A stretch of DNA of 64,000 bases, taken from NCBI GenBank assembly GCA_951828385.1, contig OX639973.1:4021200-4085199 (forward strand). The letters run 5' to 3'. This DNA is from an uncultured Poribacteria bacterium (GTDB taxonomy: Bacteria > Poribacteria > WGA-4E > WGA-3G). This document shows, one piece after another, positions 1 to 64,000 of the stretch. The position numbers and the translations under genes are program-made. The notes beneath the pieces are model-generated. The model was not told the origin of the DNA, ran no database searches, and saw only the letters and a list, made by a program, of their open reading frames with translations. The stretch's first letter is position 1. Every line of letters starts with the position of its first letter.

Positions 1-856
1 ACCTCTTTAATTCAAGGTTTAATTCAGGGGGTCTGACCGGAGGTGGAGCCTCAAAGCCAGGAGGCATAGGGAAAACTTTCAGAAAAATATCCTCAGATTT
101 TTGATGAAACTTGACAATCCCGATGTTGGGTGCCACCCACAGCGTTGTAAAGGATTCGCCGGGCGTTTCTGATCCGAATCCCAATTCCGGTGAGGATACT
201 TCTATCGCTGTTTCTGTTCGGTATTCGATCTTCAAACAGTCTTCAAAAATGCCCGCGGGTGTCTCAACGTTTTCTGTGCCCACGACAGTTCCTGTTTCGA
301 CAATAGTGAATTCGATGGCGGCTTCTGGAGGATCTTGCGGTGGAAAAGGTGTCATCGTAATTTTGGCTTTTATCTGTGTTGTCTTCCACTTTTCGTTGAA
401 CGTGACAGGTATTGGCAGCACATAAAACGGGTCTTGTGCCTCTGTCTCAACCTTATAGAGCATGGTAAACGGTGCCCCTATTTTCTCCAATATTTTCAGA
501 AAAGCCTCCATCTCTTCAGTAAGACGTGCTTTGAGGGATTTCTCTACCTCATCCCCGACCCAGAACGTGACCTTCTCCGCACCGATCCGGTAGAAATTTG
601 GATGAATGTGATGGGCATAATTTGCCGAATCCTCCAACACGGGTTCATAACTGAAGGCGTGATACATCTCCCCGGCAATCTCTTTGCCCTCAACGACACG
701 CCGCGTTAATTCGTTTCCATCTGGGTCTTCGTAAACCCAGTAACTTCCGAGTGTCTCTGGAAAGTATTGGATAGTTTCCACTGCATCGCCCATCAGTACT
801 GCGCTGAGCCCAAAGACGAGTAAAAGTGTGAAAAAGGTGCGAAATCTTTTCAACAT
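1..856 (-). CDS. Secreted TapB/DUF3108-like protein, 3' partial
   Basis: An open frame runs from an ATG at 856 off the left edge, so the C terminus is missing. The first 24 residues form a signal peptide (MLKRFRTFF, then a hydrophobic stretch ending VLMGDA), which suggests export. A segment with an AGIFEDCLKI core followed by TLWVAPNIGIVKF matches the AGTFSDCLKH and LWFAEGVGLVKLRYE segments in the two peptidase-like proteins encoded upstream (4012-9374). All three therefore share a domain resembling the TapB/DUF3108 beta-barrel-like proteins. It is the fifth gene of the minus-strand operon, 62 bp after the permease gene. Its biochemical role is unknown. The shared domain is seen in the sequence; the family name is a recollection. 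Confidence 0.8.
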   Translation of the reverse strand, partial: MLKRFRTFFTLLLVFGLSAVLMGDAVETIQYFPETLGSYWVYEDPDGNELTRRVVEGKEIAGEMYHAFSYEPVLEDSANYAHHIHPNFYRIGAEKVTFWVGDEVEKSLKARLTEEMEAFLKILEKIGAPFTMLYKVETEAQDPFYVLPIPVTFNEKWKTTQIKAKITMTPFPPQDPPEAAIEFTIVETGTVVGTENVETPAGIFEDCLKIEYRTETAIEVSSPELGFGSETPGESFTTLWVAPNIGIVKFHQKSEDIFLKVFPMPPGFEAPPPVRPPELNLELKR

Positions 857-918
857 TATGGTTATTTCTCCTTTTGTTTGGTGACGAGCCGTTAATGCTC
901 ATCAGTGATTGTGGGTGT

Positions 919-2445
919 TCACACCTCCGAACGTATAAAGACAAGGAATGCCCCTGAAACAAATACGCCGAGTAGTAAAACGAGTAACAGCAGGTCCAAA
1001 GTTGCGGTGTTGAATGTATCGCTAAAGGCGATCTTATCCTCAAATTTCGGGATCGCCTCACTCGCAACCGGTTTTTGAGACATGCCTTTGGGGACCCCGA
1101 TGAAGTGAGGACTCTGGATGTCTGCTCTATCGGTTTCGACGATGAATTGTCGAAATTGTTTTGTGTGCTGATGCACATGTTCCAAGTATTGCAAGTGCCG
1201 ATTAAAACCGGTGCCTGCCATTGATTCGAGGGCGTATTGGACAATCGCTGCCGGTGAAAGCCGGGTTACTGCCCTTGCGCGCTGCACCTGCGCGATTTGT
1301 GCATCCAAACGCTCGCGATTAAGGCGTTCTCGAATTTCTACATCGCCCTTAATGAGTTCTGCTTTGAGTGCCAATTCTTCGTCGCCTTCTGTCTCCCAGG
1401 TCCCTCTTAACTTTTCTGCTGCGGCCATGGCAGCTTCAGGTGACGTTTCATAAAGTTTCTGAAGTTCACTTAGACTTGGAAGATTCGGGCTCTTTTTTTC
1501 TTTAACGGCACTCATTCGGGCACCATAGTCGTCATTAATCTGCTTAAGGGCTGCTTTTCTTGCATCACGAAATTGATCCATTGTTTGGACGGGTGGCATC
1601 CACTTGGTGGAGAGTGTGCCGAGGGTGGATGGCATAAAAATCACACCGGCTACCCAAATCAATAAGAGTACAACGAGACTCACCCGCGGCTCTCGCGTGC
1701 CAGCAGAAACCATCAGACCTAATCCGACGAAGATACCTGCGTAGCAGGCAGCAATCAGCAGGATCAACCCTAAACGTCCCCAGTCGGCTACACTCAATTG
1801 TGTCCAACTATCGACGGAGATCACTGCCAAATTCAGCAGCACCGCAAAAACGAAAGGAATGAGGACGGTTATTAAGGTCCCCAAGAATTTACCGATTAAC
1901 AGGACGGGTCGTGAAATCGGATTCGCGAGACACAATCGCAACGTCCCTTGTTCTCGCTCGCCGGAGAGTGCATCAAACGTGAAGAGGAGCGGAATGAAGG
2001 AGAGCAGGTAAGTGATAATAAATACCCAATCTATTTTTGTTGCATAGGGAGTAAGGTCTGTCGCGTCCGGGTTCACGGTGCCGTAATTCAACCACCAGTT
2101 GCTTTTGACCTCACCTCCCTGACCACTTATAGACCAAGACTCCCCGTTTGATATATTTTTGGGTAAATAGGCATCCCCGCCGTCTGCAATGAACGCAAGC
2201 GAAGAGGGACGTTTGTAAAGGTCACCGGGACCCTTTCGCGCCAGAGCATACAACTCCGATCGGGATTTCAACTCGTTAGCGGATTTGGTAATCTTCTCGG
2301 AATAGTTACGGACCCTTTTGGGGTGCGCCCGAAGATGCACCACAGCGTTGGTAACCATTAAGGCGGAAAGTATCACAACCGTTAGAATAAAACGCAGGCT
2401 ATTGATGTGGTCAAAGAGTTCTCGTTTGATAATATGCCAAATCAT
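919..2445 (-). CDS. ABC-2 type transporter permease (second of two)
   Basis: A 508-residue membrane protein. There is an N-terminal TM helix (residues about 18-38), a roughly 100-residue external loop, and a cluster of TM helices from about 138 to 285. A second large polar, partly coiled-coil loop (about 300-460) precedes a last TM helix near the C terminus. The cytoplasmic motif SGEREQGTLRLCLANPISR just after TM2 is the usual ABC-2 coupling segment in NosY/GldF-like permeases. It starts 12 bp after the stop of a paralogous permease, with a GGAGA ribosome site. No ATPase is encoded between 1 and 9.4 kb, so it must lie beyond the left edge or elsewhere. The substrate is unknown; the operon context suggests an envelope or peptide-related export role. 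Confidence 0.88.
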   Translation of the reverse strand: MIWHIIKRELFDHINSLRFILTVVILSALMVTNAVVHLRAHPKRVRNYSEKITKSANELKSRSELYALARKGPGDLYKRPSSLAFIADGGDAYLPKNISNGESWSISGQGGEVKSNWWLNYGTVNPDATDLTPYATKIDWVFIITYLLSFIPLLFTFDALSGEREQGTLRLCLANPISRPVLLIGKFLGTLITVLIPFVFAVLLNLAVISVDSWTQLSVADWGRLGLILLIAACYAGIFVGLGLMVSAGTREPRVSLVVLLLIWVAGVIFMPSTLGTLSTKWMPPVQTMDQFRDARKAALKQINDDYGARMSAVKEKKSPNLPSLSELQKLYETSPEAAMAAAEKLRGTWETEGDEELALKAELIKGDVEIRERLNRERLDAQIAQVQRARAVTRLSPAAIVQYALESMAGTGFNRHLQYLEHVHQHTKQFRQFIVETDRADIQSPHFIGVPKGMSQKPVASEAIPKFEDKIAFSDTFNTATLDLLLLVLLLGVFVSGAFLVFIRSEV

Positions 2446-2457
2446 TGAGATTCTCCT

Positions 2458-3948
2458 TTAAACTTCAATTTTGATGAAAAACAGAAATGTCACCGTGAAC
2501 AGTGCCAGATTGATAAGTAGCAGCAAAAGCAATCCGGGCAGGGCTCGCGTTGCGTTTTCCCAAACATCTGTCCGATCAAAATGGAACTGGGGCAAATCCC
2601 ACCAGTCTACTGCACCTCTGTCAGAGGCGAACCATTTTCGACTGCCGAATGCATCTTTATCATGGAAATAGTCAACGATGGTACGCCGGTAACCTTGAAC
2701 AGCTTGAACAAAATCAAACATGCCCTCCAGATCGGTACCTGCCCAAGCAGCGGCTGTAAACGTGTAGAGGCTTGCAGGACTGAGTTTCATGAGCCGTTCA
2801 TGCCTTATGGATTCCCAGAGAGCGGTGCTATCCAAAGTCTGTTTTCGGACTAAAGCGATCTGTTCCGCAGAACGGATGTACAAGGCACCCATAGTGGCAT
2901 GATACTGTTGAACGTGGGGCACTAACGGTTCTGAGCGTTTTCCCAACAGGCTCATATTCACTCCATGCCGTTTGCTGAAGTGCCTCCCCGACGAGAAACT
3001 ATTACTTGACGGAACATCCAGATTAAATTTTTGAGGTTCACCTTCAAGCGGACTATTCGCTAAAAACACGCGTTCTTCTCGGTCAACCTCTTCCCAAATC
3101 TGCTCAATCTGCTGATCTGCTGATGAATGTATTGCGCGCGTATCACCCACCGGGGTGATGGTAAATCGGCTCCAATTTGGATAGACGAGTACCAAAGCTA
3201 CCCACAAAAACATACAGAGCATTAACGATGTAGCCGTGCGGCGCGTTGTTGCGGAAATCAGCAGTCCTATCAAGTAAAATACAGACAAGTAGATGCTCGT
3301 CGTCAAAACTATTCCGCCGATCCGAAGAAAATCTTCTCCATCCAGTTGAATGGAGCTCGTGGAGGATAATAGAATCAGGACCATCAATAGACTCATCAAA
3401 ACAGGAATCAGCAGACAGACCATTGCCCCGATATATTTCGCAAATAGGATGCTACCGCGTCGCACTGGATGGGAGATCACCAAACGTAAGGTGCCACTTT
3501 CCCAATCTCCTGCAATTGCGTCATAAGCGAAAAGCAGTGCCATCAGGCTCAAAACGACTTGAAAAATGAGGACGAGATCGATCTTTGAAAAGAGGTTAAG
3601 AAACGTGTTATCGAGACTTCGCGCCGAGCCATCCGAAATTATTGGGACGGAGCCGTAATAAATTTCAAAGGTGGTTCCAAGCCGCTTATCCAATCCTGCA
3701 CTAAAGAGACTTAGCGGATTCGGCGGGCGTTCAACGGACAGTTTGAGCATTGAGTAGGTTTTCGCTTCTTGCACTTTCTGACGGTGGGCGTTTTCTTGCT
3801 GGCTATATTTCATCAACCGACGCTCGTAATCTTCGAGAAGCACAACAGCATTCGCGACAACGAGCAGGAGCGTAATGATAACAGCGGCAAAAAACCGCGC
3901 ACTCATCAGATGTGTTAGAAATTCTTGGCGGATAAGTGTTCGCAACAT
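2458..3948 (-). CDS. ABC-2 type transporter permease (first of two)
   Basis: A 496-residue paralogue of the next gene with the same layout: an N-terminal TM, a long loop, a TM cluster from about residue 125 to 260, a polar loop and a C-terminal TM. The coupling motif is GDWESGTLRLVISHPVRRG. The two permeases probably form a heterodimer. The gene lies 63 bp downstream of the M61-like peptidase gene on the same strand. The two large extracytoplasmic loops resemble the DUF3526-type ABC-2 proteins. Direction of transport and substrate cannot be read from the sequence. Confidence 0.88.
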   Translation of the reverse strand: MLRTLIRQEFLTHLMSARFFAAVIITLLLVVANAVVLLEDYERRLMKYSQQENAHRQKVQEAKTYSMLKLSVERPPNPLSLFSAGLDKRLGTTFEIYYGSVPIISDGSARSLDNTFLNLFSKIDLVLIFQVVLSLMALLFAYDAIAGDWESGTLRLVISHPVRRGSILFAKYIGAMVCLLIPVLMSLLMVLILLSSTSSIQLDGEDFLRIGGIVLTTSIYLSVFYLIGLLISATTRRTATSLMLCMFLWVALVLVYPNWSRFTITPVGDTRAIHSSADQQIEQIWEEVDREERVFLANSPLEGEPQKFNLDVPSSNSFSSGRHFSKRHGVNMSLLGKRSEPLVPHVQQYHATMGALYIRSAEQIALVRKQTLDSTALWESIRHERLMKLSPASLYTFTAAAWAGTDLEGMFDFVQAVQGYRRTIVDYFHDKDAFGSRKWFASDRGAVDWWDLPQFHFDRTDVWENATRALPGLLLLLLINLALFTVTFLFFIKIEV

Positions 3949-4011
3949 AATACCTCCCTAAAAATTTGGCGTTTGTCTATTAGAGACACTTGAGAATAAA
4001 AAGATAGGGAC

Positions 4012-6408
4012 TTACACTCCATTGCCTAACATTCCCGACCAGATGGTGCGTTGCAATGCTGTGCGATCCGCGCTTTTTGAGATACTGACATCAATGGGAC
4101 CTGGCTCTATGGGCGGTTTTTCAGACGGATCACCGGCTAATGTGATAGGTAGGTTGACATTTTCACCACCTCGCTCAACGGTTAGCTCAACCCTATCACC
4201 CGGTTTCCAATCTTTGGCGACCTTCCTGATGTCATCAAAAAATTTCACCGGTGTGCCGTTGATGCCTATCAAGTTGTCGTCATCCTGGTACTGTGGGGAT
4301 TGGTGGATGAACATGCCGCCGCCTGTTGAACCGCCGAGTAACTTGATTTGAAGCATCTGAAAAAGAATATAACCAAGGCTCGGAAGTTTTTCGCCAAATG
4401 CTATCTTGACATCAATACCCGCATTCGTGAAATATTCCGCCAGCGGTAAGCGTTCCGTTCCTGAAACATACTTTTTGAAGAACGGTTCAAAATCTTCATC
4501 TGTGGTTTGGCTGACAATTCTGATGACATCATTCATTGTGTATTCATTTCCGGTGAGACCAAATTCACGATACATCTGCTTCATCACATCGTCCAAACTG
4601 CCTCTGTTGTTCGTGAGTTTACGAATCTGCAAGTCTAATGCAGCAGCAATTAGGCTCCCACCCTCATAGACGAGCCCTCTGTTCGGCATCTTGTTTTCGC
4701 CTGCCTCGCGGATAGAGAGTTCACCCTGTTTAGACAGATACAATTCGCACTTGCGTTCAAGGTCCTTGAGAAAATCCTCTTCAGAAATTACGCCAAGACG
4801 AACGCAGCTAATTTTTGAAGCGTACTCGGTGAACCCTTCGCTAAACCAGTATTCCTGTTCACTAAAATTGATAGCTTTTCCATTCCAAATATGGCAAATT
4901 TCATGTGCCACGAGCGGTGTCCATGATCGTCTGTTGTCTGCATCTAATGTTCCGTCCATCAGAACGCTGATGCTGCGACCAGATACGCCGCCCCCGCTGT
5001 ATGTATCACAAGGATTCGCCACAAACAACATACGATCCGTTGGTGTACCACCGAAAATTCCTGAGTATGTATGCAGAAGTGATTTAACAGTTCTTTGGAC
5101 TTCATCCATAGATGCTTTGAAGTGTCCACCCAAAGCGAGCAGAACCTCTGCCCCTTCAGATTCTGCCATTTTCTCGGCATGTGTCCCCAGCACAAGATAG
5201 GCATACATCAAGTCGTTATGGTCTGCTATAGCAAAACGGTGCCTTTCGTTTCCAATACGATTCCAAGGGGTTGAGACGTGCCAGTCATCTGGAACATCAA
5301 CACACAGTTCAATATCCGCCACTTTACCGACGATAAACAGCGCATATCCGGGACAGAAAATACAGTCTTCTTGAACGTACGGTGCTTCATCCCTACCGAA
5401 AGCCCACTCCCGTTCATCATGATTCAGCAACACTTTGTAATGTAACGTCACAGGTAAATCATTCTCGACTTCAACCATCCATTGCGTTTTTCCAATCTCT
5501 GTGACCGGTATTTTTTCGCCATCAGTATCGGTGGCTGTTAGATCACGGAGATATCTACTATATCCATCGTAAAAATCTTCAGTACCAAAGTGACTCATAG
5601 ATAATAACAACGGCTTTCGGTCCGTTTGTAGGGGCGAGGTAACCTCGCCCTTACTGTCTGTCTTCGGCGTTAGCACACACGCAACATTTGCTACGCGCCG
5701 TTCATTGGCCTCTATTTTAATCTCATATCTCGCCGATGCAAGTTCCATCGGTGTATCAAGATTCTCAGGTTCACTGAAATTTCGGATAACGCGCCACTCT
5801 TCAATGGCAGCCTCATCCCGATAATCGTTTTGCCATTTATAGGTCCATACATTGCCAATTTGCAAAGGAAGGTATTTTTGGTCTTCAACAGGAATCTTGT
5901 ATTCGAGCAATTCGGCTTCTGTAACGACCCCGTTGGAATGTTCATATCGCAATTTCACAAGACCGACACCCTCGGCAAACCATAGATAACGGGTGCCATT
6001 CAAAAGCGCATTTCGCAGCTCAGCCTTCGTATCCTTTACATCGGCATCTGTGAAGACAGTTTTATGCTTTAGGCAGTCCGAGAACGTGCCTGCTGAGACT
6101 TCTACAGGTTCGTAACCCTCCAAACTACTTTTCGTCTGCATACGCCAGTGCCCTTTTTCTTTCCAAGTTTTCCCTATATCCAGCGGAAATTTGAAGAGAT
6201 CGATTTCATAGTGGCTCATGTAGGATAGCAACATATACCTCGGTGATGGATCACTGCTACCGTGCCCTGCTGTACCGAAGTCGGTAGATGTCAGAGCCGT
6301 ATCGGTTCTCTTAAGGGTGAAATTCCCTTCTGCCAAATGATTCCCGCTTTCTGTAGCAGCACTCGCACTTAGAACAATGTTGCGTTCGGATTTAACCGTT
6401 TTTTTCAT
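4012..6408 (-). CDS. M61-like zinc metallopeptidase with C-terminal PDZ domain
   Basis: 798 residues. The N-terminal ~370 residues hold two TapB-like segments. The gluzincin signature HEICH (H502, E503, H506) is followed by WFSEGFTEY, with the likely third ligand E524. HIWNGKAI and SEGFTEY resemble the M61 glycyl aminopeptidase pattern, and M61 proteins also carry a C-terminal PDZ. A PDZ-like segment (about 690-770, INGTPVKFFDDIR) is present here. There is no clear signal peptide or TM helix, so it may be cytoplasmic. The ATG shares one base with the TAA of the upstream sigma-fusion gene and has an AGGAGAAAG ribosome site, so translation is coupled. It aligns along its whole length with the C-terminal part of that fusion. 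A palindrome sits in frame at 5628-5654. Confidence 0.85.
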   Translation of the reverse strand: MKKTVKSERNIVLSASAATESGNHLAEGNFTLKRTDTALTSTDFGTAGHGSSDPSPRYMLLSYMSHYEIDLFKFPLDIGKTWKEKGHWRMQTKSSLEGYEPVEVSAGTFSDCLKHKTVFTDADVKDTKAELRNALLNGTRYLWFAEGVGLVKLRYEHSNGVVTEAELLEYKIPVEDQKYLPLQIGNVWTYKWQNDYRDEAAIEEWRVIRNFSEPENLDTPMELASARYEIKIEANERRVANVACVLTPKTDSKGEVTSPLQTDRKPLLLSMSHFGTEDFYDGYSRYLRDLTATDTDGEKIPVTEIGKTQWMVEVENDLPVTLHYKVLLNHDEREWAFGRDEAPYVQEDCIFCPGYALFIVGKVADIELCVDVPDDWHVSTPWNRIGNERHRFAIADHNDLMYAYLVLGTHAEKMAESEGAEVLLALGGHFKASMDEVQRTVKSLLHTYSGIFGGTPTDRMLFVANPCDTYSGGGVSGRSISVLMDGTLDADNRRSWTPLVAHEICHIWNGKAINFSEQEYWFSEGFTEYASKISCVRLGVISEEDFLKDLERKCELYLSKQGELSIREAGENKMPNRGLVYEGGSLIAAALDLQIRKLTNNRGSLDDVMKQMYREFGLTGNEYTMNDVIRIVSQTTDEDFEPFFKKYVSGTERLPLAEYFTNAGIDVKIAFGEKLPSLGYILFQMLQIKLLGGSTGGGMFIHQSPQYQDDDNLIGINGTPVKFFDDIRKVAKDWKPGDRVELTVERGGENVNLPITLAGDPSEKPPIEPGPIDVSISKSADRTALQRTIWSGMLGNGV
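5628..5654. repeat. Palindromic element inside the peptidase gene
   Basis: Two 13-base arms (5628-5640 and 5642-5654) around one central base pair at 12 of 13 positions, with core arms GGGCGAGGT and ACCTCGCCC. It lies in frame in the M61-like gene and encodes part of SKGEVTSPLQT. The paralogue upstream has the shorter SSPKG at the same place, between conserved KTDS and DRKP. This looks like a small palindrome inserted without breaking the frame, as Rickettsia palindromic elements do. Confidence 0.6.
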
Positions 6409-9374
6409 TAACTTTCTCCTTTATCGCCCACAATACTCGACCAGATCGAGCGTTGTAAGTCTGTGCTATCCATGTTTTTTGTGATAGTAACATCAAGGGG
6501 TCCTGGTTCCAGTGGTGGTTTTTTCGACGCGTCACCTGCTAATGTAATAGGCAGGATGATTTCTTCACCTTCTCGCGCCAGGGTTAACTCTACTACATCA
6601 CCGGATTTCCAATCTTTGGCAGCTTTCCTGATGCCGTCAAATGTTTTCACCGGTGTGCCGTTGATGCCTATCAACTCGTCGTCATCCTGATACTGTGATG
6701 AATGATGGATGAACATACCTTGTCCTGTTGGACCGCCAAGCGATTTAATTTGAAGCATCTCAAAAAGAATATAATTAAGACTCGGAAGTCTCTCGCCAAG
6801 CTCTACTTTGGCATTCATACCTGCCGCTTTAAGATATTGTTCTAACGGCAGTTGCTCTGTCCCTGTCACATATTTACTGAAGAAGGGTTTAAAATCTTCG
6901 CCGGCAATTTGATTGACAATCCTGATGACATCGTTGATCGTATAGGTAACGTCGGTAAGACCGAATTCTTGGTACATCTGCTTCATCACATCGTCTAAGT
7001 TGCTTCGGTTTTCTGTAAGATCGCGAATCTGCAAGTCCAAAGCTGCAGCGACTAAACTTCCGCCGTCATAGACGAGTTCGCGGTTCGCGGATTTGTCTTC
7101 CCCCGCCTCTCGAATAGAAAGTTCACCCTGTCGAGATAGATACGATTCCCATGTGCGTTCAAAATTTCTGAGAAAATCGCTTTCAGAAGTAAGTCCAAGA
7201 CGGACAGAAACAATATCTGAATAATATCCTGTGAACCCCGCTCTAAACCAATATTCCTGTTCACTAAAATTGATAGCCTGACTCCCAAACCAGAGGGAGG
7301 AAACCATATATGACACAAGCGGTAACCAAAAACGTCTGCTCGCTTTATCTAACTCGCCGCCGACGTGCACGCTGATGCTGCGTCCGGATGCGCCACCACC
7401 GGGATGTCCTTTTTCGCCATACGGGTTGGCAACAAAAAGTATCTTACCTGTTGGAATAGCATCAAATACATCTGAATACCCGTGCAGGAGTGACTCGATG
7501 GTAGGTTGGACCTCATCAATAGACGCTTTAAAACGTCCACCGGTTGCAATCACGACCTCTGCATCTCCGAATTTTGCCAGACGTTTACTGTATTCACCCA
7601 GCACAAGATATGCGAACATCAGGTCGTCTTGATCCTCACATACGAACTGATGTTCATCCGACGCTATCTGCTCCCAAGGTGTTGAGACGTGCCAGCTGTC
7701 CGGCACATCGACTTTTAGTTGAATATCTTTGACTTCACTGACGATAAACAGCGCGTATCCCGGCAAGAAAATGCAATCCTCTTGGACGTAGGGTGCCTCA
7801 TTCCGACCAAAGGGCCACTCCCGTTCATCATGATTTATCAACACTTTGTATTGCAGGGTTAAAGGTGATGCGCTTTCTACCTCAACAACCCACTGTGTTT
7901 TACCAATCTCCTCTATCAGTAATGTTTCACCGTTTACATCGGTAACCGTCAAATCTTGAAGATACCGGGAATATCCATCGTACAACCATTCTGTTCCAAA
8001 ACGGGTCATGGACAAGAGCAACGGCTTTCGGTCCCCTTTAGGACTACTATCTGTTTTTGGTGTTAGCACACACTTGACATGCGCGACCCGCGGTTCATCG
8101 TCACTTATTCTCACCTCATATCTCGCCGATGCAAGTGCCAAGGGGTTATCAAGATTTTTGGGGTGAGTGAAATTCCGGGTGACGTGCCACGCTTCAACAA
8201 TCGCCTCATCGTTATAATCGTTGTACCATCTGTATGTCCACTGCGTGCCTATTTGGGAAGGGAAATATTCTTCATTCGCGAGTGGAATCTCATATTCAAG
8301 CAATTCCGCTTCCGTGATGATACCATTAGAATGCTCATAGCGCATCTTTACGAGCCCAACGCCCTCGGCAAACCACAGATAACGCGTGCCGTTTAGGTAT
8401 GCGTTTCCCTGCCCAGTGTCGGGTTCTTCTACGTCAGCGTCTGTGAACGCAGTTATATGCTTCAGGCACGATGGAAAAGTCCCAGCTGAGACCTCGATTG
8501 TCTCATGTCCTTCCAAAGTTATCATTGCTTTTGATTTGTGAGGACCCTCCGGCTCCCACCGACTCCCAATAACCAAAGGAAATTTAAAGAGGTCTATCCC
8601 ATTAGGGTGGTTAATATAGTGCAGTAACATATACATTGGCAGCGGGTAGTCGCCATGGAGTCCCATCGTGTGAGAACCGGTAGACGTAAAAACCTTATCC
8701 GTTTGTGTGAGTTCAAAACCGCCTTCTGCTAAATGCTCTCCTGCTTCTGTTGCTGCAGTCGCTTGAATGCTAATGTATCGCGGTTCGCTTTTTAATAAAT
8801 TCGGACTCAAGGTTTCTCGCAGCATCGACTCCTCCTGCTCCAGTCGCTTCCGCGCACGATATAACCGGCTTTTTACTGTGTTCAAAGATACATCTAAACG
8901 CTCACTCACCTCTTCACAGGTTAAGCCGTTGAAATAGTGCAGGACCATCACAGAACGTTCCGTTTCTGGCAGCTTTCGGAGGAGGCGTTCTACAACTTGT
9001 CGGAGTTCACCTGTTGATGTTTGTGCCTGTTCTTCCTCAAGATATTGCGTATAGGACACCTTCTCTAACTCGGCTTTAGGCATTGCGTCCAGTGACTGCA
9101 TCGTGATTGGCTTTCGCCGCAACCACTCAATGCACTGACGCTTTGCTATCACATACAGCCATCCCAAAAAACGATTGGGATCCCTCAAGGTAGGCAGCGA
9201 TTTAAGAGTTTGAATGAAGGTGTCTTGTGTGATTTCTTGTGCCGCGTGGAAATCACCAATCTCACGCCATGCAAGCGAATGAACCCACTTCCGGTGCCTT
9301 TCCACCAGAGCAGTGAACGCAGCTTCATCACCTGCCAAGATGCGCTGAATCAGATCAACATCTTCGTTTTTCAT
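6408..9374 (-). CDS. ECF sigma factor fused to a catalytically dead M61-like/PDZ protein
   Basis: The start at 9374 (MKNEDVDLIQRILAGDE) has a GGAGG site 5-6 bases upstream and gives 988 residues; an upstream in-frame start at 9419 is less likely. Residues about 1-175 are a sigma-70 family ECF factor: region 2 (FLGWLYVIAKRQCIEWLRR) and region 4 (LPETERSVMVLHYFNG, then SLNTVKSRLYRARKRL). The remaining ~800 residues match the next gene: TapB-like segments, an M61-like core and a PDZ. The zinc motif HEICH has become YMVSS (Y689-S693) and the third ligand is now A711 (RAGFTGY). The surrounding INFSEQEYWF is intact, so the fold is kept and catalysis is presumably lost. No TM helix is present. First gene of the operon. 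Confidence 0.88.
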   Translation of the reverse strand: MKNEDVDLIQRILAGDEAAFTALVERHRKWVHSLAWREIGDFHAAQEITQDTFIQTLKSLPTLRDPNRFLGWLYVIAKRQCIEWLRRKPITMQSLDAMPKAELEKVSYTQYLEEEQAQTSTGELRQVVERLLRKLPETERSVMVLHYFNGLTCEEVSERLDVSLNTVKSRLYRARKRLEQEESMLRETLSPNLLKSEPRYISIQATAATEAGEHLAEGGFELTQTDKVFTSTGSHTMGLHGDYPLPMYMLLHYINHPNGIDLFKFPLVIGSRWEPEGPHKSKAMITLEGHETIEVSAGTFPSCLKHITAFTDADVEEPDTGQGNAYLNGTRYLWFAEGVGLVKMRYEHSNGIITEAELLEYEIPLANEEYFPSQIGTQWTYRWYNDYNDEAIVEAWHVTRNFTHPKNLDNPLALASARYEVRISDDEPRVAHVKCVLTPKTDSSPKGDRKPLLLSMTRFGTEWLYDGYSRYLQDLTVTDVNGETLLIEEIGKTQWVVEVESASPLTLQYKVLINHDEREWPFGRNEAPYVQEDCIFLPGYALFIVSEVKDIQLKVDVPDSWHVSTPWEQIASDEHQFVCEDQDDLMFAYLVLGEYSKRLAKFGDAEVVIATGGRFKASIDEVQPTIESLLHGYSDVFDAIPTGKILFVANPYGEKGHPGGGASGRSISVHVGGELDKASRRFWLPLVSYMVSSLWFGSQAINFSEQEYWFRAGFTGYYSDIVSVRLGLTSESDFLRNFERTWESYLSRQGELSIREAGEDKSANRELVYDGGSLVAAALDLQIRDLTENRSNLDDVMKQMYQEFGLTDVTYTINDVIRIVNQIAGEDFKPFFSKYVTGTEQLPLEQYLKAAGMNAKVELGERLPSLNYILFEMLQIKSLGGPTGQGMFIHHSSQYQDDDELIGINGTPVKTFDGIRKAAKDWKSGDVVELTLAREGEEIILPITLAGDASKKPPLEPGPLDVTITKNMDSTDLQRSIWSSIVGDKGES

Positions 9375-9471
9375 GCGATCCTCCAAAGTTGTTTGATAGC
9401 AAGTTTCGGAAACCTGCAAGCTTCGCCGAAATTGCCTTGTGACGTTATGTCGTATTTTAACGGAGGAAAGG

Positions 9472-9504
9472 TTGCATAAAATGCATTTTTATGCAAAATT
9501 TTGC
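9472..9504. promoter_or_regulatory. Nested palindromes upstream of the sigma operon
   Basis: Perfect 10-base arms TTGCATAAAA (9472-9481) and TTTTATGCAA (9487-9496) flank a 5-base centre. A second perfect palindrome GCAAAATTTTGC (9493-9504) overlaps the right arm. The block lies about 100 bp upstream of the sigma-fusion start codon, in a gap between two minus-strand genes. It is therefore a good candidate operator or promoter-control site for the operon. No confident -35/-10 pair was found nearby. Confidence 0.45.
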
Positions 9505-9624
9505 GGTGTACACACCCAAATGCGATCTGCATTTTTTGTTTTTAGGAAAAAATGGAGGTATGTATAGAGGGGATGGTGCGCTTACACAGCGCGCTTACAA
9601 TTGCTTAACGACTCTAATAAAAAC

Positions 9625-9930
9625 TTAACGTTCAATAATTTTTATTCCCTTTTCTGTGATTGCCCACCCTGACTGAACATAATGATGCGCATGCCCATCG
9701 TGCCGTAGATAGTCAAGGATGCCATGGACCAAAGCGTGAGTGTTAGCGGATACGCGTCGCGGTGGTATTAGGTTGAGCCTTTCGCGAATCTGTCCGGCTG
9801 TGAGTACGCGTCCCTGTGGATATAGTGATCCACTATATGGATCTGTTCCTTTATATAACACCAGTAGCACTGACCGCTTGAGAATCTCTAAGCCGTAAGA
9901 CGCAAATGCGTTGCGTGTGTTCTCATTCAT
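9625..9930 (-). CDS. Small winged-helix-like protein of unknown function
   Basis: 101 residues from the ATG at 9930 (MNENTRNAFASYGLEILKRS), preceded by an AAGGGAAA-type ribosome site. The frame stays open upstream to 10227, but that part runs through the neighbouring membrane-protein gene and is low-complexity, so it was not accepted. The pattern VLTAGQIRERLNLIPP, then a helix and a short hairpin ending WAITEKGIKII, looks like a compact winged-helix fold that could bind DNA. It follows the membrane protein gene by 11 bp, so the two may be co-transcribed. No family was recognised. Confidence 0.65.
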   Translation of the reverse strand: MNENTRNAFASYGLEILKRSVLLVLYKGTDPYSGSLYPQGRVLTAGQIRERLNLIPPRRVSANTHALVHGILDYLRHDGHAHHYVQSGWAITEKGIKIIER

Positions 9931-9941
9931 TTTTTCCCTTC

Positions 9942-10409
9942 CTATTTGATTGAAGAAACCGCCCTCACGAGCTGCCGGATCCTCCCTAAACCTGCGATGC
10001 AGACCAAAAAGGCGAACCAACCCACCAACAGGCTCCAGGGCCGTTGTAACGCCAATCCCCGCACAGTGTATAGGAAGTAGGCGGCATAGCCAAGCACCCC
10101 AGAAAAGAGTAGCAACATCAGTGCCTGGAGGGAGTGGCGAACCACAATGAGGGATTTCGGTAGCTCTATCCCTTCTTCGTGTCGGGTTTTGCCCACCACG
10201 AGTCCGATTGTGAGTGCTGTCAACCATCCCAAGATTAAGCCCCGCGGTCGGTCTTTCAGTTCGTAGGCGGCTTCTCTGGTGGCGATGAAGTGGACAGTCG
10301 TGAAAAAGAGAAAGAGCGCGATGAGGAATACCACACCCAAGATCACCGTCTCTCGAACCGCCCGTCTGCGTGCGGAGTTGTTGTTAGTATCTGTTGTTAT
10401 CTGCTTCAC
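9942..10409 (-). CDS. Four-helix integral membrane protein
   Basis: 155 residues from a GTG start with GAGGTGA upstream. There are four hydrophobic segments at about 20-42, 57-75, 90-112 and 118-140, and basic cytoplasmic ends. No catalytic motif is visible. A close paralogue lies at 14552-15005, where one base has shifted the frame after about two thirds of the protein. The two start the same way (RRRAVRETVILG, then FLIALFLFFTTVHFIATREA). The function is unknown. The two copies follow different genes, a K+ channel here and an RND pump there, so neighbourhood gives no clear clue. Confidence 0.75.
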   Translation of the reverse strand: MKQITTDTNNNSARRRAVRETVILGVVFLIALFLFFTTVHFIATREAAYELKDRPRGLILGWLTALTIGLVVGKTRHEEGIELPKSLIVVRHSLQALMLLLFSGVLGYAAYFLYTVRGLALQRPWSLLVGWFAFLVCIAGLGRIRQLVRAVSSIK

Positions 10410-10478
10410 GGCTGTTCACCTCTCGTATTGGGTATGATTATTCGTAATGCGCGGTTTGCGTGCATGAGAATGCCGATT

Positions 10479-11207
10479 TTATTTGTTATCTTCTGGCGCA
10501 TCTGCTTCTCTCTGATCGTCTTCGACCCGGGCTTGGGTGAGAACGGATGCTAATAACCCCGACGGGATGGCGATTAATCCGACCCCGACGAGCGTGACGA
10601 ACGCCGTGAAAAACTTCCCACCCGGTGTTATCGGAAAGGCATCTCCGTAGCCGACGGTGGTGAGTGTGACAACTGCCCACCACATGGAATCGAGGATAGA
10701 GCCGAACTTTTCAGGTTGCACGTCTCTCTCAAAGTAATGAATCCCACACGCCGAGAGATACACAAGCATCAATGATAAGATCAGCAGGGCGAAGAGTTCG
10801 CGGTGGATCTGACGCAGTGCGGCACCGAGTTGATCGACCGCCAAGATAAACCGCGTCGCCTTAAAGAGTCTGAACACCCGCAAGAACCGCAGGATCCGAA
10901 GCACGCGGAACCCTGGCACAACTAACAGGGAGGGTAGAATCGCGATCAGATCAACGATGCCATAGAAACTGAAAATGAAATCCTGTTTCCTCGGTTCAAT
11001 ATAGACGCGCAGAAGATATTCTATGGAAAACAGAGCCAGAAACATCACCTCTAAGACGATAAAATAGGTTCTGTATGGGTCTACCTCCAAGTGTCGTCTA
11101 TCGGATTCAAACAGATAAACGATCGCAGAAAAAAGGATCAGAAATTGGATTATCCCAGTAAAGACCCGTCCTTCGACAAGGGCGCGTAATTTTTCTTTTT
11201 TATCCAT
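10479..11207 (-). CDS. Voltage-gated potassium channel, six-helix type
   Basis: 242 residues. S1 lies at about 15-33, S2 at 47-68 and S3 at 78-97. S4 is at about 100-120 with an arginine at nearly every third position (FRVLRILRFLRVFRLFKATRF without its last residue). S5 is at about 137-156. The pore carries the K+ selectivity filter TTVGYGD at residues 183-189, followed by S6. The C terminus is short and acidic, with no RCK or cyclic-nucleotide domain, so gating is probably by voltage alone. It forms a homotetramer in related channels. The gene lies 69 bp upstream of the four-helix membrane protein gene. Confidence 0.93.
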   Translation of the reverse strand: MDKKEKLRALVEGRVFTGIIQFLILFSAIVYLFESDRRHLEVDPYRTYFIVLEVMFLALFSIEYLLRVYIEPRKQDFIFSFYGIVDLIAILPSLLVVPGFRVLRILRFLRVFRLFKATRFILAVDQLGAALRQIHRELFALLILSLMLVYLSACGIHYFERDVQPEKFGSILDSMWWAVVTLTTVGYGDAFPITPGGKFFTAFVTLVGVGLIAIPSGLLASVLTQARVEDDQREADAPEDNK

Positions 11208-11403
11208 GAACGGTGCTTCCTAAAGCGAACGCATTCGCTACACAAATAGGTTGTTTTCGTAACCGGGCACACCCCGCGAAAGCGGCTTGCCATCTTAGTG
11301 TTTCCACTTCAGAAATCCAATCTCACTAAGACTAATGCCCATCGTCAATCTACCGCCTTGCGCCGTGCGGCGTGGGTATCTTACATGTTATACGTTGCTT
11401 CGG

Positions 11404-11637
11404 TTAGAACGTTGCCTCGGTTAAAGGCAATCGTATACACTCTATTTTGGATCCATTGGCTTCTGTGAGAATGAGTTCATCTTGCGGATATGTCCGATGT
11501 GTCCAATGATAGTCACCTGTAAATATGTCATTTTGGCGTAAGTTCTCAGCGTATTGTTTCTCAAAAGACGATTTATCTGTGCCGAGAAGTATCTCACTGG
11601 CATTTCTCAAATCTATCAAGGAGGTAATAATAATCAA
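11404..11637 (-). CDS. Short ORF next to the IS, possibly a gene remnant
   Basis: 77 residues from a TTG. Reading further upstream in frame gives a plausible membrane segment (TIAFSLGYTCDLLIIITSLI) before a stop at 11695-11697, close to the IS edge. The protein may therefore be the C-terminal remainder of a gene cut by the insertion. The rest (DKSSFEKQYAENLRQNDIF, then YHWTHRTYPQDELILTEA) looks like normal coding sequence but matches no family I know. The lipoprotein ORF on the other side of the IS is on the same strand, but there is no evidence that the two were once one gene. Confidence 0.4.
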   Translation of the reverse strand: MIIITSLIDLRNASEILLGTDKSSFEKQYAENLRQNDIFTGDYHWTHRTYPQDELILTEANGSKIECIRLPLTEATF

Positions 11638-11699
11638 GAGATCGCAGGTGTAGCCAAGTGAAAATGCGATGGTTTTGAAAAAGTTTCTTGATTTTTAGC

Positions 11700-11753
11700 G
11701 CATGAGATGGCATCCTAAGAGATAACTACAACCTTTAGGAGGCCATCTCATGC
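11700..11753 (+). promoter_or_regulatory. Leader hairpin covering the transposase ribosome site and start codon
   Basis: GCATGAGATGGC (11700-11711) pairs perfectly with GCCATCTCATGC (11742-11753). After one mismatch, TCCTAA (11713-11718) pairs with TTAGGA (11735-11740), leaving a 16-base loop. The right arm contains the AGGAGG ribosome site (11737-11742) and the ATG (11750-11752). A transcript entering from outside would fold this hairpin and block transposase translation, as described for IS10 and IS50. Confidence 0.75.
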
Positions 11754-12904
11754 AGGATCACCTTATCAAATCTACAATCTTTTTTCAAGACCTTCTTTCT
11801 TCTTACTTTCAGCGGATGCGGCAGCAAATCGTTGAGACGCTACTTCTGCTCTGTGTTTGCCATCTTTTTGGACTTTACAATCCGAATCAAGTCGCCGATG
11901 CTTTGAAACTTCCCAAAGCACGTCTTTATCGCAGTCTTGGAAACCTGAGCCTTTATCACTCGAAATGTTTGAATCTCCGGCTCGGATGTGCGATGGCAGT
12001 TGATTTCATCAAAGACACTGAAAGTAAGAGTGCTTCAACACAATCGCGGCGGTGTATCACCGTCAGTATTGATGATAGCAATCTCCCGCGTGAAGGCGAG
12101 ACGTTATCTTACTGTTCAAACTACTACTCGAAAAAACACAATACGCCTATCTGGTGTCAGAACCTCTTAGGCATCACACTGAAATGCGGAGATCGCGTGA
12201 TCCCCTTAGATATGCGTCTCGTCAGTAAACAAGGACGCGGCAACACAGATAAACCTACTCTCGTTATCACCATGATCCAAGAAGTCTTAGCGTTCTTTGA
12301 TACCCACGGCATAGACATCAGAAAATATCCAATCACCTTCGATTCATGGTATGGGAGCCGTAAACTTGTTGAGGCTTTATCGGAGTTGGGGTTTACCTCT
12401 ATATTGATTCACGGAAAAAATAACTACGTCATGACTATCGCTGATACAAAGGCGAAACTTTCGGTTCATAAAAGACGCGTGGCGCTGGCTGCGGATCAAT
12501 GGGGCTGTGATAAACCCGCCTGTCGCCTCAAAGCAGAAAGTCCAACTTTCGGGGAATGTGTCGTCCTATTTTTCCGAGATAGAGGCAAGATACGAACCCT
12601 TTTAGTCTTTGGAAAACCCCTACGCACCTCTGAGGCTCTCAGGATTTGGTCTCAACACCACGGTATTGAACAGTTTTGGCGGCACTTCAAATCGAACCTC
12701 CACGTCTCTGCCATGAGCCTCGAAAGCAGACAAGGGGCGTATGTGAGCCTCGGTATAAAAGTGATGAGTTATCTGATGTTGCTACAAATGAGCATCTCAG
12801 AACGACGCACTTTTCATCAAATACAACTTCAACTCACTGGAGAAAGACAGACGCTTACGGACTTCATAACGCATTTTCATACAATAATACCAAAAGAACC
12901 CTGA
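11750..12904 (+). CDS. IS4-superfamily DDE transposase
   Basis: 384 residues. Candidate catalytic residues are the aspartate in VSIDDSNLP (about residue 107), the aspartate in TFDSWYGSRKL (about 197), and the glutamate in HHGIEQFWRHFKSN (about 307), which fits the Y/W-x2-R-x3-E-x6-K style of IS4-like enzymes. The N-terminal third (SSYFQRMRQQIVETLL, then YNPNQVADALKLPKARLYR) looks like a DNA-binding helix-turn-helix region. The strong AGGAGG site is buried in a leader hairpin. The ORF appears intact, so the element may be active. The IS subgroup was not determined. Confidence 0.88.
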   Translation: MQDHLIKSTIFFQDLLSSYFQRMRQQIVETLLLLCVCHLFGLYNPNQVADALKLPKARLYRSLGNLSLYHSKCLNLRLGCAMAVDFIKDTESKSASTQSRRCITVSIDDSNLPREGETLSYCSNYYSKKHNTPIWCQNLLGITLKCGDRVIPLDMRLVSKQGRGNTDKPTLVITMIQEVLAFFDTHGIDIRKYPITFDSWYGSRKLVEALSELGFTSILIHGKNNYVMTIADTKAKLSVHKRRVALAADQWGCDKPACRLKAESPTFGECVVLFFRDRGKIRTLLVFGKPLRTSEALRIWSQHHGIEQFWRHFKSNLHVSAMSLESRQGAYVSLGIKVMSYLMLLQMSISERRTFHQIQLQLTGERQTLTDFITHFHTIIPKEP

Positions 12905-12915
12905 TAATCATTGCT

Positions 12916-13338
12916 TTACAATAACTTTTGAGAAATATCAGTCTCAGTATTCTCTGCCGGTGTTACGTCAACATGTGCTGTTATTTCTTCAACAACGATC
13001 GACAATATGTCGTCTTTCTGTGTATAGGCACCTATGACGTTTACCCATATTTCTACCCGAAGTTCTGGCGTATCGGGAAATGTGGTGATAATATGTATAG
13101 CAGATTTCGACACACCACCCGGATGAAATGTCCAAGTAATCTCTACATCGTTTTTTAGATTCTGGTCCGTATCGGTATTGAACATCTCAGTAGGCGTTTG
13201 ACCATCTATGGTGCCGACCCACCAATCCCCCACATACATCTGGTTTTGTGGTAAAAGGATTTCATCTGTTTGAACCCTGGAACATCCAAGTGCCAGCACG
13301 AATAACATTATCCCGATAAAAGCAGCAGTCTTTTTCAT
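12916..13338 (-). CDS. Small lipoprotein, 3' end at the IS edge
   Basis: 140 residues. The N terminus is a lipoprotein signal (MKKTAAFIGIMLFVLALGC) with a lipobox ending at Cys19. The body is beta-rich with no recognised domain (WWVGTIDGQTP, VEITWTFHPGGVS, ELRVEIWVNVIGAYT). The last codons (ISQKLL, stop) lie within the likely right end of the IS, so the true C terminus may have been replaced. It lies 20 bp downstream of the gene at 13359-13832 and may be co-transcribed with it. Confidence 0.7.
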   Translation of the reverse strand: MKKTAAFIGIMLFVLALGCSRVQTDEILLPQNQMYVGDWWVGTIDGQTPTEMFNTDTDQNLKNDVEITWTFHPGGVSKSAIHIITTFPDTPELRVEIWVNVIGAYTQKDDILSIVVEEITAHVDVTPAENTETDISQKLL

Positions 13339-13358
13339 TATTTTTTCCCTCCTTTTCG

Positions 13359-13832
13359 TTATTCAGGTTCTATTTCGCGGGATTGCAGTGTTTCGAGCGC
13401 GCGTTGGATTTCAGGCGTAAACACCGCTTTGAATTTCAGGAGATTCTTAATATGCCATGCTTTGATGGCTTCTAACTCACTGGCATCGGATTCAATGTCG
13501 CCATCCCGCGCAAACCCAATTACACTGGTATCTATGTCGTCGCGCCGGTACCAGTATAAGGTTACGTCGAAGTTCGGATTGATTTGGTGTTCCCTTTCTT
13601 TGAGGACATCAAAGAAAATTTTATTTTTATCGTAATTACCAAAATGAATATGAAGTGCCGTTGCCGTATACGCTCCCGAAAATTTCGCATAATACTTAAT
13701 GCCCGTAAATCCTGACGCAAAGCCGTAGTAACAAACACCTTGGACTTTACGGGCCTTGGTAAAGTTATGCTGTTCCCGCAATTCATCAATGAGGGCCTTA
13801 AAATACCTCTTATACTTCTCGCTTCTAAGCAT
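13359..13832 (-). CDS. DUF4268-like protein
   Basis: 157 residues. The segment KIFFDVLKEREHQI followed by LYWYRR and a C-terminal helix pair (AWHIKNLLKFKAVFTPEIQ) resembles the DUF4268 domain, which is often attached to restriction-like endonuclease modules. Here it stands alone, without a visible nuclease domain. A second stand-alone protein with a clearer version of the domain is encoded at 38744-39187. The match is by eye and moderate; the function is unknown. Confidence 0.55.
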   Translation of the reverse strand: MLRSEKYKRYFKALIDELREQHNFTKARKVQGVCYYGFASGFTGIKYYAKFSGAYTATALHIHFGNYDKNKIFFDVLKEREHQINPNFDVTLYWYRRDDIDTSVIGFARDGDIESDASELEAIKAWHIKNLLKFKAVFTPEIQRALETLQSREIEPE

Positions 13833-13862
13833 CGAAATCCTCCTTTTAGACTTTTCACAATT

Positions 13863-14057
13863 TTATACCGCTAGGGTGTCGGGGATCGCACGGGGGCGGA
13901 ATCGGCGAACCGGAACACCACGGCGAGGTATCCGATACAACAGCCGCCGCTGCCAATCGCGGCGAGCGTCATTTGCCGCCTCCACCGAAGCCCTTTTTGC
14001 CTGTAGTGGAAATGCCAACAGCACGCAGGCGAGTGCCAAAACCGATCGGATTCTCAT
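13863..14057 (-). CDS. Doubtful small exported ORF or remnant
   Basis: The ATG at 14057 gives MRIRSVLALACVLLAFPLQA, a convincing signal peptide. It is followed by an arginine-rich tail that looks like out-of-frame translation. Other frames of the same stretch give glycine- and proline-rich readings. A frameshift after about residue 20 is possible, but I could not restore a sensible protein. It lies just after the frameshifted DUF805 gene, in the same degenerate patch. The ribosome site is poor. Confidence 0.25.
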   Translation of the reverse strand: MRIRSVLALACVLLAFPLQAKRASVEAANDARRDWQRRLLYRIPRRGVPVRRFRPRAIPDTLAV

Positions 14058-14064
14058 GTTACAT

Positions 14065-14510
14065 TCAAACTGGCGGTTCGCCATACCTGTTCGCCCCTTT
14101 TGCGCCTCTCAAAATACCGCAGACAATTAATGTGTAAACTGACCAATAATGGGCAAAATACACACAAAATAGCACCAGCCTGACCGATTTGTGTCATGCA
14201 GTCTTTTGATGGTGATCGGTATAAGTGGATAACAGACCATATCAGCAAATGCAACCCGAAAGAAAGCCATTGGAAATTCTGGCATAAGATATATAAGGAT
14301 TCCTTGATCGACCCATCTAAAAAATGAAATAACAAAAAGCATGATCACGTAAGAAATCCAAAACGTTTTTCTGTTAATGCGTCCCTTGTAACTCCATATA
14401 ACCCAACGGACTTTTTGAAAACTGAAATTAAACACGAGTACAGCAAACAGAACAAAGAACACCACAACCGCTATTATGAGCAACATCCCAAAAAAGTCAA
14501 GCCCTGACAT
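14065..14510 (-). pseudogene. DUF805 membrane protein gene with a 1-base frameshift
   Basis: The first 127 codons give a DUF805 pattern: a TM helix, then KGRINRKTFW, TM helices, and ITIKRLHDTNRSGW before ILPIIG. The frame then stops early. If one base is restored at the AAA run at 14136-14138 (TTT to TTTT on the coding strand), the protein continues TLIVCGILRGAKGANRYG and EPPV, the normal DUF805 ending, with its stop at 14065-14067. DUF805 proteins are small inner-membrane proteins of unknown role. The defect could be real or a homopolymer sequencing error. Confidence 0.75.
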
Positions 14511-14551
14511 GATTGATTTATCCCCCGAACTTAATAAAACCGAATTTCAAA

Positions 14552-15005
14552 TTATTCACGTCGCGCCGCCCTAAGGAACTGCCGGATCTTCGCCAGTCCA
14601 GCGATGAACACCAAGATACCGAACCAGCAGACCGGTAAACTCCAGGGACGTTGCAGTGCCAACCCCCGCACTATGTAGAGGAAGTAGGCGGTTATAGCAA
14701 AGCACCCCTGAAAAGAGCAGCAACAGCATCGCTTGGAGCGGTCCGCGAATAATCATCAGCGATTTCGGTAGCACTGCGTCGGCATCCTGTCGGGTTCTGC
14801 CCAAAATCAGCCCGATTGCAATCGCTGTCAACCATCCCAAGATTAAGCCCCGCGGTCGGTCTTTGAGTTCGTAGGCGGCTTCTCTGGTGGCGATAAAGTG
14901 GACGGTCGTGAAAAACAGAAAGAGCGCGATGAGGAATACCATGCCCAAGATCACCGTCTCCCGAACTGCCCGTCGTCGTGCGAAATTGTCATTGGCATCC
15001 CTCAC
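14552..15005 (-). pseudogene. Frameshifted paralogue of the four-helix membrane protein
   Basis: Starts at a GTG with AGAGGTGAA upstream, like its paralogue at 9942-10409, and matches it from RRRAVRETVILG through LLLLFSGVL. The frame is then lost. Compared with the paralogue there is one extra base near 14692 (TATAACCGCC for TATGCCGCC). Removing it restores AYFLYIVRGLALQRPWSL and an ending in QFLRAARRE, with its stop at 14552. It lies 26 bp after the RND pump gene on the same strand. Decay or a sequencing indel both explain it. Confidence 0.75.
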
Positions 15006-15031
15006 TGAGATTCACCTCTATGTTTGTTTTT

Positions 15032-18000
15032 TTATCCATCGGTTTGTGTCGGCATGGGTGTATCTGTACCGTCGGAGCGGTTAGAAAATCGTTCGAGAAT
15101 CACATAAAGCACGGGGATAATGGTTAGCGTGCAGGCGGTTTGCACGATGATGGCACCGATTTCAACGCCAGCAAGGGTTGCCCGCATAATCGCGGTCCCG
15201 CGGTCTCCGAGTGTCTGCGGGAACATGCTAATCACAATTGTCAAATTTGTCATGATGATCGTCCGTAATTTTAGGGGACCTGCCTTCAGCAAAGCCTCTT
15301 TGATCGGCATCCCCTCTTCCCGGAAAATGCGTGTCTGATCCAGTAGCAAGATTGCGTCATTGACGACAATCCCAATCAACATGATGAGTGCCAAAAGAGA
15401 AAAGATATTAATCGTGAGTCCGAAGATCCACATAGACAACACCGCCCCGACGAATCCCAAGGGGAGCGTGAGCATAATCGTAAGGGGGTGACGGTAAGAG
15501 CCTAAGAGGGCGGCAAGTAGCATGTACGTCAGAATGATGGCTTGAACCAACGCCACCCCTATCGCTTGAAAGGACTCGGCTTGCTCCTCAGCATCACCAC
15601 CCATACGAATCCCATACCCCGGTGGCAGCGGAATCTGCGCCATCTGCTGCTGAATGCGACGCGTGATTTCTCCAGGCGAGCCGTGAAGGATGTTTGCCTC
15701 GACGAGAAACAGCCGCTGCTTATTTTTGCGGGCGATTTGCGTTTCACCTGACCGTTGAATAATGGATCCCAATGCCGACAGTGGGACTAACCCCTTTTGG
15801 GTTCGGATTAGGACGCGGTCCACATGTTCGGCGATGCTTACATCTGTCTTTGCCAATTGAACCCGAATGTCATAAGCTTCGTCTCCTTCTTGATACGTGG
15901 AGGCGACTGCGCCTGTAAGACTGTAGTTCAAGACTTGTCCTACCTCTGCCACAGTGATGCCGTAATCTTTGAGTCGATTCCGATCAGGAAAAAAGGTGAG
16001 TTCGGGTTTCCCTGTTCGGACGGTAGTTTTCGTCTCGACTAATTCGGGCATATTATCTACGATACCCTTGACTTGGTTGGTGATTTCAGTGAGTTTCTGT
16101 GTTTCACTGCCTAAGAGCTCAATTTTGACATCCGCGCTACTCGGAAGTCCTCCGGTGCCGGGAAGCATCTGTTGCCGAATGACACCCGGGAATTTACCAT
16201 CCAAGACCGATCGGAGTTGTTTATTCACCTCAAGGATGTGCTTTTTATGACTCTTGGGCAAAATGACCAATAACTCGGCATACTCAACACCCTCGTTCGC
16301 CCTGCCGCTTCTGCCAATTTTCGTCAAGACATCTTTGACTTCAGGCGAGTCTTTCAGGACAGCTTCCATCTCCAACGTCATCTCATCTGTCTCAGCTAAA
16401 GTCGTTCCAGGCGGCAGTTCGACATTGATAATGATGAAATCGCCATTGGATTTGGGCATAAATTCGCTGCCCAACGTGCCTGCTAAAAGCACCGAACCCA
16501 CGATGAGCAGCATCGCGATCAACACGTTTACCCAAAGGTATTGCAGTGACCAGCCAAGTATCCGTGCATAGCCGTTTTCAAGCCGTTGCATACCGCGGTT
16601 CCAAAGCCGGAAGAAAGCGTTTGGGACGTGATCCGCCGCTTTCGGTTTCAGGAGGTAAGCAGCTAACATCGGGGTCATTGTAAACGAGACCCAGAGAGAA
16701 AAGATCGTTGCGAAAACCACCGTTAACCCGAACTCGATGAAAAATGCGCCGACAGTACCCGTCATAAAAGCGATCGGAACGAAAACGAAAATGTTTGTCA
16801 TCGTAGAGCCGATCACAGCGATGGTAACCTCTTTCGTGCCTTCGACGGCTGCAATCTTCGCAGGCTCACCCGCGTCCAAACGGCGCGTCACGTTTTCCAA
16901 AATGACGATGGCGTTGACAACGAGCGTCCCGATTGAGAGTCCAAGACCGAGCATTGACATGATGTTGAGTGTAAATCCGAAAGCACTCATCAGCATAAAC
17001 GCTGAAAGAATACACGTCGGCATCACAACCGCAACGATAATTGTCATGCGTAAATTGTGGAGAAAAAGGTAGAGGATAATTGAGGTTAATATGATCCCGA
17101 TAATGATGTTTGTCTGCACATCGTTGACGGAATCCAAGATGTTGACGGACTCATCTTTTATCACTTCAATTTGGACATCGGCAGGCAGCTGCGCTTCAAG
17201 TTCCTTGATCGTGTCGCGCACGTCATCCACCAATTTAATGGGTTGTGCGTCGCTAAGTTTGACAATACTCAGTGAAATCCCCTCTTTGCCAGCATAGCGG
17301 GCAGTCATCCGTTTTTCCGCTAACGCATCATCAACGGAAGCGAGTTCCCCGAGCTTGATTGCCTCGCCTGACTGGAGAAAAATGTCCAAATGCCAGAGCT
17401 CGCTGAGGCTTGTGAGTTCGCCCTGCATGCGAACCGTAAATTCATCCTTTGATTGGGTGATGCGTCCAGCAGGCATCGACATATTCCCAACGTCTACTGC
17501 CCGGACGACATCTGTAATCGAAAGCCCATACGCTTTCAATCGCTCTTTGGAGAGGTTGACCTGGATCTCGCGTTTTTCACCGCCGAGAATGTCAACGCTT
17601 GCGATACCTTGCACCTGCGATAAGGCATCCTTGATGTCCTCGTCTGCTAACCGATAGAGTTCCCGCAAAGGTTGGTCCCCTGTGAGCATTAACTCCATGA
17701 TAGGAGAAGCCCCAAGGTCGAATTTCTCGACAATTGGCGGAGCCACGCCATCCGGCAATCTCGCGAGCATCGCATCAACTTTATCTTTGACATCAATGTG
17801 GGCAAAATTGACATCGGTGCCAGATACAAACCGAATGGTAACAATTGAGACGCTATCGAGTGAGGAAGCCTCAAGACTTTTGATACCACTAATTGTCGCG
17901 ACGGCATCCTCCACCTCTTTGGTAATTTGACTTTCGACCTCTTGCGGAGCCGCGCCCCGCCAGAGCGTCCGGACAGTTACCACCGGAATATCAACTTTCG

Positions 18001-18112
18001 GGAACAGATCCATCGTCAACGTTGAAAACGAGACAATTCCGAGGAATATAAATACGAGATTGAGCATCACCGCTAAGACGGGACGTTCCACACAGATTTT
18101 TGCTAAGTTCAT
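15032..18112 (-). CDS. RND efflux pump, HAE1/AcrB-like inner-membrane transporter
   Basis: 1026 residues with the classic RND plan: TM1, a large periplasmic porter domain, TM2-6, a second porter domain with RGDRGTAIMRATLAGVEIGA in the C-terminal TM bundle, and TM8-12. The N terminus MNLAKICVERPVLAVMLNLV is typical. In TM4 the AcrB proton-relay pair (D407, D408) is replaced by V and N (IGTLVVNAIVILENVTR), and TM10 reads GIVVNDAILLLDQTR. Proton coupling may therefore use other residues, such as the TM10 Asp. It is the third gene of the TolC-adaptor-pump operon. The substrate is unknown and could be drugs, lipids or metabolites. Confidence 0.95.
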   Translation of the reverse strand: MNLAKICVERPVLAVMLNLVFIFLGIVSFSTLTMDLFPKVDIPVVTVRTLWRGAAPQEVESQITKEVEDAVATISGIKSLEASSLDSVSIVTIRFVSGTDVNFAHIDVKDKVDAMLARLPDGVAPPIVEKFDLGASPIMELMLTGDQPLRELYRLADEDIKDALSQVQGIASVDILGGEKREIQVNLSKERLKAYGLSITDVVRAVDVGNMSMPAGRITQSKDEFTVRMQGELTSLSELWHLDIFLQSGEAIKLGELASVDDALAEKRMTARYAGKEGISLSIVKLSDAQPIKLVDDVRDTIKELEAQLPADVQIEVIKDESVNILDSVNDVQTNIIIGIILTSIILYLFLHNLRMTIIVAVVMPTCILSAFMLMSAFGFTLNIMSMLGLGLSIGTLVVNAIVILENVTRRLDAGEPAKIAAVEGTKEVTIAVIGSTMTNIFVFVPIAFMTGTVGAFFIEFGLTVVFATIFSLWVSFTMTPMLAAYLLKPKAADHVPNAFFRLWNRGMQRLENGYARILGWSLQYLWVNVLIAMLLIVGSVLLAGTLGSEFMPKSNGDFIIINVELPPGTTLAETDEMTLEMEAVLKDSPEVKDVLTKIGRSGRANEGVEYAELLVILPKSHKKHILEVNKQLRSVLDGKFPGVIRQQMLPGTGGLPSSADVKIELLGSETQKLTEITNQVKGIVDNMPELVETKTTVRTGKPELTFFPDRNRLKDYGITVAEVGQVLNYSLTGAVASTYQEGDEAYDIRVQLAKTDVSIAEHVDRVLIRTQKGLVPLSALGSIIQRSGETQIARKNKQRLFLVEANILHGSPGEITRRIQQQMAQIPLPPGYGIRMGGDAEEQAESFQAIGVALVQAIILTYMLLAALLGSYRHPLTIMLTLPLGFVGAVLSMWIFGLTINIFSLLALIMLIGIVVNDAILLLDQTRIFREEGMPIKEALLKAGPLKLRTIIMTNLTIVISMFPQTLGDRGTAIMRATLAGVEIGAIIVQTACTLTIIPVLYVILERFSNRSDGTDTPMPTQTDG

Positions 18113-18129
18113 GTCCCAAAATTTCCTTT

Positions 18130-19710
18130 TTATTTGATGACCACAATTTCCGTCCCATCCACCAACTGCCGATGCCCGCTGACAATCACGGGTGTTGCAT
18201 CGGTGAGACCTTCAAGGATTGAGATGTGTTCGCCCCAAGCCAGCCCGACTTTCACAGTCTGTTGACGTGCGCTGCCATCTGTGGCAACGAAAACGTGCCC
18301 TATTTTATCTTGGATGTCTAAAACGGCTTCGCGAGGAAGAAGTAGCGAGTCTTCGGGAGTTGGCAGGTCTATGTTGACTTCCACAAACATGCCCGGCTTG
18401 AGTCGATACGTCGGATTTGGAACCTCTGCCTTGACCGTTACGGTGCGGTCTTCAGGTTTGACAATTGGGCTGATAAAATTGATTTTCCCGCTAATGTGCT
18501 GTTGCCCTGCGGAAATACGGACTGTGGTGCCATCTGCCACGTTGCTGAGGTCATCTTCAGAGACAGTAAAAACCGCTTTGACCACATCCATTTTGATGAT
18601 CGTAAGTATTGGACTGCTCCCTGGACTACCCGCCGCAGCGGCATAATCACCGAGATCTACGCTTCTATTGACGACGATACCGTTTATAGGCGCGGTTATT
18701 GTTGCATCGGCGAGTCGTTTTTTGGCAAGGTTGACCTGTTCACTGGCTTGATTGACTTGTGCTTCGGCGGCGGCGATGTCATGTTCCCAGGCACGGATTT
18801 TCACGAGTTCTCGTGCTGAGAGTAGATTCGCTTCTGCCTGCTTGACTTGAGATTCTGCTAATGCGATCTGCGTCTTCCAATCTTCGGTCTCCATTGTAAC
18901 GCGGGCGAGTGTGAGTGATGCCTGTGCCTGCTGAAGTTGCGCCTGTGTTGCGGTAATATCTTCTTTCCGTGCCCCTTCTTCAACTAAACTCAATTGTTCA
19001 ACCGAACTCGCGTGTTGCGCTTTAGCACCATCAAGTTGTGCTTTAGCGTTGTCGAAATTCTGGTCGCTGATTGCTTCTTGTTCGTGGAGCGCCTGCACTC
19101 GCTGAAAGTTTGCCTGTGCGTTTTCTAACGTCGCTTTCGCCGCGGAAACTGCTGCTTTTGCCTGTTGAACCTCCTGATTTCTCGCACCTTTCAACGCTTT
19201 TTTCAGATTCGCTTCCGCAATACGGACACCGGCTTTCGCCTGTTCAAACTGAGATGTCACTTGTGTTTCTGCCAACGCCTGTGCTTGTCCTAACTGCGCT
19301 TTTGCGGCATCAAGTGCTGCTTGGGCAGCTTCGGCTTGCGCTTCAATTTTGATCTGGGCAGTTGCTTTGACTGTCAAAAGCTGGGCTTCCGCGGCTTTTA
19401 ATCCTGCTTCTGCCTGCTTCAATGCAAGACGCAGTTCGCGTGCGTCGGTTTGGGCGAGAATATCGTCTTTGTTCACCTGATCCCCTTCATTGACCTTCAA
19501 CACGACGAGTTTACCGGGGGCATTGGCGTAAATTTCTACCATCGCATCGGCTTCTAAGTTTCCGGTATAAGCGGTTTTCTGTTCAATCTTGCCCTGTTGG
19601 GGTGTGGCAACTTTGACGGGTTTTGGCTTGGAAGCTTCTTGGGCATAAGCCAATCCACTTAGCACCACACACAAGAGTAAGATAAAGTGTTGAAATCTGG
19701 TTATTCGCAT
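18130..19710 (-). CDS. RND periplasmic adaptor with an unusually long coiled-coil hairpin
   Basis: The start at 19710 (MRITRFQHFILLLCVV) has AGGAGG close upstream and gives 526 residues; an ATG five codons earlier is less well placed. After the signal peptide come a lipoyl half (KLVVLKVNEGDQVNKDD), then about 250 residues of Ala/Gln/Lys-rich heptads forming an expanded alpha hairpin. The second lipoyl half (ATITAPINGIVVNRSVDLG) and beta-barrel and membrane-proximal domains follow. Typical adaptors are about 380 residues, so the hairpin is much longer than usual. It links the TolC-like channel encoded 20 bp upstream to the pump encoded 17 bp downstream. Confidence 0.92.
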   Translation of the reverse strand: MRITRFQHFILLLCVVLSGLAYAQEASKPKPVKVATPQQGKIEQKTAYTGNLEADAMVEIYANAPGKLVVLKVNEGDQVNKDDILAQTDARELRLALKQAEAGLKAAEAQLLTVKATAQIKIEAQAEAAQAALDAAKAQLGQAQALAETQVTSQFEQAKAGVRIAEANLKKALKGARNQEVQQAKAAVSAAKATLENAQANFQRVQALHEQEAISDQNFDNAKAQLDGAKAQHASSVEQLSLVEEGARKEDITATQAQLQQAQASLTLARVTMETEDWKTQIALAESQVKQAEANLLSARELVKIRAWEHDIAAAEAQVNQASEQVNLAKKRLADATITAPINGIVVNRSVDLGDYAAAAGSPGSSPILTIIKMDVVKAVFTVSEDDLSNVADGTTVRISAGQQHISGKINFISPIVKPEDRTVTVKAEVPNPTYRLKPGMFVEVNIDLPTPEDSLLLPREAVLDIQDKIGHVFVATDGSARQQTVKVGLAWGEHISILEGLTDATPVIVSGHRQLVDGTEIVVIK

Positions 19711-19730
19711 CGGTTTCCTCCTCACATCGG

Positions 19731-21137
19731 TTATTCAAGTCTCGTGCCAATCGCACGTTCCAAGCGCGCAACGGCGGTGATATAGTCATGAATGGCTTGC
19801 AGGTGGTTCACTTGCGCTTGTGTATGAGACAACTCAACGTCTGTCAATTCAACGCCGATGATGAGTCCGGCTTCATGCTGGACGTTTGCAATCCGCAAGC
19901 CTTCCGCCGCTTGCTCGATGATGCCCTCTTGTGCCTCAATGAGTTTCTGTGCCGCCTCCAAATCAAAAACAGCAGATTTCACCTCAAGTTTGATGCCATC
20001 AAGAAGTTGGTCTTTATTCGTCCGAACCTGATCCAGACGTAGACGTGCCTGATTCACCTGTGCGCGTGTCGCGAACCCATCAAAAATTGGAATTTGAATT
20101 GAGACCCCGACACTCCAAGAGGTATCCAACGATTGACGCTCGCTGTCATTGAAGATATAGTTACCGAATGTCGAAAGCATCGGCTTATTCCCGGCTTTGG
20201 CAACCTTCACCTGCTTTTCACCGATCTGCTCTTGGATTTTGAGCTGCTGGATTTCCGGACGGTGCGCAAGTGCTGTTGTAATGGCTTTTTCAAGGTCAAC
20301 CTGCTTGTGTTCAGGGCGCAGCTCGCCGTTGATTGAGATGCTTTGGTCTAGCGGAATTCCAAGCGTGAGTTTGAGGTGCTCTGTGGCGAGTTTCTGCTGG
20401 TTGCGCGCTTGAATGCGTTGTGAGCGCGTATTGACGACTTGGACATTCGCTCGGATGACTTCCAACCGGGTCGTGATGCCTGTGGCTTTCTGTGTTTCTG
20501 CCAGTGCGTAGCGTTTTTCGACTTGCGCCAGTGCTTGTTCGACGACCTCAACAAAAGCCTCCGCCAGCAGCAGACCGTGGAAGGCTTGACGAACCTTTAG
20601 CTCAATATCAAGGCGCACCGCCTCCAAGGCTTTTTCAGCGGCTTGCTCTCCTAAAACCGCTTGGCGGTAAAGGTTGCCGAGTTGTCCCCACGTAAATAGT
20701 GGATACCGTACCTGTGCCTGTCCCCGTAAATTGTGTGCCGCGCCGAATTGGAGTTCGATCGGTTCTGAGGTGGTTCCATTCACGGTTTCACCTGCTGAAC
20801 CGTCTTGGGCGGGTGGCCCGCCGAGATTCATCGGAAAATCCCCACTTAACACAGTCGTCGGCAGGTCACCATTAAATGTGTAACCTGTATCTAACGTCAG
20901 TTGCGGGAGCAATGCAGCGCGGGCTTCTTTGACTTTCTCGGCGGCAAGTTCCACGTCTTTTTCGGCAACTTGGAACTCACGATTGTTGCGCAAGGCGTAA
21001 TTGATGCCCTCAGCGAGCGTAAAGGTTTGGACAGGTGCTTGCGCTGATGCGGTGTTCCAACCCGAGGCACCGATAAGCATAAAGCCAAATGTTTGGAGTA
21101 ACAGCACAACAAAACATCCGAGATATTTTCTAAACAT
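19731..21137 (-). CDS. TolC-family outer-membrane efflux channel
   Basis: 468 residues. A signal region (YLGCFVVLLLQTFGFMLIG) precedes two OEP repeats. The first begins FTLAEGINYALRNNREFQVAE, trimmed here at the last residue, and the second begins KAITTALAHRPEIQQLKIQE. Each has long amphipathic helices followed by outer-membrane strands (SVGVSIQIPIFDGFATRAQV). The ending LQAIHDYITAVARLERAIG is typical of the family. A TAGGAGGTACCC site precedes the ATG. It is the first gene of the three-gene efflux operon and would form the trimeric exit duct for the RND pump. Confidence 0.93.
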   Translation of the reverse strand: MFRKYLGCFVVLLLQTFGFMLIGASGWNTASAQAPVQTFTLAEGINYALRNNREFQVAEKDVELAAEKVKEARAALLPQLTLDTGYTFNGDLPTTVLSGDFPMNLGGPPAQDGSAGETVNGTTSEPIELQFGAAHNLRGQAQVRYPLFTWGQLGNLYRQAVLGEQAAEKALEAVRLDIELKVRQAFHGLLLAEAFVEVVEQALAQVEKRYALAETQKATGITTRLEVIRANVQVVNTRSQRIQARNQQKLATEHLKLTLGIPLDQSISINGELRPEHKQVDLEKAITTALAHRPEIQQLKIQEQIGEKQVKVAKAGNKPMLSTFGNYIFNDSERQSLDTSWSVGVSIQIPIFDGFATRAQVNQARLRLDQVRTNKDQLLDGIKLEVKSAVFDLEAAQKLIEAQEGIIEQAAEGLRIANVQHEAGLIIGVELTDVELSHTQAQVNHLQAIHDYITAVARLERAIGTRLE

Positions 21138-21242
21138 GGGTACCTCCTATCAATGAAAGTAGACTTTAAGTCTGTCCCGTAGAATGTATAATTTCTGCAT
21201 CTCAGTCTCTTTATGGACGGCGTAGGCGGTGCTGAGACACCT

Positions 21243-21812
21243 TTAGTGAAAAATATCGGAAATTAGCGGAGTTTCTGTGTGACACGCTTCAGTAATAATC
21301 AAAGAAATTTCAGCGGAATAGTTGACAGCTTTCTCGTTAATGACGATGGAGACCACATCAGCATACCAGATGACCCGTTCTCCCGGTAAGTGAGAGACAA
21401 ACTGATCCCTTTCCGTTCTTGAAGGGAAATAAACAAGAAAGAAATCTGTTGTTGGGAGCGGCTCATTGACTTTTAGTGGGCAATGCGTGTCGATAAGTGC
21501 TTGTTGTGCTTTAAGGAAATTGCGCACAACTTCACTGTCGTATGCCGACGCAGCCGTATCAAACTTATGTCCAGATATATCACCTTCGCTGCCAACAAAA
21601 CGAACATTGTCTGATTCCAGGACATCCGCACCAATCGGTATAATTGGAGTCGAGTCGGGACGCAATGTATCCGAAGTTTTTGCGCATCCCGTTAACATCA
21701 GCATCAAAACTGCCAGGGGTGTCAGTGCTCTTTTCTTTATCCAAGATGCTGCAACCGACCTAAAAAGAGAACTCACAAGTAGCGATGTTAAAAATCTGTA
21801 AAAAATTTTCAT
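21243..21812 (-). CDS. Lipoprotein of unknown function
   Basis: 189 residues from the ATG at 21812. A lipobox (LAVLMLMLTGC) sits at about residues 33-43, unusually far from the start, with an earlier hydrophobic stretch, so the true start may lie further in. The mature part has no known domain; segments such as FFLVYFPSRTERDQFVSHL and VIWYADVVSIVINEKAVNY look like a compact alpha/beta fold. It stands alone between the efflux operon and the cohesin-dockerin gene. Confidence 0.65.
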   Translation of the reverse strand: MKIFYRFLTSLLVSSLFRSVAASWIKKRALTPLAVLMLMLTGCAKTSDTLRPDSTPIIPIGADVLESDNVRFVGSEGDISGHKFDTAASAYDSEVVRNFLKAQQALIDTHCPLKVNEPLPTTDFFLVYFPSRTERDQFVSHLPGERVIWYADVVSIVINEKAVNYSAEISLIITEACHTETPLISDIFH

Positions 21813-21934
21813 TTGTTAAAATGGTGCGTGGGTTTTACGTCTCCGCACAAGACGTTCTAAAAGGTGAAACCTAAAGTTTCTGTTGGAAGTATTTCTTTAC
21901 ACGCTCTCTTGTGCGAGCCCTATAAGTTGTAGCG

Positions 21935-22765
21935 TTACGTCCCGAAATATCGGGCGACTTGCACTAAATCTAAAATGTCGATTTTGTTATCACCTGTCAC
22001 ATCTGCGGCACGGTTTGTCTCTATAACCCGTTTCCCAACCTGTTGTGCCACATAGACTAAATCTAATATGTTGACAACATCATCGCCATTGACATCCCCT
22101 GCTTTGTGGATAGTCAACGCAGGATTGGCGTAAACTCTTTTTACCGTTTTATCTTTTGGGTCAGAGAGGTTCATATCTGTCAAAGCGACAACTGATCGTT
22201 TCGGATCAACGACTTCAAAGATAAGGGTAACAAGTGCACCATCGCCACTGGAGGCTTTCGGAAAACCTTGTGTGTCAAGCGGGGCAGAAGCCAGGATTGA
22301 AACTGCCTGGTACTGTGCGCCCGGCGCAACAACAAACGGGGCAGACGAAAGGGCGGTGTCTGGTATCTCAAAAAAGTAGTCATCAATGGACAACACTTCG
22401 TCAGGATCCAGTAAAGGTGTCATAATGGATTTGCCAACTTGCGTTTCATCACCACTATCAAGTTTGAGAACATATCCATCCTTTTTATCATACACAGGTC
22501 TTATCCACACACCGTTTTCCATGAGGTATCTCCCTTGTCGTGCGTCAATATATTTGAGTGCGGTTCGGTCAAAAACAAGGAGTGTGGCATACGACGCGAT
22601 GTTTTTACCGCCTGTTACATAGACAGCGATATTCAGGGTTTGCCGGGTATCGGGTGAGGTGATAGCAGATGGGACGAGTGTGATCGTCGTCGCCCCTGCT
22701 GTTGTTGCAACAAGTGCGAATCCGACAATAATTGTGAAAAACCGTGTAAACGTTTTATTTTTCAT
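21935..22765 (-). CDS. Secreted cohesin-like plus dockerin type I protein
   Basis: 276 residues. A signal peptide ends near VATTAGA. Residues about 27-210 look like a cohesin-type beta sandwich (TLNIAVYVTGGKNIASYATL, LVTLIFEVVDPKRSVVALT). The last 55 residues are a dockerin type I pair with calcium-loop motifs GDVNGDDVVNILDLVYVAQ and ADVTGDNKIDILDLVQVAR. Dockerin-cohesin pairs assemble extracellular complexes in cellulosomes. Here both modules lie on one chain, so self- or chain assembly is conceivable. A second dockerin protein is encoded at 35608-38151. Confidence 0.85.
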   Translation of the reverse strand: MKNKTFTRFFTIIVGFALVATTAGATTITLVPSAITSPDTRQTLNIAVYVTGGKNIASYATLLVFDRTALKYIDARQGRYLMENGVWIRPVYDKKDGYVLKLDSGDETQVGKSIMTPLLDPDEVLSIDDYFFEIPDTALSSAPFVVAPGAQYQAVSILASAPLDTQGFPKASSGDGALVTLIFEVVDPKRSVVALTDMNLSDPKDKTVKRVYANPALTIHKAGDVNGDDVVNILDLVYVAQQVGKRVIETNRAADVTGDNKIDILDLVQVARYFGT

Positions 22766-22809
22766 TTGTTCTTCTTTTTTGTTTTAGTTGACTGACATTC
22801 ACCGGTTTC

Positions 22810-23907
22810 TTACCTCTTTACCTGTGCGCGCTTGAGAAATATCTGCGGATCCGCTAACCATTCGGCGTATCCGATGTTTCCGCCATTGGTGAGGTAGTTA
22901 ATCCACGCATCGAGAGACGCTCGCAACGCCATATCTTCCACTGCAAGGGTAAAACCGCCGTATTCAACCTGCTCATCAAGCGCGGTGACAACAAATGCCC
23001 CATGAGCCGCCGCGGCAGCATCACGGTTGCCAATCTCACCTCTCGCGATTGCGTCGATCCGTCTTTCGCGCAGGTTATCAAGCAACACCTCTTCATCTGA
23101 TAGGGCGATGGCAACACGGGGCACTAATGGATCAAATCCTTGATGTGGCATATTGACAGGATAGTTTACTTGAGGCATGTTATCTGCGGGCGGGTATAGT
23201 GTGAACCTGTTTTCCACATTCGATGTTGACGCTGCCGCAGTAATCTTGTAATCCGCAGTCCCATCGGCAACAAGTGTGCCTTGCGGTGTGTCAATGCGTG
23301 TCCCTTCGGCTATAACACCATTTGCGTCAACAATCCCAGTGATTTGAAGTAAGCGTGCCTCACCGGTTGTTCCCCGTAGCACACCGACCTTGACATCACG
23401 GGTCAGAGACGCATACTCAGAAAGTCGTTCTGCATCTTCGGCACGGACCAAGAGCGATTGCCGGAATTTGATATGTCCCGATGTAAAGGCAACCCGCTGA
23501 GTCCTTGTTGCGTCCTGCGTCCGAGAATCAAGGATCGTGATGCCGCCTCCAATTAGATCGTATTCCGGCTCGGCAGCCTTCAGCCAGATGCCCGGCCATT
23601 CAGCGATACCGCTTCGAGCAAAAGAGAGGTCTGTCCCCTCCATCGCTTCAAGTGCCGTCAAGAGGTCCGCCTCATAACCGAGATGCGTGTTGAATCCTTC
23701 GGAAGCCGGATCCGGGTCCGCACTGTAACTGACAGGCGCGAAATAGGCATAGAACCCGACATTCAGCACACGCTTCGCATCGCCAGCGGCTTCACGCATT
23801 TCGGTGGGTTCCGGCGCAATCACCTGCTGAATCCGCTGACACCCTGAAAATAGCGCCGTCAATATGAAAAGTAAAAGCAACGCACTCTGAAATTTTAGAA
23901 AACTCAT
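22810..23907 (-). CDS. Family 3 extracellular solute-binding lipoprotein
   Basis: 365 residues with a lipobox (LLFILTALFSGC, Cys22). The SBP family 3 layout is seen in RVLNVGFYAYFAPVSY at the start of the mature domain, GYEADLLTALEAMEG, the AEPEYDLIGGGITI hinge strand, RTQRVAFTSGHIK, and LREERIDAIARGE-like sequence later. An insertion of roughly 60 residues around 195-255 is unusual. Family 3 proteins bind amino acids and opines for ABC importers, but no importer genes are adjacent. A role as a stand-alone sensor or as one part of a dispersed importer is possible. Ligand unknown. Confidence 0.8.
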   Translation of the reverse strand: MSFLKFQSALLLLFILTALFSGCQRIQQVIAPEPTEMREAAGDAKRVLNVGFYAYFAPVSYSADPDPASEGFNTHLGYEADLLTALEAMEGTDLSFARSGIAEWPGIWLKAAEPEYDLIGGGITILDSRTQDATRTQRVAFTSGHIKFRQSLLVRAEDAERLSEYASLTRDVKVGVLRGTTGEARLLQITGIVDANGVIAEGTRIDTPQGTLVADGTADYKITAAASTSNVENRFTLYPPADNMPQVNYPVNMPHQGFDPLVPRVAIALSDEEVLLDNLRERRIDAIARGEIGNRDAAAAAHGAFVVTALDEQVEYGGFTLAVEDMALRASLDAWINYLTNGGNIGYAEWLADPQIFLKRAQVKR

Positions 23908-23948
23908 AGGTACCTCTTTCTATATCTGATTTTATTGGTAATTTTTTT

Positions 23949-24164
23949 TCATACAAAGCCGGCTAACATCAAGATGGGTTTCGGCTGCGCCCCAACGGTT
24001 GCTGTCCAATGGACCGCTTGATTCAGCGTGCGGGATGCCTCATTCAAAGATACTGAGTTCTTCGTCTGTTTGATGTCCTTTATCGTTATTGTGTTTTTGG
24101 TAGCACCCAGGGGTCGGTCCCCGAATGCAATCAGTAAAACACTATCGTATTCATTTCGCTTCGC
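23949..24164 (-). other. In-frame open extension after the EEP gene stop
   Basis: Directly after the TAA of the EEP gene (24165-24167) the same frame stays open for 71 codons (NEYDSVLLIAFGDRPLGATK, then NTITIKDIKQTKNSVSLNEA, ending MLAGFV and a stop). No start codon suits a separate gene. It could be a decayed C-terminal domain, readthrough sequence, or chance. A competing frame over the same bases ends TDEELSIFE, resembling the end of the binding protein at 41766-42999, so the coding reading is not secure. Confidence 0.25.
24008..24068. repeat. Dispersed repeat copy A (partner at 41733-41795)
   Basis: About 60 bases with roughly 75-80 percent identity by eye to 41733-41795. Shared blocks include TCATTCAAAGA, TGCGGGA and GAGTTC or CAGTTC. 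Copy B spans the stop codon of the binding-protein gene; copy A lies in the gap between the EEP and family 3 binding-protein genes. Each lies between two minus-strand genes. Confidence 0.5.
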
Positions 24165-25322
24165 TTAAGGCTCTGGCGTTGTGATCTGTGCAACAACGCC
24201 CGCGTGGTCGGATGCCCAGAGTCCAGAGGCGGATCGGTCTGAAGGTTTGTCCCCGACGGTATGTGTCAAAACATCGGCAGGGAACTCGAGATTTCGGAGA
24301 AAGATTATATCAACCCGTCTGCCGAGGTCGCTGACTTCATTTTTCAGGTCATCGTCCTGACAACAGGTCTTGCCGGTTCCCTCGGAATCCGCCTGCCAAA
24401 GATCAACGTACCCTGCCGATTGTAGCAGTTGATAGGACCTACCATCGGGAGCTGCGGAGTTAAAATCTCCCAACAAGAGGATCGGTAACCGTTCCTCGCG
24501 AAGGCGATCGGCGAGTTCTTGCGCTTGTGCAACTCGAATATTTGAATCGAACGCCTCAAGGTGTGTGTTCACAATGCGGTAGGTGATCCCTGAAACAGTG
24601 GCATCTACTGCAGCATAGCCGCGTAACACCTCAATGGATGCCTCAAGATCTCCGTCAACAATGCGATACGTGACACCCAAAGTTGTCGCACCTTCCACAG
24701 CCATGTTGCCCGGCAATTTAAGGGCAGGCATTTCGAGTGAAAACGTATTGGTGTAGTTCACGCCCATAGGACGCGAGACCTCGACATCGCCGCGCGCCAG
24801 AATCACATCGTAATCGGTTAAACGGATATCATCGAGTCCTGCATCAGTGAACATTGGCAACTCTATATCCGTATTTTCAACGCTTGCGGCGATGCGATAG
24901 TTTAAGCCTTCCGCTTTGAGCGCGTCCATCACTATCTGGAGGTAGTCCATGACGACCGATGCCGCAGGAATCGTGCCACCTGTAATTGCGTCCCCTGGGC
25001 TTTGACGGCGGATCAGCGAAATCTCTTGTAGCCCGATGAGATGTGGGTGATAGGTCTTTATGGATTTAGCAATCGCCATCGCGCGTCCGGGGAAGTCTGA
25101 TGCCATGACATTGTTGTAAACCGTGGCAACCTCTACGGGCACATCTAAGAGATTCTCAACAGACATCAGTTCATCGGCCGCACTGCCAATATTGACATTG
25201 TAAGTCATGACAGTCAGCGGTTGTATCTCTGGCACCCCGGTCTCCGAGAACATAGGGGTGTTTATTTTTTGACATCCCCAAAGAATCAACAGCATCAAAA
25301 AATATACAATGAAGGGTTTCAT
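24165..25322 (-). CDS. Endonuclease/exonuclease/phosphatase (EEP) family lipoprotein
   Basis: 385 residues with a lipobox (YFLMLLILWGC, Cys17), so it is probably anchored in the envelope. EEP motifs appear in order: MTYNVN near residue 39, HLIGLQEISL with the metal-binding Glu near 100, RIVNTHLEAFDSNIRVAQA with the catalytic His region, ILLLGDFNSAAPDGRSYQ with the D-x-N pair, and a C-terminal SDHAGVVAQI His. The family includes DNases, sphingomyelinases and inositol phosphatases. Export makes a lipid or extracellular nucleic-acid substrate more likely than DNA repair. The substrate cannot be decided from sequence. Confidence 0.85.
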   Translation of the reverse strand: MKPFIVYFLMLLILWGCQKINTPMFSETGVPEIQPLTVMTYNVNIGSAADELMSVENLLDVPVEVATVYNNVMASDFPGRAMAIAKSIKTYHPHLIGLQEISLIRRQSPGDAITGGTIPAASVVMDYLQIVMDALKAEGLNYRIAASVENTDIELPMFTDAGLDDIRLTDYDVILARGDVEVSRPMGVNYTNTFSLEMPALKLPGNMAVEGATTLGVTYRIVDGDLEASIEVLRGYAAVDATVSGITYRIVNTHLEAFDSNIRVAQAQELADRLREERLPILLLGDFNSAAPDGRSYQLLQSAGYVDLWQADSEGTGKTCCQDDDLKNEVSDLGRRVDIIFLRNLEFPADVLTHTVGDKPSDRSASGLWASDHAGVVAQITTPEP

Positions 25323-25412
25323 CGTCGCCCCTTTCTGTAAAAGTAGGTTCTTTCATGGACTTTACACCCATCTTGAAAACCCCATGTTTCGTCGAAAAAT
25401 AAGATAATTCCG

Positions 25413-26045
25413 CTAATAGAACAGATAATTGAACGACACAAACGCCGAGACTTTATCGAGATAGACATCATCGGCGTACTCACGGACGTAATAATCGACC
25501 GCCCGCGGCAGCACCAGCACGCGATAGCCGATCGTCAGATCCAAGAGAAAGTGTTCCCGAAACTCATAACCGAAACCGCCACCGATGTCCCAACGGTTCA
25601 ATCGCATCCGTTCCCGGAAGGTTTCTGTCCGTAAGAGTTCGACTGCCACATCGCGACTGCCATAGCCGAAATAGCCCGTAAAATAGAGACCGATTTGATT
25701 CCGAGAAAACTTCTGCACCCCGAAAACAGGTTCAAATTTTGATAGCGGTGATGAAAAATAGAAAGCGAGATCATCTAATACCGCGTACCCTATCTTCCAT
25801 TGCATCTGTGTAGAGAAGCCGCCGAGGGCATCAAGTGCCTCTGTTTCAAACTCATAGACCCTCCGACCCTCAGCATAAGACAATATATAACTCGTCGTCC
25901 CGTATCCAATGCCACTTCCGACGATGAAGCCTTTTCTGTCGCCATCCGTTAGGTCCTGAAATGGATTGCCAAGACTTTCGGGGACACCGAGAAAACTGAA
26001 TATAGATACGTAAAGTAAAATCAACGCTGTTTTCGCTGTTTTCAT
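25413..26045 (-). CDS. Putative outer-membrane beta-barrel protein
   Basis: 210 residues. A signal peptide (TALILLYVSIFSFLGVPESLG) precedes alternating hydrophobic/polar strands rich in Gly, Tyr and Phe (GFIVGSGIGYGTTSYILSY, IGLYFTGYFGYGSRDVAVEL, EHFLLDLTIGYRVLVLPR). It ends FVSFNYLFY, with a terminal aromatic as in outer-membrane barrels. An eight-stranded barrel would fit the length. No family was recognised, and neighbours give little information. Confidence 0.7.
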   Translation of the reverse strand: MKTAKTALILLYVSIFSFLGVPESLGNPFQDLTDGDRKGFIVGSGIGYGTTSYILSYAEGRRVYEFETEALDALGGFSTQMQWKIGYAVLDDLAFYFSSPLSKFEPVFGVQKFSRNQIGLYFTGYFGYGSRDVAVELLRTETFRERMRLNRWDIGGGFGYEFREHFLLDLTIGYRVLVLPRAVDYYVREYADDVYLDKVSAFVSFNYLFY

Positions 26046-26094
26046 TATTTTTTTCCTGTTGGGGTTAAATTCAAATCTGAAGACACGTTTCTAT

Positions 26095-26589
26095 TTAGTC
26101 GAAAATTGAGATGACCCCTGATACGGTGGCGGTCCCGACGAGACACCCGATGAAACTCCACCGGAACTGAAGTTTTTTCGTTTCGACCTTATAGGCATCA
26201 AAGTAGAAAGCGACATACTCTGGGGACTTACCGATCACGCGTCCAGTCGGCAGAAACGGTTGATGCCACTGTGATAGTATAATACTGACCCCCGGAAAAA
26301 AGAAACCCGCCGAAAACCACATCGTCTTGTTCAGATGCGCCGCAGCGTCGGTTTTCGCATCACGGATGGCTTCCGCCATTATCGTCGGGAGTTGTGTTGC
26401 GGTATCTTTGAGCGACTCAACCTCAACAAGTTGGTACTGTTTCGTCTCAATGACATCGTACTGCTTCGGTTTCCCGTCCTCCATGACATGGATCCGGTCA
26501 TTTGCGACACCGAGCCGCAACACCGGCAGACAAAGCATCACAAGAGCCACGAAAATCACCAATGCGTAAAATGAATTCTTTATTCTCAC
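26095..26589 (-). CDS. Two-helix membrane protein, duplicated gene (copy 1)
   Basis: 164 residues. An N-terminal hydrophobic helix (FYALVIFVALVMLCLPVLRLG) is followed by a polar region (DRIHVMEDGKPKQYDVIET). There is a second hydrophobic stretch near 92-107 (WFSAGFFFPGVSIILSQW) and a C-terminal one (WSFIGCLVGTATVSGVISIF). The partner at 40238-40732 differs at about 18 positions, concentrated around residue 100. The gene follows the Ig-like lipoprotein gene by 26 bp. No family or function is recognised. Confidence 0.75.
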   Translation of the reverse strand: MRIKNSFYALVIFVALVMLCLPVLRLGVANDRIHVMEDGKPKQYDVIETKQYQLVEVESLKDTATQLPTIMAEAIRDAKTDAAAHLNKTMWFSAGFFFPGVSIILSQWHQPFLPTGRVIGKSPEYVAFYFDAYKVETKKLQFRWSFIGCLVGTATVSGVISIFD

Positions 26590-26615
26590 AAATCTCCTCC
26601 ATTTTCAACAACCGG

Positions 26616-27329
26616 CTACTGCCGTTTCTGGTAGATATATCCCGTCGCTGTCGCCTCGTGAAAAACGACGAATAACTCACCATCCGACGTATACGTGCTG
26701 ACAAGCGGTTCCGGGTTATCATTGGTATACCAATAGATCGTGCCTTTCGCGGCATCAAACGGCTCAATCAACTGATACGCCCCGAACTCAAAGGCATTAT
26801 TGCTCTGAAACTCGCGGGTAAAGGTCGTCGTCGTCAGCCGCATCGCCCCAAACTCTTCGACGGATGTACCGGCAATCTCAGTGCGGATGAGTTCATAGCT
26901 TCCAGAGAGAGCTTTCGCGACCCGGTAGGATTTTGAATACACTGTGATCGTTTCGGATTTCACGGCGGATTCTTCACCTTCATCGCGCACGGTGACATGC
27001 ACCCGAACCGGCTGATCGGGGGCGACATCGGCTTTCGGCAACGCCGGTGCCGTCCAAAGGACTTCGGGACTATCGTCGCCACTCAACTCACCATCAGAGA
27101 CGACCCATGTGAACGTTAAGGGCTCGTTCTCAGGATCCAAAACACCGACGCGGAGTTCCACAGTTTCACCGTAGCGCACCTCTTTCGGGACCGTGAACGA
27201 CGTAATCTCTGGTGCGTCGTTTTGCCATTCTTTATACGCTTCACAGCCTGTAAAGAGCAACACCCCGCAGACGATGCTCAAAACTGCACCGAGTCGCTGC
27301 ATCCATAACACAACGCTTTTTATTTTCAC
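26616..27329 (-). CDS. Lipoprotein with a PKD/Ig-like domain, duplicated gene (copy 1)
   Basis: 237 residues. The signal region ends in a lipobox (LSIVCGVLLFTGC, about Cys29). Residues 38-130 look like a PKD/Ig fold: APEITSFTVPKEVRYGETVE (first strand region), DPENEPLTFTWVVSDGEL, then PVRVHVTVRDEGEESA. The C-terminal half (YELIRTEIAGTSVEEFGA, then YWYTNDNPEPLVSTYTSDGE) resembles lipocalin-like small extracellular domains. The copy at 40759-41472 differs at only a few residues. Probably an envelope surface protein. Confidence 0.8.
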   Translation of the reverse strand: MKIKSVVLWMQRLGAVLSIVCGVLLFTGCEAYKEWQNDAPEITSFTVPKEVRYGETVELRVGVLDPENEPLTFTWVVSDGELSGDDSPEVLWTAPALPKADVAPDQPVRVHVTVRDEGEESAVKSETITVYSKSYRVAKALSGSYELIRTEIAGTSVEEFGAMRLTTTTFTREFQSNNAFEFGAYQLIEPFDAAKGTIYWYTNDNPEPLVSTYTSDGELFVVFHEATATGYIYQKRQ

Positions 27330-27451
27330 AAAATACCTCCTTTTCAGTTTTCTGGTGTCGCCAGTTCAATGGTTAGACTTTCTTCACAGATTCAGCCATC
27401 TGGATTTGATGACGCAGTTCCCACTTATCCCTGTCACTTATCTTATGCCAT

Positions 27452-27807
27452 TTCTAATTAACGATTTCTCATTAAAAGGGTCCGCTGTTTTTAGTTATGC
27501 CCGGTGCGGTTAGGAAACCGCACCTACCGGGCCTGGGTAGACGGTGCGGTTAATGCGATATAAACTTTTAGAAATGTTATTATTACAACTGAGCATTGAA
27601 AAAAGATAAATCACGAGTTTTGAAATGAGTTGTCGTTTCTGACATGATATAATTCTCTTCTTGATTAGATGGACGGAGTCCACCGCGTTCGGGCCCCGCC
27701 CATAACGGTATAAGATGGATGGGGTAATGCTCGCCTGCTAAGCCCCATCCATAAGACTGAGACGCTGTTATAGGTTAGAGTTATGCTCATGCACATCCGA
27801 AGTACCT
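27452..27807. other. Non-coding insert carrying two hairpins, in the 27330-27953 gap
   Basis: This stretch is present only in the left copy of the duplication. It carries a strong hairpin at 27499-27532 (GGTGCGGTT pairing with AACCGCACC, extended by GCCC/GGGC) and another at about 27716-27750 (TGGATGGGG with CCCCATCCA). No convincing ORF was seen. It may be a small inserted element or a sequence lost from the other copy. The rest of the 624-bp gap belongs to the duplication. Confidence 0.45.
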
Positions 27808-27953
27808 TCACCCCTATTAACCGCATCCAACAGACTCTCAAGTGCTTGGCATGCTTCACGAGAGACCGTTCCAATTCCCTTAAAGCAGGGTGTTTTCGGA
27901 GAGTCGCACACCCTGCGAAAGCGAGTTCATAATCGCACGGGGATAAGGCTACC

Positions 27954-28931
27954 TTATTCTGCGGTCTTTAGGTTGCCCCAAATGACAGGCAGTTTCTTGG
28001 CTGCCTCAACGGCGCGTCCGATTTCAAAATGCTGGCGCACTTCGTCTTCGGTGAGCGGTCGGTTGTAGATACGGACTTCATCAATGATGCCGTTGAAAAA
28101 CCTTTCTGCCTTGCCGCGATTGTTCCCCGCACCAAGATAGACCGCTTCAATGAACCGGATAAAATCGTCGGGGTCCCATCGGCGACTCCGACTCAGCGAT
28201 TGCCGTTGACCGTCTATAAAGATGGCTCTTTCCCACCACTTCTGTCCGTTTTCATCTACATAAGATGCCCCGTTTACATAAACAACGTGATGCCATTCGC
28301 CATCTGAAATCGGGACCTTCGCGCCAACCGTTAAATTCGTGCACAGAAACCGCCCCCATCTATTGGTCAGATAAAAGCGAAGGATGTCGGGATCGAAAAT
28401 AATGTCATCACCGCCTTCTATTCCGACTTCAACGAAATTCCCGGGGTCCAGTCCGAATATGTCAAAAATGGCGGGTTTCGCCCATCCATTGAGATCGATG
28501 CCCCACCCCATACCACACTCCGGACGCTGCCCCTCGATTTTGATAACCTCTGCCGCGCGCGCGATAAAATCAACATCTCGAACTTTGAAGAGCGTTGTCC
28601 AGCGTCTTTCTTTGAAACTCGTTTTGACCCAGGCTTCAAAGGTAGACGTGCCGAGTTGACTCCCAAAATCACCGAGGGTTGTCAGGTTCACATAATCATC
28701 AATGCCATCAAATTCCAGCGCACCGTTCACTCGCCCCTGAACTTTCCGTGCGCCGACGCGTGTGCCATCATTTTTGCCCCAGACATCTAAAACGCTGTCG
28801 CCATCAATGTCCTGCCGGTCAAACGTCCAATAACTGACGAGTCCATCTGTTACGACTGCCTGCGGATATCCGTTGTGGGAAAACAGAGTCATTGTAACTG
28901 CGAATGTAAGGAAGAAGATGCGTTTTTTCAT
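27954..28931 (-). CDS. Secreted LamG/concanavalin-like domain protein
   Basis: The ATG at 28931 begins a clear signal peptide (MKKRIFFLTFAVTMTLFSH) and has TGGAGG about 11 bases upstream. The open frame continues back to 29150, but that part is not convincing. 325 residues. The LamG/LamGL jelly-roll pattern is seen in LVSYWTFDRQDIDGDSVLDV, GALEFDGIDDYVNL, FEAWVKTSFKERRW, DGEWHHVVYVNG, and the family ending NGIIDEVRIYNRPLTEDEV. Such domains bind carbohydrates or proteins. It is the last gene of the lipoprotein-TPR-vWA operon, possibly its secreted cargo. Confidence 0.85.
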   Translation of the reverse strand: MKKRIFFLTFAVTMTLFSHNGYPQAVVTDGLVSYWTFDRQDIDGDSVLDVWGKNDGTRVGARKVQGRVNGALEFDGIDDYVNLTTLGDFGSQLGTSTFEAWVKTSFKERRWTTLFKVRDVDFIARAAEVIKIEGQRPECGMGWGIDLNGWAKPAIFDIFGLDPGNFVEVGIEGGDDIIFDPDILRFYLTNRWGRFLCTNLTVGAKVPISDGEWHHVVYVNGASYVDENGQKWWERAIFIDGQRQSLSRSRRWDPDDFIRFIEAVYLGAGNNRGKAERFFNGIIDEVRIYNRPLTEDEVRQHFEIGRAVEAAKKLPVIWGNLKTAE

Positions 28932-29165
28932 TCCTGAGAAATGCCTCCATTGCGCGAGAGCCTCCGCTTGCCATCCATGCGTTTTCAAACGTTGAAACAC
29001 CTCGCTGGCACCCTCTTGGCGTGTCGATTTGTTGTTATTTTCCATTACAGAAGAAAACATTCTGAGAAACATAGATAACTCCTTGTGATACTTGTCGTTT
29101 ATCGGGCGTCGGACACCCTCACCGACAGAAACTTCGATTTTGATGCGCATGTGATCCGCTCGGTG

Positions 29166-30944
29166 TCAATGATGCGGTTGTTGTCTTTTGTTTGCATTCG
29201 GTATTGCGACCCAAATCCCGCCAGTCTGCTGAGCGACCTGCTGTTGGAAGGTGTCGGCGGTGCCAATAACACAGACAACAACGGGGATTTCCTTCAATAA
29301 GGCGATCGTGCCAGCGATAGGATATTTTGGGTCCCCGGGTTCATCGGTGAACACGATGAAATAGGTTTTCGCATTTTCTCGGATGTTGATACGTCTGGCC
29401 CCTTCAACGACGGCGTGAAGGAGGTTCTCATCATCGGCAGGCGGTAACGCTAAGATGGCGTGTATCTGCTGTTGTGTTTGTGGCAGTTTGAAAACATTGA
29501 CCATATTGACATTGCCTTTTGCGCGAAACCGAACAACACCCACCCTATAGTCAATGAGCGCAATATCCCAATCGCGTAGCCAAAAATCTATCTGTTGCTT
29601 GAGATATGGCATTTTATCAGCCATACTTTTACTCCCATCAATAAACAAGATTATATCCACTGGCATACTCGCAGCATCCTTTAGGATTACTTTGCTGATT
29701 GCCTTAGTGGTATAGGGATTACTTATAGGTGTAGGTGGTTTTTGTGCAATAGTGTCTTCTGGAATAGCGTGCCATTTCCCCCCTGTCTCCCTTGCGAGGC
29801 GTTTATGATCTTGATTGTTAACACCGAGCACATTCAAAAAAATTTCATTTTCACGACAACATTTGATGACCTGATCTGCTGTTAGCCCTTGTTGGGTTTC
29901 GAGTTTGTGTTCATCCGATACAAGGATAAGATGTTTGACGGTATTTTTTCGGAACCGCATTTTTCTCACAGTTTGATCAATTGCATCTAATATGTTTTCA
30001 TCGTTGTGCGCCTTAATCGCGTAGAGTGGCTGTTTTATATAGTCTACATTTGCTGTCAACGGGTGCACCTCAATATCGTTTTCCCCTGTGGGGAATGTTG
30101 TGAATAGGGTGAGCCCAAGTGCATAGTCACTTTCCGATGCTTCGTAAACATCAATCATTTGTCCGAGATGTTGTGGAACAGCCTTTACATTGTCGCCCAT
30201 ACTGCCACTAATATCTACGACAAAAACAACATCAATCGGTGCGCCACCACTGCTTTGGATAATATCTTCAGCAAGATTCTTGAGAGTCCCGCCAAAGAGC
30301 GAGCTGCCGCCCCCTATGCTGTCGCCTATTTTTCCGACACCGGCTCCCGTGCCTGTGCCTGTGCTTTTTATGTTCAGCCCTTTTCCTGTTCCGGTGCCTT
30401 TACCGGGTGATTTGACACCGGCTCCCTCGCGTCTGCCATAACTTTTTGTGGAAGTTGTGCCTATATCCGAAGCAATAGGAGAGAGCACGGATTCTGGGGA
30501 TGCGGTCAACTTCACGTCTGTAGACAGCGCGGGGGCACCCCAAACTGGTGGCACATCGGCATCAGCTATTTTATTGACAGCCTCGCTTTGCATATTCACT
30601 TCCGCTGGAGCAGCAGCTGGCATCTTGGCGATCACTAATGGATGTTTCGGTTGTATGATGGTTACCTCCTTCTGTAAAGTTATTTGTTTCTTGGGTATCG
30701 GTGTTTCTTGTTTCGGTATCGGTGTTTCTTCGGGCATAGGTATTACTTCCTTCTTGGCGACAGGTTGTTTCGGCAGCTCGTAAATATCAACTTGTATCTC
30801 ATCTTCAAGTTCTCGCACCTCTAATTTTAAAGAAAGAAAGAAAAATAACACGATGATTGCAATGACATGCAGAAGCGCAGCTATCTGAAAACCGCGCTTC
30901 TGATATTCGTAAGAATAAGCTTTTTTAAGTAAGCGTCTATCCAT
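29166..30944 (-). CDS. Membrane-anchored protein with two von Willebrand A domains
   Basis: 592 residues. A cytoplasmic N terminus and TM helix (IAALLHVIAIIVLFFFLSLK, near 21-41) are followed by a Pro/Lys-rich, TonB-like linker and a Gly/Ser-rich stretch. Two vWA domains follow. The first begins IDVVFVVDISGSMGDNV (MIDAS DxSGS, about 240) and the second IILFIDGSKSMADKM (about 415). Both keep the downstream Rossmann strands (HLILVSDEH; YFIVFTDEPGDP). MIDAS sites bind metal and protein ligands. The gene sits 9 bp after a TPR protein gene, so the two probably form an envelope complex. Confidence 0.85.
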   Translation of the reverse strand: MDRRLLKKAYSYEYQKRGFQIAALLHVIAIIVLFFFLSLKLEVRELEDEIQVDIYELPKQPVAKKEVIPMPEETPIPKQETPIPKKQITLQKEVTIIQPKHPLVIAKMPAAAPAEVNMQSEAVNKIADADVPPVWGAPALSTDVKLTASPESVLSPIASDIGTTSTKSYGRREGAGVKSPGKGTGTGKGLNIKSTGTGTGAGVGKIGDSIGGGSSLFGGTLKNLAEDIIQSSGGAPIDVVFVVDISGSMGDNVKAVPQHLGQMIDVYEASESDYALGLTLFTTFPTGENDIEVHPLTANVDYIKQPLYAIKAHNDENILDAIDQTVRKMRFRKNTVKHLILVSDEHKLETQQGLTADQVIKCCRENEIFLNVLGVNNQDHKRLARETGGKWHAIPEDTIAQKPPTPISNPYTTKAISKVILKDAASMPVDIILFIDGSKSMADKMPYLKQQIDFWLRDWDIALIDYRVGVVRFRAKGNVNMVNVFKLPQTQQQIHAILALPPADDENLLHAVVEGARRINIRENAKTYFIVFTDEPGDPKYPIAGTIALLKEIPVVVCVIGTADTFQQQVAQQTGGIWVAIPNANKRQQPHH

Positions 30945-30953
30945 TGCAGTCCC

Positions 30954-32315
30954 TTATTTGCCTTTGATTTGGAGTTGGAAATCGCGCGTTGCCAAGATTT
31001 CGGAAGCCGCGAAGACCTGAACCTTTATAGCGACGGTTCGCGTGCGGATCTGTTTATCGGCAGTGATCGGAATCCGACGGGTTTCAAACCCATTTTTACG
31101 GACGCTAAACGTCGCATCGGGGACCTGATACCGCAACCCACCGATCGACTTCGGCAGCAGCCAGAGGCGGAGGTTTTTCGCCGTGCTACCCGCGTTTGTA
31201 AGAATCAGTTTCAGCCGCACAGTTTCGCCTGCATCAATGAAGCCGTTATTGTTCATTGGGTCCTCTAACGTCACTTCAACGGACACCTGCGGCGGTCTCT
31301 TTTCGGGCAAGAAACCGCTAAAAACACCGAACCTAAAAGCGATCACGCCCGCAATTGCCAGCACCGCCACAGGTATGAGTATCTTTCGGAGTTTCTTGTT
31401 GCGCTGCTGGTTTTCCGCTCTCTGTTTCAACAACGTAATGGCGTTTTGAAGTTCAAGCGCAGGGCGGTAGGTCGGACGCATCCGTAAGGCGATGTCTATT
31501 TCCCGTTGCGCATCACCAAACGCCTCGATCTCCATGTAGTTTTGTGCGAGATGGTAATGGGGCGCAACGGCATTCGGATTCGCTTTTATCAGCTTTTTCA
31601 ACGCCGCTTCGGCTTGCGGATATTGCTTATTGTTGAGAAACACCAACGCCCGTTGCAGTGCTTTGTCAAGCGCGTCGGTGTCTATCTCCTGAGTTTCCTG
31701 AGACGGCACTTCAACGGCAACCGAAGCCACAGTCGCGGCGGGTTCATCCGACGGTTCCGGCAGTGTATTGGCGGGTTCGGGGTCCGGCAGACTCGGGTCT
31801 ATGGTTTTTAAGAATGACAGCACAGGGGCGTAGGTCGGGTCAATTCGCAGTGCCGCTTGCGCCGCCTTTTTCGCTTCGGCTAAATCGTGGAGCCCAAAAT
31901 ATGAGAGTGCCTGCGCATGATGTGCCGCGAGATACGTCGCATCCAAGGCAATCGCCTTTTCAAAGCCATCGACAGCCTCACGATACCGTTCCGCGTTGTA
32001 GTCCGTCATCCCCTTGTGATAGTAGGTCTCTTTGAGGGTATCACACAGCGAGACAACCGCCGTCGCGTTCGGTGCTAACCGACGCGCCGTCAAGACAGCG
32101 GCTGCGGCGTTCTCTGTGTCGTTTTGCCCAAGATAGGCACGGCATAAACCGCAGTGGGCATCGATGAAATCGGCATCAAGGCGCAGCGCCATCTGAAAAT
32201 GCGTGATCGCTTCGGCGTATTGCTTATCCTTGAGATAGGCGTTGCCGAGCCTGTAGTGTCCATCTGTGATGGCGGTCGTTGTCTCGGTCATGATCTGCCT
32301 TTTATCCTTATTCAT
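30954..32315 (-). CDS. TPR protein with TM helix and extracytoplasmic beta domain
   Basis: 453 residues. TPR units at about 18-185 (YRLGNAYLKDKQYAEAITHF, YHKGMTDYNAERYREAVDGF) are followed by a Pro/Glu-rich linker and two further TPRs at about 215-305 (PHYHLAQNYMEIEAFGDAQ). There is a TM helix at about 322-343 (ILIPVAVLAIAGVIAFRFGVF) and a C-terminal Ig/CARDB-like beta domain (VSVEVTLEDPMNNNGFIDAG). The TPRs would be cytoplasmic and the beta domain outside. The start overlaps the lipoprotein gene by 4 bases (ATGA), so translation is coupled. Likely a scaffold for the vWA protein. Confidence 0.82.
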   Translation of the reverse strand: MNKDKRQIMTETTTAITDGHYRLGNAYLKDKQYAEAITHFQMALRLDADFIDAHCGLCRAYLGQNDTENAAAAVLTARRLAPNATAVVSLCDTLKETYYHKGMTDYNAERYREAVDGFEKAIALDATYLAAHHAQALSYFGLHDLAEAKKAAQAALRIDPTYAPVLSFLKTIDPSLPDPEPANTLPEPSDEPAATVASVAVEVPSQETQEIDTDALDKALQRALVFLNNKQYPQAEAALKKLIKANPNAVAPHYHLAQNYMEIEAFGDAQREIDIALRMRPTYRPALELQNAITLLKQRAENQQRNKKLRKILIPVAVLAIAGVIAFRFGVFSGFLPEKRPPQVSVEVTLEDPMNNNGFIDAGETVRLKLILTNAGSTAKNLRLWLLPKSIGGLRYQVPDATFSVRKNGFETRRIPITADKQIRTRTVAIKVQVFAASEILATRDFQLQIKGK

Positions 32316-32713
32316 TTACGTTGTAATGCCTCGAATTCGGCGACGTATTCCGTCAATTTCTGGCGATACGTCTTGACAATCAAGCGTTCTTTTTTTCGTG
32401 CCTGTTTCGCCTGTTTCACCAATCGTTTGAGTCCTTGAACGTATGCCTTCCTTTCTTTCGGGGGACGTTGCGGATTCGCCCGAACAGCCAACATTTCCGC
32501 ACGATAGGCTTTGATTTTACGATCGAATTCCGCTGCGTTAGCAGCGTGCGCCGCCGCTTTGACGTTCGCGGTATCCACTTTTTCGATGAGCACCTCTGTT
32601 GCGGCGCGTCTGTTTTCTTTTCTGACGTGATGGCTCTCTCGTGAAGTGCAACTGCTCGCGACAACGGCAATCAGCGCGAGACTCAGCAGAATATCGACAC
32701 CGTTTATATTCAT
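32312..32713 (-). CDS. Small lipoprotein, mostly coiled coil
   Basis: 133 residues. The lipobox is ALIAVVASSC (Cys22). The mature chain is almost all charged helix (EFDRKIKAYRAEMLAVRANP, RLVKQAKQARKKERLIVKTY). It is the first gene of the lipoprotein-TPR-vWA-LamG operon and overlaps the TPR gene by 4 bases. It has the look of a small envelope spacer or partner of the TPR protein. No family was recognised. Confidence 0.72.
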   Translation of the reverse strand: MNINGVDILLSLALIAVVASSCTSRESHHVRKENRRAATEVLIEKVDTANVKAAAHAANAAEFDRKIKAYRAEMLAVRANPQRPPKERKAYVQGLKRLVKQAKQARKKERLIVKTYRQKLTEYVAEFEALQRK

Positions 32714-32765
32714 AAATCTACCTCGCTGCGAGTGCGTCTGCTAAAATATTTTCGCAGGGTGGGAG

Positions 32766-32790
32766 AAAAGGGCGGTTTATCCGCCCTTTT
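32766..32790 (-). terminator. Intrinsic terminator, works on both strands
   Basis: Stem AAAAGGGCGG/CCGCCCTTTT with a TTTAT loop, immediately downstream of the gene at 32792-33292. T-runs follow the stem on both strands. It separates that gene from the operon starting at 32713. Confidence 0.8.
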
Positions 32791-32791
32791 T

Positions 32792-33292
32792 CTATTTAGC
32801 ACCTCTAAAATTGCTGGGATCTTGGCAATATTCTATGAACCTTTGCATATCCTCTGAAATATCCGCAGAGATTGTTTCTATATCGTCATAAGTTCCTTTG
32901 TAAGTCAAACGTGGAGAAAAGGCATACATTACATTTACCTCGATACTATTTTTTCCATGTTCATACCCTACAAGATGTATAACATAGTTATTGAGATTGT
33001 CAGTTCTCGGTTTTTCCAGAATGGTTATATCCTTTTTCATCAAGTCGAGAAATAAACTGCCTTTTACTATCAGAGAGACGGTCTTATCACTACCAGTTTT
33101 ACCACCAATCAGCACCACAACATCAAACTTTTCCGTTTTATCCAAGCCTGTAACGGTATCTTTTTCGGATTGAATAGGCGAGGGCGAAGGTTTTGGCTTG
33201 TCCGTGCCTACTTCACCCGCCTTGAGCAGCACCTCTAAGACAGCCTCCTCAAGATAAACAAAACCTATCCGTGTGAGAAGTTGAACGTTCAT
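32792..33292 (-). CDS. Hypothetical protein
   Basis: 166 residues, no signal peptide. A short helical N terminus (YLEEAVLEVLLKAGEV) is followed by a Lys/Pro/Ser linker. A beta-rich domain comes next (KFDVVVLIGGKTGSDKTVSL, NYVIHLVGYEHGKNSIEVNV). The C-terminal helix reads ISADISEDMQRFIEYCQD. No family was recognised. An intrinsic terminator follows directly. It lies 12 bp downstream of the gene at 33305-33601. Confidence 0.6.
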   Translation of the reverse strand: MNVQLLTRIGFVYLEEAVLEVLLKAGEVGTDKPKPSPSPIQSEKDTVTGLDKTEKFDVVVLIGGKTGSDKTVSLIVKGSLFLDLMKKDITILEKPRTDNLNNYVIHLVGYEHGKNSIEVNVMYAFSPRLTYKGTYDDIETISADISEDMQRFIEYCQDPSNFRGAK

Positions 33293-33304
33293 TGTGCCCC
33301 TTCC

Positions 33305-33601
33305 TTAATCTTCCCATGCTAAATGTAAATCAGCATGAAAATCAGATGCTTGGATAGTACGTTTACGCCCAGAATTCACATCATCCCTTATATTTTGAGC
33401 GTTTGATGCAGTGTGTATATAAAGCGTGCTACCGTCCGTGAATTCTATCTCCAAGACATCACTTTCGTGACAATCTTCGTCGTGTTCACGTTCCGCACAC
33501 GATACCCTTTTTATCGTTTTCCCGACCATCCGTTCAGACGTTGTTCTTAGAAACTCCAACCGACGTGGATCGGCATCGGTGGCAATCTTAGGTTTTAACA
33601 T
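33305..33601 (-). CDS. Small hypothetical protein downstream of a methyltransferase remnant
   Basis: 98 residues from the ATG at 33601, with AAGGAAAG as ribosome site. It starts MLKPKIATDADPRRLEFLRT, then has SCAEREHDEDCHESDVLEIE and a short beta hairpin (FTDGSTLYIHTASN). The frame is open upstream into the first codons of a DNA methyltransferase remnant, so a longer fused product is possible but less likely than the internal start. No family was recognised. Confidence 0.6.
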   Translation of the reverse strand: MLKPKIATDADPRRLEFLRTTSERMVGKTIKRVSCAEREHDEDCHESDVLEIEFTDGSTLYIHTASNAQNIRDDVNSGRKRTIQASDFHADLHLAWED

Positions 33602-33709
33602 AATATTTCTTTCCTTTTTGTTCAATTTGAACCTCCATCCACTTGAATCAGTCATGATGTCAAGGCAGTCGCCATAGTAGAGGGTGTTGGGTTGGAATTG
33701 GATGTTCAT
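33602..33709 (-). pseudogene. Remnant of the 5' end of a site-specific DNA methyltransferase
   Basis: The ATG at 33709 begins MNIQFQPNTLYYGDCLDIM, which is the characteristic opening of N-4/N-6 DNA methyltransferases just before their DPP-Y region. The sequence then departs from the family (TDSSGWRFKLNKKERNI) and runs in frame into the next gene. Only about 19 codons of the methyltransferase remain. Recognition is by recall of the family opening. Confidence 0.6.
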
Positions 33710-33716
33710 ATTATTA

Positions 33717-34280
33717 TCACTGCACAATCAAGAGATATACAAGTAGCACGAATAAAAGAAAGGGAAGTATTGTCTGAAAAGTCGCTGCATAATTATGCCA
33801 AAGGTGCTTCCAGTATTTAAAAGCACCAAATGGTTTTGGAACTTCCCGTATTTTTGCTTCCGTGTCCATAAATTCATACTCGCTCTCCATTGTTCGGCAT
33901 AGAGGATTACCCAATTTTTTCAGACTGTCCTCACAAATGTGCATGGCTTTATCCATGTAGAAACTTCTTATGTGTACATCGTTCCCATTTGCAACGGACA
34001 ACCTAATTGTCCATGAGATGTACGAAGCATGAATAACAGATAATCCAATAATAATAAATACAATCCCTACGCCTCTTAGATTTTCGTTTTTAGAAAATGC
34101 CGAAATTAATCCAATCTCCCCGAGCGTTAGAATTTCGTGTTTATAAATTACCAAGATAAGCAGCGTCGTATAAGAAATAAAAACCTTAAACTCATACTGC
34201 CTTCTATTCTCAAGTCTCTGTACAGCAAATTCAGCAATTTGGAGTGTCCGTTCAAAATCGTCTTTATTTGGATTCGGCAT
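33717..34280 (-). CDS. Hypothetical membrane protein
   Basis: 187 residues from the ATG at 34280 (MPNPNKDDFERTLQIAEFAV); an in-frame start at 34319 is less likely. TM helices lie at about 35-50 (VFISYTTLLILVIY), 70-95 (VGIVFIIIGLSVIHASYISW) and the C terminus (TILPFLLFVLLVYLLIV). The part between TM2 and TM3 is cytoplasmic and charged. The layout resembles small effector-associated membrane proteins seen near defence or signalling genes, but no family was identified. Confidence 0.62.
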   Translation of the reverse strand: MPNPNKDDFERTLQIAEFAVQRLENRRQYEFKVFISYTTLLILVIYKHEILTLGEIGLISAFSKNENLRGVGIVFIIIGLSVIHASYISWTIRLSVANGNDVHIRSFYMDKAMHICEDSLKKLGNPLCRTMESEYEFMDTEAKIREVPKPFGAFKYWKHLWHNYAATFQTILPFLLFVLLVYLLIVQ

Positions 34281-34297
34281 AATTACGACCCTTCCTA

Positions 34298-34549
34298 TTA
34301 GGCGGATGGAGAAGGGCACCTACGCGAACCCTGCGCATCCCCCGGCACCACCGTCCCGCTTTCAATCAGCGACGCACGGTCTATGAGCAACGTCTCTCTA
34401 AACGTGCCTTGCGCACCGTGGCAGGTCATACAGTGCCCCTGGAAAACCTGATATGCCTGTTCCGCGATACGCGCTTGGGCATCCGCTGAACTGTATCCGA
34501 GAACAATAAGCACGCAGACAATACCGAGAATATATGTCATGTGTTTCAT
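34298..34549 (-). pseudogene. Truncated cytochrome c domain
   Basis: The ATG at 34549 has AGGAGACTCTC upstream. A signal peptide (YILGIVCVLIVLGYSSADAQ) is followed by YQVFQGHCMTCHGAQGTFRE, a single haem-c site of planctomycete type. The chain ends after VPGDAQGSRRCPSPSA, only 83 residues. The fusion protein at 59972-62743 opens the same way (FAIFEQHCLDCHGEFG, then VIPGQPDASELY), and this copy breaks off at the equivalent point. It is probably a 3'-truncated relative. Confidence 0.6.
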
Positions 34550-34737
34550 GAGAGTCTCCTTTATTTGTTTCTGGCGGACATGAGAGCGACGATAAGAATG
34601 CCGAAAGGTCCAAGCAATAAACCAGCGAAAAGCCCAGCCCCCCTCCCTATACCTGATTATAGCAGAACAGAATCCGCACATGAGCCAAAAAAAACACTAT
34701 TAAAATGCCTTCCATACGATCTCTCCCCGATTGTTTT

Positions 34738-35043
34738 TCACTCTACTAATTCGGGTATATGGATCAGTTTTTTATCTTCAGAAGCGATAAACTTGGCATT
34801 CGCTTGCCATTTACCATGTCCCCATTCCACGTTCTTTTCGAGTTGGTATATCAGACACGTGAAGCGATACTTGCTATGCGGATGGATCTGGACTTCCTCG
34901 CCATCGTTATCGTTTACTTTCACAACAGGTTCACTTTTGAGGATGCAAGCCTTTTCGACAACCGGTTCGACAAACACCTGCCCACACCCAAAAGAAAAGG
35001 GCAACACGACCAGAAGGCTGAGAGATGTCAAAAGGTGTTTCAT
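34738..35043 (-). CDS. Small lipoprotein of unknown function
   Basis: 101 residues from the ATG at 35043 with GGAGA upstream. The lipobox is LLVVLPFSFGC (Cys20). The mature part has two cysteines in strands (KACILKSEPVVKVNDNDGEE, YRFTCLIYQLEKNVEWGHG), so a disulfide is possible. No family was recognised. It lies in a run of small exported proteins and gene debris. Confidence 0.65.
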   Translation of the reverse strand: MKHLLTSLSLLVVLPFSFGCGQVFVEPVVEKACILKSEPVVKVNDNDGEEVQIHPHSKYRFTCLIYQLEKNVEWGHGKWQANAKFIASEDKKLIHIPELVE

Positions 35044-35253
35044 CGGTGTCTCCTTTACTTTTTTATCAACTTGGATGAATCTTCTTGTGTCTGGTTTTCG
35101 TACTTCGTGTCTCTGAACAAGCGGCAAGCGTATTGATACCCACTATCGGTTGTTTCCGGTAATTGATAAAGAGAAAGACAGACACCCCGACGCGGCACCA
35201 AAGTTTTAGGTATGTCCAAAATTTTTGCCGAAATGACACAGTGTGATGTACTC

Positions 35254-35442
35254 CTACATCTGACGGAGGCTTTTCTCGGAGGAATGGAATATATCGTCTA
35301 ATTCCATAACCCATTCTACGAGATTCAGGAATGGAATGATGCCGCCAAAGTGAAACAGATATACGATGACCCCTAACGCTGCGAAAATACAGCAAACGAA
35401 ACGCCAAGAAACAAGCGTTTTATACACATTCGGATTTCTCAC
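35254..35442 (-). CDS. Small single-pass membrane protein
   Basis: 62 residues from a GTG with AAAGGAG eight bases upstream. One hydrophobic segment (FVCCIFAALGVIVYLFHFGG, residues 15-34) is followed by an amphipathic stretch (LNLVEWVMELDDIFHSSEKS). The good ribosome site supports it. The 210 bases downstream contain another membrane-like reading in a different frame (35066-35407), so a frameshifted longer gene cannot be excluded. Confidence 0.45.
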   Translation of the reverse strand: MRNPNVYKTLVSWRFVCCIFAALGVIVYLFHFGGIIPFLNLVEWVMELDDIFHSSEKSLRQM

Positions 35443-35607
35443 AATGGACTCCTTTGGTGAAACTTAAGTTCACCTGTCAAGAATTGTTTGGGTTGACTTT
35501 TTTCCGAAAGCCTGTAACATATTATAGATCGTCCCTTCCGTCCCGTTTTGAACCGGCGAATTCATCAGGACGCTCCGAGAAGGGATGGTCCGCGGTGCTA
35601 TCGGCAG

Positions 35608-38151
35608 CTAAAACTGATTCGCGACTTGCACGAGGTCCAAAACATTCACAACACCATCTGCGTTGATGTCCGCATCGCTATCCGATTCCCCTAAGACACC
35701 TGCCACCCGTACCAGATCAAGGATGTTCACCACACCGTCGGCGTTGAGATCAAACTTTGATTTATCAAGGATTTCAAAACGGAGAATCTCTGTGAAATCC
35801 ACCCGCAGTGTATTGTGTGCCATATCACCCAGCGTCATATCAGAAAGTCCCCAGGTCCCCGGTGGACTGCCAACGGGTAGGATAACAGTCTTATTGTAGG
35901 TTCGATAAACCGTCGGATCCCCGGTGAAGTACATGTTGTTGTTGCGCTGGTTGTGGTCATCTCCATAATGACTGAAACCGTGCGTCACGCCTTGTGGATC
36001 GCGTAGACGGATACTCGAAGAACTATAGCCAGCGATATTGTCTTTTACCCGGAAAGATATATCCACGCGCGTCTCGCCATTGGGAGCTTCAGGGGCCGTC
36101 GGCGCCGCTTTGATGGTAATCGTGTTCAGATCCAACGCCGGCGGTGTCGCATCTCCGAACCGCGTCTGAACCTGAATTGTCGCCGGTGTTTCATCCACCC
36201 ATACGGGCGTTTCGCCAACAACATGAAAATTCTGTTCTGTAAAGTAAATGCCAGTAGAATTCCCCGCGACATCCGACATCCGAAGCAACACAACCGTGTA
36301 AGTGCCGCTCTGTCGATAATCCGGGACAATGATCGCAGCGCCAACTTCACCTTCCCGATTCAATACCTTTTCACGATCGGGCACGTAATCACTTCTGAAT
36401 TCCGAACTACTCCCGACAATAGAATAGGTTTCAGGATGCTCGTCGTTCAGACGAATCGTAACACCTCTAAGAGCATTATCTTCAACGACCTGCCAACGCG
36501 CAATAATGATCTGATACCGCTCACCTCTGTCCGTTTTCGATTCTGCCAAAGACAACCGCATCGAGTTCGGTACATACTGCGGCGGCTCGCAATCGGCAAG
36601 CGGATTATCCATATAAAGTTTCCATCCGAAATTTGTTTGCGACGTGTAACGCTCGTTTTTGTTCGCGTCCCCGATCTGTATCGTATCCGGTGCCCAGTAC
36701 CCGCCCGCAGCATACCGCGATAGCGTCACTGGATGACTCCGTAAGGTGTGGCTTGCTGCAACCCGCTGACCGCTGACATCTACAGAATAGAAATGAATAT
36801 CTTCAGACGTTCCTTTCTCAGAATAAATTCGGGTATACCCCCGCGTCGCGGTATCCAAATCGCTCTCGCCATGCAGCCGGAGTTCGATCGTTATCTGCTT
36901 ATCGGCTTCAGGTTCACCGCTGACCTGTATCTCTATCCCGATAATCCGTCCCGGATAGACATAATCGGGCCAGAGGTTATAGACCTCAAACGTCAAATCC
37001 TCACGGATCTGCGAGATGTACCGCGTGCCGTGCATGACGCGATTCTCGATGAATTCGTATTTCGCGGGCGACCGCGACCGCAACTTGTTAGGGTTCGTGA
37101 TGTAGAAGCTGATACTCTCTGCCATGTCCTCATTCGGATTCTTACCGTGTGCATACGCCGAGACAAATTCAACCTGTTTCGTCGTTGACCAGCCATCTGT
37201 ATCGTCGGGGTTCTCATACCACCCGCCAACTTCAATCCAGTCCTGTTTCAGCTGTGCGTCAAACAGGTGTTCCCAAAGGAAATGTGCCTTCTCGTGGAGC
37301 ATCAGCCGATGCATAAAAGAGATGTCCGTCCCTTGGAACGCCGATGCCATGAACTCGATATACCCAGCATTCACCCAAGCGACAGCAGGTGCGCTATGCA
37401 CGGGATGTCGCAGCCCGTCTAACCGCCGAACAAGGTACTTCAGTCCCGGTGTCGTGAGCATGCCCGACGGATATTCCTCAAGCATTGAGAGAATTGCGAT
37501 GAGCTCTTCATTTTTGAATTCAGAAAAACTTCGAGCGTCTTCACGGGTTGTCTGGCGCGTGAGTTCGGTAAAGTCCGGGACACGGACACTGACAGCATAA
37601 CGTTGCTCAAGGATCCGATCAATGGCGCGCCGATCAGTGCCGTCAGAGGTGACAAAACGCACCACCGCGCGATGCAGCCGTTTCGAGAAATACCGACCCC
37701 GCACGCCGTTTATCTCAGCGAGCAACGGACTGGCATGCACAAACGCAGCTTCGGAAACCCTGACGATCTGTTCCTCACCGTGGTACTCGATGTCAATGTC
37801 GTCTTGGAGATGACGCTTCGACAACCGCCACACAGAGGCAGGCAGATGAGACTCGCCTGTGTATATGTCGTTTTGGCTTTGTGGAATCGATTCAAAGGTG
37901 TGGAGTAATCGGTAGGCATACGCCCGGCTCCATTCGGGCCCCAAATGCACAGAATACTTCCGCATCAGAGCCAGCGACGCGCTATGCGAAGGCACATCCA
38001 CGACTTCATCAAGGATAACCACTTCGACAGGTTCAACAACGGTCGCACGCTCGACACCCTCTGGCGTTTCGTCTATCTCCCAACGAAAGTCAAAGGCCCA
38101 CCCCTGAAACACAACTGCAAAAAATAGGGGCATTGCGAGAATATATTTCAA
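35608..38151 (-). CDS. Secreted putative zinc metallopeptidase with Ig-like domains and dockerin
   Basis: 847 residues with a signal peptide (YILAMPLFFAVVFQGWA). The peptidase-like domain has LHEKAHFLWEH with a zinc motif H286-E-K-A-H290. It is followed about 70 residues later by NPNEDMAESISFYI, whose ED-x-AE pattern could supply the third ligand. Two or three beta-sandwich segments follow at about 395-780. The last ~60 residues are a dockerin type I pair (FDLNADGVVNILDLVRVAG, ADINADGVVNVLDLVQVAN). It could be displayed through a cohesin such as the one encoded at 21935-22765. The substrate is unknown. Confidence 0.8.
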   Translation of the reverse strand: MKYILAMPLFFAVVFQGWAFDFRWEIDETPEGVERATVVEPVEVVILDEVVDVPSHSASLALMRKYSVHLGPEWSRAYAYRLLHTFESIPQSQNDIYTGESHLPASVWRLSKRHLQDDIDIEYHGEEQIVRVSEAAFVHASPLLAEINGVRGRYFSKRLHRAVVRFVTSDGTDRRAIDRILEQRYAVSVRVPDFTELTRQTTREDARSFSEFKNEELIAILSMLEEYPSGMLTTPGLKYLVRRLDGLRHPVHSAPAVAWVNAGYIEFMASAFQGTDISFMHRLMLHEKAHFLWEHLFDAQLKQDWIEVGGWYENPDDTDGWSTTKQVEFVSAYAHGKNPNEDMAESISFYITNPNKLRSRSPAKYEFIENRVMHGTRYISQIREDLTFEVYNLWPDYVYPGRIIGIEIQVSGEPEADKQITIELRLHGESDLDTATRGYTRIYSEKGTSEDIHFYSVDVSGQRVAASHTLRSHPVTLSRYAAGGYWAPDTIQIGDANKNERYTSQTNFGWKLYMDNPLADCEPPQYVPNSMRLSLAESKTDRGERYQIIIARWQVVEDNALRGVTIRLNDEHPETYSIVGSSSEFRSDYVPDREKVLNREGEVGAAIIVPDYRQSGTYTVVLLRMSDVAGNSTGIYFTEQNFHVVGETPVWVDETPATIQVQTRFGDATPPALDLNTITIKAAPTAPEAPNGETRVDISFRVKDNIAGYSSSSIRLRDPQGVTHGFSHYGDDHNQRNNNMYFTGDPTVYRTYNKTVILPVGSPPGTWGLSDMTLGDMAHNTLRVDFTEILRFEILDKSKFDLNADGVVNILDLVRVAGVLGESDSDADINADGVVNVLDLVQVANQF

Positions 38152-38214
38152 AATGAAGACTCCTTATCAAAACACCCACAGACGTTGAGACAGATCGCCA
38201 AGAGAATAAAAAAC

Positions 38215-38406
38215 TTAACCATTATTGACTGACAAACCTTTCCATTTCCAATGGTAAATAATGCCTTGAGAATTGACCCAAAACATTCGCACACCGTCGT
38301 CGTTAAGATGCTTAGGAGGTTTTACCTTTCTGCGCTCTGTGTAGGTACCACCACCGTATGTTCTTCTATATATTCCCTTTTTTTCTACAGACCCTGGTTT
38401 AAGCAT
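38215..38406 (-). CDS. Small basic hypothetical ORF
   Basis: 63 residues, rich in Lys, Arg and Gly (EKKGIYRRTYGGGTYTERRK), ending in an aromatic stretch (FWVNSQGIIYHWKWKGLSV). The ribosome site is weak. It lies 34 bp after the ORF at 38441-38665 on the same strand. No family was recognised; it may not be expressed. Confidence 0.35.
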   Translation of the reverse strand: MLKPGSVEKKGIYRRTYGGGTYTERRKVKPPKHLNDDGVRMFWVNSQGIIYHWKWKGLSVNNG

Positions 38407-38440
38407 GATGTCAATAGATCGAGAATATTAGCCCACTGCC

Positions 38441-38665
38441 TCATACGGAACTCTGATAGACCCGTTTATTTTCTTCAATAAAGGACTTGAGCATTTCAGA
38501 CGTTCCGGGATACGAGATTAAGCACTTGTGGAGAAATTTGACACCACAGGTTACCTGTATCGTCTCACCTGTTATGAATCGGATATGGGCAATAGAATCT
38601 CCGGACCTGGTGACCTTCCAAACCCGATTCAGGTCGATGGTCTTGCCACCGAGTTTCATTTTCAT
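38441..38665 (-). CDS. Small hypothetical protein
   Basis: 74 residues. AAAGGAG lies about 11 bases before the ATG. The N-terminal half looks like a small beta domain (LNRVWKVTRSGDSIAHIRFI, then TGETIQVTCG). The C-terminal half is helical (GTSEMLKSFIEENKRVYQ). It starts 35 bp after the terminator that follows the next gene upstream. Function unknown. Confidence 0.5.
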   Translation of the reverse strand: MKMKLGGKTIDLNRVWKVTRSGDSIAHIRFITGETIQVTCGVKFLHKCLISYPGTSEMLKSFIEENKRVYQSSV

Positions 38666-38700
38666 CCGATGTTGCTCCTTTCTGTGGCTGGATTGAAGAT

Positions 38701-38724
38701 AAAGGGCGGATTATACCGCCCTTT
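38701..38724 (-). terminator. Intrinsic terminator after the DUF4268 gene
   Basis: Nine-base stem AAAGGGCGG/CCGCCCTTT with an ATTATA loop, 20 bp downstream of the stop at 38744. The same GGGCGG/CCGCCC core forms the terminator at 32766-32790. Confidence 0.78.
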
Positions 38725-38743
38725 ATTTATTGAAAAAAATATG

Positions 38744-39187
38744 TCACATCAGTTTTTCAATCCGAGGTCGGAAGACTTCAACGAACTTTTCAAACTTCGT
38801 CGCTAACCATTGATGTTGATCAGACCAGTCTGTTTCATCGCTAACATCACACGCTTTTAAGCCTACATATCCTTGCGTTTCCGTCGTAATCCCCTCATAC
38901 CAATACAGTTTTTCACCGAGTTCATTTTCAATCGCGACCTGTTCTGCTTTCAATGAATGAAAGTGGCTTTGTGCAGATCCTTTCATGACAAAGGCAGCCG
39001 CGATCGCTGGCGGTCTCACGCGTTGAGAGGCTCTCAGAAAACATCCAGTGATTCCCGTAAGTTGGAAGTCTCTATAGTGAGACGTATAGATGTTTGGTAT
39101 TTTTATTGCGTCAGAGAGAGGATCCAATTCGGGAAAAAGTGCAGCCCAATACCTCTGACTCTGTTCTTGTCTCGGAGATAAAAACAT
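38744..39187 (-). CDS. Stand-alone DUF4268 protein
   Basis: 147 residues. HFHSLKAEQVAIENELGEKL followed by YWYEG, then DWSDQHQWLATKFEKFVEVF and RPRIEKL match the DUF4268 pattern well: a helix with IExELG, a strand, and a C-terminal helix pair. In other bacteria this domain is usually fused to or next to restriction-like nuclease modules. The N-terminal 65 residues contain no such domain. It is followed by an intrinsic terminator. A role in defence or DNA processing is only an inference. Confidence 0.65.
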   Translation of the reverse strand: MFLSPRQEQSQRYWAALFPELDPLSDAIKIPNIYTSHYRDFQLTGITGCFLRASQRVRPPAIAAAFVMKGSAQSHFHSLKAEQVAIENELGEKLYWYEGITTETQGYVGLKACDVSDETDWSDQHQWLATKFEKFVEVFRPRIEKLM

Positions 39188-39243
39188 CGTCTTCTCCTTT
39201 CATAAACGGATAATAAAAAACGGAATAAGAATGTGAAGGCATT

Positions 39244-39573
39244 TCACCGCAAATCGTATCTTTTACCGTCTCTGATAATATAGTATTTCCGTTGATCTCT
39301 CTTTTCAGCGTCCTCAGCATACTCCCGAAACACCTGACCTTGATAGGGACCGCTGAGATAAACGATAAAATAGACGCATTCTCCCGATGTACTGTCGCAG
39401 TGCGAATAGCCGTACGAAGCACCGTCTCGATGATCGTAGTACGCAGCTTTCTTAATCATGCACCCCAAACGCGGTGCCTGCTGTATTCGCGGTGCCGGCG
39501 GAGACCCGAAAATTCTACCACACCCGGTAAACCCGACGACGAGTAGTAGTAACGCAACGATACGCTGTTTCAT
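39244..39573 (-). CDS. Cysteine-containing small lipoprotein
   Basis: 109 residues from the ATG at 39573 (MKQRIVALLLLVVGFTGC), with GGAGA upstream; the frame is open further upstream but overlaps the preceding gene. The lipobox Cys is residue 18. The mature part holds three further cysteines (LGCMIKK, YSHCDSTSGECVYFIVYL). It follows the secreted protein gene at 39593 by 19 bp. No family was recognised. Confidence 0.65.
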   Translation of the reverse strand: MKQRIVALLLLVVGFTGCGRIFGSPPAPRIQQAPRLGCMIKKAAYYDHRDGASYGYSHCDSTSGECVYFIVYLSGPYQGQVFREYAEDAEKRDQRKYYIIRDGKRYDLR

Positions 39574-39592
39574 CGCACATTTCTCCAATGCA

Positions 39593-40096
39593 TCAGCGGT
39601 TATCGCGAGACATCCGCTCGCGGACCTCGGCAAAATTATGGCGCAAAGGCTCAAGATTCTTTTGGTCAAAATCAGCAATGATGCGTTTACAGACGTTGTC
39701 TAAATCTTCGACGCGGTGAAATGCGGCGAGGGATAAACGTGGCTGCGTATAATGACCTTTATACCTCTCGGCGACGCGATGACTTGCCTCCGAAAAGGCA
39801 CTCACTCCTGAGAACGAACGATAATCGCAAAAGGCGATGGCGATGTCTCCAGAGTATTCAGCCCCCATGACTCCTAAAATCACATACGCATCTTCCTCAC
39901 GCACAAGGTCTACATCCGGCAAGGCACGCAGTTCTCGCTTCAGATAACTTTCAACAGTTGTTTTTAAATGGCTATCGCCTTGAAAATCTTTAAACTCGAC
40001 ATGAATATACACCTTTAATCTTATATCAGCGACATCACCGACAGTTACAAATACAAACAGTGAGAGTAGAATCAAAAGCGACGAAAGTTTTTTCAT
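39593..40096 (-). CDS. Secreted hypothetical protein
   Basis: 167 residues with a signal peptide (SLLILLSLFVFVTVGDVA). The mature part (IRLKVYIHVEFKDFQGDSHL, VESYLKRELRALPDVDLVRE, EDAYVILGVMGAEYSGDIAI) has an alpha/beta pattern like small periplasmic proteins that assemble on outer-membrane complexes. No family can be named with confidence. It is probably co-transcribed with the downstream lipoprotein gene. Confidence 0.65.
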   Translation of the reverse strand: MKKLSSLLILLSLFVFVTVGDVADIRLKVYIHVEFKDFQGDSHLKTTVESYLKRELRALPDVDLVREEDAYVILGVMGAEYSGDIAIAFCDYRSFSGVSAFSEASHRVAERYKGHYTQPRLSLAAFHRVEDLDNVCKRIIADFDQKNLEPLRHNFAEVRERMSRDNR

Positions 40097-40237
40097 TTCA
40101 CATTTCTCCTTTCTTTGATTCTAACGATCGGTATCCCGTCAATCCGTTGATGCCTATTGCGATTCACGCAACTCTTTACGCAGCCCGATATAGACACAGA
40201 CCGTCATGCCTCATCACACAATCGCGAACTCCAGGAA

Positions 40238-40732
40238 TTAGTCGAAAATCGAGAAGATCCCTGATACGGTGGCGGTCCCGACGAGACACCCGATGAAACT
40301 CCATCGGAACTGAAGTTTTTTCGTTTCCACCTTATAGGCATCATAGTAAAATGCGACATACTCCGGCGACTTACCGAGCAAGCGTCCGGTCGGCAGAAAC
40401 GGTTGATACCACTGCGAAATGAGGGTGCCGCCGATCGGGAAGAAGAACCCCGCAGAAAACCACAACGTCTTGTTCAGATGCGCCGATGCGTCTGCTTTGG
40501 CATCACGGATGGCTTCCGCCATTATCGTCGGGAGTTGTGTTGCGGTCTCTTTGAGCGACTCGACCTCAACAAGTTGGTACTGTTGCGTCTCAATGACATC
40601 GTACTGCTTCGGTTTCCCGTCCTCCATGACATGGATTCGGTCGTTTGCGATGCCGAGCCGCAACACCGGCAGACAAAGCATCACAAGAGCCACGAAAATC
40701 ACCAATGCGTAAAATGAATTCTTTATTCTCAC
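40238..40732 (-). CDS. Two-helix membrane protein, duplicated gene (copy 2)
   Basis: 164 residues, the same length as copy 1 at 26095-26589 and identical over most of its length. Differences cluster at residues about 80-125 (FFFPIGGTLISQWYQPFLPT here against FFFPGVSIILSQWHQPFLPT). The open frames have been kept, so the copies are not simply decaying. Function unknown. Confidence 0.75.
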   Translation of the reverse strand: MRIKNSFYALVIFVALVMLCLPVLRLGIANDRIHVMEDGKPKQYDVIETQQYQLVEVESLKETATQLPTIMAEAIRDAKADASAHLNKTLWFSAGFFFPIGGTLISQWYQPFLPTGRLLGKSPEYVAFYYDAYKVETKKLQFRWSFIGCLVGTATVSGIFSIFD

Positions 40733-40758
40733 AAATCTCCTCCATTTTCAACAACCGG

Positions 40759-41472
40759 CTACTGCCGTTTCTGGTAGATATATCCCGTCGCTGTCGCCTC
40801 GTGAAAAACGACGAATAACTCACCATCCGACGTATACGTGCTGACAAGCGGTTCCGGGTTATCATTGGTATACCAATAGATCGTGCCTTTCGCGGCATCA
40901 AACGGCTCAATCAACTGATACGCCCCGAACTCAAAGGCATTATTGCTCTGAAACTCGCGGGTAAAGGTCGTCGTCGTCAGCCGCATCGCCCCAAACTCTT
41001 CGACGGATGTACCGGCAATCTCAGTGCGGATGAGTTCATAGCTTCCAGAGAGAGCTTTCGCGACCCGGTAGGATTTTGAATACACTGTGATCGTTTCGGA
41101 TTTCACGGCGGATTCTTCACCTTCATCGCGCACGGTGACATGCACCCGAACCGGCTGATCGGGGGCGACATCGGCTTTCGGCAACGCCGGTGCCGTCCAG
41201 AGGACTTCGGGACTATCGTTGCCACTCAACTCACCATCAGAGACGACCCATGTGAACGTTAAGGGCTCGTTCTCAGGATCCAAAACACCGACGCGGAGTT
41301 CCACAGTTTCACCGTAGCGCACCTCTTTCGGGACCGTGAACGACGTAATCTCCGGTGCATCGTTGCGCCATTCTTTATACGCCTCACAGCCAATAAAAAG
41401 CACCCCCCCGCAGACGATGCTCAAAACCGCACCGAGTCGCTGCATCCATAACACAACGCTTTTTATTTTCAC
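40759..41472 (-). CDS. Lipoprotein with a PKD/Ig-like domain, duplicated gene (copy 2)
   Basis: 237 residues, differing from copy 1 (26616-27329) at only about four positions, all near the N terminus or in a Ser/Asn change (SGNDSPE for SGDDSPE). The lipobox here reads LSIVCGGVLFIGC. The near identity points to recent duplication or gene conversion. It was probably co-transcribed with the downstream two-helix membrane protein gene (26 bp gap). Confidence 0.8.
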   Translation of the reverse strand: MKIKSVVLWMQRLGAVLSIVCGGVLFIGCEAYKEWRNDAPEITSFTVPKEVRYGETVELRVGVLDPENEPLTFTWVVSDGELSGNDSPEVLWTAPALPKADVAPDQPVRVHVTVRDEGEESAVKSETITVYSKSYRVAKALSGSYELIRTEIAGTSVEEFGAMRLTTTTFTREFQSNNAFEFGAYQLIEPFDAAKGTIYWYTNDNPEPLVSTYTSDGELFVVFHEATATGYIYQKRQ

Positions 41473-41732
41473 AAAATACCTCCTTTTCAGTTTTCTAGTG
41501 TCGCCAGTTCAATGGTTAGACTTTCTTCACAGATTCAGCCATCTGGATTTGATGACGCAGTTCCCACTTATCCCTGTCACTTATCTTATGCCATCACCAC
41601 TATTAACCGCATCCAACAGACTCTCAAGTGCTTGGCATGCTTCACGAGAGACCGTTCCAATTCCCTTAAAGCAGGGTGTTTTCGGAGAGTCGCACACCCT
41701 GCGAAAGCGAGTTCATAAGGAAAATAGTTCCC

Positions 41733-41795
41733 GACGGACCACTTGAGTTCAGTGTGCGGGAAGTTTCATTCAAAGAGACGCAGTTCTCCGTCGGT
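41733..41795. repeat. Dispersed repeat copy B (partner at 24008-24068)
   Basis: Spans the stop codon of the binding-protein gene. The coding-strand end TDGELRLFE followed by TGA resembles TDEELSIFE-TGA in copy A, and similarity continues about 40 bases past the stop. It may be a shared 3' region rather than a mobile repeat. Confidence 0.5.
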
Positions 41796-42999
41796 GACGC
41801 GCAATACAATCGGAGCGTACATCGCCTCACCGTTGGCATCGAAAGAGAAGTTGCCTAAAATCGTCGGGAATCCTGTGTCGCTGCCAAAGCATCCCGAATC
41901 GCTGCTGCATCCGTCGATCCGGCAGTGGCAATCGCATTGGCGAGGATATAGAGTGTTGCGTATGACTGCGCCGCCCAGGGTTCAGGTGCAATCCCGTATT
42001 TCGACTTATAATTGGCAACAAAGTCTCGGTTACCGGGTGTCTCTGAGAGTTCCGACCACGACAGAAAAGTGATCACACCCTCGGCAGCTTCACCGGCTTT
42101 CTGCATTTCGTCTGCACTCAACTCAGGAACGATCACGGTGTCCGGGTTTCCGGCGATCACATCAGGAACGATCAGGGTGTCCGGGGTTTCGCCGATCACA
42201 TGATCAGGGTTAAAAGGGTAAATTGTGGTTTCAGTGAGAACCCCAACGACCTCAGGACCGAGCGCGGAGATAAAGAGCACATCAGGGGCCTGCGCCCGAA
42301 TCGCTTCCATTTGCGCAGAGAAATCGGTGTCCCCGGTTTCAAAGGTTTCGGTTACCAGAATCTCAACACCGCTCGCCATCAGTGCCTTCTCGATCTCAGT
42401 GTTGCTACTCGTCGAGAAGGAATCCGCGGCATCATAGATCAGCGCAGCGGTTTCATAACCGGGTTTCGCACGCGTCGCAGTGATACCACTCGGAATGTAT
42501 ACGTCCAATGGCAGTGGCGCACGGAAAACAAAGTCGCCGATCTGACTTAATCCCGCCGCAGAAGAGAGCGACGAAAACGCGATAACACCCTTCGCCTGCG
42601 CAATCGGTGCCGCTTCAATAAAGTGCGTCGAAATCCCAAGCCCTACGATCGCAGGCACCCCTGATCCACCAATTCCGTCACGGCTTGCGTCGAACCGGCT
42701 AATGTGCTTTCATCGTCTATCGTAACAAAGGACAGCGGCACATCTAACAGGCTGGCGGCGTTTATTTCTTCAAGTGCCAACGCAAAACCACGCTGCATCG
42801 GCAGTCCATACAGGTCCGCCCATATTCCCGTCTCGGAGACAACAACCCCGATCGGTAGTGAAATCTCTTGCTCCGACATCTCAGCATCCAGCAACATCTG
42901 TTCCAAGGGTTCCTGCGTTCTTTCACAGGATACCAAGACAACGGAGGTGAGGAAAATAACAATCAAAGCAACTCGATATTTCAACATTAACTGATTCAT
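41766..42999 (-). pseudogene. Branched-chain amino acid-type binding lipoprotein gene with two frameshifts
   Basis: Starts at 42999 (MNQLMLKYRVALIVIFLTSV) with AAGGAAG upstream and a lipobox SVVLVSC. The Peripla_BP_6 domain follows: LPIGVVVSETGIWADLYGLP, then AVTELVDQG. One base is missing at the CCCC run 42658-42661; restoring it joins the part from PAIVGLGISTHFIEAAPIAQ through EPWAAQSYATLYILANAIA. A second missing base near 41869 restores PTILGNFSFDANGEAMYAP and the ending TDGELRLFE. With both corrected, it is a normal ligand-binding protein of about 410 residues. No permease or ATPase is adjacent. Confidence 0.8.
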
Positions 43000-43248
43000 A
43001 ATTCTTCCTTTATAATAGAGGTTAGCGCGGAGAGAAGTCCCTCCGCAGTTAGGTTGTTCATCCCAGTCGGCATATTTCTGAAGCATTCGGACAAGGTTCA
43101 GTCCTTCTATATTCAACGAATCTGTAGCGTCAGGGACATCGGAAACGTCAAGCCTCGCAAATCCGCGCATCAGCGGGAGAATGTATTTAAAAACCGATCG
43201 GACGGTATCAACTTGCAATAAAACATCCTCCTCTAAATCTTTGGACAT
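42996..43248 (-). pseudogene. Small helical protein A, frameshifted near its end
   Basis: ATG at 43248 with AAGGA upstream: MSKDLEEDVLLQVDTVRSVF, then YILPLMRGFARLDVSDVPDA and LNLVRMLQKYADW. At the CCC run 43062-43064 one extra base throws the frame into the next gene. Removing it gives MNNLTAEGLLSALTSIIKEE and L, with a stop (42996-42998) overlapping the ATG of the binding-protein gene as ATGA. The clean overlap after correction argues that the correction is right. All-helical; no family recognised. Confidence 0.6.
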
Positions 43249-43249
43249 A

Positions 43250-43579
43250 TCATTTCCTTCTCGCAGTGAATCTCAGACGCGGATCTTCGGTGGTATTGAT
43301 CATCAACTGCTGGGCATCGGCAATGGCACTATCAAGCTCTTGACTCAAAGCGACATGATCATCTTCATAGACTGGACGCGACAGACGACGACGAATTTCC
43401 ATAATCCGTAACTTAAACTGGAAATTGGCAAAAGTATCTCGTAGACTATCGGCATCCCATTTCTCTAAATCGTAGTTGGCTATGAAGCGTGCTGCCTCGA
43501 CTTGTAATGCCATGTGGTGTGTCGATAAGTATCTCTCCGAACATAGATCCAATAGCCAACAAGCCATTTCATAATTCAT
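43250..43579 (-). CDS. Small helical protein B
   Basis: 109 residues. GAGGAAAG precedes the ATG at 43579, which overlaps the end of ORF C by 11 bases. It is helical throughout (MACWLLDLCSERYLSTHHMA, FIANYDLEKWDADSLRDTFA, FQFKLRIMEIRRRLS). It lies 1 bp before ORF A, so the genes are tightly packed in one transcript. No family was recognised. The helical, charged character would suit a small regulator or adaptor protein, but this is a guess. Confidence 0.6.
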   Translation of the reverse strand: MNYEMACWLLDLCSERYLSTHHMALQVEAARFIANYDLEKWDADSLRDTFANFQFKLRIMEIRRRLSRPVYEDDHVALSQELDSAIADAQQLMINTTEDPRLRFTARRK

Positions 43580-43757
43580 GCATCTTTCCTCTTAAACTGA
43601 CTGTCCATCTGAGTCTGATACACAACCCAAGTCCAATTACCAGATGATCTGTCTGTTGATAGAATAAATCGTCCAGAAGTATGGAAGTGTGCTGACCGTT
43701 CCGGTTTCGCCGCATCAACAGTTTTAATTTTCTCAGATTGCTGCGATCTATTTCCAT
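43569..43757 (-). CDS. Small ORF C, first gene of the promoter-led cluster
   Basis: 62 residues from the ATG at 43757 (MEIDRSNLRKLKLLMRRNRN). The predicted transcription start is about 20 bases upstream. The ribosome site is weak. The middle (LLDDLFYQQTDHLVIGLGLC) is hydrophobic and the end is basic. It overlaps ORF B by 11 bases. It could be a short leader peptide or a small protein; no family was recognised. Confidence 0.45.
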   Translation of the reverse strand: MEIDRSNLRKLKLLMRRNRNGQHTSILLDDLFYQQTDHLVIGLGLCIRLRWTVSLRGKMHEL

Positions 43758-43784
43758 TATCAATTATCAGCCTAACATAAACTC

Positions 43785-43813
43785 ATATTATATTTTACTA
43801 CATTTTAAGTCAA
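43785..43813 (-). promoter_or_regulatory. Sigma-70-type promoter for the small-ORF/binding-protein cluster
   Basis: On the minus strand, TTGACT (43808-43813), a 17-base spacer, and TAATAT (43785-43790). Long A-runs directly upstream (T-tracts at 43814-43846 on the plus strand) resemble an UP element. A start near 43778 would leave a leader of about 20 bases. Confidence 0.7.
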
Positions 43814-43856
43814 TTTTTTATTTTTTTATTTTTTTTTATTTTTTTGACCTAATGTG

Positions 43857-43885
43857 TTGAATTATACTACAAATTTGGATAATAT
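43857..43885 (+). promoter_or_regulatory. Candidate upstream promoter for the plus-strand orphan gene
   Basis: TTGAAT (43857-43862), a 17-base spacer, TAATAT (43880-43885). It is divergent from the minus-strand promoter and about 340 bases before the orphan's ATG. The 43764-44225 gap is strongly AT-rich, so chance matches are more likely here. Confidence 0.4.
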
Positions 43886-44116
43886 GTCAAATTAAAAGAA
43901 TTAGAGAAAGGACCCTGATTTAGAGATTGCTTCTACAAATTGTATGTAACTTTCGGAACGAAAATAAAATATGAAGTTCACACAAATATTCTAATGTACC
44001 TTCTAACCAAAAAACCTATGTCTTGGTTGATACAAACGGTAGTTTCATATCAAAATCAAGTTTTTCGACGCAAATACCCTCCAAATCTAAAGGATGGAAT
44101 CCATTCCACAAATATC

Positions 44117-44145
44117 TTGACAAAAAGGGTAAAATTGGATAAAAT
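44117..44145 (+). promoter_or_regulatory. Candidate proximal promoter for the plus-strand orphan gene
   Basis: TTGACA (44117-44122), a 17-base spacer, TAAAAT (44140-44145), about 80 bases before the ATG at 44226. The -35 is a perfect consensus. The ribosome site before the ATG is poor. Confidence 0.55.
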
Positions 44146-44225
44146 TGGGCAATATATTCCTATACAATTGCCGAAAAACTGAATACCAAATGCTTCATCC
44201 CAAATAGACTCGAATCAAAACTGCC

Positions 44226-47200
44226 ATGAATGCTTTAAAAGACATCATTCAACGCTGCCACAAACACCACAACGCACAGCTTCGACAGCGCAAGACGGTG
44301 ATCACGCCTGCGCTTTACAAACGTATCCCTTATCATATTAAGGTCCATTGCGCCCGCAGAACGCCTGTTGTGCTTGATGATTTGGAGCAGGCAGACATCT
44401 CGTTTATGCCGATAGGACACGCACCTGAAAACGACCGTGGACCGAGGAATTTTGGCGGAGATCGGTTCCTGAAACGTCAAGGTATAGCGGACTGGGGGTA
44501 TAGGCGATGGTATGCCTCATGGGGAATTCAGATATATACTGGGATTCCCTCGGAACGCAATGGCGCACGCTGGCACGATCTTTATTTTTCATATCAAGCT
44601 GTATGTGCAGCTCCCGATGCCGTTTTGACTTGTATTGAGGCACTCGTTAAGACCACCGTGAATCCACTCTTAACGCTGACAAAATCCGGTGGACTCCGAT
44701 TCTCTTGTAGAATTCCGTCCTACCTGCATCCGAGCACCGATGCAGAAAAGTTTTACATCTACAAGCATGCCCCAACTGCGGAAGATTCACACTGCCGAGA
44801 AGTCTATCTTGAAATCCGTGGAGAGAAGGGACACAGCCGTTGGGATTCGCGCTACGAGATTCTCTGTGGCAATCTGTTAGACCCGCCTGTCATTGCCAAA
44901 GAGGTGCTCTTTGTTCCTATTGATGCCCTGCGCACAGCACTGCATGAACCGAATCCGTCTGGCGAAATATGCTCGGAAACCGACTCGAAAATCGCTACTA
45001 TTATTCCATCATCTCTCGGTTCCACGGATCTTGACCTCGCTAAAGAAGCGTTGTTGAAGCGCGGTTTTTCTTATCTCCGAGAAGATAACGGTTTCCACCA
45101 CTGGATCCGCCGTAGCGGCGACGATGATGACACATACGTCTCACTTTGGGCGGACCAAGGCGTTGTGTGGTTACGGGAATCTACGCCTCACACCGGGCCA
45201 CCCACGCGAGCACTACCAATAACAGATATATGGAATGACACCGGTATTACGCCTCCACTATCCGTTGTGGGTTTACCTATAAGCGATAAAATGCTTGCAG
45301 TGAAAGAAGGAAAACTGAGTCCATTGGCAGTAAAACGTCCGCCGCCGGTGCTCTATCGGAAATCAGAGACTTCAAAAAAGACTTATCAAACACTTGAAGA
45401 GCATGCGACGCAGATACGGAGTGTCTTCGAGAAGCAAGCACGCATTATCGGTATCAGCGCGGAAACGGTTCCAGGAATAACTTCTGAAGTAGAAGCGTAC
45501 CTTCTCAGAGGGGGCGCCACCTGCTTAAACATAGCAGATCCCCGCTTAGCGGAAGCCGCAGAACAGCAGTATCACGCCCTAAAATTGTCGTCTGTTGCCC
45601 GATGGCGAGAGAGACTGTACCGCTGGGAGCAGGTCAAAGACATACCCACTGACGAGCGTATGAAAAACCCGTTTCGATATGGCAATCCATGTGAGGATCC
45701 CGAACGGTGTGGTGCCCTTGAGGAAAAGGGTGGAAATCCGAGGGAAAGTATCTGTCCAAAATGCCCGGTCTATACAGAATGCAAAGTCCGTGGATACCTC
45801 TCACAACCTCTTATCTTAAGACGCGCTAAGGCACAAATATCACCGGTCCACAGACTGTTCTTCGATCCACGATTCGCAGAAACACTCGAACAAATTCTTG
45901 ATCCGATGGATGAAACGCAACGCATTTGCATTCTTGACGAGAGGGACGTGGAAATAGGGCACCTGTTTCTTGATTCTTGGCTATCAAAAGAAACACTCGA
46001 ACAATGGTCTGTGAACTGGCACGGGCGTGCCTTAGGGAATTTCGCCAAATCCCTACTGAGTGTCTTGGAAATCCAAGACGCACCTAATGGAAGTGCTATT
46101 GGACGGGTCCGCTCGGTGGTAGAGGCATTTCAACAGCACGAAGAAGAAATTGTTCAACAGATGTACCACATTAATGTGCAAGGTAAAGTGGTACCACAGA
46201 AAATAGTTGATAATGAAACCGGAGCGGAATTGGCGCACTTCACGATCGCGTTTGAAAGTGGCACTTCTGCCTATATTCCTTTAGATACTGACGCAGAAGA
46301 TAGACTCAGAGAGAAGGAAGCACCTCTCTTTTCACTCAACACCTTTATCCCTAATAAGGATATTGAAATTCCGATGCGGATGGCAGAAGCGATTGCGCTG
46401 GGTATTTTCGACACCGGGACTGTAGAGAAGATTCAGGCGTTTCCGAGTGTGTGTCAAGATCCAAACTGGACGTTTTGGCATCAACTCAAGCACTTCTTTG
46501 CACACTACAAACGAGATGCCGATACACCGATGCGTTGGAACGATAAAACACTGCGGTTCTGGGTGCCTCCCATTCTCCATCCGAGTGTCACACGCCTCTT
46601 GCTAATATCGCCAACGCTTTCCGAACGACATCTCCACAGGGTCTTCCCGGGTGAAGAAATTGAAGTCGTTCATACCCAACCAACAGCATGGATCCCGGGA
46701 AATCAAGTTTTTCAGATCCGCACAGGTATCCATTCGCTGCGCACAATTTTAAACTACGACAGCAATTGGGACGTTCGGAGCTTGTCTAAAATGGGAGAAC
46801 GCCTCTTTTTCGGTATCCGCGCAGAAATTGACAGAGACCCCAGCGTTAAGCATGCGGTCATCTCCAATATTCCAATTGTGAATCAGTTGGCAGATCTTGA
46901 AAAAAAGGAGAACGTCTGTTTTGTGATGAATTTCAAACAATGCGACAGCGTAGAACCCGATTTTCAAGCGGCAGATGTCGTATGGATTGTCGGTATACCC
47001 AACTGGCCCGAATCCACCCTCTGGTTTCAAGCACAGATGTTATTTGGAAACGATGTCGAACCGCTCCGTTATGAGGGAGAACCCGCATCGGCGTATCACA
47101 AAGACCAACGGATCCAGAATATGCATCAACAGAATATTGTCGGTTTACTCACACGAATCGTCGGGCAGACAGGATTAAGCCGCTGGAAGGGCAAGAAAGT

Positions 47201-47633
47201 GATGCTACTCACGAGTTGGAGGCTCCCTAACATTACTGATAGATCTGAAACACTCCTTTTTGACTGGGAAGATTTTCAGATCGCCGGTGGTCTTGACAAA
47301 CTTCCTGAAGTGATAGCAACACGCCAGCGCTTTGAAACAGAACATGACAACCTAACAGGAAAATCTACCAGACAAGAAGTCGAGCGAGTCTTGGGATGCT
47401 CAGCACGGAAAGCCAACCGTGTTTTGAAAGAACTTCGCGGTGGCAACATCCAGCGTATAAGTTTTGAAGAGCAGATCCTCACGCTTTTGGCAAACGGTGA
47501 GAAAAAAAAGTCCGAAATCACCGCAGCTCTTGGGAGTAGTCAACAGTCGGTAGGAAATGAACTCAAGCGTCTTGTCGATATTGGTAAAATTGTAAAGGTT
47601 CGACGCGGCGTGTACGCACTGAAAAAAGAGTAA
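44226..47633 (+). CDS. Large orphan multi-domain protein with cysteine cluster and C-terminal winged helix
   Basis: 1135 residues. The N-terminal part (about 1-230) contains TKSGGLRFSCRIP, reminiscent of the SGGLH motif of archaeo-eukaryotic primases, but the catalytic acids are not clear. Residues 489-519 hold C489, C495, C510, C513 and C519 (SICPKCPVYTECKVRGYLSQ), a likely Fe-S or zinc site. The C-terminal half has Rossmann-like segments (RLLLISPTLSERHLHRVF, ENVCFVMNFKQCDS, AADVVWIVGIPNWPES) resembling a helicase second domain. It ends in a winged-helix domain (EITAALGSSQQSVGNELKRL). No true Walker A is visible. A replication, repair or mobile-element protein is possible. Family not recognised. 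Confidence 0.8.
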   Translation: MNALKDIIQRCHKHHNAQLRQRKTVITPALYKRIPYHIKVHCARRTPVVLDDLEQADISFMPIGHAPENDRGPRNFGGDRFLKRQGIADWGYRRWYASWGIQIYTGIPSERNGARWHDLYFSYQAVCAAPDAVLTCIEALVKTTVNPLLTLTKSGGLRFSCRIPSYLHPSTDAEKFYIYKHAPTAEDSHCREVYLEIRGEKGHSRWDSRYEILCGNLLDPPVIAKEVLFVPIDALRTALHEPNPSGEICSETDSKIATIIPSSLGSTDLDLAKEALLKRGFSYLREDNGFHHWIRRSGDDDDTYVSLWADQGVVWLRESTPHTGPPTRALPITDIWNDTGITPPLSVVGLPISDKMLAVKEGKLSPLAVKRPPPVLYRKSETSKKTYQTLEEHATQIRSVFEKQARIIGISAETVPGITSEVEAYLLRGGATCLNIADPRLAEAAEQQYHALKLSSVARWRERLYRWEQVKDIPTDERMKNPFRYGNPCEDPERCGALEEKGGNPRESICPKCPVYTECKVRGYLSQPLILRRAKAQISPVHRLFFDPRFAETLEQILDPMDETQRICILDERDVEIGHLFLDSWLSKETLEQWSVNWHGRALGNFAKSLLSVLEIQDAPNGSAIGRVRSVVEAFQQHEEEIVQQMYHINVQGKVVPQKIVDNETGAELAHFTIAFESGTSAYIPLDTDAEDRLREKEAPLFSLNTFIPNKDIEIPMRMAEAIALGIFDTGTVEKIQAFPSVCQDPNWTFWHQLKHFFAHYKRDADTPMRWNDKTLRFWVPPILHPSVTRLLLISPTLSERHLHRVFPGEEIEVVHTQPTAWIPGNQVFQIRTGIHSLRTILNYDSNWDVRSLSKMGERLFFGIRAEIDRDPSVKHAVISNIPIVNQLADLEKKENVCFVMNFKQCDSVEPDFQAADVVWIVGIPNWPESTLWFQAQMLFGNDVEPLRYEGEPASAYHKDQRIQNMHQQNIVGLLTRIVGQTGLSRWKGKKVMLLTSWRLPNITDRSETLLFDWEDFQIAGGLDKLPEVIATRQRFETEHDNLTGKSTRQEVERVLGCSARKANRVLKELRGGNIQRISFEEQILTLLANGEKKKSEITAALGSSQQSVGNELKRLVDIGKIVKVRRGVYALKKE

Positions 47634-47646
47634 GGTTTAACAAATA

Positions 47647-47768
47647 AATTGGGTAATTGTGGCTATGTGATGTGCGATAATGCACATCGCATTTAGGCGA
47701 GTACGCCGCAGAATCACGCGACTACGAACCGATCTGCTTGTTATCACACGTCTTAGCATTACCCAATT
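47647..47768. repeat. MITE-like element 1 with 11-bp terminal inverted repeats
   Basis: AATTGGGTAAT (47647-47657) and ATTACCCAATT (47758-47768) are perfect inverted repeats 122 bp end to end. Inside is a hairpin (GATGTGC/GCACATC) and a core of about 50 bases beginning ATAATGCAC and including GGCGAGTACGCCGCAGAAT. The core recurs at 62906-62960. A shorter relative of the core (GGGCGAGTACGCCGCAAAA) follows at about 47800. Confidence 0.6.
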
Positions 47769-47845
47769 AAATTCTTAATCCTCGTTCAAGGGGGCGGGCG
47801 AGTACGCCGCAAAACCTCGCCAGCAAAGTAAGAGTGCTTACGTTC

Positions 47846-48943
47846 CTAATAATCGGCGATAGAGCCATCTGCCAATCGACTGTTGGGCCATGTGAAACGT
47901 CTTCCTGCCTCTTGCCCAACTTCGATAACCTTCGCCTCATCCACTTCGACCCCCAAACCGGGGCCTTCGGGGAGCGAAACGTAGCCCTCTTCATCCATCT
48001 CCCATGCCTTGTGAGCGACTCCCGCCGGAAGGACATTTTCATAGCCTTCGTGGATAAGGAAAAACGGTACGGCAGCGGATAAGTGAAAACTCGCGGTGAG
48101 ACCGAGGTAAGACATCGTGCAGTGCGGTGCGATCGGGACGTGATGTGCTTCTGCGAGTGCTGCGACCTTCTTGACCTGCGTAATGCCGCCGCCGTGTCCA
48201 CAATCGGGCTGCAGGATGTCAATGACTTGCGCTTCAAGGATTTCGCGGACTTCCCATATTGTGCGATCGCGCTCCCCTGTCGCCAACGGCACAGGGACGG
48301 ATTCTCGGATTTTGCGCATCACCTCAATGTTGCCTGGCACCCATGCTTCCTCAAGGAAAAGTAGGTCATCAGGCTTCAAGTAACTCGCGAATTGTTTGAC
48401 GATAGGCGGCGGTAAGCAACTATGTGCATCAAACATCACCGCGCCATCAGAACCGACCTTCTCCCGCGCATCATGCACGCGTTTAACCATGTCAGCAATC
48501 TCATCAGGCGTGCCAGCAAACGGTTTGGAGCCTCCCGGTCCGGTTTTAATTGCTTTCGGACTCGGATATTTCCAAATCTTATCGCGACAGGGACCTCCAA
48601 GTAAGCGATAGACCGGCACTCCCCAGAGTTTCCCTGCAATATCCCACAATGCCATATCAATCGCGGAGATGGTATGGACCATTAATCCCCCACCTCGGAT
48701 GTTACGATGTGCACGGAACAGGCGTTGCCAGTGATGCTCAATCCGTGTCGGGTTTTCTCCGATGATCATTTCGGACAAGGAACGCGCCAACGCGCAGGTG
48801 ACAGTTGTCTCCATGTTGTTGATCTCGCCCCAACCTGTAACACCCATATTGGTTTCGATCTTGACGTATGCCTTCACACCCATCGGGTAAGCCTCAAGGT
48901 TTGTCACCCGAATTTCAGAACCTTTATCTTCATAATCTGCCAT
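47846..48943 (-). CDS. Enolase-superfamily sugar-acid dehydratase or racemase-like enzyme
   Basis: 365 residues of the mandelate racemase/muconate lactonizing type. The N-terminal capping domain (VKAYVKIETNMGVTGWGEIN) is followed by a TIM barrel with metal ligands at MFDAHSCL (D), FLEEAWVPGN (E) and LATGERDRTIWE (E). The catalytic His region IAPHCTMSYLGLTA is present, as is DCGHGGGITQVKKVAALAEA. This matches the mannonate/galactonate dehydratase branch more than racemases, but the exact sugar acid is not fixed by sequence. The divergent Gfo/Idh/MocA oxidoreductase 231 bp away suggests a shared sugar or uronate pathway. Confidence 0.85.
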   Translation of the reverse strand: MADYEDKGSEIRVTNLEAYPMGVKAYVKIETNMGVTGWGEINNMETTVTCALARSLSEMIIGENPTRIEHHWQRLFRAHRNIRGGGLMVHTISAIDMALWDIAGKLWGVPVYRLLGGPCRDKIWKYPSPKAIKTGPGGSKPFAGTPDEIADMVKRVHDAREKVGSDGAVMFDAHSCLPPPIVKQFASYLKPDDLLFLEEAWVPGNIEVMRKIRESVPVPLATGERDRTIWEVREILEAQVIDILQPDCGHGGGITQVKKVAALAEAHHVPIAPHCTMSYLGLTASFHLSAAVPFFLIHEGYENVLPAGVAHKAWEMDEEGYVSLPEGPGLGVEVDEAKVIEVGQEAGRRFTWPNSRLADGSIADY

Positions 48944-48965
48944 CTTAAAATGCCTCTCTTTTAAT

Positions 48966-48993
48966 AGTTATCAGTTATCGGTTATCGGTTGTT
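48966..48993. repeat. Short tandem repeat in the divergent promoter region
   Basis: Three consecutive 7-base units AGTTATC, AGTTATC, GGTTATC and a degenerate fourth (GGTTGTTAG). It lies 22 bp upstream of the enolase-family start codon and could be a regulator-binding array or a slipping microsatellite. Confidence 0.6.
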
Positions 48994-49174
48994 AGTGAAG
49001 AGCCTGGATTGTCACAATCTCCTTATCTTGGCGGGCTCCAGCAGTTTAGTATAGTTTGCAACATCCTTGAAGGTTTGTCAAGAGAAACGATTTGACAAAA
49101 ACAGCGCGAAGTGATAAAATGGTCAGCACGGTTTTAGGAATTTGCTTGAATGCCAAAATAAGGAGACTAACAAG

Positions 49175-50242
49175 ATGGCAGATCAAACATATCGCGTCGG
49201 AATCATTGGTTGTGGTGGGATGGGCAGGTCTCATTCCAGAGCATGGGGCAACCAGCCCAAGGCAGAAGTCGTCGCAGCGATGGACATCTTTGAAGAGGCA
49301 GCGCAACGCGTCTCGGACGAATACGATGTTCCCGCCATTTATACCGACGTTGATGAAATGTTGGCAAAAGAGGACTTGGATATCGTCAGTATCACAACAT
49401 GGCAAGGACCGCGAGCGGAAGCCACCGTCGCGGCAGCGAAGGCAGGTGTAAAAGGGATTATCGGTGAGAAGCCGATGGCTGCCTCACTTGGACAAGCTGA
49501 CGCTATGCTTGAGGCTTGTCAAGAGAACGATGTCAAACTGATCATCGGACACCAAGGTAGATACGCATCCGCAAATATAGAGACGCGTAGACTCGTCGCC
49601 GCAGGTGCGATTGGCGAACCAACAACAGTCCACCATACTGCCAAAAGGCACGCTGGACTGTTGAACACAGGCACACACGCGATTGATGGGTGGCGTTTCA
49701 TTTTGTCTGATCCTGAGACGTTATGGGTTATTGGACAGACTTCTCGGACGACCGATCGATGGGAACGCCGTACGATTTGTGAGGACCTCTGTATGGGGTT
49801 AGTCTGCTTTGAAGGTGGTGCACGCGGTATCTATGAAGGCGACTTGCCAGAACCGAATGTCTCAATGCCAAAAATTGCTGGTACAGAAGGGCAGATCCGC
49901 AACGGACCTGACGGGACAATTTTACTCCAAAACGGAGGTGCACAGGGATGGCAAACCGTTACACCGCAACCCGAACCCAAGAACCAATTTCAGGAACTGA
50001 TTGAGTGGATCGAGGGCGACATCTCTGACCATCGCGGCAGTGGTGTGCAAGCCCGTTATACCCTTGAAATCATGCTGGCTATCTACGAATCGTTGCGCAT
50101 TAAAGATGTCGTCACCATGCCGATGGAGACGAAAGAATTGCCGCTCGAACTCATGGTCAACGACGGTACGCTGCCTGTTCTTGAAGAGGGACGTTACGAT
50201 CTACGCAAACCGTTTGACGGGCAAACGTGGAAGAAGCCGTAA
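49175..50242 (+). CDS. Gfo/Idh/MocA family NAD(P)-dependent oxidoreductase
   Basis: 355 residues from the ATG at 49175, preceded by AAGGAGACTAACAAG; an upstream TTG start at 49142 is less likely. The Rossmann fold opens RVGIIGCGGMGRSHSRAWGN with the GxGxxG dinucleotide loop. GIIGEKPMAASLGQADAM carries the conserved EKP lysine, and the C-terminal domain has GEPTTVHHTAKRH and the possible catalytic His in LNTGTHAIDGWRF. Members oxidise sugars, inositols or their acids. It lies divergent to the enolase-superfamily gene, suggesting one catabolic unit. Confidence 0.9.
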   Translation: MADQTYRVGIIGCGGMGRSHSRAWGNQPKAEVVAAMDIFEEAAQRVSDEYDVPAIYTDVDEMLAKEDLDIVSITTWQGPRAEATVAAAKAGVKGIIGEKPMAASLGQADAMLEACQENDVKLIIGHQGRYASANIETRRLVAAGAIGEPTTVHHTAKRHAGLLNTGTHAIDGWRFILSDPETLWVIGQTSRTTDRWERRTICEDLCMGLVCFEGGARGIYEGDLPEPNVSMPKIAGTEGQIRNGPDGTILLQNGGAQGWQTVTPQPEPKNQFQELIEWIEGDISDHRGSGVQARYTLEIMLAIYESLRIKDVVTMPMETKELPLELMVNDGTLPVLEEGRYDLRKPFDGQTWKKP

Positions 50243-50300
50243 ACCGCCCGTACAACTCGGTGCTGATGAATCGATTTGATTGCTGCAAAGGAGAAAATGG

Positions 50301-50768
50301 ATGGAGAAAAAGGGTAGACGTTCATTTTTAGAAATTGCAACTGCCTTTATCGGGGGAGTACTGAGCCTCGCTGCCGGTATTCCCCTTATCGGCTTCGCGA
50401 TTTCACCCGCCTTCAAAAAAGGCGAATCGAAATGGGTCGATTTGGGTCTCGCTGACCGACTTAAAAACAGTCGGTTCAAAAAGGTGGACTATACCTTCAC
50501 AGCAAAGGACGGCTGGGTCAAAGCAACGAAAAAACGCTCTGTCTATGTGACCGACGCTGGCAACGGCGAGTGGCGTGTCTTTTCGCGGATCTGTTCACAT
50601 CTCGGTTGCCTCGTCCGCTGGGATGCGGAGAAGGAATCCTTTCTTTGTCCGTGCCACGGTGCGATATTCGATAAGACGGGTGCTGTTATTGCTGGTCCAC
50701 CGCCGGAACCGTTGCAGAAACTTGAAACCAAAGTTGAAGCGGGCATCTTATACGTGAAGGAGTCCTAA
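50301..50768 (+). CDS. Rieske iron-sulfur protein of a bc-type complex
   Basis: 155 residues from the ATG at 50301 (AAAGGAG upstream). A twin-arginine style N terminus (KKGRRSFLEIATAFIGG) and TM anchor are followed by a soluble Rieske fold. The [2Fe-2S] ligands lie in CSHLGCLVRW and CPCHGAIFD, with the GPPPEPLQKLE Pro-loop. The stop overlaps the cytochrome b start (TAATG), so the two are made together. It transfers electrons from the quinol site to a cytochrome c. Confidence 0.95.
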   Translation: MEKKGRRSFLEIATAFIGGVLSLAAGIPLIGFAISPAFKKGESKWVDLGLADRLKNSRFKKVDYTFTAKDGWVKATKKRSVYVTDAGNGEWRVFSRICSHLGCLVRWDAEKESFLCPCHGAIFDKTGAVIAGPPPEPLQKLETKVEAGILYVKES

Positions 50769-51994
50769 TGAGTTACGCTGGGATAAAGCAATTTCTGAAC
50801 GAGCGTCTCCCATTAGAGGCACTGGACACACATCTACGCAAACCGCTGCCGAAACATATCAATCTGCTATTCTCATTCGGTAGTTTGGCGATGTTTCTGC
50901 TGCTCCTGCAAGCGGCTACGGGTGCGTTTCTCGCGTTCTACTATTCGCCTTCCCCTGAACACGCGCATAACGCCGTAACCTATATCAGTACAGAGGTTCC
51001 GTTCGGTGCGTTCGTGCGCGGTTTGCACCACTGGGGTGCGAGCGCGATGGTCATCATCGTCGTCCTGCATCTGCTTCGTGTTGTGCTCTACAGTTCATAC
51101 AAAGCCCCGCGTGAACTCACTTGGATCTTCGGCGTTCTCCTTCTCTTGATTGTACTCGGTTTCGGGTTCACAGGTTATCTGCTTCCGTGGGATGAAAAGG
51201 CGTATTGGGCAACGGTTGTCGGTGTGGAAATCTCCAGCACAGCACCGGTATTAGGCGATTTTGTCGCCAAGGTGATGCGCGGTGGTTCGGAAATAGGTGC
51301 GGTGACGTTGGCAAGGTTTTACGCGCTCCACACCATCTGGCTGCCGTGGTTGGTCTTCGGTTTGGTAGGTGTGCATCTTTTCTTCGTCCGGTACTACGGT
51401 TCTTCAGGTACACCGAAGAATACACCAGAAGAGATGAAAGCCGGAAAACCGTTCTATCCGCATCAGGTATTTGAAGATGTTGTCGGGATGCTGATCCTCT
51501 TTGTAATACTCGCTGCCGTTGCGATTTTTGTTCCTGTTCCGCTCGAAGATGTTGCTGACCCGACGAATGCGGATTACGATCCGCGTCCGGAGTGGTATTT
51601 CCTATTCCTATTCCAACTCTTGAAATACTTCCAAGGTCCCTTTGAAGTTATCGGAACGTTTGTAATTCCGACAGTCGGCATGCTGCTACTACTATTTCTC
51701 CCGTTCTTAGACAGAAGCGAGCGCGCTGTCCTTTGGAAACGCCCGATTGCGTTGACAGTTACGAGTGTCAGCGTTGCAGCGATCGTAATTTTGACGATCC
51801 TCGGCGGCACTTCAAAGAAGCTTGAAACAACAGAAGCCACTGTACAGGAAACCGCGCAACCCACAGAGCACATCCAAGGAGCCGCAACGCCGGATACGGA
51901 AACAGAAATCGTTGAAGAAGGCGAAGAGGTGTTTGACTTCCAACTCACAGAGGAAGAGATTGAAGGCGCGAAAGAAGTGGAAGCATCGCAATAA
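50768..51994 (+). CDS. Cytochrome b, full-length (b6 plus subunit IV in one chain)
   Basis: 408 residues. Haem ligands are in HHWGASAMVIIVVLHLLRVV and in LHTIWLPWLVFGLVGVH; the second pair has 14 residues between the histidines, as in b6-type proteins. The Qo-site PEWY motif is present (DPRPEWYFLFLFQLLKY). Eight or so TM helices are followed by an acidic, Glu/Thr-rich tail of about 55 residues. Together with the Rieske gene it forms the core of a menaquinol-oxidising complex. No cytochrome c1 or f gene follows, so the electron acceptor is encoded elsewhere. Confidence 0.95.
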   Translation: MSYAGIKQFLNERLPLEALDTHLRKPLPKHINLLFSFGSLAMFLLLLQAATGAFLAFYYSPSPEHAHNAVTYISTEVPFGAFVRGLHHWGASAMVIIVVLHLLRVVLYSSYKAPRELTWIFGVLLLLIVLGFGFTGYLLPWDEKAYWATVVGVEISSTAPVLGDFVAKVMRGGSEIGAVTLARFYALHTIWLPWLVFGLVGVHLFFVRYYGSSGTPKNTPEEMKAGKPFYPHQVFEDVVGMLILFVILAAVAIFVPVPLEDVADPTNADYDPRPEWYFLFLFQLLKYFQGPFEVIGTFVIPTVGMLLLLFLPFLDRSERAVLWKRPIALTVTSVSVAAIVILTILGGTSKKLETTEATVQETAQPTEHIQGAATPDTETEIVEEGEEVFDFQLTEEEIEGAKEVEASQ

Positions 51995-52002
51995 CTCTCT
52001 TG

Positions 52003-53361
52003 ATGCGTTTGAAGCTCTACAAACCTTGTAGTCGTTTTATGAAAAACCGAAATCTGGAAGCACAATTCACTCTTTTCCCCACAGATAACGAATTTGAAGA
52101 TTCAAAAAAGGAGACAACCTCTGACGGGGCAGAGTTGGTTTCATTCCGAGACTTAGTCCCTGAAATTAATGATACTGGCTACCTGACACACGCTATTTTC
52201 GCCTATCCAGCGAAATTCATCCCTCAAATCGTCCGCTACGCGATTAACACCTATACCAAAGAAGGGGATTGGATTATAGATCCGTTCGCAGGTTCGGGGA
52301 CAGTGGGTGTTGAGGCGTATCTGTGTAGACGCAACGCCATCCTCTTCGATCTCAACCTACTCCTGAATCACATTATGCCGCTGAAGGTTTACCGCAGTAA
52401 AGAGAGACTGCCTGAAGCAGATTTGCATAAACTTTTGGAAGGTATGCGAGCGCGTAAGCACCGGTTTATACCTGCTTGGTCAAATGTTGCCTACTGGTAC
52501 GCGCCTGAAATGTTAGATGTGCTATCGCGATACTGGGGTTTCATACACAATGCGGATAATACGGTCTATTCTACCATCGTTAAAGCCGCGTTGTTGAAGG
52601 TGAGCAAACGTTTCTCCTATACGGAAGACAGGACCCCGAAGCTTGCCAGATCCAAGCGTAAGTTACAGGCTATAGAGGAATTGCTGAAGGAGAATTGGAG
52701 AGAACAGTTAGACGAGATGGTTCACAGTCTTTCTTTGAAAACGCTAAAAAGCCTTAACGATTTTGTGGTGTACACACAGCACATTTTTGAAGATTTGGGG
52801 GAAATTGAGTTTCATGGAGGTGTCGATTCGTCCTATGTCGCTGTACCGCGGGTGTGTGACGCGCTTATAACATCGCCGCCGTATCTCCAAGCACAGGAAT
52901 ATATCCGCTCCACGAAAATGGAACTGTTCTGGTTAGGACATACCGAGGAAGAGGTTAAAGAATTATCACGGCTTGAAATTCCGTATCGGAAGGCTGATCG
53001 GGTGATTCAGACGGAAACGTTGGATAAAGTTCGGGAGATGCTCACGCGAGACGACCTCCAAAAACGGCTCGATTCCTATTTCTGCCATACAGTCAATGCA
53101 CTTGAAAATTCGATGCATCAATTGAAACTGAATGCAGCAGCCTGTATCTTTGTCGGTAACCCACGGATTGATGGCATAACTGTCGAAATATGGCGGATAT
53201 TGGCGGAGTATTTCACGGAACGTGGATTTGTGTTTGAAAAGGTCTATGAGGATAGGATTAAAACGCGGAAGTTATTCGGTGCGCGGAAAAATAAGAATCC
53301 GGACGGGATGAAATCGGAATATTTGCTGATCTTGAGAAAAAGTGCTATCTGTCATACATAA
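52003..53361 (+). CDS. Orphan N-4/N-6 DNA methyltransferase
   Basis: About 452 residues from the ATG at 52003; TTG at 52000 and ATG at 52039 are alternatives. YPAKFIPQIVRYAINTYTKE and IIDPFAGSGTVGVEAYL form the AdoMet-binding region (motif I) near residue 90. The catalytic motif SPPY lies near residue 290 (ALITSPPYLQAQEYIRSTKM). The order I then IV, with a 200-residue insert, is alpha-class-like; the insert could be the target-recognition domain. No matching endonuclease is adjacent. It begins 8 bases after the cytochrome b stop and may be read from the same transcript. Likely epigenetic or a relic of a restriction system. Confidence 0.85.
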   Translation: MRLKLYKPCSRFMKNRNLEAQFTLFPTDNEFEDSKKETTSDGAELVSFRDLVPEINDTGYLTHAIFAYPAKFIPQIVRYAINTYTKEGDWIIDPFAGSGTVGVEAYLCRRNAILFDLNLLLNHIMPLKVYRSKERLPEADLHKLLEGMRARKHRFIPAWSNVAYWYAPEMLDVLSRYWGFIHNADNTVYSTIVKAALLKVSKRFSYTEDRTPKLARSKRKLQAIEELLKENWREQLDEMVHSLSLKTLKSLNDFVVYTQHIFEDLGEIEFHGGVDSSYVAVPRVCDALITSPPYLQAQEYIRSTKMELFWLGHTEEEVKELSRLEIPYRKADRVIQTETLDKVREMLTRDDLQKRLDSYFCHTVNALENSMHQLKLNAAACIFVGNPRIDGITVEIWRILAEYFTERGFVFEKVYEDRIKTRKLFGARKNKNPDGMKSEYLLILRKSAICHT

Positions 53362-54160
53362 TTTCAGCAGTGCGAACTTCTTCTTCAAGATGGGGAAGTC
53401 CCTTTGCCCGCTCCAGAAATGTTTCCAGATAGCGGCGCATCATGAGCGGATCGCCATTTTTTTTATAGGCATGCGCGAGGCGATAATAAGCCTCTACGTC
53501 GCTGTCATCAAGAGATAAACCTTTTTCGTAGGATTGGATCGCGCGGAGGAACTGTTCGGTCTCCTCGTAAGCGAGTCCAATATTAAAATAGATGTCCGCG
53601 TCGCCCGCTTCGATTTCAAGTGCCGATTCATAATACTTAATAGCGTCCTCATACATATCACGGTTGAGGTAAGCATCGGCGAGGTTGTAATAGGCATCAA
53701 CAAAGGTTGGATCCGCCTCAATTGCGCTGCTGTAGGCGGTGACTGCCTCCTCAAATCGGTCTGTCATATTGTAAGCGTAGCCGAGATTGTTGTAGAAGGC
53801 GGGGTTTCCCGGCGACAACTCTAATGCCGCTTGGAACATCTCAATCGCGAGCACAAACAGACGGAGATCGGTGTAAACCAAACCGAGATTGTTATAGGCA
53901 TGTTCGTGTTTGTCATCAAGCGCGATGGCGTTTTGGAAGGATTCTATCGCTTTCTCGGACTCGCCTAATTCACGGTAGATTTTACCGAGCTCAAGGTGCC
54001 CTTCCGCATCTGTCGGGTTGAGTGCCTGCCCCATTCTCAGTTTTAGGGCATCCCGTTGCAGCTCACGCTTCTTTTGCTGCTCTGGATCCGGAGGACCACA
54101 GCAAGTTAGCAAAAGAAAAATGAATAATATGGAGAGATATTTATGATTATTGATACACAT
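53345..54160 (-). CDS. TPR lipoprotein
   Basis: 271 residues from the ATG at 54160 (MCINNHKYLSILFIFLLLTC), with a lipobox ending at about Cys20. The open frame extends back to 54472 through the divergent gene, but the lipoprotein signal fixes the start. About seven 34-residue TPRs follow (HLELGKIYRELGESEKAIES, AYNNLGLVYTDLRLFVLAIE, YFNIGLAYEETEQFLRAIQS). It probably acts as an envelope scaffold. The first 18 bases overlap head to head with the amidohydrolase gene, and its 3' end overlaps the methyltransferase gene by 17 bases. Confidence 0.82.
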   Translation of the reverse strand: MCINNHKYLSILFIFLLLTCCGPPDPEQQKKRELQRDALKLRMGQALNPTDAEGHLELGKIYRELGESEKAIESFQNAIALDDKHEHAYNNLGLVYTDLRLFVLAIEMFQAALELSPGNPAFYNNLGYAYNMTDRFEEAVTAYSSAIEADPTFVDAYYNLADAYLNRDMYEDAIKYYESALEIEAGDADIYFNIGLAYEETEQFLRAIQSYEKGLSLDDSDVEAYYRLAHAYKKNGDPLMMRRYLETFLERAKGLPHLEEEVRTAEIMYDR

Positions 54161-54979
54161 ACACATTTTTACGATCCAACGCGACCTGAAGGTGTGCCGT
54201 GGCCGAATCCTAACGATGAAGTCCTTTACCGACGGGTTATGCCAGAAGATTTCAAAGCCCTCGCGGTACCTGAAGGCGCGACCGGGACCGTTGTCGTTGA
54301 GGCGAGCAAGTGGCTTGAGGATAACCAGTGGATTCTCGACCTCGCCGCAGACGAGCCTTTTATTGTAGGATTTGTTGGACACTTGGAACCGGACGACACG
54401 GATTTTGAAGGTAACTTGAACCGGTTCTCTGCAAATCCACTTTTTCGCGGGATACGTCTCGGCGGTGGACATCTACGAGCCATCGGTGAACCTACTTTTA
54501 TGGCGAATATTGAGAAGTTAGCAGCGAAAGAACTCACCTTGGATTTGCTGATTAATACCGAAATGCTATCAACGCTGCCAGCATTGGTCGAGCATACACC
54601 GGAGATGCGGATCGTCATCAACCATATTGCCGGGGTGCGTATATCAGAAGAACCACCGGACGCGGGCTGGGTTTCTGCTATCCGTGAAGTCGCGCGCTAT
54701 CCGAATATCTATTGCAAAGTATCAGGGTTGGCGGAACACACAGGACAAACCCCCGCACCGACAGACGTTGCCTATTACACGCCAACGATTGATGTCCTGT
54801 GGGACGCGTTTGGCGAGGATCGGCTCATCTATGGAAGCAACTGGCCTGTCTCGGAACGTTTCGCACCGTATAAAGTCGTGCAACAGATTGTGGACGACTA
54901 TTTCAGTGCGAAAGGCGATGCGGTCAAGGCGAAGTACTTCTGGCAAAACGCAAAGACAGCGTACAAACTATCGGTTTAA
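54143..54979 (+). CDS. Amidohydrolase family (lactonase-like) enzyme
   Basis: 278 residues. It starts MIIDTHTHFYDPTRPEG, with the HxH metal motif at the end of strand 1 and GGAGAGA upstream. Later motifs are GIRLGGGHLRAIGE, the strand LTLDLLINTEML, RIVINHIAGVRIS, and YGSNWPVSERF near the C terminus. This is the pattern of amidohydrolase-2 lactonases and decarboxylases, including L-rhamnono- and fucono-lactonases. Sugar-acid lactone hydrolysis would fit the nearby dehydratase and oxidoreductase, but the substrate is not determined. Divergent, overlapping start with the TPR lipoprotein. Confidence 0.85.
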   Translation: MIIDTHTHFYDPTRPEGVPWPNPNDEVLYRRVMPEDFKALAVPEGATGTVVVEASKWLEDNQWILDLAADEPFIVGFVGHLEPDDTDFEGNLNRFSANPLFRGIRLGGGHLRAIGEPTFMANIEKLAAKELTLDLLINTEMLSTLPALVEHTPEMRIVINHIAGVRISEEPPDAGWVSAIREVARYPNIYCKVSGLAEHTGQTPAPTDVAYYTPTIDVLWDAFGEDRLIYGSNWPVSERFAPYKVVQQIVDDYFSAKGDAVKAKYFWQNAKTAYKLSV

Positions 54980-55012
54980 TGGCAATCAGCCATCGAAAAC
55001 CTTTGAAAGTCT

Positions 55013-55070
55013 GTAAAGTGTTCTAAAGTTCGTAAAGATGACAACTTTCCAACTTTAGCACACTTTTTAC
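55013..55070. terminator. Imperfect hairpin between convergent genes
   Basis: GTAAAGTGTTCTAAAGTT (55013-55030) faces AACTTTAGCACACTTTTTAC (55051-55070), pairing imperfectly over about 16 bases. It lies between the convergent amidohydrolase and nitroreductase genes, so it could end transcription from both sides. Confidence 0.45.
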
Positions 55071-55109
55071 TTCCTAACTTTCCAGACAGAAACCGAAGGC
55101 TGACGGTTT

Positions 55110-55679
55110 TTACGCTACCCAACGTATAAACTCACCAGCCGGTTGCCGTTTCGGTTCTTTAATTTCTTCGGGATAGCCAGTATAAAAGAAGCCGATGATG
55201 TACTCTTGCGACGAATCGATGCCTAACAGCTGATATGTCTGTTCTTCCATCGTGATTCTGCCCGTGCTCCACTGCATCCCGACCCCGGCATCCCATGCGG
55301 CGAGTTGGACGTTCTGCATCGCACAACAAGCGGCGGCATAATCTTCGCGTTGGCGTTGTTCGTCGCCGTCTTGGACGCAGGACACCGCAATAATCGTCGG
55401 CTTAGACATGAATTTCTCATAAGCCAGTTCACCGATTTTGGCGAGATTTTCGGCATCAACGTGGTCGGGTGTATCCTCAATCTTAATTTCGCGGTAGCGG
55501 TCTGCAAGGATTAGCTTTGTCTCTTTGCCAATCACAGTAAACCGCCACGGCTCGGTGACATGGTGGTTCGGTGCCCATATTCCGAAACTGAAAACCTGTT
55601 CGATGACATCGTTCGGCACGGGTTCTGGTTTGAATTTGAAAATGGTCCGTCGTGTAAGAATCGCGTCTTTAACATCCAT
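55110..55679 (-). CDS. Nitroreductase family flavoenzyme
   Basis: 189 residues. MDVKDAILTRRTIFKFKPEP with the conserved RRT/S FMN-phosphate region is followed by FSFGIWAPNHHVTEPWRFTV, AACCAMQNVQLAAWDAGVGM and a C-terminal IIGFFYTGYP. This is the NfsB/YdjA-type fold that uses FMN to reduce nitro or quinone groups, or acts in other redox steps. It stands alone on the minus strand. The substrate cannot be read. Confidence 0.88.
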   Translation of the reverse strand: MDVKDAILTRRTIFKFKPEPVPNDVIEQVFSFGIWAPNHHVTEPWRFTVIGKETKLILADRYREIKIEDTPDHVDAENLAKIGELAYEKFMSKPTIIAVSCVQDGDEQRQREDYAAACCAMQNVQLAAWDAGVGMQWSTGRITMEEQTYQLLGIDSSQEYIIGFFYTGYPEEIKEPKRQPAGEFIRWVA

Positions 55680-55751
55680 TATGTTGCATCCTCCTTATGG
55701 GATTTAATTATACTCTAATAAGGTAGTTAATTGCAAGGGGCAGTGTCTGTC

Positions 55752-57182
55752 CTACTGCAGTGCCATTTTAAGACGATCCACCGCTTCAATGGCATCCTCA
55801 ATCTCTTTCTTGGGTATATTCGTGATAGTCGTATGGCTGAGCGGATTTAGGATACGGCTTCGATACAGTTCAATATCTCTAATGAGCGGCGGATCTAAAA
55901 AGCCTGAATTCTGATTTTCAACCTTTATCGGATCCCAGAAATCCTGACTGTCCAGTTTATCTCTGTTTTGACGGTATCTGACTGGCAGACGTTTGGTCTC
56001 ACAAAATTCCTCAATGATTACCTCAAAAGCGGTACGCAGGTAAATCGCACAGGCTTTGTAGTCGTTCGCATCAAGATATTCCCTCGCCTTGTCAAGGTAT
56101 GCCTTATTCTCGGCATAGACTGGAATTTCATATTCATCGGTCTGCTGGAAATAGAATTCAACGGCTTTCCACTTCCCGCTATGGGATGTCCGCTGCTTGA
56201 CAATCTCGTACCACGCCTTATCGTAAGTTGTCAAAAAGATTTGGTAGTCTGAAAAATACTCGTCCAGAATGTCAAGCACCGGGAGGCGGTTTGACATGTC
56301 CAAACCAATTAGGACATCATCCAATGCTAGAATTCTCAAAGTACTGGTAGGTTGAAGCAAGATCGATGAAAAATAGATAGTAATCGCGATTGCTGACAAC
56401 TTTGCTTCGTTCAGAAAACGGTGATGCTCAGGGATATCTCTGTCAAAGAATTCTACCGTCAAGAGAATCTCCTGATTATCGAGTGTTTTGTCGTCGCTGT
56501 TATACGTAATCCCTTGAAAATTTAAGTCAAGTGCAACATTGTATCCAAATTTGCGGAGAATTTCAGAGGCTTGCTTTTGGAGTTCCGCTAATCTGCCTGA
56601 TAACTCGCGGTTGAAATTCACTACTCGCCCCTCAAGGGCTGCAATTTGAGTCGTAGCACCTCGGCGTGGAAAGGGAGGCTGGATGTCATTCCAATCTTCG
56701 GTAAGACTTCGCTCCGTTTGTTCACTGATAGTGTTTGCTAAGAGATTCTTAACCAGCAAACCGAACACATTCACAACCTCATTTTCACGATGCAGATAGT
56801 GCGTTTCCAGCAGATCCTTATAATCCAGAAAACCTTTCGCCTTTGAAGCCTCAATGATCAACTCGTCATCTGTCTCTTTAACGCGCTGCGACCACTCGTA
56901 AGCGTCCATCTTTGATCCTTGGTGGGCACGAAGACACACTTTGATATGCCCCGGATCTTCAGTAAAAATGTTCCGGTGACTTCCAAAGTCTGAGTCTTTG
57001 TTGTCTGTACTGTTCATGTCTACCCCGGATTCGAGGAACAGTTTTAATGCCAAATACAGCGACGATTTTCCACTACCGTTTTCACCATAAACCAGCAGAT
57101 TCTTTCCTGCCTTGTCCAGGTCGATGTGGTAGGTACCGCAGAAAGCTTTGAAGTTTTTGATATCAATTTCCGTAATTTTCAT
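55752..57182 (-). CDS. RecF/SMC-like ATPase with a C-terminal HEPN-like region
   Basis: 476 residues. MKITEIDIKNFKAFCGTYHI is the RecF/AAA_15 opening. Walker A is YGENGSGKSS (residues 32-41). A coiled-coil segment lies around 185-215 (NRELSGRLAELQKQASEIL). An ABC-type signature AKLSAIAITIYF (about 262) and Walker B LRILALDDVLIGLD (about 283-297) follow. From about 360 to the end there are helices with RSRILNPLSHTT, which could be a HEPN-type R-x6-H RNase motif. The ATG overlaps the FRG gene stop (ATGA), so the two are coupled. It probably powers or licenses the FRG-TRD partner. Confidence 0.85.
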   Translation of the reverse strand: MKITEIDIKNFKAFCGTYHIDLDKAGKNLLVYGENGSGKSSLYLALKLFLESGVDMNSTDNKDSDFGSHRNIFTEDPGHIKVCLRAHQGSKMDAYEWSQRVKETDDELIIEASKAKGFLDYKDLLETHYLHRENEVVNVFGLLVKNLLANTISEQTERSLTEDWNDIQPPFPRRGATTQIAALEGRVVNFNRELSGRLAELQKQASEILRKFGYNVALDLNFQGITYNSDDKTLDNQEILLTVEFFDRDIPEHHRFLNEAKLSAIAITIYFSSILLQPTSTLRILALDDVLIGLDMSNRLPVLDILDEYFSDYQIFLTTYDKAWYEIVKQRTSHSGKWKAVEFYFQQTDEYEIPVYAENKAYLDKAREYLDANDYKACAIYLRTAFEVIIEEFCETKRLPVRYRQNRDKLDSQDFWDPIKVENQNSGFLDPPLIRDIELYRSRILNPLSHTTITNIPKKEIEDAIEAVDRLKMALQ

Positions 57183-59914
57183 AGTTTCCCCTGAATGATG
57201 CGGACAGATTTTACACTATCCAGAAAGAATAGATTGACTGCAACTGGATGTTTTCTTTCATGCAAGTGCTCAAAGATGTCTCGGAACGCAGACATTTTAT
57301 CTCCCTGGATCTCTTCAAATTGCGGCAACTGTTCATCCAGTAACGGCTGGAAGAAGTGTTTGCGGCCTTTATACAGTTCATCTGGCAAATATGACTCATA
57401 AATCATGCCATCAATTATCCGCTCAAAATATCTAAGCATTATAGCGTCGCGAGCGTGCGCCAGATCATTACTATTTGTTGTGGGCTGCTGCTGGAGATAG
57501 ATAAGGTACTCCACAAATTGACCGATAAGTGCCTTCTGCGTTGACGTGATGTCGGGAACAGGGATTTGCTGCATATAACCACTACGCGCTCGAAGATAAT
57601 CAATGGTTAATTGGTTCGACACCTGTGAATAAAACCACTCCACAACGCGGGAATTCAGGAGACCGCATAACCACGTTTCCTCAGTGGGTATCAGGTAGGC
57701 TGTATTCCCACAATAAAAACCGGTAGTATCGACCGCAAAAGTTTGGTGTTCATAGAGGTTTGGACAAACAAGTTTCGGTTGGGCAAAACGATCCGGATCG
57801 CTGCAGGATGCCTGCAATTCATACCATGCCTGTTTACCTGCCCGCTTGCTCAAGGCATCCTTGTGCTTTTCCAAGTATTTCAAGATTGCTGGATACTCGT
57901 TTATCGCGATGCCTCGGTGTGCAAATATCAACCATTTTCCTTGTGGTTCTGCATGCCAACGTCTTAAATCGCGTCCGTGCAAGAACGGCTTCAAAATATC
58001 AGCGGATGATGGATGTGCCGCAATGAGATTACTCCGTGTGGCTTTGTCCACAACGAATGCCTCCGTGGGTGCTGTGTTGATGCCAAAAGCAGGTTTTGCC
58101 TTAAGGTATTTGCCCAATGGCGTGCCAGTGTTGTGAAGCTGCTCGCGTAAATTCACCACATTCGGTGATTCCAAGGGCTTACCATCGGCATCCAATATTT
58201 TTAGCGTCTTGGGGTACCGGTTCCGCCGTCGCTGTGTTAACATGAGTGCAACGTCGTCCCGCACCTTAAAGCCCTTTCGCTTCTCGAACGTCTCAACGTC
58301 CTTGTAAGCGTTATGAAACGCAGCAATGATATCCATACCTAATTTTTTAGCAGCCATCAGATCATCTTTCGCCTTATCCCACTCTTTCAGGTGCAACCCA
58401 GCCTCTGCACGGTTGTAATAAGCATTGGAAAGTTTTTCATCTAATGCTATCGCCGCACTCGCGTCTTCAATAGTCTTGTCAAACTCGCCTTTTCGCAGAT
58501 AAGCAACTCCGCGATTGCTATAGGACATGGCATCTTTCGGTGCGTGTTTTATTGACTTGCTATAGTCTTCAATAGCCTTGTCAAGATCGCCTTTGAGGAG
58601 GTAAGCATTGCCGCGGTTGCAATAAGCATCAGCAAACGTTGGATTTAATTCTATAGCTTTGTTGAAGTCTTTAATAGCCTTATCAACCTGACCTTTGATA
58701 CCATAAGCAACCCCCCGGTTGTTATAAGCTCCGGCAAAATCCGGTTTGAGTCGTATCGCCGTGTTATAGTCGTTAAAGGCTCTGGGTAAATCACCTGTGT
58801 TACGGTAAACGTTGCCGCGGTTGTTATAAGCTTCGGTAAAACTCGGTTTGAGTTGTATTGCCGTGTTATAGTCGTTGAGGGCTTTCAGCAAATTGTCTAT
58901 TTCACGATAAGCAACACCCCGATTGTTATAGGCTTCGGCAAGTTCAGGTTGTAACTGTATAGCAAAGTTAAAGTCATTAATTGCCTCAGCAATCTTACCT
59001 TTTTTCGAGTAGGCATCGCCGCGATTGTTATAAGCATTAGCATAATCTGGTTTAAGTTCTATCGCTTTGCTAAGATCGTTGATGGCTTGGTCAATCTCGC
59101 CTATGGCTGCGTAAGTATTACCCCGATTGTTATAAATAGCGGGTTGTTGCAAGTCAAGTTCCAAGGCTTTGGTATAATGCTCAATAGTTTTCTGATAAAC
59201 TCTCTGTTTTTCTTCCGGAACTTTTGCTTTATCTCCTTCATCTTTCCAAGAGAGCCCCTCATAAAACTCTTTGTAGGCCATCCAGTAGTCGTTCTGACTG
59301 CTAATAAATCCATGGATGTCGTTGTAGATAGTTTTGGGGGATATCTCGCGTTCTGTATGCTCTTGCAGGTACTCTAATATAAGTAATTTGAGATCTTTTG
59401 GAATATTGATTATATTTTCATTATCCGGCTCAATGAAACCATCAGGCGGCTGAATAAATACGCTATCCTGGTCAACAGCGCGCTTCACTGAACCTTGTGG
59501 ATATTTGAGCATCTTTTTTACTGCCTCTGTCTTTTGCAAGATAATAACTCGGCCGGTTTTGTCAGGATGACCGTAGCAAGAAAAAAAGAGAGCTATCTTG
59601 TAGTTAGTCGTAAAATCTATCAGGTTTGTTTTACCTCCGTAGTGCTGGAGTGCAGTGAGGATTTCAAACGCGCTATCTTCATTCGTATACGCTTTCGCCG
59701 CATCAGCAATTTCAGCTTGGACATCATTTATATTAGTGTACTTTACTTTGACAGCCTGAAGTTCACGGTAGAGATTTGATGAGACTTTCTCATAGCACTG
59801 AGATTCACCACGGAAGATATAGGCACCATCTGTGGTCCTCTCCTTGATCTCGTCAATGATTTCATCAACCGTTCTTGGCTTGTTTTTGGATTTAGAGCGG
59901 TTTTTCGTGTACAT
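57179..59914 (-). CDS. FRG domain-TPR-TaqI-like target-recognition domain fusion
   Basis: 911 residues; GGAGGGAAGCA precedes the ATG. FRG domain at about 12-150: YIFRGESQCYEKVSSNLYRE, LQHYGGKTNLIDFTTNY, IALFFSCYG. About eight regular TPRs follow at 240-525 (repeat core AYNNRGVAY then G or D, KAIxDYNxAIxLxP). Residues about 600-800 look like the TaqI-like C-terminal specificity domain of type IIG restriction enzymes (FLHGRDLRRW, KWLIFAHRGI, GLLNSRVVEWFYSQVSN, SGYMQQIPVPDI). The tail ends NLFFLDSVKSVRIIQGKL, as in type IIG proteins. No methyltransferase or PD-(D/E)XK motif is present, so FRG-TPR appears to replace them. Confidence 0.85.
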   Translation of the reverse strand: MYTKNRSKSKNKPRTVDEIIDEIKERTTDGAYIFRGESQCYEKVSSNLYRELQAVKVKYTNINDVQAEIADAAKAYTNEDSAFEILTALQHYGGKTNLIDFTTNYKIALFFSCYGHPDKTGRVIILQKTEAVKKMLKYPQGSVKRAVDQDSVFIQPPDGFIEPDNENIINIPKDLKLLILEYLQEHTEREISPKTIYNDIHGFISSQNDYWMAYKEFYEGLSWKDEGDKAKVPEEKQRVYQKTIEHYTKALELDLQQPAIYNNRGNTYAAIGEIDQAINDLSKAIELKPDYANAYNNRGDAYSKKGKIAEAINDFNFAIQLQPELAEAYNNRGVAYREIDNLLKALNDYNTAIQLKPSFTEAYNNRGNVYRNTGDLPRAFNDYNTAIRLKPDFAGAYNNRGVAYGIKGQVDKAIKDFNKAIELNPTFADAYCNRGNAYLLKGDLDKAIEDYSKSIKHAPKDAMSYSNRGVAYLRKGEFDKTIEDASAAIALDEKLSNAYYNRAEAGLHLKEWDKAKDDLMAAKKLGMDIIAAFHNAYKDVETFEKRKGFKVRDDVALMLTQRRRNRYPKTLKILDADGKPLESPNVVNLREQLHNTGTPLGKYLKAKPAFGINTAPTEAFVVDKATRSNLIAAHPSSADILKPFLHGRDLRRWHAEPQGKWLIFAHRGIAINEYPAILKYLEKHKDALSKRAGKQAWYELQASCSDPDRFAQPKLVCPNLYEHQTFAVDTTGFYCGNTAYLIPTEETWLCGLLNSRVVEWFYSQVSNQLTIDYLRARSGYMQQIPVPDITSTQKALIGQFVEYLIYLQQQPTTNSNDLAHARDAIMLRYFERIIDGMIYESYLPDELYKGRKHFFQPLLDEQLPQFEEIQGDKMSAFRDIFEHLHERKHPVAVNLFFLDSVKSVRIIQGKL

Positions 59915-59971
59915 TGCTTCCCTCCAAGGGACAAAACTCCTCCCATAGAAATGGAAAATGGGTTTACTTTG

Positions 59972-62743
59972 CTATTCCTGATATTCTATATGAAGCATTT
60001 GCTGAGGAGCAATCATAAATTTACCATTCCGAACAAGTTTTATGTGAGCGGGTTTAATACAGTCCCCATTTTTATCAAAATAGGTTAGCCCCGTAACGCC
60101 ACCATAGCCGTTCTTATGTGTATCCAACGATGCCAAATAATCGCGGATGAATTTCCGATTTTCGGCAAGGGAAGCATCATGACTATAGGTTTGTTCAATC
60201 GCTTCAGCAATCATACCTATTGCATCGTAAGTTAACGCTGCCCATGTATCAGGGGCAACACCGTACTCTGCATTAAATGTCTGAGCCATTTGCATTGTTT
60301 CTTCACCACTGGCACCGAATGTAAAAGGCGTTGTTAGATAGGTTCCTTCTGCTGCTGTCCCCGCAATCGCGAGAAAATCAGGAGAATCCACACCATCTGC
60401 TCCGAAAAACTGTGCAGTGATACCGGTATCACGCGCCTGTTTGACAATTAGCCCTGCTTCACGATAAAGGCCAAAAATACAGATCAGATCTGGATCGTTC
60501 AATTTGATCCGAGCAAGCTGCGGTCTAAAATCTGTATTATCCCGTGTGTATGCTTCTTCAGCAACAATGTTGAGGTTATTCCGCATAGCGGCTTTGATGA
60601 AACCATTCCGCACTTCATGACCATAACTATCTTCATCAAACAAAATAGCAATTGATCGAAACTCTGTCAAGACATTCTGAATATATTTGGCGATGAACTG
60701 TCCTTGAAAATTGTCACTGTATATATTCCGAAACATCCAGTCACTTCCTTCAACAACAGTCACATTGGTTGAACTTGGAGACAGTGCCACAAGACCGACA
60801 CGTTGGTAGATAGGTTTACCAGCCAAAGAGCATGCACTGTTGAAATGCCCAACAACAGCGAGAACGTGTTTATCAGTGGCAAAGCGAGTAGCTACGAGTC
60901 TCGCCTGCCTTTCTATACCGACATCATCCCCAAAAGTAAGAGTTAACTTTATACCGTTGATCCCACCGGCTGCATTGATTTCTTTCGCTTTGAATTCAGC
61001 ACCGTGTTTAATCATCTCCCCGAATGCCGCGGCAATGCCTGTAAAAGGACCTGCCACAGCAATCTTTAGTTCTTTCTCTCGATTTTGTTCTCCTCTTTGG
61101 AATTGTTCTGATTTGGAAGTTAACGGTTTAAGATTCACGGAGGAGACCACTGTGTCAAACTGCGATTCCCAAGCATCCCGCTTAACAGTTCCTTTCTCAA
61201 CACCTAACACCAATAAACCAGCATTCTGCAGTGTGCTATTCTCACGAATCTTTTGGAGGAAATCAGCGGTTTCTAAGCCTACTTCTGCGGCAGCGTGTGT
61301 TGCATCCAGCGGTCCTTCAAACTGTTTGACTAACTGCTGTATCGGTTCGCTTCCACCGAAGACTCCGCCAGCAGCTTCAATCGCCTTGCGATAACGCGCA
61401 ATATCCTGGCGGACGAGGCTCTCTATCTCTGATTTTTCTGCATAGAGACGCAACGCCTGTGCTTTGTCGTAAGATGGGTTTAGATTCTGTTCAATCACCG
61501 GACGTACCTGATCTTCAAAGGTTTTCATCCCTTCTGTGTGGCACCCCATGCAGGAGAGTCCGTTACGGACAACTGGATCTCTCGCACCAGCGTTTGAGAC
61601 GATGTTAATCGGTGCTTCATCAAGTCGTTCACCTGTGGCAGTGGAGAGATAGTACGCCTGTAATCCGTTGGGGAGATTGAAGATTATCTCGCCGCCGTCA
61701 TGCGTGAAATTGAGCGGATGTGTGAAGATGTTCTGTGTACCGACATTCCCTGCGAAGTCGTAGGATTTCCAATATGCGCCGTATCGGGATTTATGGCGTT
61801 CTACAATGCGGTTGTTGACTGATACGCCAGACTCGTTAAAACCTGCACGCCAGACACGGACACCGGGTGCATTCCTTAAGTTTCCTGCGACATCCACCTC
61901 AAGCCGTGTTTCTAATTCCTTGTCGGTTTTCGGTAGGTCGAGAATCTCATGATAGAGCGGGGGTAATGAAGCAGTAGCGATGAACCAGTCGGCGCGGACG
62001 AACGGCAGCTCACAGTTCGTTTCTTGGCATAACGTTGTATATGTTGAAGACGTTAACTGCACACCGTAAGGGTACGCCTGCTCGATCTTATACCACTTAT
62101 CGCTTTTGATGTCCCATTCGTAATGCCGTAAGTCAATGTAGAAGATTGTTTGCTCTTGGTCGATGGGTGTCGGCTTGATGACCTCGGCACCCCACGAGAG
62201 ACTGTTCACCAATTTGGATAAGGCATTCCGATAGGCGCGGAGGTTTTCATCGCTTGCACCGGCGTTGTATAGGTGTGTCAGTGTGAAATAACGTGCAAAG
62301 GAACGATCAAAGGCAGTGAGCGATGTCACATGGGTATGGATGGATTTGAGCATCGCCTCGGTTGTGATGAAGCGGCGTTTGGGTTTGGGAATCGCCTCCC
62401 AGTCTGGCGCGCCTGCTTCAATCCAACGGCGGATTGTGGCGATTGCTTCGGGATCCAATGGTTCTTGTCCCAATGGCATCTGTGAACCTGGGTCTGTATC
62501 GCCGAGCAGCCGCAGGTAGAGTTCGGAGGCATCGGGTTGCCCCGGTATGACGGAGCGATCTTCGATTAAGTCTTTATGCTTCATCGTAAGGACATCGCTA
62601 TAGGATCCGAATTCGCCGTGGCAATCGAGGCAGTGTTGCTCAAAGATAGCGAACGCTTGTTGCGCCAATGGCTGTTGTGCATAGACAACCTGCTGGCTTA
62701 CGATTAATATCTGTAGGCAAATGATTGTGTAAATGGTTTTCAT
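59972..62743 (-). CDS. Two-haem cytochrome c region fused to a branched-chain amino acid-type binding domain
   Basis: 923 residues. A signal peptide (MKTIYTIICLQILIVSQQVV) precedes a planctomycete-type cytochrome c with C38-L-D-C41-H42 and MPLGQEPLDPEAIATIRRWI. A middle region (about 130-390) is of a type found in cytochrome-containing Poribacteria/planctomycete proteins, and a second haem site C398-M-G-C401-H402 follows. From about 555 to the end is a Peripla_BP_6 domain: LKIAVAGPFTGIAAAFGEMI, KEINAAGGINGIKLTLTFGD, DPDLICIFGLYREAGLIVK, WAALTYDAIGMIAEAIEQ. This could couple ligand binding to electron transfer or redox state. No ABC transporter genes are adjacent. Intact ORF. Confidence 0.85.
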   Translation of the reverse strand: MKTIYTIICLQILIVSQQVVYAQQPLAQQAFAIFEQHCLDCHGEFGSYSDVLTMKHKDLIEDRSVIPGQPDASELYLRLLGDTDPGSQMPLGQEPLDPEAIATIRRWIEAGAPDWEAIPKPKRRFITTEAMLKSIHTHVTSLTAFDRSFARYFTLTHLYNAGASDENLRAYRNALSKLVNSLSWGAEVIKPTPIDQEQTIFYIDLRHYEWDIKSDKWYKIEQAYPYGVQLTSSTYTTLCQETNCELPFVRADWFIATASLPPLYHEILDLPKTDKELETRLEVDVAGNLRNAPGVRVWRAGFNESGVSVNNRIVERHKSRYGAYWKSYDFAGNVGTQNIFTHPLNFTHDGGEIIFNLPNGLQAYYLSTATGERLDEAPINIVSNAGARDPVVRNGLSCMGCHTEGMKTFEDQVRPVIEQNLNPSYDKAQALRLYAEKSEIESLVRQDIARYRKAIEAAGGVFGGSEPIQQLVKQFEGPLDATHAAAEVGLETADFLQKIRENSTLQNAGLLVLGVEKGTVKRDAWESQFDTVVSSVNLKPLTSKSEQFQRGEQNREKELKIAVAGPFTGIAAAFGEMIKHGAEFKAKEINAAGGINGIKLTLTFGDDVGIERQARLVATRFATDKHVLAVVGHFNSACSLAGKPIYQRVGLVALSPSSTNVTVVEGSDWMFRNIYSDNFQGQFIAKYIQNVLTEFRSIAILFDEDSYGHEVRNGFIKAAMRNNLNIVAEEAYTRDNTDFRPQLARIKLNDPDLICIFGLYREAGLIVKQARDTGITAQFFGADGVDSPDFLAIAGTAAEGTYLTTPFTFGASGEETMQMAQTFNAEYGVAPDTWAALTYDAIGMIAEAIEQTYSHDASLAENRKFIRDYLASLDTHKNGYGGVTGLTYFDKNGDCIKPAHIKLVRNGKFMIAPQQMLHIEYQE

Positions 62744-62764
62744 ATCTGCTCCAAAGATAGTTAT

Positions 62765-63008
62765 TATAGTAAAACCTATAGTTAATTGTGCACTCTCAAA
62801 CAGTCTGAATACCTATAACAGGCATTCAGACTGGCACAAACTGGAAGTTTATGCTACAAAGATGTCCATTTATTTATCGGCTTCACTATAATTGCCAGAA
62901 CGGGCAATAATGCACGTCGCATTTGGGCGAGTACGCCGCAGAATTGCCCTACTACGAACGAGTATTTGTTAAAGGATAGGTGCCTACATAATTCTAAGTT
63001 TTACTATA
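62765..63008. repeat. MITE-like element 2 with 11-bp terminal inverted repeats
   Basis: TATAGTAAAAC (62765-62775) and GTTTTACTATA (62998-63008) are perfect inverted repeats 244 bp apart end to end. Inside are a hairpin with 10-base arms (CAGTCTGAAT/ATTCAGACTG, 62801-62832) and the core shared with element 1 (ATAATGCAC, then GGGCGAGTACGCCGCAGAAT). It fills most of the 352-bp gap between two genes; no ORF is present in the gap. Confidence 0.6.
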
Positions 63009-63095
63009 AATTTCCAGTTCTTCACACAGCTTAAACACTTTTACGTTTTTCTTTCATAACGGGTGGTTCGTCCCCTTACTGTCCATTAATTAGTA

Positions 63096-64000
63096 CTAAG
63101 GCGTTACAGCCTTGACACAACGGAAACCGCGAGCATTGTTCGTGATTTTTGGCGTGAACCTTGTGCGATCGGAAACCCGCACAAACTTGGCGTTACTTAC
63201 CCAAGAGCCGCCGCGTAACACACGGACGGTTTTAACGTTTGTCCAGTCGGATACGATATTATCCATAGTTCCACCGGCAAGTGGGTTATGGCTTGGAGAA
63301 ATAGCGTAAAAGTCGGGATTGTATTCATCAAGGCACCATTCCCAGACGTTGCCTGCCATATCGTATAAGCCGCTTCTGTCCGGGGGATACGTTCCGACGG
63401 GTGTCGTATCGCCGACAGTTTCACCATAGTTTGCTGTGTTGGCATTCATGGTACGCCAAGCCCCCCGCGCGGCGCTCTCCCATTCTGCTTCTGTCGGCAG
63501 GCGTTTCCCGCGCCACTCTGCATAAGCCATTGCTGCGTACCAACTGACATAAACAACGGGGTGGTTGCCTTTGTCGGGTGGGTAATCATTTCCATTCCAA
63601 TGCTTCAGATAATCTCCGTCGTGGTATTTTTTTGGGATACGATTTTTCTGCCACTGTGGGTTCGCATCAATAAATTCCTTGTATTGTGCATTTGTCGTTT
63701 CGTATGTGTCCATATAGAACGCATCCAAGTGGACGTTGTGCTGTGGCTTCTCATCAGTTTCGGCATCTTTGTCCCAATTGTCGCTTCCCATCCTAAAAAA
63801 TCTGCCTGCCCGAAAGAACGCCATATCCGGTGGGATTGGACTTAGCGGATCTGCCACATCTCGAAGTTTACCTTCTATCATTCTAAGATGTCTCTTGGTT
63901 GCTTTATCGCGGTCATATACAACTTTACCGCCCTTAATCTCCCGCCTAATATAAGTAATAGAGACGGTGTTGCTGAACGCATCAGCTAAAGCAACTTCCT
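63096..64000 (-). CDS. SUMF1/FGE-like domain protein, 5' partial
   Basis: The frame is open to the right edge, so the N terminus is missing; ATG at 63881 is internal (upstream in-frame ADAFSNTVSITYIRREIKGG looks coding). The sulfatase-modifying-factor fold is clear: MAFFRAGRFFRMGSDNW, DAFYMDTYETTNAQYKEF, VSWYAAMAYAEWRGKRLPTE, GLYDMAGNVWEWCLDEY, RVLRGGSWVSNAKFVRVSDR and NARGFRCVKA. True formylglycine-generating enzymes have two cysteines after GGSF/W (C-x4-C); here those positions are Ser and Val. Sulfatase activation is therefore unlikely, and a binding or other enzymatic role, as in many SUMF1-like proteins, is more probable. Confidence 0.88.
   Translation of the reverse strand, partial: EVALADAFSNTVSITYIRREIKGGKVVYDRDKATKRHLRMIEGKLRDVADPLSPIPPDMAFFRAGRFFRMGSDNWDKDAETDEKPQHNVHLDAFYMDTYETTNAQYKEFIDANPQWQKNRIPKKYHDGDYLKHWNGNDYPPDKGNHPVVYVSWYAAMAYAEWRGKRLPTEAEWESAARGAWRTMNANTANYGETVGDTTPVGTYPPDRSGLYDMAGNVWEWCLDEYNPDFYAISPSHNPLAGGTMDNIVSDWTNVKTVRVLRGGSWVSNAKFVRVSDRTRFTPKITNNARGFRCVKAVTP

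Follow-up and report, generated by a model that had tools for sequence, protein, structure and literature searches.

What does a peptidase do once its catalytic residues are gone and its chain continues directly from a sigma factor? The question is raised by a gene in the window, i.e., the whole 64,000-nucleotide stretch analysed here, which belongs to a Poribacteria genome of 6.66 Mb assembled as a single contig; all relatives named below are Poribacteria MAGs. An earlier note, made from the sequence of this DNA, had described an intact ECF sigma joined to an M61-like chain at 6408–9374 on the minus strand, and both the coordinates and the frame were right. The gene encodes 988 aa and has orthologues across 31 genomes, and its start codon is the ATG at 9374, closely preceded by a GGAGG that is kept in the orthologues.

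The first 185 residues (8820–9374, minus strand) form the ECF sigma module, sigma2 plus sigma4, as recognised by Pfam and NCBIfam. Sigma70_r2 and Sigma70_r4 are found at the N terminus without sigma3, as is characteristic of group IV, and residues 5–181 match the solved ECF sigmas SigW and E. coli sigma-E. What follows had been taken for a chain of about 800 M61-like/PDZ residues; the M61 part of that description holds, the PDZ part is weak, and the roughly 200 residues between the sigma module and M61_N turned out to be a separate domain. This domain (residues 195–372; 8259–8792, minus strand) is a putative DUF3108-like or LolA/LprG-like beta domain, weakly matched by Pfam DUF3108_like with an E-value of 0.0017 and by Foldseek best to YmcC-like lipoproteins (E 1.6e-5), with LolA and LprG below, at low TM-scores of 0.25–0.44 and a model pLDDT of 71.5. 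The M61 N-terminal and pseudo-catalytic domains occupy residues 419–858 (6801–8120, minus strand), where Pfam places Peptidase_M61_N at 419–586 (E 5.5e-12) and a partial Peptidase_M61 at 705–752 (E 7e-5); both families (PF17899 and PF05299) pass the cut-off and assign the region to the M61 fold. Structure prediction, which the earlier note had proposed, gave a retained M61 fold across residues ~408–985 in an AlphaFold2 model with a mean pLDDT of 82, its top match being 4fgm at a Z of 34.4; a further match, at a Z of 29.1, is 8j9c, an M61 from Xanthomonas. The C-terminal PDZ-like region (residues 859–985; 6420–6800, minus strand) reaches an E-value of 0.068 for PDZ_2, and its counterpart in the neighbouring paralogue at 4012–6408 reaches 1.7e-4, both below the cut-off.

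The extension is folded, in frame after sigma4 and conserved, which makes the protein an ECF factor with a C-terminal extension, and this architecture suggests that the extension would control the activity of the sigma. One way in which it could do so is as an inhibitory part that is cleaved off by proteolysis, as in the IutY-type sigma/anti-sigma fusions. Activation of ECF extensions by proteolysis has precedent (PMC8999054), and residues 184–195 of the model form a low-confidence linker; a hydropathy scan found no TM segment on which regulated intramembrane proteolysis could act, and no signal peptide, in either the fusion protein or the active paralogue, and Pfam recognised no anti-sigma domain (and no WD40 or SnoaL-like domain) in the fusion, so that we regard cleavage as quite improbable. 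The reading that we prefer, and hold to be probable from the sequence, is that of a one-component switch, in which an ECF sigma with its own promoter and regulon would be regulated in cis by the LolA-like/dead-M61 part.

The loss of catalysis is evident at the zinc site. YMVSS (residues 689–693; 7296–7310, minus strand) replaces HExxH, and Ala712 (7239–7241, minus strand) replaces the Glu that serves as the third zinc ligand; both replacements, the first of them of HEICH, had been pointed out before and are seen in the alignment with relatives. The sigma-less cytosolic paralogue at 4012–6408 (minus strand, 798 aa), which is 64% identical to the fusion across 797 residues, retains HEICH...SEGFTEY, i.e., has its catalytic residues intact, and is predicted to be active. 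An alignment of the catalytic residues, likewise suggested by the earlier note, was then extended to the family. The general-base Glu and the second His are gone in all 31 copies of the sigma-fused clade, the first His in 24 of the 31 and the third Glu also in 24, so every dead copy has lost three or four of the four residues, whereas all 47 aligned relatives outside the clade retain the four. A zinc site of HExxH with a downstream Glu, by which an M61 peptidase is recognised, is thus present in none of the 31 sigma-fused copies, which are pseudo-enzymes. In the catalytic region, 49 positions that do not vary among the active enzymes are equally invariant among the dead copies, for instance in the strand GG..S.SI ahead of HExxH and in QEYWF..GF, which speaks for a retained fold and for a sensing role of this half. 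The replacement motif itself varies among the dead copies (YMVSS, HVVGY, RLVCY, NVIGY, GVVCY) and no conserved new ligand motif was found at the dead site in the aligned copies; given this variability, a conserved ligand pocket at the old zinc site is improbable. Some dead copies (L057, L059, L062, L063 and L066) carry small insertions directly ahead of the position once held by the third zinc ligand, and some of these insertions duplicate a QEYWF-type motif.

The pseudo-peptidase occurs in 31 Poribacteria genomes, in one copy each. Two results had been named beforehand as speaking against a genuine fusion, namely that relatives encode sigma and peptidase separately and that a stop interrupts the junction, and neither was seen: the sigma is fused in 29/29 copies with an intact 5′ end, single-contig genomes included. 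Two copies (L039 and L065) lack the sigma part in the sequence read, their 5′ ends lying off the contig, and the front half of the L065 gene, which starts with the sigma, lies on a separate contig (L245). Each of the 29 complete genes has kept the pseudo-M61 part at its full length, and in one fused copy of 800 aa (L064) the LolA-like domain has been lost and the M61 part kept. In an M61 tree rooted by lipoprotein M61s from related genomes, the sigma-fused clade is monophyletic (SH-aLRT 100) and sister to the cytosolic active paralogues. The dN/dS ratio is far below 1 in each domain of the fusion, its median being 0.086 in the sigma module, 0.168 in the dead catalytic domain and 0.176 in the same domain of the active paralogues; purifying selection on the dead domain is thus as strong as that on the active one. 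Because the fusion is conserved, its clade single and its dN/dS low, the gene is a long-lived pseudo-enzyme and not a decaying one. A decaying gene fusion or an assembly artefact, to which the lost and variable catalytic motif might point, was considered and ruled out, its chance being negligible in view of the 29 fused complete orthologues, the single-contig genomes, the low dN/dS throughout and the conserved promoter and ribosome-binding site.

A search of the relatives for a sigma–M61 fusion outside Poribacteria found no case. Within them, two genes of another kind were met: a sigma-TM-M61 with an intact zinc site (L084:424-3657, minus strand) and L085:17480-19900 (plus strand), for which the stretch ends before the zinc site. 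A sigma-TM fusion of the window genome (L123:3847-6765) has almost the same sigma as these two, and the sigma tree places them apart from the window clade; they probably represent a second, independent fusion, with the AU test being compatible with one fusion origin (p 0.123).

If the sigma is functional, it should have a promoter to read. Upstream of the fusion gene lies an ECF-type promoter, TATGCAACCTTTCCTCCGTTAAAATACGAC (9449–9478, minus strand), with the −35 element TATGCAAC at 9471–9478 and the −10 element CGAC at 9449–9452, i.e., an AAC-containing −35 and a CG-containing −10 as are typical of ECF factors. The pattern TATGCAACC-N17-CGAC is conserved 5′ of nearly all orthologues while the flanking DNA diverges, and the upstream consensus of the orthologues, TATGCAACCTTTCCTCC.TTAAAATACGAC, with its ECF-like −35 and −10, corresponds to 9449–9478 of the window. 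Overlapping the −35 is the near-palindromic TGCATAAAAATGCATTTTATGCA (9473–9495, unstranded), partly conserved in the orthologues, whose TGCA boxes are ~10 bases, about one helical turn, apart; judged by its sequence, it is a possible operator or upstream element. Promoters of sibling sigma fusions carry TGCAGAATTATGCA, which may be compared with these TGCA repeats.

Since the sole site of the exact type in the window genome is the operon's own promoter, the genes concerned in the window are those of the operon, all on the minus strand: the sigma–pseudo-M61 gene, the active M61 paralogue, ABC-2 permease 1 (ABC2_membrane_2, DUF3526; 2458–3948), which is a conserved neighbour, ABC-2 permease 2 (919–2445) and, as the last gene, a DUF3108-like protein (1–856) that extends 13 bases beyond the window edge. 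A search for Walker and LSGGQ motifs found no ABC ATPase beside the window operon; in one relative (L241), an ABC ATPase accompanies a relocated permease operon. Upstream of the operon, the window holds a voltage-gated-type ion channel (Ion_trans; 10479–11207, minus strand) and a DDE transposase (11750–12904, plus strand).

This arrangement would also suit a switch by titration, in which the dead M61 would bind the active M61 paralogue or an ABC-2 permease and hold the sigma sequestered as long as neither exporter nor enzyme is engaged. The start of the active paralogue overlaps the stop of the fusion (TAATG), ABC-2 permeases are close to the fusion in 22 of 29 loci, about half of the fusion loci have an active M61 in tandem, and ECF42-type extensions have been proposed to act via protein interaction (PMC8999054). 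Against it, many genomes have no adjacent active M61, and the permeases are distant in some, which leaves titration unlikely.

The regulon was followed by the recurrence of the promoter elsewhere. A search of 38 genomes of the genus gave 40 sites for the exact pattern and none for the control; the recurrent sites within the clusters are all on the same strand, with 0 matches to the reversed pattern in 453 kb. The same promoter precedes TM-anchored active M61 genes (L045, L046, L054, L060), genes for secreted proteins (L045, L046, L056), ABC-2 permeases (L052, L057), the gene of a CarboxypepD protein (L058) and further units. In G009 the permease pair is remote from the sigma locus, and in G023 and G030 it is on a different contig; in all three it has its own copy of the promoter, and the permease operon of G012, also with its own copy, is probably likewise on another contig, which ends there. 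The exact promoter is found in 25 of 32 genomes with the sigma–pseudo-M61 versus 1 of 26 without (p 4.6e-9, family-wide, the genomes not being independent), an association that is partly built in because most of the sites are the fusion gene's own promoter; cleaner evidence comes from the permease operons that have been relocated. In G030, the target promoter is present and no sigma–pseudo-M61 was found. For this promoter in general, recognition by a different ECF factor from the same genome is conceivable in principle. Because the promoter is conserved and recurs before these genes, the sigma of the fusion is, on comparative sequence grounds, very probably functional, autoregulating and driving a small M61/ABC-2 regulon.

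The same search led to natural variants that bear on which part of the extension does the sensing. Two sigma–LolA-like paralogues of 415–416 aa (L244, L246) lack the M61 part and have the same CGAC promoter; they are 60–62% identical to residues 1–409 of the fusion, one of them (L246) has two permease-like genes 3′ of it, and proteins with only the sigma and the N-terminal domain also occur in L087/L091. From these paralogues it follows that the M61 part is dispensable for sigma function. The earlier note had suggested that binding to the PDZ/pseudo-active site might free or block the sigma domains; with the PDZ weak and such paralogues present, the LolA-like domain is maybe the primary regulator instead; it may be the core to which M61 was added as a further input. 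Carried to its end, this would make the LolA/DUF3108-like domain next to sigma4 the true sensor or inhibitor and the pseudo-M61 a passive scaffold or multimerisation platform. LolA-like folds bind lipids, the fold match here being a low-scoring one, and the paralogues, up to 62% identical and in one case beside ABC-2 permeases, fit such a sensor well. The L064 gene does not, as it dropped just this domain and retained M61, and the full-length pseudo-M61 of the 29 complete genes, at an omega of ~0.17, is under more constraint than expected of a passive scaffold; a role for the LolA-like domain alone is therefore a minority reading, though a serious one.

The fusion is also one member of a much larger class. 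The window genome (G000) has 102 matches to Sigma70_r2, and its relatives have 42–104 each. Seventy sigma ORFs of more than 330 aa were recovered from it (e.g., in L122-L161), 52 with a single TM helix right after sigma4, and the giant-sigma-fusion genes form several tandem clusters; WD40, LRR, Reg_prop and CarboxypepD-like domains were met in the sampled C-terminal parts. Among the TM-less fusions, L136, L137 and L132 bear AhpC/TSA thioredoxin-like, methyltransferase and HTH domains, and in L145:658-2025 and L153:584-2311 (both minus strand) an ECF sigma is joined to beta-clamp domains of DNA polymerase III, with one of the two proteins having the complete set of three. The class has related promoters: TGCA(A/C/T)(C/A/T)-N14-20-CG(T/A)C lies 5′ of 28 of the 70 sigma ORFs versus 1.9 in shuffles, TATGCAMC-N16-19-CGTC has 29 sites in the window genome versus 7 for the control, and in the 38 genomes the class-wide TATGCAMC-N16-19-CGTCAC, found 5′ of sigma fusions, has far more matches than its reversed-pattern control. 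The −10 is CGAC in the window clade and CGTC in the sibling fusions, and the sigmas of the two groups show fixed differences, S59 and P61 among them, which we take to be near where ECF factors read the −10; to judge from these alignments, it looks as if sigma and −10 have diverged together in the window clade.

How the preferred one-component switch would work can be outlined as follows. The ECF sigma module would bind RNA polymerase and recognise TATGCAACC-N17-CGAC, and would thereby transcribe its own operon and, in the relatives, the additional units with the same promoter. The cytoplasmic LolA/DUF3108-like plus dead M61 part would bind the hydrophobic or peptide ligand of the enzyme without destroying it, and occupancy by the ligand would alter the packing of this part on sigma2/sigma4, turning the sigma on (or off). 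The dead enzyme is suggested as a built-in sensor because one promoter precedes the fusion, working M61 copies and an export system, and we infer that the dead M61/LolA-like half may sense the enzyme's ligand; sensing of the "enzyme's substrate" cannot be universal, since in about half of the loci an active M61 is missing next to the fusion. A fuller version is offered tentatively, as a reading with a fair share of doubt: the substrate of the M61 enzyme would bind the pseudo-enzyme half and switch on a sigma-specific regulon of M61 and ABC-2 exporter, with this sigma being one of about 70 with different built-in sensors and related promoters, whose CGAC −10 diverged along with the sigma clade.

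With this protein, the few ECF factors that carry a sensor of their own are joined by a pseudo-enzyme class, with a candidate promoter and target genes in hand. The fusion also belongs to an extensive family of giant sigma fusions from sponge-associated Poribacteria, whose matched sigma and promoter variants (CGAC versus CGTC) lend themselves to work on the evolution of ECF −10 specificity. Neither a sigma–M61 or pseudo-protease–sigma fusion nor sigma fusions in Poribacteria were found in the open-access literature, to judge from which the joining of a sigma to a dead M61 is new. ECF factors with regulatory extensions are already known, namely ECF41, 42, 56, 57, 238 and IutY, and for their extensions a change of conformation, protein contact or proteolysis has been shown or proposed as the mode of action (PMC8999054). 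ECF41 and ECF56 have a similar layout, in which sigma2–sigma4 is followed by a cytoplasmic cis-regulatory C-terminal domain and no separate anti-sigma is used (PMC8999054), but theirs is a SnoaL domain of 120–150 residues, whereas the extension here has ~800 residues of LolA-like, dead M61 and weak PDZ regions. ECF57 and the known planctomycete ECF–WD40 proteins (PMC8567305) likewise carry a giant C-terminal extension, built from a domain that is better known from other contexts, and the window genome has sigma–WD40 relatives of its own; the present fusion differs in having a pseudo-peptidase as its extension, with neither WD40 nor TM helix. IutY (ECF243) and ECF52 are also sigmas covalently fused to their own regulators, but they are membrane-linked and proteolytically processed (shown for IutY, expected for ECF52), unlike the TM-less protein described here. 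From the side of the enzymes, the M61 glycyl aminopeptidases (4fgm, 8j9c) have the fold of residues ~408–985, from which the fusion departs by the loss of the zinc motif and the general base and by the gain of an N-terminal sigma. A parallel in principle is offered by the ROK-family repressors (NagC/Mlc), which are unrelated, and repressors rather than sigmas, and in which a DNA-binding module is joined to an enzyme-derived domain that senses the enzyme's ligand.
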